This document shows, piece after piece, positions 1 through 55,879 of a stretch of 55,879 nt of DNA. The notes under the pieces are model-generated. The model saw only the letters and a list, made by a program, of their open reading frames with translations. It did not search any database and was not told the origin of the DNA. Source of the stretch: Candidatus Atribacteria bacterium (GTDB taxonomy: Bacteria > Atribacterota > Phoenicimicrobiia > Phoenicimicrobiales > Stramentimicrobiaceae); assembly GCA_029556475.1 (NCBI GenBank), contig JAKQEP010000081.1, positions 67,130 through 123,008 of the forward strand, read 5' to 3'. Each line of letters begins with the position of its first letter. Positions within the stretch are counted from its first letter, which is position 1. Both the position numbers and the translations under genes were made by a program.

Positions 1-2404
1 CTTCGTCAATAACCAGAGTCCTCAGAGGGGCTCCGGCTCTTAAAGTTAACAATTTAGAGAGAGCAATACGGATAGCAAAATCAATACGAAATGCCTCTCC
101 ACCGCTGTACAGTTCATAAGGTCTGATACCCATTTCATCATGTATCTTAATATCTAAAGTCTCTCTTGCCTCGCCACTTTTTAATTCTTTTAAAGATTCT
201 AAACTGACTGTGATAGGTTCATCAGATAATCTGCTTAAAATAGCATTGGCTTCCTCTTCCAATTCTGGAATGGTATTTTCAATAATCATAGAGGGGATAC
301 CATTCTTGCCAAAAGCGCTGCTTAATTTTTCATAAACATCTTTCTGGTATAACAGTTTTTCTCTATTTTCTTCTATCTTTTTTTGTTCCAGTAATAATTG
401 TTCAATTTTCAACAATTTCTCCTGGATTGCTCCTTTTTTTTGAAAAAGTTGGCTCTGTTCTTTCTGTAATTGGTTCAAGGTATCCTGCTCTATTACGATT
501 TGCTTTTTTACCCGGACTGTTTCATCTTTGCTGGCCTTTAATTTTTCCTGATTATCCCTTAATCTGCTGATACTTATCTCTTTATTCTCATACTGTTTAT
601 CTGCCTCTTCTTTTTCTCCCTTTAAATTGATAATTGCTTTTTTTGCTTCCAGCAACTTCTCTCTCTGTAAGGGAATTGTTCTTAATTTTTCTAATTGCTG
701 ATTAATCTCAAAGTATCTTTTATCACTATAATTTAACTTTTTTATTCTTTCTTCAATTTCTGCTAAATTCTTTCTCCCCTCCAGAGCAAACTTCTCCTCA
801 TTAATCTGTGATTGTAAAACTCTTATAGCCTGAGACAGCTCCTTTATCTTCCCGGAATACTTTTCTCCGTCTTTAAGTTGCAAGTTATAGCTATTGAGAG
901 TGTTTTGGGCTTCTTCTTTCTTGGCAAGTTCAGCACGTATCTTTTTCCACTCTTCCTGTAAAGCGGACCTCGTCTTATTTAACAGAGCAATCTCTCCACT
1001 TAATTTCTTGCTCTCCAAATCATTCTCTTTAATATCCTGCTCTATTTTTAATTCTATATTCTCTCTTTTTTGTTCATCAAGCGGTGAATGGCAAAGAGGG
1101 CAGAAATCCTGTGTGCCATTTTTGAGCAGGGTTATCTTTTCCTGACTATTAACAATCACCTCTTCCAATCGATTGAGCTGCGCCTGTTTACTCTCTATAC
1201 TTACTCTTGCCAGATTGCCCTCTTCTTCTATCTGCTCCTTCTTTTGTTGCAAACCTTCAAAATATTTCAGATGTGATTCTAAATTTTTAATTTTCTCTTT
1301 TACCACTGTCAATGTATTAAATTTTTCTTCTAATTCACTGTATTCTTTCTGTGTTTGTTCCAACTGCAAAATAAGCCGGTTTTTATTATTTACAATATGA
1401 TTTTCTATTTCTCTTTTATCTTTTTCCAGCTGTCGATATTGTTGCATCTGAGTTAACATCCGCTGACTCTGCTGTGATAAACTGGTGAAAACATCATAGG
1501 CGGATAATATATTTTTCTCCCTGTCTAACAGGGATTGGTATTCCTTAAGATTTTTCTCTATTCTTTCTTTTCTATTTTTTGATTCCTGCAACTCTTTTAA
1601 CTCGGTTGAGATTCTGACCGCTATCTCTTCTGCCTGTTTCTGCTCATAAGAAAGCTTCTGTTCATCCTTTATTAATCTTTGTAATATCTTTTCCATTGTC
1701 TTAATCAGGTCTGACTGTTTTTCTTCCTCTTCCTCAATTTTCTTTATTTCCACCAATACAATATCTTTTTCAGAAATTTCTTTCTGGAATTGCTCTAAAC
1801 TGGCATTTAAGGCAATTATCTCTCTATCCAGACTTTTTGCTTTTCGGTGAGCCAGCACTGAAAGCCGTTCATAATGAGAAAGTCCCAATACCTCAGAAAG
1901 GATCTGTTTACGCTCCAGTGCACTCTTTCGGGTAAATTCATCTACCCTGCCCTGTAAGATAAAAGCAGAATTAATAAAAGTATTATAATCCATTCTCAAT
2001 ATTGAATTTATTCTCTGTTGAGTTTGTTTGATGGATGGGGCTGATAAAGAAATAAAATCATCTTTTTTAGAATCAAAGACCATCAATTCTAATTCACTAT
2101 AACTGCGCTTTTTAACCAGAGAAAATTTTCTGATAACTCTATACCTTTCCCCTTCCAGTTCGATAACCAGATCAACCCACATTTCGTTTTCGCCTATTTT
2201 CAACAATCCTCTATCCGCTTTTTTCTCTTGCTGGGCTTTTCTCCCCTCACCCCATAAGGCCCAGGTCAGGGCATCCAGTAAGGCTGATTTCCCCTGGCCA
2301 TTTCCACCGGATAGGCTGGCTATATTAAATTGAGTAAAATCGAGTGGAGGCACATCTCTGCCGTAACTCAGAAAATTATGTAAGTGCAGGGTAACCGGAA
2401 TCAT
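1..2404 (-). CDS. sbcC: Exonuclease SbcC / Rad50-like ATPase, C-terminus cut by window edge
   Basis: Not in the ORF track because it lacks a stop in the window. Reverse strand from ATG at 2404 reads MIPVTLHLHNFLSYGRDVPPLDFTQFNIASLSGGNGQGKSALLDALTWA (Walker A); CPLC zinc hook at 1091-1102; signature YSGGEAFRIDFAIRIAL and LRTLVIDE Walker B at the left edge. Start overlaps the sbcD stop (ATGA). Confidence 0.95.
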   Translation of the reverse strand, partial: MIPVTLHLHNFLSYGRDVPPLDFTQFNIASLSGGNGQGKSALLDALTWALWGEGRKAQQEKKADRGLLKIGENEMWVDLVIELEGERYRVIRKFSLVKKRSYSELELMVFDSKKDDFISLSAPSIKQTQQRINSILRMDYNTFINSAFILQGRVDEFTRKSALERKQILSEVLGLSHYERLSVLAHRKAKSLDREIIALNASLEQFQKEISEKDIVLVEIKKIEEEEEKQSDLIKTMEKILQRLIKDEQKLSYEQKQAEEIAVRISTELKELQESKNRKERIEKNLKEYQSLLDREKNILSAYDVFTSLSQQSQRMLTQMQQYRQLEKDKREIENHIVNNKNRLILQLEQTQKEYSELEEKFNTLTVVKEKIKNLESHLKYFEGLQQKKEQIEEEGNLARVSIESKQAQLNRLEEVIVNSQEKITLLKNGTQDFCPLCHSPLDEQKRENIELKIEQDIKENDLESKKLSGEIALLNKTRSALQEEWKKIRAELAKKEEAQNTLNSYNLQLKDGEKYSGKIKELSQAIRVLQSQINEEKFALEGRKNLAEIEERIKKLNYSDKRYFEINQQLEKLRTIPLQREKLLEAKKAIINLKGEKEEADKQYENKEISISRLRDNQEKLKASKDETVRVKKQIVIEQDTLNQLQKEQSQLFQKKGAIQEKLLKIEQLLLEQKKIEENREKLLYQKDVYEKLSSAFGKNGIPSMIIENTIPELEEEANAILSRLSDEPITVSLESLKELKSGEARETLDIKIHDEMGIRPYELYSGGEAFRIDFAIRIALSKLLTLRAGAPLRTLVIDE

Positions 2405-3651
2405 TTTTCATCCTTTCCCGGCTGCGAGTCCATTTGAAGGGATTCCTGTTCTAATATTTTAGTAAAAGAATTTAAATCTTTTTCCCATTTTTGCCAGTTT
2501 TGTAATTGGATATATTCTTTTAAGGCAGAGAATAAATCCATCTCTTCAGAAAGTGTACTCCTTCTCAAGACTGATTTTTTTTGAATATTTCTGTTAATAC
2601 CTGTAACCAGAAAAGCTTCTTTTAAGGCACTTTCAACTTTTTTAAAGTCAATTCTTCTGTTTTGTTCTTCACTTGCTTCATAGTTTATACGCACTATTGC
2701 CTCTTTAAGGTTATATTCGTTAATCAGGGATACAAACTCATCAGTTGGATCTTCACAATCCTCAATTTTTATTTCAATAGTCAGCATATTGCGTACCGGC
2801 AGGGGAATAAACTCATAATTCACCTTTCCCTGTTCATCAATACTGGCTATACAGAAACCCTTTTCATCCTGCTCTTCTCCGAAATTAATGCGGTCCATGC
2901 TACCACAGTAAACAATAGGCGGGGTATTAGAATCATTTAAATTCTGGTAGCGATGAATGTGGCCCAGGGCAATATAATCTAAGGAGGTCTCTCTAAGAAA
3001 CTGTAGTGGTAAAGAGGGGTCATTGCCAAGGGAAGCATAGCTTTCTGAACCAGAAAAGATGGCTTCGGCTACTGTCAGGTGGCCTGCTAAGAACCTGGGG
3101 AGCTGCATATCAAGCTGACTAATCAGTTCAGTTATTCTTTTCATGAGACGTTTCTGTATCTTTTTATTGATTGAATGTAAATCACTTTCCCGGTATTCCT
3201 CTTTCTCAAGGTATTGATTTCGGGTTGGCCAGGGTATTCCTATTACCTGAATATTACCTTTTGCAGTGGGTAAGCGTAGGAGAACCGGCTCAGTAACCAC
3301 ATAAATATTGGCAATACGCAAGGTATGGAAAATATCAAGGGAACTGGCTCTGCCAAAAGTTAAGGGATTATCATGATTGCCGTTAATTAAAACAGTTGGT
3401 ATTCCAGCCTCACTTAACCGAAAAATCTGTCTGGCAAACTCTCGTTGATGGGTTGGGTTAGGATTATTATTTTTATAGGCATCTCCGCAAAAGAGAGCAA
3501 AGTCAATCTTCTCTTCCAAGGCTATATCAATAGCAGTAGTGAGTGTCCTGATAAAATCATTTAAGCGGGAGTGTAACCCGGTATGAGCATCGATACGCCC
3601 GTAATTCTCAACTCCAAGATGAATATCGGCAAAATGGATAAATTTAATCAT
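2401..3651 (-). CDS. sbcD: Exonuclease SbcD / Mre11-like nuclease
   Basis: MIKFIHFADIHLG, FCGDAYKNNNP, LINGNHDNP and ALGHIHRYQ metallophosphoesterase motifs; coupled to sbcC. Confidence 0.95.
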   Translation of the reverse strand: MIKFIHFADIHLGVENYGRIDAHTGLHSRLNDFIRTLTTAIDIALEEKIDFALFCGDAYKNNNPNPTHQREFARQIFRLSEAGIPTVLINGNHDNPLTFGRASSLDIFHTLRIANIYVVTEPVLLRLPTAKGNIQVIGIPWPTRNQYLEKEEYRESDLHSINKKIQKRLMKRITELISQLDMQLPRFLAGHLTVAEAIFSGSESYASLGNDPSLPLQFLRETSLDYIALGHIHRYQNLNDSNTPPIVYCGSMDRINFGEEQDEKGFCIASIDEQGKVNYEFIPLPVRNMLTIEIKIEDCEDPTDEFVSLINEYNLKEAIVRINYEASEEQNRRIDFKKVESALKEAFLVTGINRNIQKKSVLRRSTLSEEMDLFSALKEYIQLQNWQKWEKDLNSFTKILEQESLQMDSQPGKDEK

Positions 3652-3663
3652 CCTTTGTTCCTA

Positions 3664-4428
3664 CTATAAATCTATATCAATGCCAACGGGACAGTGGTCA
3701 GAACCGTAAACCTCTGTCTGGATAAAGGCAGATTTTAGATTATCCTTTAAATTCTCACTGATTAAAAAATAATCAATTCTCCACCCTACATTGCGTTCAC
3801 GAGCCCGGGACTTGTAATCCCACCAGCTGTATTGACCCGGTTCTGTGTTAAAATGGCGAAAAGTATCCAAGAATCCGGTCTGAAGGAGGCGGTCAATCCA
3901 TTCTCTTTCTATAGGAAGAAAACCTGATATGTTAGAATTTTCCTTAGGCCTGGCTAAATCAATCTCCTTATGGGCAGTATTGACATCACCACAAATAATA
4001 ATTTTGTGCCCCTCATTGAGCAAATCAACAACTTTCTTTAAAAAAGTTTCATAAAAATCCATTTTGTATTGTAATCTTTCCAGGGATGCTTTGCCATTGG
4101 GAAAATAGATATTAAATAATATGAATTCCGGGAAATCTGCCCTGATGTAACGTCCTTCACTATCAAATCTGGGTATCCCTAATTTATCAGAGATATTTAT
4201 GGGTTTTTTCTTAGTCCAGAGGGCGACTCCACTATAGCCCCTTTTTTCTGCCTGAGTAAAATAAGTGTAATAACCTGGTTTATTAATAAGCTCTCCCGGT
4301 ATCTGTGATAAATGTGACTTTGTTTCCTGAATACAGTAAATATCAGCCTGCTGTTCATCAAACCATTCTAAAAAATTTTTATTATATACCGCTCTTAAAC
4401 CATTGACATTCCACATTAATAATCTCAT
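3664..4428 (-). CDS. xth: Exodeoxyribonuclease III (AP endonuclease family)
   Basis: MRLLMWNVNGLRA, CIQETK, GDVNTAHKEIDLA and YGSDHCPVGIDI motifs. Confidence 0.95.
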   Translation of the reverse strand: MRLLMWNVNGLRAVYNKNFLEWFDEQQADIYCIQETKSHLSQIPGELINKPGYYTYFTQAEKRGYSGVALWTKKKPINISDKLGIPRFDSEGRYIRADFPEFILFNIYFPNGKASLERLQYKMDFYETFLKKVVDLLNEGHKIIICGDVNTAHKEIDLARPKENSNISGFLPIEREWIDRLLQTGFLDTFRHFNTEPGQYSWWDYKSRARERNVGWRIDYFLISENLKDNLKSAFIQTEVYGSDHCPVGIDIDL

Positions 4429-4458
4429 CCCAAACCTCTGTTTCTTTCTTCTGACAAT

Positions 4459-5154
4459 TTATAAACGATTCCTTTCCACTATTTGCACCCCTTTGCTGGC
4501 ACCAATGCGGGTGGCACCTGCCTCTACCATCTGCAAAGCAGTATCATAATCTCTGATGCCTCCTGCTGCTTTGACACCTACGTGGTTTCCTACAGCTTTC
4601 CTCATCAATTTTATATCATCAATAGTTGCGCCTCCTTTTTCAAAACCCGTAGAAGTCTTCACAAAATGGGCACCGGCTTGAACGGAAATCTTGCAACCAA
4701 TTTCTTTTTCCTCATCAGTCAATAAACAGTTTTCTAAAATAACTTTACATATCAATCCGGATACAGCCTTTACCACCATTTTAATCTCTTGTTCGACTTT
4801 TTGGTAATTTCTATCCTTTAAGGCAGAAACATTTAGAACCATATCGATTTCCTGGGCACCTTCTCTGGCAGATTCCTCTGCCTCATAAGCCTTAACCCGG
4901 GACAGGGTTGCCCCTAAGGGGAATCCTACCACGGTACATATTTTAACATCTGAGGAACTTAACAAAGTCCTGGCAAAAGGTATAAAACCGGGATTAATAC
5001 AGACCGAATAAAAATGGTACTGCAGTGCTTCTTTACAGAGAGCCTCTATCTCTATACCGGTGACATCCGGACGCAGAGCTGTGTGGTCAATAAGTCTGGC
5101 AATATCATTGTGTGCTAATATTTTTGCAGTCTCAAGAGAAATTATTTCTGGCAT
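4459..5154 (-). CDS. deoC: Deoxyribose-phosphate aldolase
   Basis: LIDHTALRPD, VCINPGFI, CTVVGFPLG, VKTSTGF and KAAGGIRDY. Start moved from the track's 5256 to ATG 5154 (MPEIISLETAK), which has a good SD (AAAGGAG) upstream. Confidence 0.93.
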   Translation of the reverse strand: MPEIISLETAKILAHNDIARLIDHTALRPDVTGIEIEALCKEALQYHFYSVCINPGFIPFARTLLSSSDVKICTVVGFPLGATLSRVKAYEAEESAREGAQEIDMVLNVSALKDRNYQKVEQEIKMVVKAVSGLICKVILENCLLTDEEKEIGCKISVQAGAHFVKTSTGFEKGGATIDDIKLMRKAVGNHVGVKAAGGIRDYDTALQMVEAGATRIGASKGVQIVERNRL

Positions 5155-5206
5155 AATATCTTCTCTCCTTTCAGGATTATAAGGGGAAAAAGTTTTTAAA
5201 AGGTAA

Positions 5207-5863
5207 TCATTTTGGTCTGAGCTCAGCTGCAAACGGTTTATATGATTTTCGGTCAATGTATAGCTTTACCCTGTACTCATCAATCACAAAATTTTTTTTG
5301 TTTATTTCTTTGTTATTTTTAGTAATAATCTTTTCCATTTTACACTTGCCTTTGCAATTACAACTGATTATTTCTCCTTCCCTGGAATATATGGTTAGAT
5401 GCAGAGTTTGGGGAGAAATATAACTAAGTTTTTTGGAAATCATAGGAACACTCTGGGCCACCAGACGATGCATTATTTTATGGAATAGATCAGAACCAAT
5501 TCTTTTTCTAAAAGCAGAAAAGGTGGAATGTGCTGGTGTTTTTAAGAAGTGGTGAAAGCCGCAAAGAACACAATATTTTGTATTATAACGCAGGACTTCG
5601 GCCAATTGCCGATTCGAATCTATCTCTCCCAAATAAATAAGCAATTGGGCTTTAAAAAGAGAAACTGGGGAATAGATAAGGATTTTGTTGTTATAGTATC
5701 GGTCTTTGACTAATGGATTGATGAAAGACCAGTCAATCGATTCTAAAATCATCTTCAAAGGATCATTTTTCTTTATCTTTTTATAAGCTTCATAGGTAGA
5801 AAATGAAAATTGTTGTCTTTCGTTTTTTTCCCCATCAATTATTGTTTCCAAAATATTTTCCAT
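5207..5863 (-). pseudogene. N-terminal fragment of an IS5/IS1182-type transposase (DUF772-like)
   Basis: 218 aa: SLFKAQLLIYLGEIDSNRQLAEVLRYNTKYCVLCGFHHFLKTPAHSTFSAFRKRIG resembles transposase N-terminal domains; the catalytic C-terminal part is missing. Confidence 0.7.
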
Positions 5864-6023
5864 TTATTAAAAATATTGTAATTGTTTGGTAGTAATATAA
5901 GTTTTTGGTTTATGGTTTTTAGTTAATAACTTGTTTATTATGAATACGTTCTTCTAAGAAGATGAGTAATGCCTCAAGAAAGGAAAGAAAATAAATATAA
6001 ATAAAAGAAAATTATAAAAAATA

Positions 6024-7391
6024 CTATCTTCTGTATTTTTTTCTTAAAAAGGTAGGTATATCCAGGTCTTCTTTTTCTTGATATTTTTTGGCAGGACCTA
6101 CTGTTTCTTCCGCCGAAGATTTACCAATATCAGGTTCAAATTTTTTATCTTTTAAAATGGGGTTTTCAACTAAACTTTCGCTGAAAAAAGGAGAAATCCT
6201 CTCCCTCTTTCTTTCTTCCTGTTCTACCTTTTCCCGGATAGTAATAGTTTCTACCTCTTCTTGATTTACAGGTAGTGGCATAGCTTTTTCACATTTGGTA
6301 GCAATTACGGTAACCCTGACTTCATCCTGCATATTTTCAGAAATTATTGCCCCGAAAACAATATTGGCATCTCTGCCTGCTGCTTTGGAGACCAGGTCCA
6401 CAATCTCGTTAACCTCATAAAGACTCATATCCAATCCACCGGTTACATTGACTATGATGGAATTGGAACCTTTGATGGATACTTCCAGTAAAGGACTGGA
6501 AATAGCTGCCTCAGCAGCAGTGGAAGCCTTATTATTCCCGCGTCCTATACCGATACCCACTAATGCAAAGCCTGCATCCTTGATTACTGCCTTTACATCT
6601 GCTAAATCAAGATTTATTAGCCCAGGGGTGGTAATCAGGTCGGCAATTGCCTGGACTGACTGCCTCAAAACCCGATCAGTTATTTCAAAGGCATCTTTAA
6701 CTGAAGTATCTTTGCCAATCAGGGTAAGCAAACGATCATTGGAAATGGTGATAAGGGCATCGACCTGTTTTTGAAGTTCTTCTATCCCCCGCTCTGCCTG
6801 TATCATCCTCTTTTTCCCCTCAAAAGCAAAGGGCCTTGTAACAATTCCTATGGTAAGGGCTCCTTCTCTTTTGGCTATTTCGGCAATAACAGGCGCCGCG
6901 CCACTTCCCGTTCCTCCACCCATGCCGGCAGTAATAAAGACGATGTCGGCATCTTCTAGTACCTTGGCAATGGCATTCCTATCTTCCTCAGCCGCTTTTT
7001 TGCCAACTTCGGGATCACCGCCAGCGCCCAAACCTTTAGTGGTCAGTTTACCGATTTGCACTTTTTGCCCTGCCTGGGATAATGAGAGTGCTTGCAAATC
7101 AGTATTAATTGCAATTAGCGCCAATCCATTGATGCGATGGTTTGCCATATCTTCAATAGCATTGTTTCCACTACCCCCAACGCCAATTACTTTGATATTA
7201 ACAAAACTTTCTACTTTTGATTCTTCTACAGGTAGTTTCTTTTCCATTTCATGATAAACCAATTCTCCATCTCCATCAGTGGAATCTGATATAAATGGTT
7301 TCTGCTCCAAACCCTGAGAAGTATCCCTGATTAATTCCTGCTTATAATCTAAAATTTTAGTAAAGCCGCGCGCTAATTTTTTCTTTTTCAA
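6024..7391 (-). CDS. ftsZ: Cell division GTPase FtsZ
   Basis: IKVIGVGGSGNNAIEDM, ITAGMGGGTGSGAAPVIAEIAK tubulin signature, C-terminal tail EDLDIPTFLRKKYRR. TTG start with SD AGAGGTG inside the 3' end of parA. Confidence 0.96.
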   Translation of the reverse strand: MKKKKLARGFTKILDYKQELIRDTSQGLEQKPFISDSTDGDGELVYHEMEKKLPVEESKVESFVNIKVIGVGGSGNNAIEDMANHRINGLALIAINTDLQALSLSQAGQKVQIGKLTTKGLGAGGDPEVGKKAAEEDRNAIAKVLEDADIVFITAGMGGGTGSGAAPVIAEIAKREGALTIGIVTRPFAFEGKKRMIQAERGIEELQKQVDALITISNDRLLTLIGKDTSVKDAFEITDRVLRQSVQAIADLITTPGLINLDLADVKAVIKDAGFALVGIGIGRGNNKASTAAEAAISSPLLEVSIKGSNSIIVNVTGGLDMSLYEVNEIVDLVSKAAGRDANIVFGAIISENMQDEVRVTVIATKCEKAMPLPVNQEEVETITIREKVEQEERKRERISPFFSESLVENPILKDKKFEPDIGKSSAEETVGPAKKYQEKEDLDIPTFLRKKYRR

Positions 7392-8163
7392 AGGAAATCA
7401 CCTCTTGAGCAAGTTCTGAATAATCTTCTGCCCCATGAGATCTCGGATTATAGTATATAATGGGAATTCCCTGACTGGAAGATTCCACCAGGGATATATT
7501 CTTTCTAATAATAGTCTTAAATACTCGTTCTTTGAAAAAATCTCTTGTTTCCTCAACAACTTCTTTGGCAATATTGCTTCTGGTATCTGCAATAGTGATG
7601 AGGACATGTATTTCCAAAAAATGATGCAGATTTTGATGAACAATTTTTATAGTTTCCATAAATTCTTCAATACCACGCAGAGCAAAGTAATGGGGTTGAA
7701 TAGGAATAATTACCTCACTGGAAGCTTTCAGGGCATTGATTGTTAAAATTCCCAGTGAAGGGGGACAATCTATGATAATGTAATCAAATTTTATTTTACA
7801 ATTTTGTATACCTATATTTAAAAAATCTTCCCGGCCTATCTGGTCAATCAGTTTATACTCCGCACTGGCAAAATCAATATTACTGGGAGCCAGATACAGA
7901 TTTCCGTTAGAAAATTTTTTCATTTGAATCACGACATCTTCCAGATTGAGTTTATTGGGAGAACGACTTGGTTCTAAAACATTGAGCATTGTTTTTTCCA
8001 GTTCATTAGGCTCAACTCCCAAACCAATGGTGGTATGTGCCTGGGGATCCATATCTATGAGAAGTACTCTTTTATCAAATTCAGTTAAACAGGTTCCTAA
8101 ATTAATTGATGTCGTAGTTTTGGCAACTCCGCCCTTTTGGTTAGCAATGGAAATGATTCGCAC
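7357..8163 (-). CDS. ParA/Soj-family ATPase
   Basis: IISIANQKGGVAKTTTSINLGTCL deviant Walker A, LLIDMDPQAHTTIGLG, YIIIDCPPSLGILTINAL. Probable GTG start at 8163 with SD AGGAGGT rather than the track's 8193. Confidence 0.93.
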   Translation of the reverse strand: MRIISIANQKGGVAKTTTSINLGTCLTEFDKRVLLIDMDPQAHTTIGLGVEPNELEKTMLNVLEPSRSPNKLNLEDVVIQMKKFSNGNLYLAPSNIDFASAEYKLIDQIGREDFLNIGIQNCKIKFDYIIIDCPPSLGILTINALKASSEVIIPIQPHYFALRGIEEFMETIKIVHQNLHHFLEIHVLITIADTRSNIAKEVVEETRDFFKERVFKTIIRKNISLVESSSQGIPIIYYNPRSHGAEDYSELAQEVISFEKEKISARLY

Positions 8164-8586
8164 CTGGCTTACCTCCTGTATTTGACAAAACAAGGTGTGA
8201 AATTAAAAGAATTTCTATATCTTAAACTTTGTTCAGGAAAATTATTTTTTTGAAAGAAAAAATTGTATATATTATTATATTATAGAAATTTTAAAATACC
8301 AGCAAGATTATTTTGATTATATCACAATTATAGAATGGTATGCTATATGCTATTTACAATATCTATAAGTATATTTAAATAATATTTAATTTCAAGGGCC
8401 CGGTTGCAGACAGAGTCGTGTTTTATAAATAGTTTTTTAATAGTACTGTTTTTTACATTTTATCCTCTTTTCAATAACTTGACAAATGTATTATTGGCTT
8501 ATTAGCAATGATAAAGTAGCTAATTTATCTTTCATTGTATTTATTAAAAAAATTTTGACTTTTTTCTCCTTTAAATATATACTTAT

Positions 8587-8606
8587 ACTAACTATTAGTA
8601 GTTAGT
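8587..8606. promoter_or_regulatory. Perfect inverted repeat upstream of the acyl-CoA synthetase (candidate operator)
   Basis: ACTAACTA-TTAG-TAGTTAGT, 8-bp perfect arms, about 55 bp before the ATG at 8660. Confidence 0.5.
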
Positions 8607-8659
8607 ACTAATACTAAAGATGAGTTTTCATTATTAAAAATCTGGGAGGGTATTTAAAA

Positions 8660-10834
8660 ATGACTCTCAAAACATTAAACGAGATGTTATTGAATAGCAG
8701 GGATAAATTCAAGGACAGGCCCGCTTTTAAGATAAAAAAAGGTGCCCATTTTAAAGCAATTAGTTACAGGGAATTTTATGAAATAGTTACACAATTTGGC
8801 ACAGGCTTATTAGAGTTAGGTTTTAAAAAAGGCGACCATATCGGTCTAATCTCAGAAAATCGTCTGGAATGGATTATAAGCGATATGGCTATTATTGGTA
8901 TTGGGGCAGTAGATGTGCCTGCCAGTGGAAATAGTTATTCTCAGGATATCGTCTTTAAATTGAATCATTCAGATTCTATTGCTACTATTTTAGAAAATGA
9001 AAAAGTATTGACAGAGTTTCTCAAAGTTTCTTCAGAACTTCCCAATATTAAAAATGTTATTCTCCTGGACAAGGTTGAGGTATATTCAGAAACTGATGAG
9101 GCCCCGGAATGGGCAAAAGCAACTCCCTTCCAGATTGATGGGAAAATAAGTAAACCATTCTACCAAAAAATTCGTTCAGTTCTCAGTTCCAATTCCTCTT
9201 TCCTCTTAATTTCGGAAAGAGCAAAAATATTCTTAGAAAAATATTGGAAGGAACAGGGTAAAGAATTATCTATCAATTTAAATTTATCTGGAGATATGAA
9301 ATTAGAAAAAAGATTAGGGGATAAGCTCCGTATAATTAAGAAGGGTAATATTGACAATTTGCCTCCTATTTTTTCTTTCTCTCGGCTTGTAAAAATTGGT
9401 AAAGAAGCTTTACTGAAAGGTGACCAGCACTTTTTAAATATTTCCCAACATGCACTTCCTGATGATTTAATAACTATAATTTATACCTCTGGCACTACCT
9501 CTGACCCCAAGGGTGTTATGTTAACCCATCGCAATATTATGCACAATGTTGTTAATGTACCTCTTACCGTGGGAGATTTCAATGAAAATGACCGTTTTCT
9601 TTCTGTACTGCCATCATGGCATATTTATGAAAGAACGGTTGAATACTGCGCTATGGGAATGGGTGCTTCCACTGCCTACAGCAAACCATTTAAACAAATA
9701 TTATTACCGGACCTCCTCCTGGAAAAACCGACCATAATGTGTACCGTTCCCCGTATATGGCACAGCCTTTATAAGGGAATTCTGCAAAAGATAAAAATGG
9801 GAGCGAAGTTGCAGCAATTACTATTTTTCAAGGGATTGGATATTGCTAAAAAATACAAACATGCTAAAAGAATGCTTGAGGATACCTTGCCCCTCTTTGA
9901 TAGGGCTCAATTTTCCGAACAAGAAAAGGGAAATGCCAGAAAAACTATCAGAAATCTATCTTTATTATATAAAATGAGTGATAAGTTGGTCTTTAAAAAA
10001 ATTCGGGATATGTTAGGTGGAGAAATTAAATTTGCTATAAGCGGCGGGGGATCTCTCCCTGAAGATATTGATATTTTTCTTGATGCGGTAGGCGTACTGG
10101 TTTTAGAGGGATATGGTTTGACAGAAACCTCTCCGGTAGTTGCAGGAAGAAAACAGCTTAATCCCATCATATTCACAGTAGGCGAGCCAATTATTGATAC
10201 TTTTATAAAAATTAGGGATAAGGAGGCTATTGACCTGGAGGTTTCCGATGGCCACCCAGGTATAGTTTTTGTTAAAGGCGATCTGGTTATGAAAGGTTAT
10301 TACAAAAATGAACAGAAAACAGCAGAAGTGCTCAAGGATGGTTGGTTTAATACCGGCGATCTGGGGAAAAAAACTTATAATGGGAAATATCTGAAAATTA
10401 TAGGTAGAATAAAGGATACCATCGTTCTGGCGGGAGGAGAAAATGTTGAACCACAGCCGCTGGAAGAAAAACTCAAAGAGAGCCCTTATATTAGCATGGT
10501 AATTGTGGTGGGGCAGGATAAATCCAGACTGGGTGCTCTAATCGTCCCTGATTTTGAGGCTCTCAAAGAGTATGCCCATAAAAAACATCTTGATTATCAG
10601 GATAATGCAGAGCTTATTAAAAAGAAAGAAGTGTTATCCCTTTATCAACAAGAACAAAAACGATTAATATCCAAAGAATATGGTTTTCAACCCTTTGAGA
10701 CAGTTATGGGTATAGCTTTACTGGCTGATGAATTCTCTCAGGAGAAAGGAGAAATGACAGAAAGTCTTAAATTAAAAAGATTTATTATTCATGAAAAATA
10801 CCAGAAAGAAATTGATCGGATATGCGCAAAATAA
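8660..10834 (+). CDS. AMP-binding long-chain fatty acid-CoA ligase
   Basis: IIYTSGTTSDPKGVMLTHRNI, GYGLTETSPVV, DGWFNTGDLG, GRIKDTIVLAGGENVEPQPLE; SD GGGAGGG upstream. Confidence 0.93.
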   Translation: MTLKTLNEMLLNSRDKFKDRPAFKIKKGAHFKAISYREFYEIVTQFGTGLLELGFKKGDHIGLISENRLEWIISDMAIIGIGAVDVPASGNSYSQDIVFKLNHSDSIATILENEKVLTEFLKVSSELPNIKNVILLDKVEVYSETDEAPEWAKATPFQIDGKISKPFYQKIRSVLSSNSSFLLISERAKIFLEKYWKEQGKELSINLNLSGDMKLEKRLGDKLRIIKKGNIDNLPPIFSFSRLVKIGKEALLKGDQHFLNISQHALPDDLITIIYTSGTTSDPKGVMLTHRNIMHNVVNVPLTVGDFNENDRFLSVLPSWHIYERTVEYCAMGMGASTAYSKPFKQILLPDLLLEKPTIMCTVPRIWHSLYKGILQKIKMGAKLQQLLFFKGLDIAKKYKHAKRMLEDTLPLFDRAQFSEQEKGNARKTIRNLSLLYKMSDKLVFKKIRDMLGGEIKFAISGGGSLPEDIDIFLDAVGVLVLEGYGLTETSPVVAGRKQLNPIIFTVGEPIIDTFIKIRDKEAIDLEVSDGHPGIVFVKGDLVMKGYYKNEQKTAEVLKDGWFNTGDLGKKTYNGKYLKIIGRIKDTIVLAGGENVEPQPLEEKLKESPYISMVIVVGQDKSRLGALIVPDFEALKEYAHKKHLDYQDNAELIKKKEVLSLYQQEQKRLISKEYGFQPFETVMGIALLADEFSQEKGEMTESLKLKRFIIHEKYQKEIDRICAK

Positions 10835-10948
10835 AATATGGCACTACTGACTATATCAATACTACTTTTTTATAATTTATGCTGATTTTAAAATATCTAT
10901 ACACCTTAGTGAAAGAGTGAAGATTGGTACTTTTTTTTGGTGCACTGA

Positions 10949-12679
10949 TTATTCAGGTAATATAAACTGCTGATAGGGATAAATTAAATCAGGATTTTGA
11001 ATCAATTCCTCATTAGCCCTGAATATCTTTATCCAGGCGATACCCTCATTATATTTATTTCTGGCGATGTTCCAGAGACAATCTCCACTTTTAACTTCGT
11101 AATATTTTGGTTCTTTTTCACTTTCTAAGACCCCTATTTTATTCTTTAACTGAGCAATCTCCAATTGAAACTTATTAACCTGGGCATAGTACTGGTTGAT
11201 ACTATTCTGGTATTCTTCTCGTTCTTTCACCAGAGAATGAATAGTTTCTATTAAACTCTGCTGTTCCTGATAATTAATATCTTCCTGTTCTTGTAATCTC
11301 ATTTTAAATTCTGCCACAGACTTTTCATAATCATCTATTTTTTGCATATATAGCTCAATCTGCGAGGTTAATAATGAAATCTGGGACTCTTTCTCTCCAA
11401 TCTGAGTTAGGTTTTGCTGATAAATATCTATCTGTGTGGCAATTTCTTCTTTAAACAGGCTGCTGTCCAGTTTGACTATATCAATCTCCTTTTTATAATC
11501 TTCCAGTTGCCCTTTTAGGTAAGAGATTAACCTCCTATTCTGCTCATTTTGCTTTGCCCATTCTATTTCTTTATCAGCCAACAGCTTTTCCAAACTACTA
11601 ATATCTATTTCTTTTTGTACAGGTTCCTGCAATGCCTTTTCTTTTATTAGATCTTCCTGTAATACAAGTATCTCTTTGCCAATCTCTTTTATGTTTAACT
11701 CGTATTTTTTAATTTCTTCCTGAAGTTGAGCAATGATTTCTTTGTCCACTTGCTCTTTCTCCAGCCATTGAGTTTCTTTCTCTTGCAAAATCTTCTCCAT
11801 CTTGCTTTTCTCCTGTTCCAGCTTAGTCAGGTTGTCCTTTATTTCTGCTAATATTCCTTTCTGCTCCAATACTTGAGCTGTCTCCACTGTTAACTGATTA
11901 ATTTTTCGTTCATAGTCAGCCAGTTGGTTTTGTAAATTTTGATACTCCTCATAAAACTGAATCAGGCTGGAATCTTTCTCAGCAACCTCTTCTTCTAATT
12001 CTTTTTTATCTTTCTCTAACTTGCTTATCTGTTGAACATAAGACTCTTCATCCTCTTTTAGAGCAAGTTGTTCTTTTAAATAATCAATAGTATCTTCATA
12101 TTTCTTTATATCTTGTTCTAATTCCTGCCTTTTTAGTTGTTCTGTTTCTAAGTATTGTTCTATATTTAAAACTTTTTTATTTACTAATTCCATTTCGGTC
12201 TCATATTGCCGGATCCCCTCTTGCAAGGATGAGATAATCTCTTTATTATCTTTTTCTTTTTCCAGCCATTGAGTTTCTCTTTCTTCAAGTGAGGATTCTA
12301 ATTTGGATTTTTCTTCTCTTAAAAGGGAAATGCTTTCAGTATCAGATATATTTTTCTGTAAAACTTCTGCCATTTTTAACTGCAATGCCAGCAATTCTTC
12401 TTGATATCCTTCCAGCTGTTTTTGAAGTTTATCTTCCTTCTCTGCCATTATCATCTCATCCGAAAGAATTTTATCTTTTTCCAAAGCTTCCTTTATTTTT
12501 TCTTCCATCTGAACCAGGGAAGTCCCCTGTTCTTCAATCAATCTTTCCGATTCTTCTAATAATGCCTCCTTTTTGAGTAAATCACTTTGAATCCGATTCA
12601 GTTGATTATAATTAAAATAGGCAAAACCAGCTATTATAATTATTAATAAAATAAAGATAAGCGAAATACTTTTTGACAT
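10949..12679 (-). CDS. Membrane-anchored coiled-coil protein with C-terminal LysM domain
   Basis: N-terminal TM (ISLIFILLIIIIAGFAYF), ~450 aa Glu/Gln/Lys-rich coiled coil, C-terminal YYEVKSGDCLWNIARNKYNEGIAWIKIFRANEELIQNPDLIYPYQQFILPE. Confidence 0.85.
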   Translation of the reverse strand: MSKSISLIFILLIIIIAGFAYFNYNQLNRIQSDLLKKEALLEESERLIEEQGTSLVQMEEKIKEALEKDKILSDEMIMAEKEDKLQKQLEGYQEELLALQLKMAEVLQKNISDTESISLLREEKSKLESSLEERETQWLEKEKDNKEIISSLQEGIRQYETEMELVNKKVLNIEQYLETEQLKRQELEQDIKKYEDTIDYLKEQLALKEDEESYVQQISKLEKDKKELEEEVAEKDSSLIQFYEEYQNLQNQLADYERKINQLTVETAQVLEQKGILAEIKDNLTKLEQEKSKMEKILQEKETQWLEKEQVDKEIIAQLQEEIKKYELNIKEIGKEILVLQEDLIKEKALQEPVQKEIDISSLEKLLADKEIEWAKQNEQNRRLISYLKGQLEDYKKEIDIVKLDSSLFKEEIATQIDIYQQNLTQIGEKESQISLLTSQIELYMQKIDDYEKSVAEFKMRLQEQEDINYQEQQSLIETIHSLVKEREEYQNSINQYYAQVNKFQLEIAQLKNKIGVLESEKEPKYYEVKSGDCLWNIARNKYNEGIAWIKIFRANEELIQNPDLIYPYQQFILPE

Positions 12680-12954
12680 TGTATTCCTCCCCTGTTTACT
12701 CTAATATTCTTTATTATATCTTAAAAAGAGAAACGGTTCACCATTATACTAAAAAGTCATTTTAATATTTAATCTTTATTTTTTTAAGCAGATTTAGCTA
12801 CAAATATAATCCTTGCTTCTAATCTTGCTATTTGTTCCTTAACAAATATAAAATATACTGCTATAATAAAAAGAAATATTCCTGTCAATAACAATGTAAT
12901 AAATAAAAAAAATTAAAAAACTCTTTTCCTAAAAGAGCATTAAAAGGAGGGATT

Positions 12955-15399
12955 ATGGACATTCAAAAAAATACCTTTCCTGAAGTCCCCGTTGAACAGT
13001 TGCGATGGAGTTGTGATTTGAAAAAGGCTCATTTTTCTTCCACTGAGGACCTGAAAGCCTGTGATAAAATTCTGGGACAAGAAAGAGCTTTAAAAGCATT
13101 GGAATTAGGCCTGGAGATGGAGTATCTTGGTTATAATCTCTTTATTACCGGGAAATCAGGTACCGGCAGAAGTACTTCCATTAAACAACTATTACAGAAC
13201 AGAAAAAGAGAAAATGTCATCTTTGATGACAAATGTTATGTTCATAACTTCAAAGACCCTGATATGCCCAGAGCAATCAGTCTACCCGCCGGGCAGGGTA
13301 ATCTTTTCAAAAAAGATATGGAGAATCTGGTAAACACCTTAAGAAAACATATTCCTTTGCTTTTAGAAAGTGAAAAATACCAGGAAAGCAAAGATTCTCT
13401 CACTGAAAATTTCAAAAAGAAACAACAATCTTTAATTAAAGAATTTGAAGATAAAGTAAAAGCAGACAATTTTACTATTGTTCAGATACAGATAGGCCCT
13501 TATACCAGGCCTGATATCTTTCCCATCATTGATAAAAAACCAACAAATATAGAAAATTTAGAAGCATTGGTCGGGGAAGGAAAATTTTCCAAAGAAGAAT
13601 TAGATACAATCAAAAAGAAGCATCATGAATTTACCCAAGAAATTGCTGTGGTTTCCAAGAAAATTAATGCCCTTCAAAAAGAACTCAGTGAAAAATTAAC
13701 AGATTTAGAAATAAAAATAATCACCCCTCTGGTAGAAGAAGAAATTGCTGAAATAAAGAAAAGATATGATAATGATGCCATTAACTCTCACCTGAAAGAA
13801 GTTAAAAAAAATGTTCTGGAGAATATCAGCCGTTTTCAGGAAAAAGAAGAACAGGCACCAGTTATTCCAGGATTAAGATTGCCTCAAATAAAAGATTCTT
13901 TCATTGAATTCTCAGTAAACGTACTGGTCGATAATTCTGATACCAAGACCTCCCCTGTTATTATTGAAACCCGCCCTACCTATAAAAATCTTTTCGGCAT
14001 AATTGAAAGAAGGTTGGACCGCACCGGTTACTGGGTAACAGATTTTACTAAAATAAAGGCAGGTTCTCTTTTAAAGGCCAACGGGGGTTTTTTGGTATTG
14101 AATGCCTTAGATGTATTACTTGAACCAGGTGTCTGGCCCTCTTTAAAAAGAACTCTTTTAAATCAGATGATTGAACCGGAAACCTACGACCCCTTTCCTA
14201 TGTTCAGTACCTCTGCCTTAAAACCAGAACCAGTGGAATGCAATGTAAAGGTAGCCATGATCGGAGATCCTTTTCTCTATCAGCTTTTATATTTCAGGGA
14301 TCCGGATTTTGAAAAAATTTTCAAAATAAAAGCGGATTTTGATACCGTTACTGGAAATACTGAACAAAATATATATCAATATTCCTGTTTTATCAAGCAA
14401 CTATGTGAGAGAGAGAATTTATTACCCTTTGACCAAAGCGGAATTGAAGGGGTAATTGAATATGCTATTAGATTGGCAGGAAGAAAGAATAAATTATCCA
14501 CCCATTTCAATAACCTTGTTGACCTCTTGAGAGAAGCGGATTACTGGGCTAAAAAAGATAAGCAAAATCTTATTCAAAGAAAACATATTACTACAGCACT
14601 TAAGGAAAAAATTGAAAGACTGAATCTCATTGAAGATAAAATTCAAGAACTGATTGAACAGGGAACCTTAATGATCGATACTGAAGGCGCAATTGTAGGC
14701 CAGGTAAATGGGCTTTCCGTATACGATCTGGGCGAGTATTCCTTTGGCAAACCAACCAGAATAACTGCCAAGACTTCAATGGGGAGAGCAGGAATTATTA
14801 ATATCGAAAGGGAGGCTGACCTGAGTGGTAAAACGCATAATAAAGGCGTTCTCATATTAAGTGGCTATCTGCGCTCAAAATATGCCCAGGATAAACCCCT
14901 AACCATTAGTGCCAGTATTTGTTTTGAACAATCTTATTCTGGAGTAGATGGAGATAGCGCTTCCTCTACGGAAGCTTATGCTCTAATTTCCAGTATTGCA
15001 GATATTCCCATCAGGCAGGATATTGCAGTAACCGGTTCAATAAACCAAAAAGGAGAAATTCAGCCCATAGGTGGAGTTAATCAGAAAGTTGAAGGATTTT
15101 TTGAGGTCTGCCGGGCAAAAGGTTTAACGGGAACTCAAGGGGTAATAATACCGGAATCAAATATTCCAGACCTTATGTTGAGAGAAGATGTGGTGGAAAC
15201 AATTAAAAGCGGTCAGTTCCATCTTTATCCTGTTAAGACAATTGATCAGGGAATAGAGATATTAACTGGAAGAAAAGCTGGCATTAGAAAACTGGATGGA
15301 AAGTTTGAAAAAGATTCTGTCAATGAACTGGTGGACCAAAAATTATTAGATTTTGCTCTAAAATTAAAAGAATTTGGTGCAGAAAAGAAAAAAAAATAA
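12955..15399 (+). CDS. Lon-like AAA+ ATP-dependent protease (LonB/LonC-type with N-terminal AAA domain)
   Basis: FITGKSGTGRSTSIKQLL; protease domain GVDGDSASSTEAYALISSIADIPIRQDIAVTGSINQKGEIQPIGGVNQKVEGF with Ser-Lys dyad context. Confidence 0.92.
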   Translation: MDIQKNTFPEVPVEQLRWSCDLKKAHFSSTEDLKACDKILGQERALKALELGLEMEYLGYNLFITGKSGTGRSTSIKQLLQNRKRENVIFDDKCYVHNFKDPDMPRAISLPAGQGNLFKKDMENLVNTLRKHIPLLLESEKYQESKDSLTENFKKKQQSLIKEFEDKVKADNFTIVQIQIGPYTRPDIFPIIDKKPTNIENLEALVGEGKFSKEELDTIKKKHHEFTQEIAVVSKKINALQKELSEKLTDLEIKIITPLVEEEIAEIKKRYDNDAINSHLKEVKKNVLENISRFQEKEEQAPVIPGLRLPQIKDSFIEFSVNVLVDNSDTKTSPVIIETRPTYKNLFGIIERRLDRTGYWVTDFTKIKAGSLLKANGGFLVLNALDVLLEPGVWPSLKRTLLNQMIEPETYDPFPMFSTSALKPEPVECNVKVAMIGDPFLYQLLYFRDPDFEKIFKIKADFDTVTGNTEQNIYQYSCFIKQLCERENLLPFDQSGIEGVIEYAIRLAGRKNKLSTHFNNLVDLLREADYWAKKDKQNLIQRKHITTALKEKIERLNLIEDKIQELIEQGTLMIDTEGAIVGQVNGLSVYDLGEYSFGKPTRITAKTSMGRAGIINIEREADLSGKTHNKGVLILSGYLRSKYAQDKPLTISASICFEQSYSGVDGDSASSTEAYALISSIADIPIRQDIAVTGSINQKGEIQPIGGVNQKVEGFFEVCRAKGLTGTQGVIIPESNIPDLMLREDVVETIKSGQFHLYPVKTIDQGIEILTGRKAGIRKLDGKFEKDSVNELVDQKLLDFALKLKEFGAEKKKK

Positions 15400-15490
15400 T
15401 ATAATGGAATCAGATATACGTTATATATGGAAGTAAAGCGAGGCAAGATTACTTATAGTTATATTTAATAATAATTAAGGAGATATTATA

Positions 15491-16600
15491 ATGAAAAGAA
15501 AAGTAAGGACTGGGTTAACTATTACCTGTTTTCTTCTTTTTTTCCTGGTTTTATTCTACTCCCCCATCTCTGCCAGCGATAAAATAAATTTGGAGGCACT
15601 TTTACAGTCTATCATTGAAGAAAAAACGGTTACCACAGATGTTTACGCAGTTATTAATTTAGGAAATTTCTTTTTTTCAGAAAAGTTGTATTCTCCAGCC
15701 CGAGATGAATATGTTAAGGCATTGCAAATAGATCCCTGTAATAAAATTGCCTTAATTAATCTCAGTTATACCTTCTTTCAAATGGGTGATTTCGAAAAAG
15801 CCCTCACCCAACTGGTTCCCTTAAGAGAGGATGATGTTGCCTATTCTTATTACATCAGGGGAATGATTTTTAAAGAACAGCGCAAATTAGAGGAAGCTAT
15901 CACCCAATACGAAAAAGTTGTAGAGCTAATCCCCAATCATTCTCAACTATATGCCGAATTAGGTCAACTCTATCTCGATAACCATCAGCTGGTAAAAGCA
16001 AATGAGAGGTTCATTGAAATGGGCTATTGTAAGTATCGTCCGCCAATAATGGACAAACTTGTTGACTATCAACCTAATGCCTATTGTTATCTGCATTTGG
16101 GAAACTATTACCGCAATAATGGAGAGCTGGATCTGGCACGGGAAGCATATCAGAAAGTAACTCAGTTTGAGGACGACCTGCGTTCTATTGCCCTGGCTTA
16201 TTATTACCAGGGAGAGATTAATCTTAAAGACCATAATTATGATCGGGCTATAATTGAAAAAGAGTTGTCTCAAAAAGTTTATCCCTTAGGCGGGCACCAA
16301 TTTACTTTTAACAGTTTCGCAGAAGCTCTTATTGAAATTGGTGATCAGTATTATCATAATGGAAATTTACCTGAAGCACTTACCCATTACCAATTGGCTG
16401 CTAACCTGGCCAATAAACCGGATATTTTGGCTGAAGCCCACTACAAAAAAGGTTTGACTTATTATCGCAGTCAGGATTATGAAAATGCTTTAAAAGAAGC
16501 CGAAACTGCACTGTCAATTAATCCTGATTATCTGTCTGACAGACAAAGATTAATCGATTTATTGATTGCCAACAGCTGGTCTAATATTACTCAAAAATAA
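15491..16600 (+). CDS. TPR-repeat protein with signal peptide
   Basis: Hydrophobic N-terminus; repeated TPR-like motifs (ALQIDPCNKIALINLSYTFFQMGDFEKALTQL, ALKEAETALSINPDYL). Confidence 0.8.
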   Translation: MKRKVRTGLTITCFLLFFLVLFYSPISASDKINLEALLQSIIEEKTVTTDVYAVINLGNFFFSEKLYSPARDEYVKALQIDPCNKIALINLSYTFFQMGDFEKALTQLVPLREDDVAYSYYIRGMIFKEQRKLEEAITQYEKVVELIPNHSQLYAELGQLYLDNHQLVKANERFIEMGYCKYRPPIMDKLVDYQPNAYCYLHLGNYYRNNGELDLAREAYQKVTQFEDDLRSIALAYYYQGEINLKDHNYDRAIIEKELSQKVYPLGGHQFTFNSFAEALIEIGDQYYHNGNLPEALTHYQLAANLANKPDILAEAHYKKGLTYYRSQDYENALKEAETALSINPDYLSDRQRLIDLLIANSWSNITQK

Positions 16601-16712
16601 TAAATTGAGCCAGTATATGGGGAAGTAATATAATTACCTTATAAATGTAATGTGGGTAAAAATATGTGATAGAATTTTCAATATCTCCAAATTTTAGAGA
16701 GGAGTTCTAAAA

Positions 16713-17771
16713 ATGAGCTTAACACGGTTTTTAAAAGGATTTGTCATTATCCTTATTGGTGTTATCTTATTATTAAATAATCTCGATATTCTGGAATGGA
16801 CTGTCTGGCCCAATATTTTAAAGCTTTGGCCATTGTTATTGATAAGTCTTGGTATTAGTTTAATTTTCAGGAAGAGGCTCTCCTGGTTAGCTCCTCTGGT
16901 CATCTTATTGGGAATTATTTATGGTATTAGCGCCAGTTATACCGATTTAAACCTGCAATTAGAAGGTAAAATACCGATTGAAGTAGAAACTATACAAAGA
17001 GAAGTGGAGATGGTTCCAGCAGCAATTCCCAAAATTGAAGAAGAGGTTATTTCAGAGACAATCCCTGAAGAAGAGGTGCCAGAGAAGACTATTGAAGCCG
17101 AAGACATAGAAGATGAGAAATTGTTAGTATCTGACACTCTAGGAGACAAAGAAACAACTAAAGAATTTGAGATGGTTCCTTTGGTTCAAAAGGCTAATCT
17201 CCATTTAAATTATACTGTCGGTTCTTTTGTCCTAAGATTCCCTACCCCACTGGTCTATCAATGCCAAGTGAGTTATCGCTATCCAGGGTTTAAGCCCCTT
17301 GAAGATTTTTCTGTTCAGGACCATGAAGCAAAGATTTTAATTACCCATCAGTCAGTCACCGATCAAATGGTAAGGAATTCCCAAAACCATATCGATTTAC
17401 AACTAAATACCGGTATAGTATACGATATTTTTCTCGAAACCGGTGCTACTTCTATTGATTATGATTTATCAAAATTCAAAATAGAAAATTTTTCCATAAA
17501 AAGCGGCGCCTCAAAAATTGACATTATAGCACCACAATACAATGGGAAAATCAACATAAACTCCGGAGTATCTAAGATTGATATTGCAATTCCTGATAAT
17601 GTAGGAGCAAAGGTAATATTAGACACAGGAATCAGTAAAAAAGATTTCGATGAGCATTTCTCAAAACAGGATGGCAATGTTTATTTTTCTGAAAATTATA
17701 ATAATGCTGAATATCGTGTTGATATAAAAATAGATTCTGGCATTTCCAAAATCCATATTTATTATTTATAA
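16713..17771 (+). CDS. Membrane protein with LiaI/LiaF-like TM region and C-terminal adhesin/toastrack-like domain
   Basis: GFVIILIGVILLLNNLDILEW...LWPLLLISLGISLIF; C-terminal repetitive beta region (KSGASKIDIIAPQ, NSGVSKIDIAIPD, DSGISKIHIYYL). Confidence 0.75.
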   Translation: MSLTRFLKGFVIILIGVILLLNNLDILEWTVWPNILKLWPLLLISLGISLIFRKRLSWLAPLVILLGIIYGISASYTDLNLQLEGKIPIEVETIQREVEMVPAAIPKIEEEVISETIPEEEVPEKTIEAEDIEDEKLLVSDTLGDKETTKEFEMVPLVQKANLHLNYTVGSFVLRFPTPLVYQCQVSYRYPGFKPLEDFSVQDHEAKILITHQSVTDQMVRNSQNHIDLQLNTGIVYDIFLETGATSIDYDLSKFKIENFSIKSGASKIDIIAPQYNGKININSGVSKIDIAIPDNVGAKVILDTGISKKDFDEHFSKQDGNVYFSENYNNAEYRVDIKIDSGISKIHIYYL

Positions 17772-17900
17772 TTTAAGATTTATTACATTAGACAAACAAA
17801 ATAAAAATAATAATTATGTATTATTTTACAATGCTTAGGTCTATTTAATTTCATCAATAGTGTTACAAATACAAATTAATTTGCCAAAAAAAATAAAAAA

Positions 17901-17923
17901 ATGCCCCAATTTAAGAGGGGCAT
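17901..17923. terminator. Candidate bidirectional intrinsic terminator between convergent genes
   Basis: ATGCCCC-AATTTAAGA-GGGGCAT hairpin preceded by an A-tract and followed by T's, between the + gene ending 17771 and clpB ending 17942. Confidence 0.75.
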
Positions 17924-17941
17924 TTAAATAATATTAAAAAC

Positions 17942-20536
17942 TTAGCTTTTTATTTTAAAAATTATTTCTTTTTTCTTTTCCTCAAATTCTACCTGGACCT
18001 TATCCTTTTCTTTTATCTTCCCTTCCAGGATTTGTAAAGCCAAAGGATCTTGCAACTGTCTCTGGATAGTTCTTTTTAGAGGTCTGGCACCAAACTGAGG
18101 GTCAAACCCGCGTTCAGCAAGAATTTCTTTAACTCTGTTACTCACTATTAAGTCAATTTCCATACCCTGCAACCGCTTTCTCAAAATATTGAGCTGGATA
18201 TCTACAATCTCAATAATCTGTTCTTTTCCCAGACGATTAAAGGTTATAATCTCATCAACCCTGTTTAAAAACTCAGGTTTAAAATGTTCTCTCAATACCT
18301 GTTCAATCTGTCTGGACATCTCCTCTTTATTGCTAGAATTTAATTGGTAGATATACTGACTAGCAATATTGGAGGTCATAATAAGAATAGTATTCTTAAA
18401 ATTAACCACCCTGCCCTGTCCATCTGTCAACCTTCCATCATCCATTATTTGTAACAAAATATTAAAAACATCATGGTGAGCTTTTTCAATTTCATCAAAA
18501 AGAATTACTGAATAGGGTCTGCGCCTGACAATTTCGGTTAATTGACCTCCTTCCTCATAACCAACATATCCGGGAGGAGCACCAATTAATCTGGCAACAC
18601 TGTGTTTCTCCATATATTCCGACATATCTATTCTGACCAGTGCATTCTCATCATTGAATAAAAAAGCTGCTAAGCTTCGGGCTAATTCAGTCTTTCCAAC
18701 TCCGGTAGGACCCATAAAAATAAATGAACCTACCGGTCTATTGGGATCTGAGATACCAACCCTGGACCGTCTTATAGCATTAGCTACCAGATTCACTGCC
18801 TCATCCTGCCCCACTACTCTTTTCTTTAATTCCTGTTCAATATTTATCAGCTTTGCTGTTTCCCCTTCCATTAAACGCCCTACAGGGATGTTGGTCCATT
18901 TAGCCACAATCTGAGCAATATCTTCTTCGGTAATCTCTTCTTTTAGCATACGGGAACTCTTCTGCAAGGAAGATAATTTTTCATTATTTTCTTCCAGCTG
19001 TTTCTCCAGTTCCGGCATTTTACCATATTTTATTTCAGCTAATCGGTTAAGGTCACCATTCCTTTCTGCTTGTTCTGCCTCAGTTTTAACTTTTTCAATT
19101 TCACTTTTAATCTGATTGATCTTCTGAATAATCTCTTTTTCATTGTTCCATCTTAACATCAAATTATTTTTTTCTTCTTCCAGATTACCCAGATTATTAT
19201 CAATATTTTTTATTTTTTCTCTGGAAATGGCATTATTTTCCTTTTTTAAAGCCTGTTTTTCTATCTGTAGCTGCATTATCTTTCTCTGTATTTCATCTAT
19301 CTCGATAGGCATACTATCAATTTCCATTCTCAGTCCTGAGGCAGCCTCATCAATCAAATCAATAGCTTTGTCCGGTAAAAACCGATCGGTAATATAACGA
19401 TCAGATAATGTTGCAGCAGCAATTAGGGCGGAATCCATAATTTTTACCCCATGATGCACTTCATAACGTTCTTTTAAACCTCGTAGAATAGCAATAGTAT
19501 CCTCTACAGTAGGTTCCTTAACCAGGACCATCTGAAATCTTCTCTCTAAGGCTGCATCCTTCTCAATATATTTACGATATTCTTTTAAAGTGGTAGCGCC
19601 TATGGCGTGCAATTCTCCTCTGGCTAAAGCAGGTTTTAACATATTAGAAGCATCAATAGCCCCCTCTGCTGCCCCGGCACCAACCAGAACATGCATCTCA
19701 TCAATAAATAAAATTATAGAACCAGCGGCATTTTCTACCTCTTTCAATACCGCTTTAAGACGATCTTCAAACTCTCCACGATATTTTGCCCCGGCTACCA
19801 AGGCACTTATATCCAGAGCAACTATTCTTTTATCTTTGATACCTTCAGGGACATCACCACTAATAATTCTTCGGGCTAATCCCTCCACTATGGCTGTTTT
19901 TCCCACGCCCGGTTCGCCTATCAAAACTGGATTATTCTTTGTTCTGCGTGACAATATCTGCATAGTACGTCTTATTTCATCATCCCGTCCAATGACCGGG
20001 TCCAGTTTCCCCTCTCTGGCTAATTGTGTTAAATCCCGGGAATATTTTTCTAAAGCCTGATACTTCTCTTCTGGATTCTGATCGGTTATTCTCTGGTTAC
20101 CCCTGATACTCATCAATGCCCGATAAATATTATCCCGATTAATACCTTTTTTTCTAAAATATCCTGAAAAAGAACTATCTTCTAATTCAATTAAGGCTAA
20201 TAAAAGGTGCTCGGTACTGGTATAGTCGTCTTTTAATTTAGAAGCCTCCCTAACAGCATTATTAAATACATTGTTTAATTCATTGCCAATATATTGACCG
20301 CTTCCACCTTCCTGCACTGTAGGAAATTTTTCTAATTTTTTAACTAAAAATGTTTCTAAATCAGTAATATCAATTTCTAATTTGGCTAATACAGACGGTA
20401 TTATGCCATCTTTTTGTCTGAGCAAAGCTAACAGCAGATGTTCACTTTTTATTTCTTGATGATTATACTGTACAGCAATCTGCTGTGCCTCGCTAATAGC
20501 TTCCTGGGCTTTAATAGTGAATTTGTCAAATTGCAT
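17942..20536 (-). CDS. clpB: ATP-dependent chaperone ClpB
   Basis: Two AAA+ domains ([31 protein letters not shown]), coiled-coil middle domain, N-terminal Clp repeats; 864 aa. Confidence 0.97.
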
Positions 20537-20747
20537 TTTAGCCTTCTCCTTTCAAGTTTATTTTTCACTCCATCAATATAATTATACTGCTAATGTCAAA
20601 TATCCATTTATCGTAATAATATATTTATAATTCCATTTTTAATAAACTGATTTTATTTATATTTCAAATAACAATATTCAGAGAAAAACAGGTGATTAAG
20701 CATTTTTTATCTTCCGTACTTTTCATAAAGAGCAAAACTATTTTAGT

Positions 20748-21458
20748 CTAATCTGGTAGAACTATTTGCTGATTCTGACCAGTCAATAGATCAGTTGTCA
20801 GTCTGGCATTACAGTGTTCTTGTAACAAATCTGCCAACTCATCCCGTGCCTCAATTATAACAGAAGTTGGGATATCTCCGATTCCGTCAACATTAATGAC
20901 AATTTCTTTCGAATCGTCGCTTATTTTTGAAAATTCTGCATTTCTCCAGTTCCATCTTCTACACATAATCTGCTTACTCTGATCATCATAATAGATTACC
21001 TCTCCTTTATAGGGATGCTCTAATTCTTTACTACCCAAACCGATGAAGTTTTCCTCTCCTGTAGCAAAATCCAGGCAGAGATTGCCACTGATTTTTTTGA
21101 TATCATCTCCACCACAGGGTATCAAATATTTGAGAGAAATATAGTTAAAAAGAGTAACTACGGAGTTGATGAAAGGTAGTCCTCCTCCGACCATTATTCT
21201 AGCCAGCAATGATTTAAGGGAAGGCAAGTAATGTTCAGGATCTGAAGCAAATCTCCTATGGGCTTCATCCCAGGCCTGGATATAAGGATGATTGATTAAA
21301 TCCTGACCCTCAACTTTTCTCTGTTCTATTATTTTGTTTAATGGTTTTTTTATTCTTTTATTTTTTTGGGCAATCTGGATATCTTTGACAATAATAATAC
21401 CACATACAAAATCAGGGAATTTTTCAAAAATAGCCGGACTGACAATGATTTTCCTCAT
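20748..21458 (-). CDS. Stand-alone B3/B4 (PheRS beta-like tRNA-editing) domain protein
   Basis: NSVVTLFNYISLKYLIPCGGDDIKKISGNLCLDFATGEENFIGLG and GEVIYYDDQSKQIMCRRWNWRNAEFSKI. ATG at 21458 has SD AAGGAG. Confidence 0.8.
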   Translation of the reverse strand: MRKIIVSPAIFEKFPDFVCGIIIVKDIQIAQKNKRIKKPLNKIIEQRKVEGQDLINHPYIQAWDEAHRRFASDPEHYLPSLKSLLARIMVGGGLPFINSVVTLFNYISLKYLIPCGGDDIKKISGNLCLDFATGEENFIGLGSKELEHPYKGEVIYYDDQSKQIMCRRWNWRNAEFSKISDDSKEIVINVDGIGDIPTSVIIEARDELADLLQEHCNARLTTDLLTGQNQQIVLPD

Positions 21459-21604
21459 TAAAACTGGTCTCCTTTTAAAAGTATCTTTTAATTTACCAAT
21501 CATTATAAAAATCTCCCCGTTATCAAACAGGAAGATTTTTAATTCGTTCCATATATTTATTATTCCAACACTATCTCTTCTAACGAAACATAATTTTCAA
21601 ATAA

Positions 21605-22159
21605 TTAATTTGACTTTAAAGGAGGAATTTTATTCATCTTTTCCAAACGTTTAATTTCATCCCTTATCTGGGCAGCTCTTTCGTAATTTTCTTTTTCTAC
21701 TTCAATTTGCAGTTCATTTTTTAAATGTGCTAAACGGACGGAAACTTCTTCCTCCTGTGAAGAATGAGCAACAGAAGCTTTTTTCATAACTTCATCCGTA
21801 ATGAATATGGGTGATTTCAATCTTAAGGCAACTGCAATGGCATCACTGGGCCGGGCATCAATCAAGAGCTGTTTTTCTCCTTTTTTTAACCACATGGTGG
21901 CATAATAGGTATTGCCTCTTATATCAGATATAACAACCTTCTCTAAAATTAGTTCAGCAGCTTCAATTATATCTTTAATTAAATCGGGAGAAAAAGGTCT
22001 ATTAGGTTTTGTTTTTTCTAAAGCCAGAGAAATCATTTTGGCTTCAAAGGGCCCTATCCATATCGGTAACCATTTCTTTTCATCCCGGTCTTTTAAAATG
22101 ACTACAAATCCTTTGGTTGCTGGATCAATCGCTACCCCAAAAACTTTCACCTGGATCAT
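21605..22159 (-). CDS. Bifunctional nuclease (DUF151) family protein with C-terminal UVR motif
   Basis: IGPFEAKMISLALE, LIDARPSDAIAVALRLKSPIFITDEVM; C-terminal ENYERAAQIRDEIKRLE (UVR). Confidence 0.9.
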   Translation of the reverse strand: MIQVKVFGVAIDPATKGFVVILKDRDEKKWLPIWIGPFEAKMISLALEKTKPNRPFSPDLIKDIIEAAELILEKVVISDIRGNTYYATMWLKKGEKQLLIDARPSDAIAVALRLKSPIFITDEVMKKASVAHSSQEEEVSVRLAHLKNELQIEVEKENYERAAQIRDEIKRLEKMNKIPPLKSN

Positions 22160-22461
22160 ATCCTTCTCCTCCTTTCTTCTTAATTAAATAACATTAGAAT
22201 ATCTTAATTTCTATTTATAATAATTATAACATATTATCTTTCACATAAAAATCAATGTTCATACAGTTAATGATTTTCATTAGAAAACAGCAAAAAATAA
22301 ATTGTAAAAATTATAGAATAAGAAGCTTCTGAGGAAAGAAGGGGTTTTAGAAATAGTTTTACAGCAATTTAAATATACTCAAACATTTCTATTATTGATA
22401 TGACTTTGGTTATTTGAATAAGTTGACACTGACCTATTTATTTCTTGATAAACAGCTGAAA

Positions 22462-22719
22462 CTAACCAGTGTTTTTACTACATTTAAAATGTAATATACC
22501 ACTAATGATAATCATAATTGAGCCAATGATTGACATTGGATCCGGTATAACTCCAAGAAAAGTTATTTCCAATATTGCAGCAAAAATAAGAGGAATATTA
22601 TCTAACAATTTAATAACAAATGCCATTAGAGCAAAGAAAAAGGCTGCCATAATCATTAACAATATTCCCTCTTTACTGCTATCTTTACTCTTTTCCACCT
22701 CTTTATGATAGTTATCCAT
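22462..22719 (-). pseudogene. Miniaturised EamA/DMT-family transporter (internally deleted remnant or small membrane protein)
   Basis: 85 aa: first TM of a DMT permease (GILLMIMAAFFFALMAFVIKLL) followed directly by a C-terminal-like TM pair (LIFAAILEITFLGVIPDPMSIIGSIMIIISGILHF). Confidence 0.55.
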
Positions 22720-22762
22720 ACTAGTCCTTTTTGTTTTTACTATATCGGTTATATTGGTTTTT

Positions 22763-23878
22763 TTATCTGTTACCAGACTTTAGAAATTTCTTGACTTCCA
22801 TTAACAATTTACTACTCTCTTTTTCCTTGATGTTTATTACCGGGAAGGTTACCCTGCCAGTCATCTGTTCATGCAATTGTAATCTGTCAATACTGGCCAT
22901 TTCATAACTACCCTTCCTCAGCCTGTCATACTTTGGATAAAAGGGATTAATGGTAACCGCCAAAATAGGTAAATTATAAAGTGTCTTAATGTTGATTCCT
23001 TTATTGAGTAAATCGCCAATCAAATCTTTAAGATGATTAATTTCTCGGGAACCAATCAATAGAAAAGTGGGATTATTGATTATGATAGTTTTCCCTTGGA
23101 ATAACTGATAGTATTTGTCAGCTATTTTTTTTAAAATGGTTTCTTGTATTATACCTGGAATATATACCCCATCATATTCCGGATCATTGATAATACTGAT
23201 CAAATTGCTAAATGTTTTTTGACTGAGCAACGAATGTCCACTCAACTGTTTCAGACATCCATTTTTCTGGAAAATTAGAATATTATTTTTATACTCTCTG
23301 ATTTCGTCTTTATAAATATCTTCTTTCCCCCATTCAGGGAGATTAAATACTCTGGTCATACTTTCAATTTCATCCACCAGTAAACCAATATCAGTATGAC
23401 GAGAGGCACCTGTTGCTATTATTAATGCATCACAATGAATCAATGGTATCATCCTATTCAAAGCCCCATCAACCAGTATAAGTTCCACTCTTTGTTGTTT
23501 TAACTTTTGAATAATAGTCTGAAGATCTATACCTTTATTCGGACCTGCCAATATCACCATTCCTTCCTTTTTTGCTTTTCCAATTATTACACGGCCTAAA
23601 GCAGTATTAACAGATGTTTTTTCAATTATTTCTATTCTATCTTTTAAAGGAAACAGGCATTGTTCAGCTGTGGCAATGGTATTACCCTTTTCAATAAAAA
23701 TGCGGGGTTTGGGTAATCCGGTGATATTATCAATATCTTCTCCGTCATAACCGATACTGGTTAAACCGGGTTTTATTTTTTCTGAATTTGACCATTCTAA
23801 TAAAAAATTAAAAGTTGTAGTCTTCCCTGTATTTTTGGCAGTTCCCAGTATTCCAATTACTTTACTATTACTCTCCAT
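22763..23878 (-). CDS. P-loop protein, aminomutase reactivase-like (KamB/KamC-type candidate)
   Basis: IGILGTAKNTGKTTTFNFLLEW P-loop and acidic/hydrophobic DGALNRMIPLIHCDALIIATGAS; stop is 11 nt from the aminomutase large-subunit stop region on the same strand. Family assignment is from memory. Confidence 0.6.
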   Translation of the reverse strand: MESNSKVIGILGTAKNTGKTTTFNFLLEWSNSEKIKPGLTSIGYDGEDIDNITGLPKPRIFIEKGNTIATAEQCLFPLKDRIEIIEKTSVNTALGRVIIGKAKKEGMVILAGPNKGIDLQTIIQKLKQQRVELILVDGALNRMIPLIHCDALIIATGASRHTDIGLLVDEIESMTRVFNLPEWGKEDIYKDEIREYKNNILIFQKNGCLKQLSGHSLLSQKTFSNLISIINDPEYDGVYIPGIIQETILKKIADKYYQLFQGKTIIINNPTFLLIGSREINHLKDLIGDLLNKGINIKTLYNLPILAVTINPFYPKYDRLRKGSYEMASIDRLQLHEQMTGRVTFPVINIKEKESSKLLMEVKKFLKSGNR

Positions 23879-23889
23879 AAAATATTTCT

Positions 23890-25746
23890 TTATCCTTCAA
23901 AGACAGTATCTCTTCCAGCACGGCCAGGGTAAGCTCCATCCTGAGGACTTCCTAATAATCCTTCATAAAGAGCATCAACAAAACTGCCTCTTTTGGCAAC
24001 TTTTTCTAAAGTTTTTTCTATTCCTTCTGTTATTTCCTTCTCATATTCCTTTGCTTTGCCAGTCGGTTTTATTTTTGCCTTTCCTAAAAAACGAAATACT
24101 TCCTGTGCTCCTCTTAAGGTGTCAATTCTGGAGGCAAGTGAAATTGGCCCTCTGGAATAAGCTTCATCTGAAGATGCTATGGTTATAGCATCTACCTGAA
24201 GAGAAATTGCAAGAGCAGAGTGTAAAGCAGTGGATAAAGTAGATTGGACTCTATCTTCAGAATGAGTCATAAAACCAATAGGTTCACCAGGCCAGATGGG
24301 AGCATCAATTATGGAGCGCAGGCTTTTAATTTTGGCCACATTATAGTCAATATAATTATCATCCATTTTCCCGCTAATCATAACATCGGGAGAATAACAA
24401 AAAAGGGGCTTTAATATAGGTTGAGCTTTTAATTTTAAAGCTAAATCGGCAATAATCAACAAACCAGCAAATGATTTATAGGCTGGAACACCCCCTAACT
24501 CCTCATTTGTTGGCTCATCAAAAGGCATATTATATTTTGCAGCAAATTGTATTGCTTTCAAGCCATCAATAGTTAATCTTGCCGGGTCAGTTCCACCATT
24601 GAGGGATCCATATACTATATGTATTTTAGTTAAATCAGCTCCTAATCTACCTGCAATTACAGTTGTCTCAGGAGTGTTTAGTCCACGATGGGCTCTGACT
24701 GTCCACAATGTCTCTTTATGAAGTGAGGATTTTATTTTTGCCAGATTTTCCCAGGTAATGATAGAACCATCCTCTTCGTGAGAAAGAATCCCCTCCAGTA
24801 AACCCTCAGTACGAGCACCCCATGAAGGGTCAAAATGAAATACTCCGTCTGCTCCCCAGGCTTCACTTGTTTTAATATGGGCAATATCCATAATGGGACA
24901 ACCTGTCCCATATTGTACAAATACAAGTGGTAAAAGTTGCATATGTCTCATTTGCTTGAAATTGATATTCTGTTTTTGTTGTTGGATATAAAGGTTCAGT
25001 TTTCCTATTTCTTCTGAAGATAACTTTCGTACTTTATCGGGCAACAATCCCCTTTCATAAAAACGAACAATCTTTTCATCGCAATAGGCTATATATTTTT
25101 CTTTTAAGACTTTGATTTTCTGATTTTTTTCTTCATCTGTAAGCTTATCATCCTGAGAAATAGTAATCATGTTTTCCCTTAATTTAGCTCTTTCAATCCC
25201 AGGACTGCTCTTATTCTCTCCCCATTGTATAATCTCATCTGTTATTTCATTTAACAGTCTCCTGATACGGTTATTCTTATAGTGATAATTGTGGCTGGCA
25301 GGAATTGATATTTTCTTTCTAAATAGACTATCCCTTTCCCTAAGGAATTCTCTTCCCTCAATAAAAGCGATTATCTCATCAAAATCTGTTCCTGCTCCAA
25401 ATCCTTTATCAAAACCCAGCTCAGCAGCTAATTGGGGAGTAATTGCCTTTCCGCCTAATACTATTTTTGCCTTATCCCTAATTTTTGCCGCCTCTGCCAA
25501 ATCGATAAATTTGCCCAATAATTCTGCTACTCCATAACCAAGAGTTCTGCTAACCAGTATAAAATCCAAATTATCAATTTCAGTTAAACGACTAATAATT
25601 TCTTCTAAGGGTATATCAGGGGGTAGTAAAATAGTTTCATGCCCTCTATCCCTCAGTTTTCGATTTAAAATCTTCAGAGCTACATCATGAACCGGATCCA
25701 GAGGAACGAGTAATACTCTTTTTATTTTAATGGTATTGTTATCCAT
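23890..25746 (-). CDS. OraE/KamDE-like B12- and PLP-dependent aminomutase large subunit, cobalamin domain N-terminal
   Basis: N-terminal Rossmann B12-type domain (VLLVPLDPVHDVALKILNRKLRDRGHETILL...LVSRTLGYG...IVLGGKA), then TIM-barrel region (QYGTGCPIMDIAHIKTSEAWGADGVFHFDPSWGARTEG, VYGSLNGGTDPARLTIDGLKAIQFAA, TIASSDEAYSRGPISLASRIDTLRGAQE). Confidence 0.75.
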   Translation of the reverse strand: MDNNTIKIKRVLLVPLDPVHDVALKILNRKLRDRGHETILLPPDIPLEEIISRLTEIDNLDFILVSRTLGYGVAELLGKFIDLAEAAKIRDKAKIVLGGKAITPQLAAELGFDKGFGAGTDFDEIIAFIEGREFLRERDSLFRKKISIPASHNYHYKNNRIRRLLNEITDEIIQWGENKSSPGIERAKLRENMITISQDDKLTDEEKNQKIKVLKEKYIAYCDEKIVRFYERGLLPDKVRKLSSEEIGKLNLYIQQQKQNINFKQMRHMQLLPLVFVQYGTGCPIMDIAHIKTSEAWGADGVFHFDPSWGARTEGLLEGILSHEEDGSIITWENLAKIKSSLHKETLWTVRAHRGLNTPETTVIAGRLGADLTKIHIVYGSLNGGTDPARLTIDGLKAIQFAAKYNMPFDEPTNEELGGVPAYKSFAGLLIIADLALKLKAQPILKPLFCYSPDVMISGKMDDNYIDYNVAKIKSLRSIIDAPIWPGEPIGFMTHSEDRVQSTLSTALHSALAISLQVDAITIASSDEAYSRGPISLASRIDTLRGAQEVFRFLGKAKIKPTGKAKEYEKEITEGIEKTLEKVAKRGSFVDALYEGLLGSPQDGAYPGRAGRDTVFEG

Positions 25747-26014
25747 TTTTTATCTTGTCTCTCTTTTGATTACATAAATTGAACCACCCGTAAGAATCTC
25801 CGGGCTTATAAATGTTTGCTCTTATTCTAATTCGTGCTCCGGAACCTAAAAACTCAATAAATACTATATCAGCATCTTTAAACCCCAATTGTTCCATTAT
25901 TGCTAAACCTATTCTTCTGCCCTCTTCTTCACTCTGACAGACAATAAAGGTTTCTATATCCAGGGAATCTATTATCCTATTAAAGATATTTTCGCCGTTC
26001 ATATTTTTCCTCAT
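25739..26014 (-). CDS. OraS/KamE-N-terminal-like small aminomutase subunit
   Basis: 91 aa, overlaps the large-subunit start by 8 nt; FIVCQSEEEGRRIGLAIMEQLGFKDADIVFIEFLGSGARIRIRANIY resembles the small dimerisation domain. Confidence 0.6.
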   Translation of the reverse strand: MRKNMNGENIFNRIIDSLDIETFIVCQSEEEGRRIGLAIMEQLGFKDADIVFIEFLGSGARIRIRANIYKPGDSYGWFNLCNQKRDKIKNG

Positions 26015-26166
26015 TCCACAACATATCCTTATCCTGATACCATATGTCTTGAGTTATAACTATAGAACAGATATTTCTTTTTACCACTGAATTGGTTAAA
26101 AAAGAATTTTTAATTTATCTGAATAATATTATAGTTTTTTTATAAGCATAGTTAGTTTTAAATAGC

Positions 26167-27000
26167 CTAATTATCGTTATAAGACTGGGGCAACAACTCT
26201 CCCCGGGCAACCATTTTTACTTTACCAGTTAAGGTAATATTTTTAATTACATTCTTTCCCTTAACGAAATCAACCCCCAGATCTCCGCCTTTTGTTTTAA
26301 CAATAAAAGGAGGATGTTTTTCTTCATTCAAAGAATATACAATAGCACTGGCTAAAGAGCCGGTTCCGCAGGATAAAGTGATTTCCTCTACTCCTCTTTC
26401 GTAAGTCCTTACAAATAACTGATTACCTTCTTTAAATTCAACAAAATTTACATTAGTACCCGCAGGAAAATAATTTTCTTCGAATCTAATTTTTTTACCA
26501 AGGTTATAAAGATTACTTTCCGATATATTCTCTTTCAGAAAAATCACACAATGAGGAACTCCTATAAAAAGGTAGGTATAAATAAAATCCTGTTCATCAA
26601 TAGTAATGATTCTATTTCTTTCCATCTTATTAATACTAACATCTGGCATCTGAATCATAACATTATCATCATTGGCCTTTGCAGATATTTTGCCGGCAAG
26701 TGTTTCAAAGACCATTTCCTGATTTGCTATCCCCTCAATAAATGCATATTCAGCAATGCATCTAGCACCATTTCCACACATCTCACCTTCTGAGCCATCA
26801 GAATTAAATAATCTCATTTTAAAATCATAAAGCAAAGAATTTTCTAACAATAAAAGTCCATCAGCACCAAGAGATTCTCTCCGTTTGCAAATCTTTTTTG
26901 CCATTTCGCTGATATTTCTTTCAGGTATTATTTTGTTACGATTATCAATTATTATAAAATCATTTCCATACCCATTCATTTTTACAAAATTTATTCTCAT
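26167..27000 (-). CDS. dapF: Diaminopimelate epimerase-family protein
   Basis: FVKMNGYGNDFIIIDNR, NSDGSEGEMCGNGARCIAEY (first catalytic Cys) and EITLSCGTGSLASAIV (second catalytic Cys). Confidence 0.9.
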   Translation of the reverse strand: MRINFVKMNGYGNDFIIIDNRNKIIPERNISEMAKKICKRRESLGADGLLLLENSLLYDFKMRLFNSDGSEGEMCGNGARCIAEYAFIEGIANQEMVFETLAGKISAKANDDNVMIQMPDVSINKMERNRIITIDEQDFIYTYLFIGVPHCVIFLKENISESNLYNLGKKIRFEENYFPAGTNVNFVEFKEGNQLFVRTYERGVEEITLSCGTGSLASAIVYSLNEEKHPPFIVKTKGGDLGVDFVKGKNVIKNITLTGKVKMVARGELLPQSYNDN

Positions 27001-27142
27001 ATTTTCACCTTAGCTAATCTTATTACAAAATAATAATTAACCATGGAAAGCAGTTTTATTATTGCTTCTGCACAAATAATCTAATCATAAGCTTAAATAC
27101 ATTATGTCTCCCATAAAAATGAAATAGATTTCTTCTGGATAT

Positions 27143-28051
27143 TTATATCAATCGTGACATTAACTCCTGCTTCTCTCCATAAAGAAAATCTATAGGTGGA
27201 ATTTCCAGCATAGTATAACAACCTGGTTTTTGTTTTAGGCTTGCCCTTGCTGCCGAAACCATTACCTGCCCGGTTAATGCAGGATTGTTGACCGATAAAG
27301 AATATTCCATTCTTTGATTATGTGTCTTACCGGATACACCTTTCCTTTCTATCTTAACAGCGTGGCCCATATCAAGCAGGTCAGTTGTACTATCTACTTT
27401 AAAAATATGAACTTCATCATTAATAAAATATGGGTCATTTTTTATTCTAAGTGATACATTTTCCAAATTGTGCCCTTCTTTTAACTTAACATATACTAGA
27501 CGCCTGTGCATACCTACACCTTTGGGAATGGTTAATGAAATAGCATCATCTATTCCTTCAATGGCCTTTACCGCTACTGTATGTCCCATACTCATCCCGG
27601 GACCATAATTAACATAGGTAATACCTTTAGGGGCATTAATTTCTAAAACAGCCCTGACTATGGAATCGCTTCCCGGATCCCAGCCTGCAGAGATAATAGA
27701 TACAGCATCATGTTTTTTTGCCACATTATTTAAATCTTTCCGAAGATTTATTAGAGATTCCCCGTGAACATCATAAGCATCTACAGTATTTATGCCTTTT
27801 TGTAGATAAATGGGGGCAGTTTCGGGCACATTTCTGCTGTTAATAGCCAGAATTGCCACATCTAACTTACCTAGCTTGTTAATATCATAATCTATGATTG
27901 GAATGTTTCCAACTTCTTCTCTGATTGTTTTGACAACATGTGGTAATTCGATTATGCCAGCTACTTCCATATCCGGACTCTCTATCAGGGCATCCAGGAC
28001 CCCTCTCCCCACATGGCCAAATCCTACAATGGCTACTCTAAATTTGTACAA
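27143..28051 (-). CDS. meso-Diaminopimelate dehydrogenase-like oxidoreductase
   Basis: [76 protein letters not shown] resemble the Ddh family as known from Corynebacterium. Probable TTG start at 28051 with SD AGGAGG. Confidence 0.85.
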   Translation of the reverse strand: MYKFRVAIVGFGHVGRGVLDALIESPDMEVAGIIELPHVVKTIREEVGNIPIIDYDINKLGKLDVAILAINSRNVPETAPIYLQKGINTVDAYDVHGESLINLRKDLNNVAKKHDAVSIISAGWDPGSDSIVRAVLEINAPKGITYVNYGPGMSMGHTVAVKAIEGIDDAISLTIPKGVGMHRRLVYVKLKEGHNLENVSLRIKNDPYFINDEVHIFKVDSTTDLLDMGHAVKIERKGVSGKTHNQRMEYSLSVNNPALTGQVMVSAARASLKQKPGCYTMLEIPPIDFLYGEKQELMSRLI

Positions 28052-28113
28052 TTTTTTTCCTCCTGAACAAATACGCATGAATTGCATATTTACTAAACTA
28101 TTCCTTTATCTTT

Positions 28114-29124
28114 CTATAAAAACATTTTATTATAAGCAAAATTTGCTACTTCTCCGCCGGTGTGTAAAAAAAGTATATTCTCATCTTTTTTAAAATAGTT
28201 CTTCTTTATCAGGTCAATCATTCCTGCCATTGCCTTACCAGTGTAAACTGGATCAAGTATGATCCCCTCTGTTTGGGCTAAAGTATATATTGCTTTTATT
28301 CCATCCATGGTTGGAATGGCATATCCTTCTCCAATATAATCATAATTTATTAAAATCTCTTCGGGCGAAAAAGCCTTACATTCAAAGTTTAGGTCTTTTA
28401 TGGTCTGATTGCATAAATCTGCAATTTCCTGGGATTTTGGTTTAATATGTCTGCTTATACTGATACCCAAACCTTTACAATCCATTTTAAATAATCTTAG
28501 CCCCAATTCTATGCCTGCCTGAGTTCCGCCTGTCCCAACGGCTGAAACAATATAATCGAAATGGATATTTTTTTCTTCTGACTGAAGTTTTAATTCTTCA
28601 ATCGCGCTAATATATCCCAAATTACCTAAAGGATTACACCCACCCAAGGGAATGATATAAGGAACTTGACCAACTCTTAATATTTCCTCTGCAATTTCTC
28701 CTGTAATTGGTGTTTCACCTGCTTCTTCTTTTTGTTCTTCTTCATCAGTATAGGGTTTAAACCTAATTTCACATCCTAATAGGTGATCTAGAAGCAAATT
28801 ACCTTGATATTCTTCTGGTTTTTCACCATTAAGCACTAAAATTACTCTCAGACCTATCTTTCTGGCAGCTGCAGCTGTTTGCCTTGCCCAATTTGATTGA
28901 AGTCCTCCTATGGTAATTATTACATCTGCTTTTTTAGCCAAAGCATCGGCTAATATGTATTCTAACTTTCTTGTTTTATTACCTCCTAATGCCAGTCCGG
29001 TACAATTATCACATTTAATGAATATCTCAGGTCCTTTAAGTAATTTTGTAAGATTTTCGGCATATACCAAAGGAGTTGGTAGAAAAGCCAATTCTATTTT
29101 AGGATATTGTTTAGTAAGATTCAT
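28114..29124 (-). CDS. D-cysteine desulfhydrase/ACC deaminase family PLP enzyme (fold type II)
   Basis: FLPTPLVYAENLTKLL, ALGGNKTRKLEYILADAL (PLP Lys), TIGGLQSNWARQTAAAA, SAVGTGGTQAGIELG. Confidence 0.88.
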   Translation of the reverse strand: MNLTKQYPKIELAFLPTPLVYAENLTKLLKGPEIFIKCDNCTGLALGGNKTRKLEYILADALAKKADVIITIGGLQSNWARQTAAAARKIGLRVILVLNGEKPEEYQGNLLLDHLLGCEIRFKPYTDEEEQKEEAGETPITGEIAEEILRVGQVPYIIPLGGCNPLGNLGYISAIEELKLQSEEKNIHFDYIVSAVGTGGTQAGIELGLRLFKMDCKGLGISISRHIKPKSQEIADLCNQTIKDLNFECKAFSPEEILINYDYIGEGYAIPTMDGIKAIYTLAQTEGIILDPVYTGKAMAGMIDLIKKNYFKKDENILFLHTGGEVANFAYNKMFL

Positions 29125-29162
29125 ATCTCTTTCCTCTGATCTATTTTTGTTCGGGTATAAGA

Positions 29163-29864
29163 TTATACTCCCAGATATGCATCCTTAATTTTAGGATTAT
29201 CCAGCATTTTTGCACCAATTCCAGAAAAGGCAATCTTGCCATTCTCTAAAACATAGGCCCTGTTCGCAATCTCAAGGGCCTTGAAGGCATTCTGTTCAAC
29301 TAATAGTATGGTAATTCCGGTTTGGTTTATCTCTTCTATTTTTAAGAAAACCTCTTCCGTAAGATTTGGTGCTAAACCTAATGACGGTTCATCAAGCATA
29401 AGAAACTTCGGTCTGGACATCAAACCACGAGCAATAGTTAACATCTGCTGTTCTCCACCTGATAGTGTTCCACCAAATTGTTTTGTTCTTTTTTTTAGTA
29501 TAGGGAATAATCTATACATTTCCTCTAAATCAATTTCGACTTCTTTTTGGTTGTTTCGTAAATAAGCCCCCATCTTTAGATTTTCATTAACGGTCAGATT
29601 GGGAAATATCCTTCTTCTTTCCGGAACTAAACTAATACCTAGTTTGACAATATCATAACTACGGGTTGGTAAGGGATTGTTTTCAAAAGTAATTTCCCCT
29701 GATGCTCTTTTTACAATGCCGGCAATACTATTTAGTAAAGTTGATTTCCCTGCTCCGTTACTTCCTATGATGGATACAATTTCACTCTGGTTAACCTGAA
29801 TGGAAACACCCTGTAGAGCATGTATATGACCATAAAACACATTCATATCTTTAATTGTTAGCAT
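29163..29864 (-). CDS. livF: Branched-chain amino acid-type ABC transporter ATPase LivF
   Basis: IIGSNGAGKSTLLNSIAG, LSGGEQQMLTIARGLMSRPKFLMLDEPSLGLAP. Confidence 0.93.
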   Translation of the reverse strand: MLTIKDMNVFYGHIHALQGVSIQVNQSEIVSIIGSNGAGKSTLLNSIAGIVKRASGEITFENNPLPTRSYDIVKLGISLVPERRRIFPNLTVNENLKMGAYLRNNQKEVEIDLEEMYRLFPILKKRTKQFGGTLSGGEQQMLTIARGLMSRPKFLMLDEPSLGLAPNLTEEVFLKIEEINQTGITILLVEQNAFKALEIANRAYVLENGKIAFSGIGAKMLDNPKIKDAYLGV

Positions 29865-30654
29865 AGGCTATCTCTGTTTTCTTTTTTTGAGTGGAATTAC
29901 CCAGATAAGCTTCAATCACCTTGGAATTTTTATGAATCTCTTCAGCCGGTCCTTCGGCAATTTTTTTACCAAAATTTAACACTATTACATTACTGCAAAG
30001 GCTAGTAATAACTTTCATATGGTGTTCAATAATTATAATGGTTAAACGGTATTCGGAATGAACTTTTTTGATTAAATCGATTATATTGATTACCTCTTTT
30101 GGATTCATACCTGCTGCAGGCTCATCTAATAGCAGCAGTTCAGGAGATAAACCTAATGCCCGGGTAATTTCTAATTTTCTCTGTAACCCATAAGCCAAAT
30201 TGTCTGCCTGGATTTCAACATATTCGTCTAACTCCATTTGTTTTAATAATATCCTGGCTTCTTCGTCTATATCTTTTTCTAATTTTTTATAATTACCTGT
30301 TTTCAACAAAGCATCAAATATATTATATTTAGCTTTATGGTAAAGTGATGCTTTGACATTGTTAAGAACTGTTAATTTTTTAAAAAGTCTTATATTTTGA
30401 AATGTCCTGGCTACACCAAGGTTAACAATCTGATCTGGTCTCTTTTTATTAATTGGTTTACCATTTAATAAGATCAGGCCACTACTAATATTATAAGCTC
30501 CAGTCACTAAATTAAAAATTGTTGTTTTCCCTGCCCCATTTGGCCCAATCAATCCTATAATTTCATTCTTATTAACGGTAAATGAAATATCACTGAGAGC
30601 ACAGATACCCCCAAAGGTCTTTTCAACTTGCTGCAATTCTAATAAAGGCAACAT
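29851..30654 (-). CDS. livG: Branched-chain amino acid-type ABC transporter ATPase LivG
   Basis: LIGPNGAGKTTIFNLVTG, LAYGLQRKLEITRALGLSPELLLLDEPAAGMNPKE. Confidence 0.93.
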   Translation of the reverse strand: MLPLLELQQVEKTFGGICALSDISFTVNKNEIIGLIGPNGAGKTTIFNLVTGAYNISSGLILLNGKPINKKRPDQIVNLGVARTFQNIRLFKKLTVLNNVKASLYHKAKYNIFDALLKTGNYKKLEKDIDEEARILLKQMELDEYVEIQADNLAYGLQRKLEITRALGLSPELLLLDEPAAGMNPKEVINIIDLIKKVHSEYRLTIIIIEHHMKVITSLCSNVIVLNFGKKIAEGPAEEIHKNSKVIEAYLGNSTQKKKTEIAYANN

Positions 30655-30719
30655 TTTGCTACTATCTCCCTTAATTTCAACAATTATTTTAACGGTTTAG
30701 ACAATCTTTATTAAATTAT

Positions 30720-31574
30720 CTATTCCACCCTTTTAATTTTAGCTACTAAACTATGAAAACCAATTTCTTTATATCCCATTAATCCACTTGGCCGGAATAT
30801 CATAGTTAATACTAAGGCGGCACCATAAAAAACTAATCGCCATAATTTGGCAAACCTAAAAACTTCAGGTATAAAAACGAAGATATAGGTTGCAACAATC
30901 GGTCCAGTGATGCTGCCTATTCCACCACACACCACAGAAGTTAGAATTTGAGTGGATTGTTCTAAAGTAAACATAGCTGGTTGAATAAAACCATAGTAAT
31001 GAGCAAATAAGCCTCCTGATAACCCACAAAATATTGCACTTATAAAGAAGGAAAAATATTTAGTTTTAAATAGAGGGACACCAAGCATTTCAGCTGCAAC
31101 AGCGTCTTCTCTGACCTCAACCATTCTTCTGCCGTATTTTGAATAAATTAAATTTCTTGCAATTAATACAGATATGATTATGGCGATAATGACAACCGGT
31201 ACGGTGCAACAAATTCTTATGCCGGGCAAACCCCTGGCTCCCTGAGTTATTTTTAGATTTTCCAAAATTACTCTGACTGCTTCCCCGAACCCCAACAGAG
31301 CAACCGCCAAGTAATCACTCCCCAGGTTTCCTTTAATAGTAGGATAACCAACTAACAAACTAATTAAACCTGCCAGTAAACTACCAAATATGAGGGCTAA
31401 AATAAAAGGAAAATGGTAGAAATAGGTTAATATTGCAGCACCATAAGCTCCAATAGCAATAAAAGCAGCATGTCCAAATGAAAAAAGCCCTGTAAATCCA
31501 GTAAAGATTGTCATACCAATGACAGCCACTACATTTATCGAAGCTACAATAAAAATCGTACTGATATATTCCAC
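30720..31574 (-). CDS. livM: Branched-chain amino acid-type ABC transporter permease LivM
   Basis: GLFSFGHAAFIAIGAYGAAILTY, REDAVAAEMLGVPLFKTKYFSFFISA. Confidence 0.92.
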   Translation of the reverse strand: MEYISTIFIVASINVVAVIGMTIFTGFTGLFSFGHAAFIAIGAYGAAILTYFYHFPFILALIFGSLLAGLISLLVGYPTIKGNLGSDYLAVALLGFGEAVRVILENLKITQGARGLPGIRICCTVPVVIIAIIISVLIARNLIYSKYGRRMVEVREDAVAAEMLGVPLFKTKYFSFFISAIFCGLSGGLFAHYYGFIQPAMFTLEQSTQILTSVVCGGIGSITGPIVATYIFVFIPEVFRFAKLWRLVFYGAALVLTMIFRPSGLMGYKEIGFHSLVAKIKRVE

Positions 31575-31618
31575 AGAAATATTTCCCCCTTATCGTTCTT
31601 CATCATCAATAAAGATTG

Positions 31619-32491
31619 CTACATCTTTTCTTCATATTTTATTCCAAAAAGGCCTAATGGTTTTAATAAAAGTATTAGAATTAACATTGAAAAAGAAAAT
31701 ACATCCCTAACTACTGAGGAAATATAAACAGATACGATAGTTTCAATAATTCCAAGAATAAATCCACCAATAATGGCACCTGGCAGACTACCAAGACCAC
31801 CAATAACCGCAGCAATATAAGCTTTATTGGTAATCCACCCCATCTGCGGATAAACCATATATCTCAATCCCATAAATACTCCCGAAATACCTGCAAATAT
31901 GCCCGACAAAAAGAAAACATTTCTTATTAAAACATTAAAATTTGCCCCCATTAGAGATGTGGCAATTGGATCGGCGACACCTGCCCTTATTGCCATTCCA
32001 ATCTTTGAATTATTTAGAAACAGGTGTAAAAGAATAATACAGATAATAGAAACAAAAAAAGAGTAAATGTCTATCAAACCTATGGTACTAGAAAATATTT
32101 CAAGATAGTTTTTAGAAAAAACCCGGGGATAGGCATAAAAGTTTGAACCAATTGTAGAATAGACCAAATTCTCAAGCATAATAGAAATTCCCATTGCAGT
32201 AATGATTAAATAGAGTGATGGCGCATTTCTTTCTCTTAAAGATCGGTATGCTAACCTTTCGTTGATAACTGACAATATACCTGTAATAACAGCTGTAATG
32301 ATTATTGATAAAAAAAATGGTATCCCAATTATAGAGCAGAACAGATATCCCACATATGCACCTATCATAATCATTGCTCCATGAGCGAAGTTGCTGAAAT
32401 TTAAAATGCTGAAAACTAGACAATAGCCCATAGCCATTAAGGCATATATGCTGCCAATACCTAATCCGGTAACCAGTGTTTGTAAAAACAA
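31619..32491 (-). CDS. livH: Branched-chain amino acid-type ABC transporter permease LivH
   Basis: GLGIGSIYALMAMGYCLVFSILNFSNFAHGAMIMIGAY; AYIAAVIGGLGSLPGAIIGGFILG. Confidence 0.93.
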   Translation of the reverse strand: MFLQTLVTGLGIGSIYALMAMGYCLVFSILNFSNFAHGAMIMIGAYVGYLFCSIIGIPFFLSIIITAVITGILSVINERLAYRSLRERNAPSLYLIITAMGISIMLENLVYSTIGSNFYAYPRVFSKNYLEIFSSTIGLIDIYSFFVSIICIILLHLFLNNSKIGMAIRAGVADPIATSLMGANFNVLIRNVFFLSGIFAGISGVFMGLRYMVYPQMGWITNKAYIAAVIGGLGSLPGAIIGGFILGIIETIVSVYISSVVRDVFSFSMLILILLLKPLGLFGIKYEEKM

Positions 32492-32641
32492 TATAAATCC
32501 CCTCCTGCCTGATTATTTTACCAATGGAATATTTTTACAGCTGTCAGATTCATCTACCCTAAAAATATAATTGAGTAACAAGAATCTGACAGCTGTAATT
32601 TATATAATTAACAATGTTAATCTCTTAACATGAATGATATA

Positions 32642-33799
32642 TTAACTTTCCCCTGAATAGCTCATAACATATTCAAATTTCCCATCTTTCACAACATTAA
32701 TAACTGCAGGCTTGTCAAATGGGTTGTGGGTCGCAGGATCAATTGAAAAGTTGTCGGTGGTAAGAACTTTTATATTCCTGGTGTCCTCAATAGCCTTGGC
32801 TAAAGCCTCACCATCAGTAGTTCCCGCTCGCTTTATAGCATCTACTACTAATAATAACGCATCAACAGCCATTACAGGATTGGGAAGAACTGGATCTGTG
32901 CCGTATCGTGCTCTATATTCTTCTAACCATTCACTTAACATCGGGTCTGCTAAATCCGCTAAATTGGTAAAATAAAATCCTTCAGTAGCATCCCCACCTA
33001 TAGTCATTAAATCAGGGCTGCCTACACCATCCCCTCCCATAAATGGTGCCTTAATACCTAATTCGCGGGCTTGTTTGGCAATTAAACCTGCTTCTTTTTG
33101 CATTGTTGGTATATATAAAATGTCAATATTTACTGAAGAGGCCTTAATTTTCCCCAAAATGGCTCTGAAATCCAACTCTCCGCTACGGAATGCTTCCTTG
33201 TTGATAATTTTACCTCCCAGGGCGGTAAAATTATCTATAAAGTAATCGGCTAACCATGAAGAATAATCTGATCCAACATCATAAACAATTGAAGCATTTT
33301 TTGCTCCTAACTCATTAAAGGCAAAATTAGCTGCGATTTTACCCTGAAAAGGATCAATAAAACAAACCCTGAAGGCATACTTAAATGGTGTACCATCTTC
33401 TCTTATAGTGGCAAAAGGATTAGTGGGAGTGGTCCCAATTTGTGGGGTTTTACCATCCTCTGCAACAGTACGTGCAGCAATAAAAGTACCACTTTGGGCT
33501 ACTCCAATGATGGCTGCCACATTGTCCCTATCTATTAATCTCTGATTTACAATGACAGCTTCAGGAGGATTTGCTCTGTTATCATATTCAACTATCTCAA
33601 TTTTCTTTCCCAGTACTCCTCCTTCTTCATTAATCTTATCTGCTGCCATTCTAAGAGCATTCAATTCTGATATTCCCCACATGGAAGATGGTCCGGTTAA
33701 TGATACATTGGCACCAATTTTAATGATGTCACCCTGAGCAAGGGCAAAAGAACAAAACAACATTAAAAACAGAATAGTAATTATACTTTTTTTATACAT
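32642..33799 (-). CDS. livK: Branched-chain amino acid-type ABC transporter substrate-binding protein LivK
   Basis: Signal peptide; IKIGANVSLTGPSSMWGISELNALRMAADKINEEGGVLGKKIEIVEYDN. Confidence 0.93.
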   Translation of the reverse strand: MYKKSIITILFLMLFCSFALAQGDIIKIGANVSLTGPSSMWGISELNALRMAADKINEEGGVLGKKIEIVEYDNRANPPEAVIVNQRLIDRDNVAAIIGVAQSGTFIAARTVAEDGKTPQIGTTPTNPFATIREDGTPFKYAFRVCFIDPFQGKIAANFAFNELGAKNASIVYDVGSDYSSWLADYFIDNFTALGGKIINKEAFRSGELDFRAILGKIKASSVNIDILYIPTMQKEAGLIAKQARELGIKAPFMGGDGVGSPDLMTIGGDATEGFYFTNLADLADPMLSEWLEEYRARYGTDPVLPNPVMAVDALLLVVDAIKRAGTTDGEALAKAIEDTRNIKVLTTDNFSIDPATHNPFDKPAVINVVKDGKFEYVMSYSGES

Positions 33800-33870
33800 C
33801 TTTTCATTTCTCCTTTTTATACTATTTTTTACTAAATAATTTCAAAAATCATTCTATATGTTCAGTCCTT

Positions 33871-33977
33871 CTCTTGACCACCCCTTTCTTCAGAGTATTA
33901 TATTAGTTCTCATCTTCTTCTGATATATTATAAAAATATAATTATATTATATCATGGAATTATGAGATATTATTTTT
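33871..33977. repeat. Direct repeat copy R1 (pairs with 39237-39343)
   Basis: CTCTT-ACCACCCC-CTT-AGAGTATTATAT... then an identical 49-bp block ATATATTATAAAAATATAATTATATTATATCATGGAATTATGAGATATT at 33923-33971. Confidence 0.85.
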
Positions 33978-34100
33978 CAAAATTTGAAATTCTTATGAAT
34001 AGACCTCTTTTCAGACAATAGGTGGACAATTCTTTTATAAGAATAAATCTGGAGTATCAGGCTAATTAGATGTTTTCAATCTTTAAATTAATAATGCGTT

Positions 34101-34210
34101 TTCTAAAATATGCCCTTCTTTTAACTTAACATATACCAGACGCCTGTGCATACCCACACCCTTGGGAATGGTCAATGAAATGGCATCATCTATACCCTCA
34201 ATGGCCTTTC
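34101..34210 (-). pseudogene. Relic fragment of a second ddh-like gene
   Basis: Minus strand reads [36 protein letters not shown], matching ddh at about 27459-27569 in the same orientation. Confidence 0.92.
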
Positions 34211-34320
34211 TTCTCCATATCTAGTATATTTGAGTTTATCAGAATAGTATTTCTTTAATATGATCGATGATAACTAACATTTTGATTTTAGAGTTTTCTT
34301 ATAGGGTTTTGTTGATTCAT

Positions 34321-36006
34321 TTAAAATTTATCCCTAGAAAAATTCAAACCCCTATTTTTTGTTATTATGAAATTATCCTCTATTCCTATTCCAAAAATTT
34401 TTGTATGCCATTGATATTCAATAGCTGCAACCATTCCAGAACTGACTTTCTCTTCAGCATATTTTAGGAAAAAAAGTGTTACTGGTTCTTGTAATCCCAT
34501 AAGATGCCCAACATTTCTTTCGTAAATATCAGCAAATATTTCAACATTTGATGACAATAAACCAATATTTTTAAAAAAATTTTTATCATTTTCAATTTTG
34601 GATACAGCTAACTGATATATTTCTTTACCTTGCATTCCAGACTTAATATTCGGTATTACTTCTTTTATCATATACTCTTCTAACTTTTTATATGCCTGCA
34701 TCATTTTTTTTTCTAAAATAAGTGTTCTGGTAATATCTGAAGCAGCATGATGAATACCCTGGTGATCAAAAATTGATACTCCAGCATCTAATTTCAGACT
34801 TTTAGTATTTTTATCTAAGTAATATTCAGTTGGTAATGAAGGAATGACAGTTCTACTTCCAGAGGAACAAATTGTCAACATTGGTTCTATATAAAATGGT
34901 ATGTTATGGTTATTTTTAAATTCTTGTAACTTTAATTCGTAATATTTTTCTATATCTAGTTCCGATATTTGTTCTTGTTTGTTTATTTTATTTTTTGCCC
35001 ACTCTAATGCTTCTTCAATAGCATATACAGTTGCTCTCGAAGCAATAATATAATAAGAAAGATCTTCCCAACCTCTGTTTTGACGAGATTTTCTTATACA
35101 ACTAATACAACCTTGCACTTTATCTATATGAATTTCTAATTCTTTAAAAAAACTTGTAGAAATGTGGTCCTCTTCAATTCCCAAAAAACTACAGTTAGAC
35201 ATTTTTTTAAGTATTTCAACAAATATATTAACTTCTTTACCCTTTCCAAACTCTTCTAAAGGTTGTTTAGAAAATAAATATACATTATTTTCCCCTTTTT
35301 TATATAAAGCAGATAATTGATAATTCTCTTGATATTTTTTCAAGCCATATCCAGTTATTTCCTGTAAGCCTAAGGGAGATGTGCATAAAACCGCATCAAT
35401 TTTATTTTTTTCCATTTGTTCATCTAAACTATCGAAACGTGATTCAGTCCTTTTGAAAATTAATTCTTCCAAGTAACTTTTTAAAGGTGATTTGTTAACT
35501 AATTCAATTGCTATTTTGTTTGCCTTATCTCTATCAATATTCATTTTGTCTATTATTTCATTTTTAGAAATTACATACATATTATAAATTGGATTATATT
35601 TCTCTTCATCATCAAATTTCACAATATATTCATTTAGAAGTAATTTATAAATTGAAACAGGAATATTTTTTTGAACCAAAATTTGTTCACTTGTTTTAAA
35701 AATTTTTTTAAATGCACTAATAAAATCAGGGTAAATATGCTCGCTGGGGATTTCAAAGGTAAAATATGGACTATAATATATGATCTCAATATCTGGAGGA
35801 AATGAATTTAATATTTCTTTCTGAGCATCTAAATTTCCCTTTTCTAAATGACATGCAAATAAATATTTTTTATTATTAAACTTGATAATTTTTGGTGCAG
35901 CTACTTTATAGCTATCAAAACTAACAGAAACAGATGTGAACATCTTCATGACATTTATATTAAGTAATGATGAAATTTCATTAATATCAGTTATCAATTT
36001 TATCAT
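34321..36006 (-). CDS. M24 (creatinase/aminopeptidase-fold) family protein with long N-terminal extension
   Basis: LKLDAGVSIFDHQGIHHAASDITRTLIL (Asp ligands), ERNVGHLMGLQEP (His), GMVAAIEYQ and FGIGIEDNFIIT (Glu); ~180 aa N-terminal region not assigned. Confidence 0.75.
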   Translation of the reverse strand: MIKLITDINEISSLLNINVMKMFTSVSVSFDSYKVAAPKIIKFNNKKYLFACHLEKGNLDAQKEILNSFPPDIEIIYYSPYFTFEIPSEHIYPDFISAFKKIFKTSEQILVQKNIPVSIYKLLLNEYIVKFDDEEKYNPIYNMYVISKNEIIDKMNIDRDKANKIAIELVNKSPLKSYLEELIFKRTESRFDSLDEQMEKNKIDAVLCTSPLGLQEITGYGLKKYQENYQLSALYKKGENNVYLFSKQPLEEFGKGKEVNIFVEILKKMSNCSFLGIEEDHISTSFFKELEIHIDKVQGCISCIRKSRQNRGWEDLSYYIIASRATVYAIEEALEWAKNKINKQEQISELDIEKYYELKLQEFKNNHNIPFYIEPMLTICSSGSRTVIPSLPTEYYLDKNTKSLKLDAGVSIFDHQGIHHAASDITRTLILEKKMMQAYKKLEEYMIKEVIPNIKSGMQGKEIYQLAVSKIENDKNFFKNIGLLSSNVEIFADIYERNVGHLMGLQEPVTLFFLKYAEEKVSSGMVAAIEYQWHTKIFGIGIEDNFIITKNRGLNFSRDKF

Positions 36007-36108
36007 TATTTTTTTCTCTCCTTATTAAAATCCACTTATTCATCAAAAATGTATTATTTATAATATTCATTATTGCCTTAACCAATAAAATATTAATGAT
36101 ATTTTATA

Positions 36109-37410
36109 TTAATGTATCATTAAACGAGGTAAAAATGTTACTATTGTTGGAAAAAAATATAATATCACAATATCGATTAACATTATTATAACGAAGGGTA
36201 AACACGCTCGTGCAACAAACCAGAGATCCTCATTTGTTATTCCCATAAGTATAAATAAATTGAAACCTAAAGGAGGAGTAATATTTGATATACAAATTAA
36301 GATAATCACAAAAATCCCAAACCATAAAGAATCGAACCCATAAAGTTTTATTATAGGTAGTACAATTGGACAAGTCATAACAATTATTGAAATTCCATCT
36401 ATGAAACAACCCAATATAACATATACTAACATGAGGATTAAAATCAAAACAAATGGAGTTAAATCAAGGCTTGCAATATAATTACTTAAACGATATGGAA
36501 TTGCTAAATATCCTAAAGCCACAGAAAGATAACTTGCTCCACAAATGATTAAAAGTATCATTGAAGATGTCTTGATAGTATTTTTCAATGCCTTAATAAA
36601 TTCATTAACAGTGATTCCTTTAGATAATAGTGCAAAAACCAATGAAACTGCTACTCCTACTGCAGCAGCTTCAGAAGGAGTAGCCCATCCTAAATATATA
36701 CTACCTAATATACTTAGAATTAAGAAAGATACAGGAAATATTTGTACAAAGGATGATAAATAATCAATAAATCTAATTTTTTCAATAAAAGTAGGGGTCA
36801 AATGTGGATTAAAAATTGAAATCATAATAATATAAATACTAAAAGTCAATGCAATGAGCAATCCAGGGAAAATTCCTCCTATAAATAATTGCCCTATGCT
36901 TTCGTTTGCTATAACGCCATATACTACCATCGTTAAGCTAGGTGGAATCAAAATACCTAAAGTCCCCGCAGATGCCACACTACCTATTGATAATTTTTTA
37001 TCATATTTTCTAGCTTCCAATTCTGGTATAGTAATTTTCCCTACCGTTGCAGCTGTAGCAGAAGTTGAACCAGTAATAGCAGCAAATATAGTACAAGCAA
37101 TAATATTAATATGAATAAGGCCTCCTGGAATAAGCCTCATCCAAGGGAAAAGTCCTTTAAATAAGTTTTTAGAAAGGTTGCTTCGAATCAATATTTCTCC
37201 CATAAAAATAAATAATGGTACTGCCATTAATGAGGCACTATTCAGGCTATTCCATGTAACAGTGGCCAGAAGTTTTCCTACAGGCATATTGGTAAAAAAT
37301 AAAAGGGAAAATAATCCTGTAAGATACAATCCTATACCAATCCACAGACTAGACCCAAGAAATATTATTATTAAAAAAATAATTGTTAAACTTTCTATTA
37401 TCAGTTCCAT
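36109..37410 (-). CDS. dctM: TRAP transporter large permease DctM
   Basis: LWIGIGLYLTGL, VPLFIFMGEILIRSNLSKNLF, ITGSTSATAATVGKITIPEL, IPPSLTMVVYG. Confidence 0.93.
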   Translation of the reverse strand: MELIIESLTIIFLIIIFLGSSLWIGIGLYLTGLFSLLFFTNMPVGKLLATVTWNSLNSASLMAVPLFIFMGEILIRSNLSKNLFKGLFPWMRLIPGGLIHINIIACTIFAAITGSTSATAATVGKITIPELEARKYDKKLSIGSVASAGTLGILIPPSLTMVVYGVIANESIGQLFIGGIFPGLLIALTFSIYIIMISIFNPHLTPTFIEKIRFIDYLSSFVQIFPVSFLILSILGSIYLGWATPSEAAAVGVAVSLVFALLSKGITVNEFIKALKNTIKTSSMILLIICGASYLSVALGYLAIPYRLSNYIASLDLTPFVLILILMLVYVILGCFIDGISIIVMTCPIVLPIIKLYGFDSLWFGIFVIILICISNITPPLGFNLFILMGITNEDLWFVARACLPFVIIMLIDIVILYFFPTIVTFLPRLMIH

Positions 37411-37469
37411 ATAAAGCTCCTGTTATTTATAAATAAATCAAATTTATAAAAGGTTATAATTATATAAAC

Positions 37470-37955
37470 TTAAATTTTTTCATAAAAATCATTATAAATT
37501 TTCTCTAAAAACTGAAATGCCATTATCAAGAATCCAAGGGGAATGAAAAATTGCGGAATGGCTATATAAGTCTTTGATACACCCATGGAACGAACTTTGC
37601 CAAGAACTGATCTCCAAAAAAGATTATAAGTAACACTAGTAAGATAAATGCAAAATATTAAACCAACAAAATCAATAATTTTATTTAAAATTAATTTATA
37701 CTTTTCAGGTAAAAATTCATACAAAGCAGTCATTTTTATATGGCTCCCGTCTCTTAAAGTGATTGCCATACCCATCATAACAATACCACATAAAAAATAA
37801 CCTGTAAATTCATCAGTAAAATACAATGAAGAATTAAAAAAACGTCTTAAAATAATTTCAACTAAAATCATGATTGTTGTTAAACAAAGCATAATTGCTC
37901 CTAAGTAAAAACAAAAATTAGTTATTCTATTAATACATTTTATTAATGTTTTCAT
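37470..37955 (-). CDS. dctQ: TRAP transporter small permease DctQ
   Basis: 161 aa with four TM segments; VEIILRRFFNSSLYFTDEFTGYFLCGIVMMGMAITLRDGSHIKM. Confidence 0.9.
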   Translation of the reverse strand: MKTLIKCINRITNFCFYLGAIMLCLTTIMILVEIILRRFFNSSLYFTDEFTGYFLCGIVMMGMAITLRDGSHIKMTALYEFLPEKYKLILNKIIDFVGLIFCIYLTSVTYNLFWRSVLGKVRSMGVSKTYIAIPQFFIPLGFLIMAFQFLEKIYNDFYEKI

Positions 37956-38042
37956 CGACTAAAACCTTCTTTCCACTAAAAATTGGCAGTGAGTTACATT
38001 TTAAAAAATATACCTCACTGCCAACTACATTTCACCTAATTT

Positions 38043-39038
38043 TTACATTTCACTAAGCGCTTCTTTTGCTTTCTCATAAATTTCTCGAGCTTCAACAGGT
38101 GCATTATCAAGCCATTCTTGTCTAACACTTTCAGTTATCGCAATTACTTCCTTCTCAAATTTTTCAGAAATAGGAATAATCTTAACTCCATTTTTCAAAA
38201 TTAGCTTTTTGTTTTCTTCTTCTTCGTCTCCACCTGCAATCCATACTTCATCTTCAATTTCTTTAGAAATTTCGACCATGAATACTTTCAATTCTTCACT
38301 TAGGCTATTAAACTCATCCAGATTAACAGTTACCATTTCAGTAGCCAGCATAAACATAATGGGTTGAAAATAATTCATTACTTCCCATAATTTTCCTTCA
38401 GCTCCAGTCGTAGCAGAAGTCAAAACAGCATCAAGCATTCCAGTTGCAACCGAAGTATAGACATCACTCCATGGAATAGCATAAGGAATTCCTCCTGCTG
38501 CTTTAATAACATCAGCACTGATTTTGTCATAAGTACGTATTTTTAAATTTTTCATATCTTCGACAGAAGTTATTTCTTTTTTAGACCATAAGCCATCTAG
38601 CCATGGGCCCATCCAAAGTATTTTTTGATTCCATTTTTCAGCGGCTTTATCAAAATAAGGTCTACAGATATTGGTAAATATTCTTCCTTTTTCCAAATTT
38701 GGTCCCATCATAGGAAGTGAATTTACTCCAAATATAATCTCTTGTCCCGCAACCGTCATATTAGTGATTGCACTCATTTGCACTAAATTATCTCCAACTG
38801 TTTGCAAAAGTTCAGGTCCTTTGTAACCAAGTGCTCCACTATATTGAACTATAATCTCCAATTCACCATTTGTTTTTTCATATACCATATCTGCAAATTT
38901 TTTAAGTGCTATACTATGATAGTTAGTGGGTGACCACTGGCTATTTGCATTCCAAGTTTCTTTTCCAAATATTGTTGAAATAAATAAAATATTTAACAAA
39001 AAGATAGAAATTAACAAAACTGTAATAAATTTTTTCAT
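38043..39038 (-). CDS. dctP: TRAP transporter substrate-binding protein DctP
   Basis: Signal peptide; KKFADMVYEKTNGELEIIVQYSGALGYKGPELLQTVGDNLVQM; LKIRTYDKISADVIKAAGGIPYAIPWSDVYTSVATGMLDAVLTS; SD GAGGT. Confidence 0.92.
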   Translation of the reverse strand: MKKFITVLLISIFLLNILFISTIFGKETWNANSQWSPTNYHSIALKKFADMVYEKTNGELEIIVQYSGALGYKGPELLQTVGDNLVQMSAITNMTVAGQEIIFGVNSLPMMGPNLEKGRIFTNICRPYFDKAAEKWNQKILWMGPWLDGLWSKKEITSVEDMKNLKIRTYDKISADVIKAAGGIPYAIPWSDVYTSVATGMLDAVLTSATTGAEGKLWEVMNYFQPIMFMLATEMVTVNLDEFNSLSEELKVFMVEISKEIEDEVWIAGGDEEEENKKLILKNGVKIIPISEKFEKEVIAITESVRQEWLDNAPVEAREIYEKAKEALSEM

Positions 39039-39236
39039 GTTTTACCTCTTTTATATAATTATAGAATTGAAATTACATTTTAAGTATAATAAATATGATG
39101 TTTTTTTATCACCTCCCTTTATAAAATCTTTATAAAATCCCTGAGCCCGGGCAACTATATTGTTGCAAATTAATCCATCTTTAATCAATTCAGTCAAAGA
39201 AGTAGCAACACCATGTTCTATGATGGTTTAACTTTT

Positions 39237-39343
39237 CTCTTTACCACCCCTCTCTTTAGAGTATTATATGAGCTCTCTGCTTTTTCTAATATATTATAAA
39301 AATATAATTATATTATATCATGGAATTATGAGATATTCTTTTT
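39237..39343. repeat. Direct repeat copy R2 (pairs with 33871-33977)
   Basis: Identical 49-bp core at 39289-39337 plus ~50 bp of similar upstream sequence; same orientation as R1. Confidence 0.85.
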
Positions 39344-39395
39344 TCAAATTAGCAATAATATTTAAATGTTACAATAGTTTCATATTGACAAAATA

Positions 39396-40865
39396 TTATA
39401 AAATTCCAGCATACTTGCAGGTGATCTCAATTAGTTTTACCAAGCCCTGAATTGTCCAGCGGGCTCTCTCAACAATGAGGTTACCATCATTATCTGTGGT
39501 ACCCAAACCAGGAGATACAAAGATATTGCCATCATAGGCAATGGTAGGAATTATTCCCATCTGAGAGGTACCCGATTGAAAAATGTTTGTTCCTGAATAC
39601 ATATCTTCAATGGAAAAAATTGGAATTCCAAAATTATTTTTTTGCCAGCTCTTTTCATAATTTATTTCAACGGCACCAGAATTATAGGATTTGGTAATCA
39701 TAAAATCATTTCTAATTTTTTCATTAATCTTTGCAAATTCTTGAACAGTAATATCATAAAGCTGGTCCACCGGGTCTGTTAATCGTTCTGGATGATCTCT
39801 TAGTACTTTAAGCGATGCAATAACACCAACCAGGGCTTCCTTGCCTGGGTCAACTGTTACATAGGCAGCCTTGCCATGCGATGCCCCTGTCCCCCAGCGG
39901 TCTCCATGTACTCCCAATGCCCTTCTAATATCTATTAGTAGTTCTTCTTTACCAATTATTAACCCGGCTGTTACGCAAGAGGCTGCTTTATCCATGCTAT
40001 AACACATAATATCAGCATTATTTTTCCTGATATCCATACCTACGAAAGGTGCTCCCCAGGCATTATCTACGATATAAGGCACATTATAATCCTGAGCAAG
40101 TTCGCCAATCATTTTTTGTAAAAGCGGGGTTCCCTCGCTATCTTTAACGCCATAACCATATCCTGGCGTATCATAACCAAGGGAAGTAAAGGCAGTTAGA
40201 TATGCTGCGTGTTGTTCTGCAGTCTTTTTTAATACCTTCATAGAAGCTTCTGGATCAACGTTGCTTAACTGAACACAGGGATGATACTTTATACCATGAC
40301 AATCATAGTTAGCTCCTTCCAAAGGAACAATTATACAATCTAAATTGTTCTGTCTTTTTCCGTAAAAACCTAGCTCTCCGGGGGTTGTGCCACGGTCAGC
40401 AAAAATATCCTTGTACTTACCCGGAAATGGACGTCCATAACTGCCATGGTGATGTAGGTGTTTCTCATAAGGAATAATGTATCTGGAACGATAATTGTCA
40501 CCTCTGCCCTGCATAGGCGGTGTGGCAAGTACATCAAAAGAAACCCATAAGGCACCTTCACAGGTGTTTATTGCTACACCATCATATTCATCACCATAAA
40601 CATCTTTTACAATTTCTCTGATTTCCTCGTCAAATACATTGTTGGGAATAATTCTTTCTCCATAATAAGTTTCGGCCTCTCTAACTTCTTTAAATGGTAA
40701 TCCATGACACCCGGAAATTGCACCAGTAAGACCGAATTTTCCCCTTATATCTTTTGGAATACCAATTTCATCAGCAGCTTTCCTGGCTTCAGCATAAATA
40801 TTGGGTATATTCTGTTGTAAATGACGATACAATTGAAATTTATACTTGAAATCTGTCATTCTCAC
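39396..40865 (-). CDS. Fold-type-I PLP-dependent enzyme, function unassigned
   Basis: VPYIVDNAWGAPFVGMDIRKNNADIMCYSMDKAASCVTAGLIIGKEE has the Asp...Ser-x-x-Lys arrangement of PLP fold type I; 489 aa. Confidence 0.7.
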   Translation of the reverse strand: MRMTDFKYKFQLYRHLQQNIPNIYAEARKAADEIGIPKDIRGKFGLTGAISGCHGLPFKEVREAETYYGERIIPNNVFDEEIREIVKDVYGDEYDGVAINTCEGALWVSFDVLATPPMQGRGDNYRSRYIIPYEKHLHHHGSYGRPFPGKYKDIFADRGTTPGELGFYGKRQNNLDCIIVPLEGANYDCHGIKYHPCVQLSNVDPEASMKVLKKTAEQHAAYLTAFTSLGYDTPGYGYGVKDSEGTPLLQKMIGELAQDYNVPYIVDNAWGAPFVGMDIRKNNADIMCYSMDKAASCVTAGLIIGKEELLIDIRRALGVHGDRWGTGASHGKAAYVTVDPGKEALVGVIASLKVLRDHPERLTDPVDQLYDITVQEFAKINEKIRNDFMITKSYNSGAVEINYEKSWQKNNFGIPIFSIEDMYSGTNIFQSGTSQMGIIPTIAYDGNIFVSPGLGTTDNDGNLIVERARWTIQGLVKLIEITCKYAGIL

Positions 40866-41018
40866 TTCTCCTTTTTTTAATTTATATTTTATCTTTTTGA
40901 AATATTCTTTTTGTTTTACACATTTATTAAATTTTCTTTAAATAAAATAATATAAATATTGTTCGACAAGATTGCCAATTTAATAAACTTATTTTCAATA
41001 TTTTTATTGATTTTTCTT

Positions 41019-41465
41019 TCATTTCACAGTATCTTCCTGTCCAGAACTAATAATAATTTGATCTTCTATTCTAATATTAAGCTCTTTCCCAGTAGATATT
41101 TTAGGGGAATAAAGAATAATATTTTGATGGTTGGGAATATGGGTGTCATCAAAACCAGCCACAGTCCCCAATAGATTATTTTTCCAGTAGACTTCATCGC
41201 CCATTACCATAACCCCACCTGTTTTGATTTCTACAAAAGCAATATAAGCAATCCTGTTAACAATGGCTCCTGGTCCAGTTTTTTCCTGGTCAGTGAAGAT
41301 AAGCTCGTGTATATCATTCTTTTTCAAAACCCTGGATATTTGTGGTATTAAATGAAGAGATCTATTATCCAACCTTGCCTGTAATACAGCTACTACTGAA
41401 CATTCTATATTTCTTTTTGTGCTAAAAGGGTTCTCCTTAAACAGACCACCGGTATAAGGGTCCAT
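41019..41465 (-). CDS. Conserved-looking hypothetical protein (148 aa)
   Basis: Complete ORF in a same-strand run with the PLP enzyme and RidA; GGVMVMGDEVYWKNNLLGTVAGFDDTHIPNHQNI; no family recognised with confidence. Confidence 0.65.
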   Translation of the reverse strand: MDPYTGGLFKENPFSTKRNIECSVVAVLQARLDNRSLHLIPQISRVLKKNDIHELIFTDQEKTGPGAIVNRIAYIAFVEIKTGGVMVMGDEVYWKNNLLGTVAGFDDTHIPNHQNIILYSPKISTGKELNIRIEDQIIISSGQEDTVK

Positions 41466-41550
41466 TTTTTCACATCCTTTTACACCATAACAATTTTTTA
41501 TTAGACAGTATTAAATTAAAAATAATACCTTCAAATCCATTAGCATTTAG

Positions 41551-41940
41551 CTAGCAGCTAGCAATAGCTTCCATTTCAACTTTAGCTCCTTTTGGTAAAT
41601 TGGAAACCTCTACACAAGCACGTGCTGGCAAACTGGAGTTAAAGTATTCTGAATAAACCGCATTAATGCTATCAAAATCTTTCATATCAGTAATAAAGAT
41701 AGTTACTTTCAATACCTTCTGTAGTGAACTTCCGGCACTTTCCAAAATTGCTTTGATATTTTCAATTACCTGTTTTGTTTGGCTATCAATATTACCGTTA
41801 ACAAACTCATTTGTTGAGGGGTTAATTGCAATCTGTCCAGAAACAAAAATCAGGTTACCATATTTAATCGCCTGAGAATAAGGGCCGATTGCGGAGGGAG
41901 CAGTCATAGTTTTGATAATCTTTCTGTCTATGGTAAACAC
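41551..41940 (-). CDS. ridA: RidA/YjgF family enamine/imine deaminase
   Basis: APSAIGPYSQAIKYGNLIFVSGQIAINP, NIKAILESAGSSLQKVLKVTIFITDM, LPARACVEVSNLPKGAKVEMEAIA. Confidence 0.95.
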   Translation of the reverse strand: MFTIDRKIIKTMTAPSAIGPYSQAIKYGNLIFVSGQIAINPSTNEFVNGNIDSQTKQVIENIKAILESAGSSLQKVLKVTIFITDMKDFDSINAVYSEYFNSSLPARACVEVSNLPKGAKVEMEAIASC

Positions 41941-41957
41941 AACCTTTCTTATTTAGA

Positions 41958-42641
41958 TTAAAGTATTATTTTTCCACTACCATTTTCAGGCTTTATTTCA
42001 GCAAGGTAATTGTAGATTGTAAAACGGGAAACATTCAATTTTTCTGCCAACCGGTCAATTGCGTCTTTCACCAAAAAAATTCCATGTTTTTGCAAGAACC
42101 GAACCATTTCTATTTTGTCTTCTTTTTGCATTTTAGTTATGTCTTTGCCGATTCTCTGCTGAGCCTTAGAAAACAACTGTTCCATCAATTCATCCAGGGA
42201 ATGGGAGAATGATTCTTCTCTTTCTTCTTTAATAATATTCTCAGCATTATTCAAATTGTTTTCAATATTACAAAATTCGTCTATCTCTTTAGCTATATTT
42301 ACAATTGATTCTAAATTAAAATTAATGCATAAGAAGCCAACAATTTTCTTAATGTTATCACGAATAAAAATTGTGGTAGATTTTAATCTCTTTCCATCTT
42401 TACTTTCTGTTTTATAATTAGCCACATAATTAATGTCATTGAAGATATCAGAGGTTAGAAAATATAATCCAAGGTCAGTCATTGGACCCCCAACTTTTCG
42501 GCCTGTTACATGTCCATTTTCAATTAATACAATAGAATGTTCAAGATCTTGGACATCATGAAGTATAACCTCACAATTTTTTCCAAAAGCACGAGCTATG
42601 CCTTTTGCTACGGGGATAAAATCTTTTAAAAGGGGGTTCAT
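41958..42641 (-). CDS. YheO/DauR-like PAS + HTH transcriptional regulator
   Basis: FGKNCEVILHDVQDLEHSIVLIENGHVTGRKVGGPMTDLGL; C-terminal HTH DAIDRLAEKLNVSRFTIYNYLAEI. Confidence 0.88.
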   Translation of the reverse strand: MNPLLKDFIPVAKGIARAFGKNCEVILHDVQDLEHSIVLIENGHVTGRKVGGPMTDLGLYFLTSDIFNDINYVANYKTESKDGKRLKSTTIFIRDNIKKIVGFLCINFNLESIVNIAKEIDEFCNIENNLNNAENIIKEEREESFSHSLDELMEQLFSKAQQRIGKDITKMQKEDKIEMVRFLQKHGIFLVKDAIDRLAEKLNVSRFTIYNYLAEIKPENGSGKIIL

Positions 42642-43180
42642 CTTTCACCAACTATTTCAATATGTAATTAGTAAAAGTGTTATTCTTTATGAAAGCCTAT
42701 TTCTTTTAAAATAGCACACCATAAAATAAATGTCAATATTATATTAAAATATTTTTGTAAAATACTAAAAATATTTTAATATCATTAAATATAATGTTTT
42801 AAGTTATTTTTAGGCTAAAGACCTGACCTCTTTGACAATTTTATATTGCTAATAATCAATTAAATCCCGAATCAGTAATACCTATACTCATAAATATCTT
42901 CTAATGCGCAAATATTATAAGCATTTTATTAAAGTATTTCCTTCTTTTAATTACTTAAGTTGCTGAAAATTTTTAAGGTTGAATTATTATGAATAAGTAT
43001 TCTAAGGTTAGAGTTAATGTTGTTGAGATAACCTCTGATTTTGCTATTCTAACTGCAAAACACGATTTATTGCAAAATGCATGGCACAAGTTATAAACTC
43101 TTTACAATATTGGAAAAAACAATAGACTGGCTCTTACAACAAATATGATAATTTTTTTTTAATCTATTTCTTGTGGTGGT

Positions 43181-43201
43181 TTACCGATAACCTATCGGTA
43201 A
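43181..43201. repeat. Perfect 9-bp-arm inverted repeat
   Basis: TTACCGATA-ACC-TATCGGTAA, 12 bp past the stop of the Ig-like protein; lacks a strong T-tract. Confidence 0.5.
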
Positions 43202-43212
43202 TAATCGCTTTG

Positions 43213-43974
43213 TCAGAAAGCACATGCTTGATCCATCCCTCTAAATACAATAAAGGGGGGGTTAACTACCACTAATACTATATCATTCTTAGAAATATTT
43301 TCTTCAGAATAACTAACAGTGATAGTTGCGGGTATGGAAATGATATTTGTAATTCCTGTGACTGTTCCATTATTATCAACCGTGGCTATATCTTGATGAT
43401 CTGATTCGTAACTGCAATTGGCAAGTTCTATTTCTTTGCTAGTATTATTATCATAATAAGCAGTAACTGATTGAATGGGTTTTGATTCATTCATATCAAG
43501 ATACATTACAGTAGAAGGAAGAACCTTTATAGAAGTAAGCAACGCTTTTTCAACTACAATTGTAAACTCTTGAGTAGCAGATATTGATTTCTTTATGTCA
43601 CTTGCTTTTACGATAACATCATAGCTCCCAGGAGATTCGGGAACCCAATTAATCAGGCCGGTGGATAATTCAATGTTCATACCTTCAGGATAAATCAATA
43701 AATAATACTCTAAAACATCATTATCAATACAACTAGCCTTTGCCTTATAAGTGTAGGGCATCCCCTCTTTACCCTTTATATTTGGATTAGATGTAAATAC
43801 AGGTATATCATTTGAAACACTTTCTGTTGCTGTAAGTGTAAAAGTAGCTAGCAGCATAGATAAAAGAACTGTTGTATAAAAATAAAATAGTATTCGTGTT
43901 ATTTTCATAAAAATCTCCTTTTTTTCTATATTTGTTGTACAATTATACAAAAAATTTTTTATGATTTTAATCAA
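43213..43974 (-). CDS. Secreted Ig-like protein (cadherin-like/putative Ig plus Big_2-like domain)
   Basis: Hydrophobic N-terminus; YTYKAKASCIDNDVLEYYLLIYPEGMNIELSTGLINWVPESPGSYDVIVKASD and VTAYYDNNTSKEIELANCSYESDHQDIATVDNNGTVTGI. Confidence 0.75.
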   Translation of the reverse strand: MIKIIKNFLYNCTTNIEKKEIFMKITRILFYFYTTVLLSMLLATFTLTATESVSNDIPVFTSNPNIKGKEGMPYTYKAKASCIDNDVLEYYLLIYPEGMNIELSTGLINWVPESPGSYDVIVKASDIKKSISATQEFTIVVEKALLTSIKVLPSTVMYLDMNESKPIQSVTAYYDNNTSKEIELANCSYESDHQDIATVDNNGTVTGITNIISIPATITVSYSEENISKNDIVLVVVNPPFIVFRGMDQACAF

Positions 43975-44547
43975 AAAATATTTAATGGAAATGTATTAAG
44001 TTTTAAAATATGTCTTAGCTTAAGAAATAGTACTTATTGGAATTCCATTATTTAACAAATCTTTACATATAAAGAAAGATATAGGGTAAATATTATAATG
44101 CCCTGGTATTTTGTATTTAAATAAATTTTCAACTGGTAAACTAATCTTTACTTTACAGTCAATTATTGAAAGGAATCTGTTATGCTTATAAATTATAATG
44201 TTTATTCAAATATAAGTAGAATAATAGTCTTTTATTAAATGATTAGTAATAAAGTCTAAAAATTGTCAATTAATTCTTCACTGGCTTGCATTCTAAAATA
44301 AAAAAATGGGGCAGATACTAACAATTGGTCTACCCCTTCCTATGAATTCTACAATTTATGTTTTAAATAAATATTATTTCAGCCTGTAAAATTTACAAAT
44401 GGCTAACTGTTTATGACACTAAAATATAATAATAACCACTAACTCATAATATTTATTGAAAGAAGGTAAAGTAAGTGACATATTCTTAAAAAATATTATT
44501 TTTTAAACTGTTTTGATTTTCTTAAATTTTCTTAAATGTTTCTAAAA

Positions 44548-45684
44548 TCAACCTCTCGGTTTTAATAAGAAATAACCGACACCTTTTTCAATTATTTCAG
44601 CATATCTTGGTGCATCAGAAACAATAATTTCTTTATCAGGATATAATTCAGAAAAAGCACTTATTATTTCTAAAACCGTAGAGGTATGTCTACCGGTACG
44701 TACATCAATGTGTGAACCTGTTTCGTCAAATGGAACATAGAGTAATCCAAGTTTTGCCGCTTTTAAAATAAATTCGTCTTTACCGGTAATAATTAAAGCT
44801 TCATCTGTTCGACCTCTTAATGGATCCTGAATTGGGTCGCAGGTTTCAGCCAGCAATGATAATGCCCTTGAATGATCTCCAACCTCTCTATGGGTAAGTC
44901 CATGTAAATTCTCAGGAGATATTTCTTTCCCTATTTTTATTCCTTCAAAAGCACTCAAATTCATCTCTGCGATAACTGCTATATCCATTGCTTTTTGATT
45001 TGCCACTATAGTATTAATAACAGGATACATTGGCTCTGCCTCGTGAAGATCTATAAATAAATCTACATTTTCTTTTTCAATAACCTGCATAATTGCATGC
45101 CCAACTTTTTCGGTTATAGTTCCATCAGCTTTTCCTGGAAAAGTACGATTAAGGTTCCTGATATCAAAACCAGAAAGTGATTGTCCGCTGGGATAATGTA
45201 CATATACTTCAGGGTCAGGCCATTGATGAATAGGGTTAGTATAGCGGTCTCCAAACCTAAACCATCTGCTTCCCCAATCTGTTTTTATGTGGTAGCGCAT
45301 CGGATAGGCTTCTCCAGGGTGACCGGCAGTAAAAGCGCTATTATTGGCAAATGGAATAAGAATGACTTTCCCTTTTTCAACGTGAGCATTTTCTATTAAT
45401 ATAACATTTGTCATTACCCCTGAAAGTTCATTAGTATGAACCCCCGCTGTAACCATAACAGCTCCCCCATCTTCTTCCCCTTCTAATATATATATATTAG
45501 TATCAAGAGCTGTTCCTTTTAAATCAGCAAAGTAATCACTTAACTTTGCTACTCTGGTAACCCCAGGGCCCTCTACTATTGGTTCTTTTTCGTTTAACCA
45601 TATTAAAAACTCTCTTCCTGCAATTACCATCATAATGACAGACAGCAGAATGATAAGAGTTTTTCTTAACCACTTATTTGACAT
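44548..45684 (-). CDS. M14-family succinylglutamate desuccinylase/aspartoacylase-like protein, membrane-anchored
   Basis: N-terminal TM; VTAGVHTNELSGVMTNVILIENA (HxxE zinc motif), RNLNRTFPGKADGTITEKVGHAIM, VDLFIDLHEA. Confidence 0.82.
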   Translation of the reverse strand: MSNKWLRKTLIILLSVIMMVIAGREFLIWLNEKEPIVEGPGVTRVAKLSDYFADLKGTALDTNIYILEGEEDGGAVMVTAGVHTNELSGVMTNVILIENAHVEKGKVILIPFANNSAFTAGHPGEAYPMRYHIKTDWGSRWFRFGDRYTNPIHQWPDPEVYVHYPSGQSLSGFDIRNLNRTFPGKADGTITEKVGHAIMQVIEKENVDLFIDLHEAEPMYPVINTIVANQKAMDIAVIAEMNLSAFEGIKIGKEISPENLHGLTHREVGDHSRALSLLAETCDPIQDPLRGRTDEALIITGKDEFILKAAKLGLLYVPFDETGSHIDVRTGRHTSTVLEIISAFSELYPDKEIIVSDAPRYAEIIEKGVGYFLLKPRG

Positions 45685-45734
45685 ACTTAGCCCCCTTTCT
45701 TATATAAATTGAATTCATTTCTACCTCTAATTAT

Positions 45735-45881
45735 TTAATATATTCGTAAAATTCTAAGTATGAATGGCATTAATACAAAAGCATAAAGAATTTCATTATA
45801 CAGATTCTCTTCTTCAACAAAATTCCATAATAGTAAAATAGCTACAAAAGCACAAAACAGGTAATAAATAAGAGTAACCAT
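45735..45881 (-). CDS. Unannotated 48-aa hydrophobic protein
   Basis: Reverse-strand ORF MVTLIYYLFCAFVAILLLWNFVEEENLYNEILYAFVLMPFILRILRIY, with AAGGAG upstream of the ATG, between permease and M14 genes; below the ORF-track length cutoff. Confidence 0.55.
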   Translation of the reverse strand: MVTLIYYLFCAFVAILLLWNFVEEENLYNEILYAFVLMPFILRILRIY

Positions 45882-46053
45882 TATTCATTTTCTCCTTTAC
45901 CATAATATACTCATTGAATATTCAGGAGCATTAACTTAAAATATTTTACAATTTTGTGTACTAGAAATTATCAATAATATCCTTTAATTAATTATATCCC
46001 TTTATTGCACTGGTTAAATTCTGGTTAGGCAACTTGTTTGTGTTAATCAGTTA

Positions 46054-47349
46054 TTAAATCAATAAAAATTTAAAAGAATTAGCAAAAATAACCAGACAAA
46101 TACCGGCAATTGTTATAACTATCCAGGGAACGGAACACGCTTTCAAAAAATTGTTGTAAGAATCTTTGTATCCTACTGTTTCGACTGTAAGTCTTCCAAT
46201 AATTCTTGTCGGAGGAAGAGCATCACCAAGAGGACAAATCAAGATAATTCCTACAGTAGCCAGTATTGGATTTAATCCCAACGAGTTAAACAAAAATATT
46301 AAAGGAACTCCCAGTACAGCGGCAATACCATAAAGGAGAATTGCTTCACCAACCGGCAGTACAACAGCCAGTCCAATATACACTAACCAAATTGGGAGTG
46401 AAAGTACTGTTATTACCAGCAAACCGCGTACTCCAGTTAAAGTAAGTATCTGGACAAATATTCCTACCGCAACGAGTGTTCCAATCAACGGGAAAAGTTG
46501 TTTTACGGTACGTTTTGAGATTAAAAGAATATTTACTTTTTGTCCGCTTAGCCAGACTGTTATCAAGGCAACAACCGAACTGATGATAAATATAAGGGGA
46601 ATTCCAAGTATTGGAAAGGCATGTGGTAGAAGTCTGGTCGCTACCATTAGAATTGCCAGAACAATAAAAGGAAGATAAACTTTAAAGCCAGTCATTTGAG
46701 CTGGAACTGGTGGTAATTTATCAATAATTGCATTTAATTCAAGGGGCTCCCCTTTCCAGCCAAGATAGATTACTGTGAATATTGCAAGAATAAGTGTAGG
46801 GATTAGGATTGGCATGAAAAATCCTATATATGGCATATTGACTCCACCACATATAATCATTGCATAAATGTTTACAGGAGGAGCCACAACGCTAAGAGCA
46901 GCTCCCAGAAATACTATTGCAGTAACATTTACCATAGGAATTCCCATGGAATGTAAAACCATAGCAACTATACCGCCAGAAATAAGGACTGAGGCACTCC
47001 CTGCACCGGTTAAGGCACCGGGTAATAATAAAACTAACATTAATAATATTAAAAGGACCAATCTTTGTTTGTAGAATTTAGTCACAACAGTTTTTACTAT
47101 AAATGATATTGCTTTGCTTTCCTCAAGAATATTCATAAATATCGTTGCTGTAACAATTGTTAAAATAATATCAAGATAGGCAAAAGAGCCTTCAACAATG
47201 TGTCTTATCGGTATGCCAAACCCTGCAACCAGAGCACCTGCAAAAGCACTTATTATCATTGACAATTCAGGAGACATTTTCAATAGCTGTAATGCTAAAA
47301 TATAGACTACAACAATAACTCCTAAAATTATACTCGTTTGTAAAAACAC
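46054..47349 (-). CDS. TRAP large-permease-like (ion-transporter superfamily) membrane protein
   Basis: ~12 TM; GALTGAGSASVLISGGIVAMVLHSMGIP, SVVAPPVNIYAMIICGGVNMPYIGFFMPILIPTLILAIF, CPLGDALPPTRIIGR. Confidence 0.75.
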   Translation of the reverse strand: MFLQTSIILGVIVVVYILALQLLKMSPELSMIISAFAGALVAGFGIPIRHIVEGSFAYLDIILTIVTATIFMNILEESKAISFIVKTVVTKFYKQRLVLLILLMLVLLLPGALTGAGSASVLISGGIVAMVLHSMGIPMVNVTAIVFLGAALSVVAPPVNIYAMIICGGVNMPYIGFFMPILIPTLILAIFTVIYLGWKGEPLELNAIIDKLPPVPAQMTGFKVYLPFIVLAILMVATRLLPHAFPILGIPLIFIISSVVALITVWLSGQKVNILLISKRTVKQLFPLIGTLVAVGIFVQILTLTGVRGLLVITVLSLPIWLVYIGLAVVLPVGEAILLYGIAAVLGVPLIFLFNSLGLNPILATVGIILICPLGDALPPTRIIGRLTVETVGYKDSYNNFLKACSVPWIVITIAGICLVIFANSFKFLLI

Positions 47350-47428
47350 TTTATCGCCTCCTTACAATGAAATATTTTATAACATATTTATAATATTTAA
47401 AATAATTTATAGCTTTTTATTATCATTC

Positions 47429-47458
47429 AGAGTGAACCCTTTTTAAAGGGTTCACTCT
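47429..47458. terminator. Strong hairpin downstream of C69 peptidase gene
   Basis: AGAGTGAACCCTTTTTAAAGGGTTCACTCT, near-perfect long stem in the 47349-47507 gap. Confidence 0.7.
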
Positions 47459-47506
47459 TTCAATTTTAAATGCCTTTTAGTTAATGCTTACAGAATAAAG
47501 TAATTA

Positions 47507-49132
47507 TTATTTGCCTAAGTTTTCCGCATCCCAAGCTTTAACTGCTTCCACCCACCATTCAGGATAAGCAGGTGTTGGTTCACCTAAAATTCCGCCATCC
47601 ATGTATTTGGTGACGAGATGATCAGCAAATTTCCACCATTCTTTTACAGTTTTATCGCCAGTCTGAACAACATAATTGGTTAAGTATTGTCTGGCTAAAT
47701 CTGGATTATCTTTGTATATTTCCAAGGCAGTTGCTTCAACATATGGCTGCAGAGCAAACATTTCTCCCATAAGCTCAGCTCGTTTTTCTCTTATATCTTT
47801 TATCATGTAGCTGAATTTTAGATTTGCCCAGTTGGAAATGAAGTTACTGGCCCAGTACATGCTGTTTCTGTCAACATCTACTCTGGTCTGGTTTAACCAG
47901 GAATCTGGGACCTGAGTAACACCACAATATAGTGGCATCTGGATACTGGTTGCTGTCTTATCATATCCAAACCACATCAGACCGCCAATATGTGGTGGCA
48001 TCCAGTTTCTGGCAATTGTAACTAAATTGTAAGTACAAGATTGACTAGAGAATGGGGTACTAAAGAATAATCCTCTCTGATATCTTTCAGGCATTCCCCA
48101 AGGACCTCCACCCAAGCTTTTAGTTAAGTCGTATTCTTCATATTCAATGCCTTCCCAGAAGTCTTTCTGTATCTCCATAATCTCTTCTAATGTTAACTTG
48201 CCTTTATCGGGCTTAACAGAGAATGGCCATCTTTCACGAGTAAGGAATTCTTCCTTATCCTTTATCATAGATGGAGCCATTAATTGGATGAAGCGGTTTT
48301 CTCTTGGGTTGACACCTCTTGATACAGTGTATGCTTCCCAGACACGGAAAGGTTCGCCAGAGTCAGGATCCCAGTATCCCAAATCTTCAGCCAGCGAATA
48401 GATGTTTGAAGAAGCCATGAAAAATTCCTTGTTGTCAAGGTCAATTTCATCAATTCTTCCACGATTCACGTTAAATGATACTTCATCATCTGGTACTCTC
48501 TGGGCTACCCAGACTGCTCCTGGTCTGCCACAATCATAGTACCAGTCTGCACCACCGCCATATATTTCAAACCACCATGCTTCATTTGGGTCAGTTACGG
48601 ACCATGCTTCTGCACCATAAGTTGCAGCATAACCGTATTCTTCTGCAAGTGCACCAGCTACCTGTATTGCTTCTCTGGCTGTTTTGGCTCTCTGTAAAGC
48701 AAAAACCATCAGCTGGTCTGTATCCATTATTCCGTTAGGATTCGCTAATTCTGGTTTCTGGAAAATAAGCTCGTCGCTGATAAATACAGAATGTTCATTC
48801 ATAAAGGGGAAACCAGAGTGGAAATAGGTGTAAGTCTCTTCAACCTGCGGTATCTCTCCTGCTAGGACTATTTCTCTTGGTGGGATACTGGTATTGGCGA
48901 ACCTATACAGATAAACAGGTGCCATTGTGCCAGGCTCATGTTTTGCACCAGGTACAATTACGATATTGGGGTCACACCAGCCTTGTTGTTCTCCGGTGTT
49001 AATGACAGCCCCTAAGGTATTGGCGTCTTTTCCGTAATTGATATTGGTACAACAAATAGCATTCATACTAATCATGACCAGAAATACAAGCATTAAACTT
49101 GCGGGAATCAAGATTCTAAATCTACTTTTCAT
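47507..49132 (-). CDS. C69-family dipeptidase (secreted Ntn hydrolase), copy 1
   Basis: Signal peptide ending before CCTNINYGKDANTLGAVINTG; FMNEHSVFISDELIF, NPNGIMDTDQLMVFALQRAKTAREAI, DPNEAWWFEIYGG. Confidence 0.92.
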   Translation of the reverse strand: MKSRFRILIPASLMLVFLVMISMNAICCTNINYGKDANTLGAVINTGEQQGWCDPNIVIVPGAKHEPGTMAPVYLYRFANTSIPPREIVLAGEIPQVEETYTYFHSGFPFMNEHSVFISDELIFQKPELANPNGIMDTDQLMVFALQRAKTAREAIQVAGALAEEYGYAATYGAEAWSVTDPNEAWWFEIYGGGADWYYDCGRPGAVWVAQRVPDDEVSFNVNRGRIDEIDLDNKEFFMASSNIYSLAEDLGYWDPDSGEPFRVWEAYTVSRGVNPRENRFIQLMAPSMIKDKEEFLTRERWPFSVKPDKGKLTLEEIMEIQKDFWEGIEYEEYDLTKSLGGGPWGMPERYQRGLFFSTPFSSQSCTYNLVTIARNWMPPHIGGLMWFGYDKTATSIQMPLYCGVTQVPDSWLNQTRVDVDRNSMYWASNFISNWANLKFSYMIKDIREKRAELMGEMFALQPYVEATALEIYKDNPDLARQYLTNYVVQTGDKTVKEWWKFADHLVTKYMDGGILGEPTPAYPEWWVEAVKAWDAENLGK

Positions 49133-49401
49133 AAAATCCTCCTTATTTTCAATTTACTCTAGACCTTTAAAACATACCATTCAGAGCTCTTTCAACAATC
49201 TTTGTCTTAATCTAATGTCTATCAACAATCTTTTAATCTTCTCTTTTTAAAACCCCTCCTTTCTTTATAATGTGAGGGTGAACTTTTTTCAAAACCCACC
49301 CCCACTTTTTATTTTAGATAATAATATTGCTGAATTTAAATTTGCTATCTTAAATAATAACCAGCAATATTATTTAAATCAAAATAAGGACTTACTACTC
49401 C

Positions 49402-51027
49402 TTATTTATCTTTAAAGAATTCTTCCACATATTTGTCTCTAAATTCTTTTTCTAAATCCCACCAATATTCGGGGTAATCTAACCAGGGTCCGCCCACTAT
49501 GCCGCCATCAACATACTTAGCTAATAATTCATCACCGAATTCTCTCCAGTAGTCTACTACTCTGTTAGCTGTATCAACTGAATATCTTGTAAGGAAACGA
49601 ATTGCAAGTTCTGGATCCTGCTCATACAGTTTTACTGCAGCTTCTTCAATTGCTGGTTGTAAATCAAACATATCTTTCATCAGGTATTCTCTGGCTGCTT
49701 TTATGTCTTCAATCATATACCTATGACAGAGATTTGCCCAATTACTTACAAATGTAAATGGCCAGTAAGCGCTTTCTCTCTGATAATAATGCCGTGTCTG
49801 GTTATTAAATGATTTTGGCAGTTCTGTAATTCCACAATAAAGAGGCATTTGTACACTGGTATGAGGTTTATCAAATCCAAACCACATCAAACCACCAATG
49901 GGATCGGGTAACCAGTTTCTGGCTTGTGTAATGAGGTGGTATGAGGCTGAGGGTTGTGAGAGCTTCCAGGGTAGTACGAAATTCCAAATTCTATCAGGGC
50001 TTCCCCATGGACCAGCAAGAGGCCCTACTGTTGGGTCAAGATGAGTCCCTTCAAGATAATTTTTCTGAAATTCCATTAAATCATGTACGGAGAGTTTCTT
50101 GTCAGGTTTAACTGAGAAAGGCCATCTTTCCTGATTTGGGTCAGGATTTAAAGAAGGTGCCACCAGACTCATTAAGGTCCATTCTCTGACATTGGGTCCA
50201 GTACCTTCAGGTCCGTATGCGGCAAATACTTCATACCAGACAAAAGGTTCACCTGGTTCCCAAAAGCCCATATCTTCAGCCAGGGTGTATATATTGGAGG
50301 AACCCATGAAATAATCTGTATCATCAAGGTCTATTTCAGCAATTCTGCTTCGGTTTTCATTGAAAGCAACATGATCATCGGGAACCCTCTGGGCAACCCA
50401 CACTGCTCCAGGTCTGCCACATCCGGGATACCAGTCTGCTCCACCACCAAAGACTTCAAACCACCATGCTTCATTGGGGTCAGTTACTGACCAGGATTCC
50501 GGTCCACCATAATTGGCAGAATAGCCGTATTCTTCAGCTAAAGCTCCTGCTACTTGAATAGCTTCTCTTGCTGTTTTGCCTCTCTGTAAAGCAAATACCA
50601 TCAGCTGGTCTGAATCCATAATACCATTTGGATTTACCAGTTCAGGTTTTCCATCTGGCAGGTACTCATCACTTATAAAGACCTGGTGTTCATTCATGAA
50701 CGGGAATCCAGCATGGAAATAGGCATATGTTTCCTCAACTTGAGGAATTTCTCCAACTTTTATAACCGGAACAGATTCGGGTGCACCATCCTGATACAAA
50801 TTTAAATAGACTGGTGCCATGGTGCCGGGTTCATGTTTCTGTCTTGGAACGATTACAATATTCGGATTACATGCCCCTTCTTGTGATCCCATATTCATTA
50901 CAGAACCGTCAACAGAGGCATCTTTTCCGACACTCATATTAGTACAGCTAAAAGTAGTTAAGTTTGCGAAGATCAGTATCAGTGCCATTAAGCTAACTGA
51001 TATTAAAATTCTATACTTAGATTTCAT
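49402..51027 (-). CDS. C69-family dipeptidase (secreted Ntn hydrolase), copy 2
   Basis: Same length (541 aa) and motifs as copy 1: SCTNMSVGKDASVDGSVMNMGSQEG, FMNEHQVFISDEYL, DPNEAWWFEVFGGGADWYPGCGRPGAVWVAQRVPDD. Confidence 0.92.
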   Translation of the reverse strand: MKSKYRILISVSLMALILIFANLTTFSCTNMSVGKDASVDGSVMNMGSQEGACNPNIVIVPRQKHEPGTMAPVYLNLYQDGAPESVPVIKVGEIPQVEETYAYFHAGFPFMNEHQVFISDEYLPDGKPELVNPNGIMDSDQLMVFALQRGKTAREAIQVAGALAEEYGYSANYGGPESWSVTDPNEAWWFEVFGGGADWYPGCGRPGAVWVAQRVPDDHVAFNENRSRIAEIDLDDTDYFMGSSNIYTLAEDMGFWEPGEPFVWYEVFAAYGPEGTGPNVREWTLMSLVAPSLNPDPNQERWPFSVKPDKKLSVHDLMEFQKNYLEGTHLDPTVGPLAGPWGSPDRIWNFVLPWKLSQPSASYHLITQARNWLPDPIGGLMWFGFDKPHTSVQMPLYCGITELPKSFNNQTRHYYQRESAYWPFTFVSNWANLCHRYMIEDIKAAREYLMKDMFDLQPAIEEAAVKLYEQDPELAIRFLTRYSVDTANRVVDYWREFGDELLAKYVDGGIVGGPWLDYPEYWWDLEKEFRDKYVEEFFKDK

Positions 51028-51700
51028 GAAATTCTCCTATTTTTTGATAATTTTCTTTTATTAGCTTACTATTTTTTACTTAAGTTGTAGAACTGATTAC
51101 CTTTTATAATCACCTCCCATCCTTTTAATTGTTAGTTACCCTGGATCAGTTAGATTTTTATGAACGGTACATTGTAACTACTATATCTAGTTAATCTATC
51201 ACCATGAATTATTAATAGTACTATCAAATAAAGATGAGCTAAATTAAATATTATCCAAATTAAAAGTAATTTCTTCTATAATCTAAAGTATAATCTCCCT
51301 TCCATGTTAGTTTCTATTTTCACAAAAAGATGTTTTACAATCTTGATTCCGAGACTGAATATATATCTCACAATAGGTTTGATTTGGGAAACTCTTCTTT
51401 GGTAAATCTTTGTTCGTTATCATTAAAGTAATTAATAATTTTTGCAATGTGCTCTCTATTCTAGAAGATATCTGGCTTATCCCTTACAATCAATCTGTCT
51501 GTATGAAAAAGTTAGATGGTGCTTATTTATATGATCTTTCATCCGGAAAAGCCAGAGATGAGTATATTTTTATTCAGTTCACTCATTCCTGTTTATTAAT
51601 TCCTAAAGTTAAAAAAGAATAATTTTTTAAAATTTCAGCTACTTAAAATAGTATCCCATGCTACTTATAGTTTGGACTGTTTTAAAACTTACTCTATTTT

Positions 51701-52324
51701 TTAACCTTCATCTTTTAAAAATATTTCCTTAAGTATTTCATTTAACTCTATACTTTCATCAAATATTCTTAAAGGAATGTTGTTTTTCTTCGCTATTTCA
51801 TCAAATCTTCCATCCAGGTTGCCATCACTTCTAACGACTAAATAGTCTACTCTCGGGCCGACTAAATCAATAGACTGTTCGCAGGCACCACTTCTTCTCG
51901 CTTCACCTTCTATATGAAATCCCAAAATTAGCATATTCTGTTTTCTGGCTTCTTCGATAAGCTTTTCAATTCTTGCTAATTCATCATTTATCTCTATTCC
52001 AGCTGCACCCATTCCTTTACCACTGGTGCCCATTGTAACGATTAAAGTCTTATATTCTTTTGCTTTTAAATCTTCTACTGTTGCCAAGTTTAGATAGTCA
52101 TTGTCTATCTTGTTGCGCCTGCATATTACACTGATTGAGATTGCGCCAGGGCTCTGCCCAGCAGTAGTAATAATTATTGGCAACCCACCTTTAGGCAGAG
52201 GTACAGTTTCATCAGCCCCAACAGCGTTGCTCAAAGTGAGAAGAGCCAAAATTACAAATAGCAGAATGGTACATAAATAAGCAACAACCTTCATCTTTTT
52301 GTTTAAAAAATGGTTAATAAACAT
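51701..52324 (-). CDS. Secreted/periplasmic protein of unknown function (possibly DUF6305)
   Basis: Signal peptide; PIIITTAGQSPGAISISVICRRNKID, KTLIVTMGTSGKGMGAAGIEINDELARIEKLIEEARKQNMLILGFHIEGEARRSG. Confidence 0.65.
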   Translation of the reverse strand: MFINHFLNKKMKVVAYLCTILLFVILALLTLSNAVGADETVPLPKGGLPIIITTAGQSPGAISISVICRRNKIDNDYLNLATVEDLKAKEYKTLIVTMGTSGKGMGAAGIEINDELARIEKLIEEARKQNMLILGFHIEGEARRSGACEQSIDLVGPRVDYLVVRSDGNLDGRFDEIAKKNNIPLRIFDESIELNEILKEIFLKDEG

Positions 52325-52490
52325 TGTTGTACTCCTTTTATTAATTTTATTTATTCAAACATATTGTTAAAGTATTGTCATAATTTTGATAAAGAAAATC
52401 AAAAATGATTTTTTATCAGCATTTTTCTTTACCCTAACCAATCAGATTACATTTTCCAAAAGGTCATGTTTTGTTTTACACAAATATGTT

Positions 52491-53975
52491 TTATCCTTCT
52501 TTAAAATACCTTTCTGTGATGATCTTATCTTCAGTAAAGAAATTAATAATGGCCTTACCCTGTGCTTTGATATCAGCAAATTGAGATTCTTTCATTCCAC
52601 CAAAAGGTAAATAAGCAACGGGGGCAGGAATTCCAATATTAATTCCTATCATACCGGCTTCCACTTCTAATTTAAATTTTCTGGCATAGTAACCATTCTG
52701 GGTATATATAGAAGAGCCATTACCATATTTATGGTCATTGATAATTTGAATAGCCTCATCCAGATTATCTGCTTTCATAATACAAACCACCGGGCCAAAT
52801 ATTTCTACATCATGAATCTTCATTTTAGGCTTTACATCAGTAAATACGGTGGGACCAATAAAATATCCTTTTTCACAACCTGGTACAACAACACCTCTTC
52901 CGTCTAAGGCAAGGGTAGCACCCTCTTTTATTCCCTCTTCAATCATATGCAGAATAAAATCCTTAGCTTTTTTAGATATGACTGGGCCCATTACCAGAGT
53001 TTCATTTATGAATTTGGGGTCAAGGGGGTCTGCAACAATAATATTTTTCGAATCTTCGATAAAGCGCTCACACAGGGTTTCATACATATCTGCTACACCA
53101 ATAATAACTGAAGAAGCCATACATCTCTGACCGGCACAGCCATAACAAGAAGTGGTAGCATTCCTGATTACCTGATCTAATTTAGCATCTGGCATTACTA
53201 CTAAGTGATTCTTAGCACTACCCATAGCCTGGAACCGTTTATTTACTCTGGCACAATTTTCAGCAATTATTTTACAGGTATTTGAAGAGCCAACTATTGA
53301 TATGCCTTTAATTTGGGGGTGATCCATAAAAGCTTCCGCTACTGTTTTGTCTCCATTAACCAGGGTAAACACACCTGGAGGAAGGCCAATCTGGTCGATA
53401 TATTCTGTAATCAGTTGCATAGTCATAGGAACCTGTTTTGAAGCTTTTATAAGGAAAGTATTACCGGTAGCCAGTGCATAAGGTAAAAACCAAAAGGGGA
53501 CCATTGCTGGAAAATTAAATGGAGCAATCATAGCAAATACGCCTAAAGGCAATCTTAAAACTTCTCCATCTATATCAAAGGAAGTTCCAATGATTTTATC
53601 TCCCTGTTGAAGGACGGGCATACCGGTTGCTACTTCAATATTTTCATAGACGCGTTTAAATTCTGCAATAGAATCTGTATAAGATTTACCCATCTCAGCA
53701 ACAAGTACACGGGCAAGTTTATCTTCATTTGCTCTTAAAAGTTCATTTAATTCAAAAAGGTATCTGACTCTTCGGGCTACCGGGGTATTACTCCAACCAG
53801 GAAAAGCCTTTACAGCAGACTCAATAGCATAGTTAGTTGCCTCTCTGGTAGAAAGGGGAACTTTGGCCAGTATTTCACCAGTTGCTGGATTTTCTACATC
53901 TATATAGCCACGATTTTCGGGATCTACCCATTTTCCATTGATGTAATTTTTCATAATTTTAATATTAGTATTCAT
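52491..53975 (-). CDS. mmsA: Methylmalonate-semialdehyde dehydrogenase-like (CoA-acylating) ALDH
   Basis: NPATGEILAKVPLSTREAT, APFNFPAMVPFWFLPYALATGNTFLIKAS, GCAGQRCMASSVIIGV, EIFGPVVCIMKADNLDEAI, LPFGGMKESQFAD. Confidence 0.9.
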   Translation of the reverse strand: MNTNIKIMKNYINGKWVDPENRGYIDVENPATGEILAKVPLSTREATNYAIESAVKAFPGWSNTPVARRVRYLFELNELLRANEDKLARVLVAEMGKSYTDSIAEFKRVYENIEVATGMPVLQQGDKIIGTSFDIDGEVLRLPLGVFAMIAPFNFPAMVPFWFLPYALATGNTFLIKASKQVPMTMQLITEYIDQIGLPPGVFTLVNGDKTVAEAFMDHPQIKGISIVGSSNTCKIIAENCARVNKRFQAMGSAKNHLVVMPDAKLDQVIRNATTSCYGCAGQRCMASSVIIGVADMYETLCERFIEDSKNIIVADPLDPKFINETLVMGPVISKKAKDFILHMIEEGIKEGATLALDGRGVVVPGCEKGYFIGPTVFTDVKPKMKIHDVEIFGPVVCIMKADNLDEAIQIINDHKYGNGSSIYTQNGYYARKFKLEVEAGMIGINIGIPAPVAYLPFGGMKESQFADIKAQGKAIINFFTEDKIITERYFKEG

Positions 53976-54041
53976 TATATTTATTGTTCCTTTCGCTTTA
54001 TTGTTGTTTATTATAAGAATCTATTATAAAAAATAATTTAA

Positions 54042-55325
54042 TTACTCTTCAAGCTTTGAAAAGGCATCATCCAATATATCAATGACTTTGTCTAATTGCC
54101 GTTCTTCTATAACCAAAGGCGGTTGAATTCTCAGTACATTTCCAAGAACTCCTCCTACACCAATGAGTAGGCCTTTTTCTCTGCATAAATTCCTGACTTT
54201 GCCTGCTTCTGCACTAGCAGGAGTTTTTTCTTTATCTTTAATTAACTCTACTCCGATCATCAAGCCTTTCCCTCTCACATCACCAATCAAGTCATATTTT
54301 TTCATAAGCTTATCTTTAACATTCTGCATAAAACGGTTCCCTTTTTCTAATGCCTTTTCAGGGATTTTCTCATCAACCAGAAAATCAATATTTGCTATAG
54401 CAGCTGCACAGGATACCGGGTTTCCCCCAAAGGTTGATAAGTGGTCACCGGGTTTGAAAGAGCTAGCTATTTCATCTCTGGTAATAAAAGCACCCAATGG
54501 GAATCCATCAGCAATTCCTTTTGCCATTGTCATTATATCAGGTTCTACACCATAGTGTTCAATGGCAAATAGTTTTCCAGTTCTTCCAAAACCTGATTGA
54601 ACCTCATCTGTGATTAACAGAATATTGAATTCATCTAAGACCTTTTTAATTTCCTTAAAGTAATCTTCAGGAGGAACGATTATTCCACCTTCACCCATGA
54701 CAGGTTCTGCAATAAAGGCAGCAACTGAACCACTGGTTTGAAAATCAATAACATCTCTTAAATATCTGGCACATTTTAAATTGCAGCTCTCTCTTTTCAA
54801 TTCAAAGGGGCAACGGTAACAATATGGGGCAGGAGCAAAAGCGATTCCCGGTAAGAATGGTCCACCTTTGAATTTTCTTTTTCTGTTTCCAGTAACACTG
54901 AGGGTGGCATTTGTTCTACCATGGAAAGAACATTGGAGAGCTATAATTTCATAATTTCCAGTGAATTGTTTGGCAACTCTTAAAGCCCCTTCTATAGCTT
55001 CAGCACCACTATTAGAGAAGAATGTTTTATCAAGTTTGCCAGGGGTAATTTGAGCTAATTTTTCTGCCAGTATTGCGGGCGGTTCAGAATAGTAGACATA
55101 TGCACAGCAATGAACCAACTTATCCATCTGATCTTTAGCAGCCTGAATAACTTTTGGGTTCCTGTGCCCGGCATTGTTAACAGCAATGCCAGCAAAACAA
55201 TCGATGTACTCTTTTCCATCTGTAGCGTATACTGTAGATCCTTCAGCATGGTCAATGACTACATCTTCCATCTTGTTGATAAAGTACAGGTTGACATACT
55301 TGTCATACTTTTGCTTAATGTCCAT
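54042..55325 (-). CDS. Class III (omega) aminotransferase
   Basis: VYATDGKEYIDCFAGIAVNNAGHRNP, FSNSGAEAIEGALRVAKQFTG, LLITDEVQSGFGRTGKLFAIEHYGVEPDIMTMAKGIADGFPLGAF. Confidence 0.93.
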   Translation of the reverse strand: MDIKQKYDKYVNLYFINKMEDVVIDHAEGSTVYATDGKEYIDCFAGIAVNNAGHRNPKVIQAAKDQMDKLVHCCAYVYYSEPPAILAEKLAQITPGKLDKTFFSNSGAEAIEGALRVAKQFTGNYEIIALQCSFHGRTNATLSVTGNRKRKFKGGPFLPGIAFAPAPYCYRCPFELKRESCNLKCARYLRDVIDFQTSGSVAAFIAEPVMGEGGIIVPPEDYFKEIKKVLDEFNILLITDEVQSGFGRTGKLFAIEHYGVEPDIMTMAKGIADGFPLGAFITRDEIASSFKPGDHLSTFGGNPVSCAAAIANIDFLVDEKIPEKALEKGNRFMQNVKDKLMKKYDLIGDVRGKGLMIGVELIKDKEKTPASAEAGKVRNLCREKGLLIGVGGVLGNVLRIQPPLVIEERQLDKVIDILDDAFSKLEE

Positions 55326-55633
55326 ACCTTCATTTAACCTCTCTTCTTTTATTTTTTTAATTCTATTATTTAAGGTAATTTAAAATACCTATGTATTACA
55401 ATTGTAAATATTTCGTAATTAAGGTTAAAGAAATGCTATCAACCAAAAACTATAATTTTAAATAGAGACCTGTTAGTGTAAGCATTTATAGAATGGTCAG
55501 TATGCGTACTGTTACTGTTATTTAGTTTTTAAGAAGTAAAAAAGAATTTTTATGGATACGTATATTATACAAAAATCGTATTTATACTACTATCCCTAGT
55601 TTTGCAGTAAGCCAATGAGGTCAAGTTCTATAA

Positions 55634-55661
55634 ATCCTTGCAAACTGCTGTTTGCAGGGAT
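55634..55661. repeat. Hairpin upstream of the IS1634-like transposase
   Basis: ATCCTTGCAAAC-TGCT-GTTTGCAGGGAT, 12-bp stem with one mismatched/wobble position. Confidence 0.5.
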
Positions 55662-55743
55662 ATTTTTTGTCAAATAAATTGATAATACCCGTTGCATTAT
55701 GTTGTATAACATGGTACAATACATGAAAAACGGGGGTATTCAT

Positions 55744-55879
55744 ATGTATCTACAGATCGGTAACAACAGGGGCCGTAAATATCTCTCAATCGTTCAGGGC
55801 TACAGAGACCCGCTAACAAAAAAAGTCAGACATAGAACAGTCAAATCCCTGGGCTATCTTGACCAGCTTGTAAAACACT
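55744..55879 (+). mobile_element. IS1634-like transposase N-terminus, cut by window edge
   Basis: ATG at 55744 reads MYLQIGNNRGRKYLSIVQGYRDPLTKKVRHRTVKSLGYLDQLVKH, open to the window edge; typical IS1634 N-terminus. Confidence 0.8.

Follow-up and report, generated by a model that had tools for sequence, protein, structure and literature searches.

A domain-permuted relative of lysine and ornithine aminomutases, probably representing a new family of AdoCbl-dependent radical mutases in anaerobic bacteria

The mutase locus

The window, by which we mean the whole stretch of 55,879 nucleotides of a Candidatus Atribacteria contig analysed here, carries on its reverse strand three closely packed genes encoding proteins of 91, 618, and 371 amino acids (Table 1). 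The first two ORFs overlap by 8 bp, and a gap of 11 bp separates the second from the third. A first-pass annotation, made from the sequence alone, had described them as a B12-dependent aminomutase of unusual domain order, with a minimal small subunit and a P-loop protein that was plausibly the reactivase. The last of these suggestions is borne out by NCBIfam, since the 371-aa protein scored 246.2 bits against the model reactivase_KamB (NF052386; cut-off 210).

Table 1. Genes and domains of the mutase locus and its surroundings (window coordinates)
Feature	Position	Strand	Remarks
KamB-type cobalamin-enzyme reactivase, P-loop, 371 aa	22763..23878	(-)	NF052386
Large subunit, 618 aa	23890..25746	(-)	order: B12 (Rossmann) domain, OraS-like helical segment, TIM barrel
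TIM barrel, ~residues 270-555 of the 618-aa protein	24082..24939	(-)	hhalign to OraE, KamD
OraS-like helical segment, ~residues 157-235 of the 618-aa protein	25042..25278	(-)	PF16552 OAM_alpha, weak
B12 domain, residues 1-135 of the 618-aa protein	25342..25746	(-)	axial His20 (DPVHD motif); without Lys at His+11
Small subunit, 91 aa	25739..26014	(-)	free-standing dimerisation domain as in KamE/OraE
Second, divergent DapF (racemase/epimerase)	26167..27000	(-)	TIGR00652, 244.6 bits
Type II-like meso-DAP / D-amino-acid dehydrogenase (Ddh)	27143..28087	(-)	TIGR01921, 287.7 bits
Fold-II PLP enzyme, D-cysteine desulfhydrase / D-cysteate sulfo-lyase family	28114..29124	(-)	TIGR01275, 315 bits, cut-off 289
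PLP486 (name coined here), uncharacterised fold-type-I PLP enzyme	39396..40865	(-)	genomic partner of the mutase
DUF6917 protein	41019..41465	(-)	PF21891, 154.6 bits
RidA enamine/imine deaminase	41551..41940	(-)	TIGR00004, 182 bits, cut-off 106
YheO-like PAS/HTH regulator, head of the cluster	41958..42641	(-)	PF08348, 142 bits; PF13309, 74.8 bits

Domain architecture of the two subunits

Both domains proposed for the large subunit, an N-terminal B12 domain and an OraE/KamD-like TIM barrel, were recovered. The B12-binding domain PF02310 covers residues 14-123 of the 618-aa protein (44.8 bits, cut-off 32.1) and is N-terminal in all 37 homologues scanned. Residues 1-145 of the family profile aligned in hhalign with KamE at an E-value of 1.3e-20 and with the C-terminal B12 domain of OraE at 6.9e-12. 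The barrel half of the window protein matched no Pfam or NCBIfam family, and when the barrel was searched against the PDB by sequence profile, no match to lysine aminomutase (LAM) or ornithine aminomutase (OAM) fell below E 0.9, the LAM alpha subunit reaching 0.95. In hhalign, the barrel aligned with OraE (E 1.1e-6) and KamD (E 1.9e-5), a remote similarity with probabilities of 78-91%. An AlphaFold2 model of the 618-aa protein based on 37 sequences (mean pLDDT 87, pTM 0.80) was closest in Foldseek to the LAM alpha subunit (8t0v_A, E 3.9e-16; also 1xrs), followed by OAM (3kow, 2e-10) and then by glutamate mutase (4.7e-9).

The segment between the two domains is modelled as helical and corresponds, in the alignment, to the N-terminal part of KamD. 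The OAM_alpha domain (PF16552), typical of OraS, was detected there in 3 of 37 large-subunit homologues, weakly and under the family cut-off (best E 0.0038).

The 91-aa ORF had been regarded as an OraS-like protein overlapping the start of the large subunit; the overlap stands, while the OraS assignment is ruled out, since its profile matches the OAM_dimer domain of KamE and OraE and not OAM_alpha, and the OraS-like part is found within the large subunit. OAM_dimer (PF16554) was matched in 7 of 15 homologues of the 91-aa protein (best E 4.4e-4), and the family profile aligned with residues 38-73 of KamE at E 2.5e-5 (hhalign). The subunit is indeed minimal, consisting of the dimerisation domain alone, with D16, D19, E21, T22, E29, G57, R61, R63, R65, and Y75 invariant in its family.

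All four modules of LAM and OAM are thus present as homologous parts, with E-values of about 1e-20 for the B12 domain, 1e-6 for the barrel, 4e-4 and 2.5e-5 for the dimerisation domain, and 0.004 for the OraS-like segment, the last being weak. Since the dimer module makes up the 91-aa subunit and the OraS-like part, or clamp, belongs to the 618-aa protein, the modules are, as read from these alignments, re-cut into a dimer subunit and a B12-clamp-barrel subunit.

Distribution and status of the family

A whole-genome search found close copies of the 618-aa protein (81-84% identity) in three genomes of the family to which the window genome belongs. A scan covering 84,980 species genomes revealed 48 further loci with full-length or near-full-length relatives (51-82% identity), all with the N-terminal B12 layout. 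Most of them belong to Firmicutes (Sporomusa, Heliobacterium, Heliorestis, Tepidanaerobacter, Thermosediminibacter, and Thermovorax), and the other hosts are Atribacteria, Thermotogota, Ignavibacterium, Treponema, and Adiutrix. That 48 loci from other genomes preserve the layout rules out a chance product, a frameshift, or genes fused during assembly, and confirms the earlier observation that the domain order, with B12 residues 14-123 ahead of the barrel, differs from those of OraE and KamDE. A small subunit of the 91-aa type was called in 35 of the 48 loci and KamB in 43, both counts being lower bounds because ORFs shorter than 70 aa were left uncalled; the spacing of the three genes is mostly short or overlapping.

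In a phylogeny built from B12 domains, a group formed by KamE and OraE (99/88) left every member of the 618-aa family outside, which agrees with the separate subfamily postulated earlier, although branches are long, the exact root is unsure, and the 618-aa family is not itself a well-supported clade in this tree. The first-pass annotation had named two results that would speak against it, namely close clustering with characterised OraE or KamDE of identical domain order and a structure in which the N-terminal domain lacks the cobalamin fold; the family branches outside, and the N-terminal domain is of the cobalamin-binding type. B12 proteins of KamE or OraE size, identified by length and score, occur in several of the genomes containing the mutase (for example, G302, G340, G437, and G461), which makes it unlikely that the permuted mutase just takes the place of LAM or OAM. 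No relatives of the mutase were found in viral contigs, and the plasmids searched contained one partial match, to the B12 domain. In the open-access literature, we found no paper on the permuted mutase family or on DUF6917. Altogether, the homology and architecture of the family are well supported, and it is a real, conserved, and apparently undescribed family of B12 mutases.

Active site and cofactors

Judging by its conserved residues, the permuted mutase seems to have an intact B12 machinery and to have rebuilt or lost its PLP site. The axial His20 is kept in all 48 aligned sequences, in a D-P-V-H-D sequence that departs from the strict DxHxxG motif, with Asp at His-3 and, in the window copy, Ala at His+3. 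At position His+11 (residue 31), where Lys is found in 25/25 KamE and 30/30 OraE sequences, the permuted family has Leu in 46 of 48 members and Lys in none, and the loop following the PLP lysine of KamE is deleted. A published list gives the residues that contact PLP in LAM and OAM (PMC3958899). All 26 KamD sequences examined have Arg184, Gln188, Ser189, Tyr236, Ser238, and Arg268. Four of these, Arg184, Tyr236, Ser238, and Arg268, align with Asp306, Ala352, Arg354, and Gly384 of the 618-aa protein (alignment confidence 3 to 9 of 9), while nothing aligns with Gln188 or Ser189; the PLP-stacking Tyr263 is kept as Tyr379. Confidence in the profile alignments behind this mapping is modest, and it is uncertain which residues correspond to KamD Asn299 and to several substrate contacts of OraE. 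Since none of the 48 sequences has the aldimine lysine and other residues stand where the PLP phosphate would be bound, the use of PLP is doubtful on sequence grounds, and a diamino substrate is not to be taken for granted; with its canonical anchor gone, PLP would be either unused or held differently.

Among about 100 invariant residues of the family, those in the barrel of the 48 sequences include C283, D287, R351, H353, R354, K374, Y379, R390, N414, E416, R499, D527, and E528. The D527-E528 pair, present in 48/48, matches by motif, in a region where the automatic alignment is weak, the TPDEG sequence of OraE that contains the OAM Glu338 site (PMC4413051). In the model, a barrel strand ends at the invariant Lys374, whose counterpart in the alignment is OAM His182, which binds the substrate carboxylate (PMC3958899).

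Two readings of the cofactor site can be set against these data. According to the first, the protein is a permuted diamino-acid aminomutase that is conventional in other respects and depends on both PLP and AdoCbl, with PLP bound to another lysine such as Lys374 or Lys25 and its phosphate to other arginines. The retained stacking Tyr379 and probably Asn414 are consistent with this reading, as are the location and invariance of Lys374, the neighbouring DapF and Ddh, which in known pathways handle the diamino acid DAP, and the fact that LAM and OAM are the closest folds; the complete loss of the His+11 lysine, the lack of conservation of all six KamD residues named above, and the deleted loop argue against it, and we consider it rather unlikely.

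According to the second, the enzyme is a PLP-independent AdoCbl carbon-skeleton mutase or an ammonia-eliminating enzyme in which arginines bind an acidic amino acid directly, as in glutamate mutase. This would accord with the lost PLP anchor and phosphate pocket, with several conserved barrel arginines, with glutamate mutase being the next fold after LAM and OAM, and with a match of one large-subunit homologue to Met_asp_mut_E (PF06368, E 0.001). Nevertheless, the fold is nearer to LAM and OAM than to glutamate mutase, and the dimer subunit of OAM type and the KamB reactivase also argue against this reading, which is put forward here only tentatively. A search for glutamate mutase in the phylum group of genome G099 gave weak partial barrel matches only, unsuitable as a reference set.

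A corrinoid methyl carrier or a catalytically dead relative with no mutase activity could be imagined, given that the B12 domain is also similar to the corrinoid proteins of methyltransferases; the fused mutase-type barrel, the preserved Glu528, the KamB reactivase, and the large number of invariant residues make this highly improbable.

Gene neighbourhood and pathway partners

The first-pass annotation had not seen the ort, ord, kce, and kdd partners of ornithine and lysine fermentation in the window, and none of these families exceeded its cut-off among the scanned window ORFs. PLP486, DUF6917, and RidA, which lie in the same window, had not been connected to the mutase. They are located 13-16 kb upstream of it on the same strand, together with the YheO-like regulator, and the mutase unit may therefore span about 20 kb rather than 3 kb. 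TRAP and branched-chain ABC transporters are encoded within this stretch as well, linked to the unit by position only.

In Firmicutes, the neighbours of the mutase are DUF6917, a RidA-like protein, PLP486 (about 488 aa), an FAD enzyme, a GntR/FCD regulator, and a transporter, and the window PLP486 is 62-64% identical to the copies adjoining these mutases. The AlphaFold2 model and Foldseek place PLP486 among fold-type-I enzymes, nearest to SelA, SepCysS, and SufS. Of 300 genomes sampled from the phylum that includes Tepidanaerobacter (Firmicutes), 28 carried the mutase and 29 full-length PLP486, and all 28 mutase genomes had both (Fisher p 1.4e-38, a value inflated by the relatedness of the sampled genomes). 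DUF6917 was present in 7/7 mutase genomes tested. Such constant co-occurrence with PLP486 in the Firmicutes tested suggests that anaerobic bacteria possess a pathway of amino-acid breakdown not yet described. Whether the fold-II PLP enzyme encoded next to ddh belongs to this pathway is uncertain.

The candidate oxidative step varies between hosts. The FAD enzyme was clear in only two of seven genomes tested (G224 and G221), and no convincing match was found in the window genome, its three relatives, or Ignavibacterium. In its place, Ddh is found in the window genome and Ignavibacterium, and genes of SoxA/DAO-type dehydrogenases in G008/G009. The window Ddh, whose closest solved structures are 8i78 and 3wb9, is the sole clear copy in its genome, while another DapF (318 bits) is encoded on contig C21. 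A search for riboswitches as a clue to the substrate found none in the window and two T-boxes in related loci, far from the operon.

These neighbours raise the question of whether DAP from peptidoglycan could be the substrate in the window organism, with the DapF paralogue epimerising and Ddh deaminating around the mutase step. The presence of a second dapF with ddh adjoining it would fit, as would the recurrence of the order ddh-dapF-small-mutase-kamB in a Thermotogota genome (L048) and the occurrence of Ddh near Ignavibacterium mutases. However, Ddh was found in only 3 of the 48 homologous loci and DapF in 2, the Firmicutes core having neither, and type II-like Ddh enzymes are known to be promiscuous toward D-amino acids; a role for DAP thus seems improbable.

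Proposed mechanism and pathway

In the proposed mechanism, AdoCbl would be bound base-off via His20, and the substrate would be held in the arginine-rich barrel (R351, R354, R312, and R390), over which the Rossmann domain would then swing. Glu528, at the position of OAM Glu338, could assist cleavage of the Co-C bond, the adenosyl radical would lead to a 1,2-rearrangement, and KamB would exchange the damaged cofactor using ATP. PLP may be unused, which is slightly favoured, or held in another way, for example, via the invariant Lys374.

The order suggested by the window is import, racemisation by the DapF paralogue, the mutase step, and oxidative deamination, the last possibly performed by Ddh in the window and by the FAD enzyme in Firmicutes, followed by hydrolysis of the imine by RidA and processing by PLP486. 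By analogy with ornithine fermentation, the racemase, the mutase, oxidative deamination, and the PLP step would make up the pathway.

Taken together, the 618-aa protein and its relatives probably represent a new family of AdoCbl-dependent radical mutases of the LAM/OAM superfamily, taking part in amino-acid degradation with a substrate that is probably other than lysine or ornithine. More tentatively, one could hypothesise that the family is a PLP-independent offshoot of the PLP/B12 aminomutases that catalyses a new kind of AdoCbl radical reaction with an amino acid as substrate. This reaction would belong to an undescribed route by which anaerobes degrade amino acids, comprising the mutase, KamB, PLP486, RidA, and DUF6917 and occurring in Firmicutes, Atribacteria, Thermotogota, Ignavibacteria, spirochaetes, and other groups. 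The linkage to a partner gene and the breadth of hosts would imply an unannotated route of amino-acid degradation in about 9% of the sampled Firmicutes genomes, testable in cultured heliobacteria and Tepidanaerobacter.

Comparison with known systems

Glutamate mutase (MutE/MutS) has the class I AdoCbl mutase fold, is free of PLP, and binds its substrate in an arginine-rich pocket; to our knowledge, it contains neither OAM_dimer nor OraS-like parts. It matches the fold of the 618-aa model less closely than LAM does (E 5e-9 versus 4e-16).

LAM (KamD/KamE), the best fold match (8t0v, 1xrs), shares with the permuted mutase a TIM barrel with an N-terminal helical segment, a Rossmann B12 domain, a dimerisation domain, and an adjoining kamB gene. 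However, in LAM the alpha subunit comprises clamp and barrel and the beta subunit dimer and B12 domains, whereas here the dimer domain stands alone and the B12 domain is fused ahead of clamp and barrel. Lys144 of LAM beta has no equivalent (Leu31), and the LAM PLP-phosphate residues are replaced. The 618-aa protein reached 44 bits against the LAM-beta model NF052385 (cut-off 280), and PF09043 was not matched by the window protein, the best homologue giving E 0.032.

OAM (OraS/OraE) has the same four modules, the Glu338-type motif, and a pair of small and large subunits. It is cut differently, into the clamp (OraS) and a barrel-dimer-B12 protein (OraE) with the B12 domain at the C-terminus, whereas the permuted mutase has this domain at the N-terminus and the dimer domain as its small subunit; OAM Lys629, at His+11, likewise has no equivalent. 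Against the OraE model NF040743 (cut-off 800), the 618-aa protein scored 28.2 bits, in the B12 part only.

In both LAM and OAM, release of the lysine gates the swing of the B12 domain. We know of only two kinds of characterised PLP- and B12-dependent aminomutases, each with its own domain cut; a third cut lacking the gating lysine would show whether this lysine is essential to the radical chemistry of the fold or is an addition of one branch.

Mutase Loci in Other Genomes and Further Genes of the Window

Two genomes in the 300-genome Firmicutes sample (G265 and G307) each carry two full-length copies of the mutase and two of PLP486, the uncharacterised fold-type-I PLP enzyme that constantly accompanies it, which suggests that the two genes duplicate as a pair. 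The mutase of the Sporomusa ovata record (L081:9995-11816) is split into ORFs of 264 and 333 aa, and this copy is therefore either an interrupted gene or an assembly error; the small subunit, the reactivase gene KamB and PLP486 adjoin it, all three intact.

A membrane transporter of about 457 aa adjoins many mutase operons (L066:8199-9572, and the clusters in L045, L048 and L081). It has no match in Pfam or NCBIfam, and could possibly import the substrate of the mutase pathway.

In a related genome (G002, 89% complete), the mutase was not found, and ddh adjoins the divergent dapF (G002:C176:10301-12065).

The M24/creatinase-type protein encoded in the window is flanked by TRAP and ABC transporter genes.

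Peptidase, deacylase and M24/creatinase-type genes in the window
Feature	Position	Remarks
561-aa protein	34321-36006	C-terminal M24/creatinase-type domain; N-terminal third without assignment
DoeB/AstE-like deacylase	44548-45684	Near the tandem C69-family dipeptidase pair
C69-family dipeptidases, tandem pair	47507-49132 and 49402-51027	Scores below the curated cut-off
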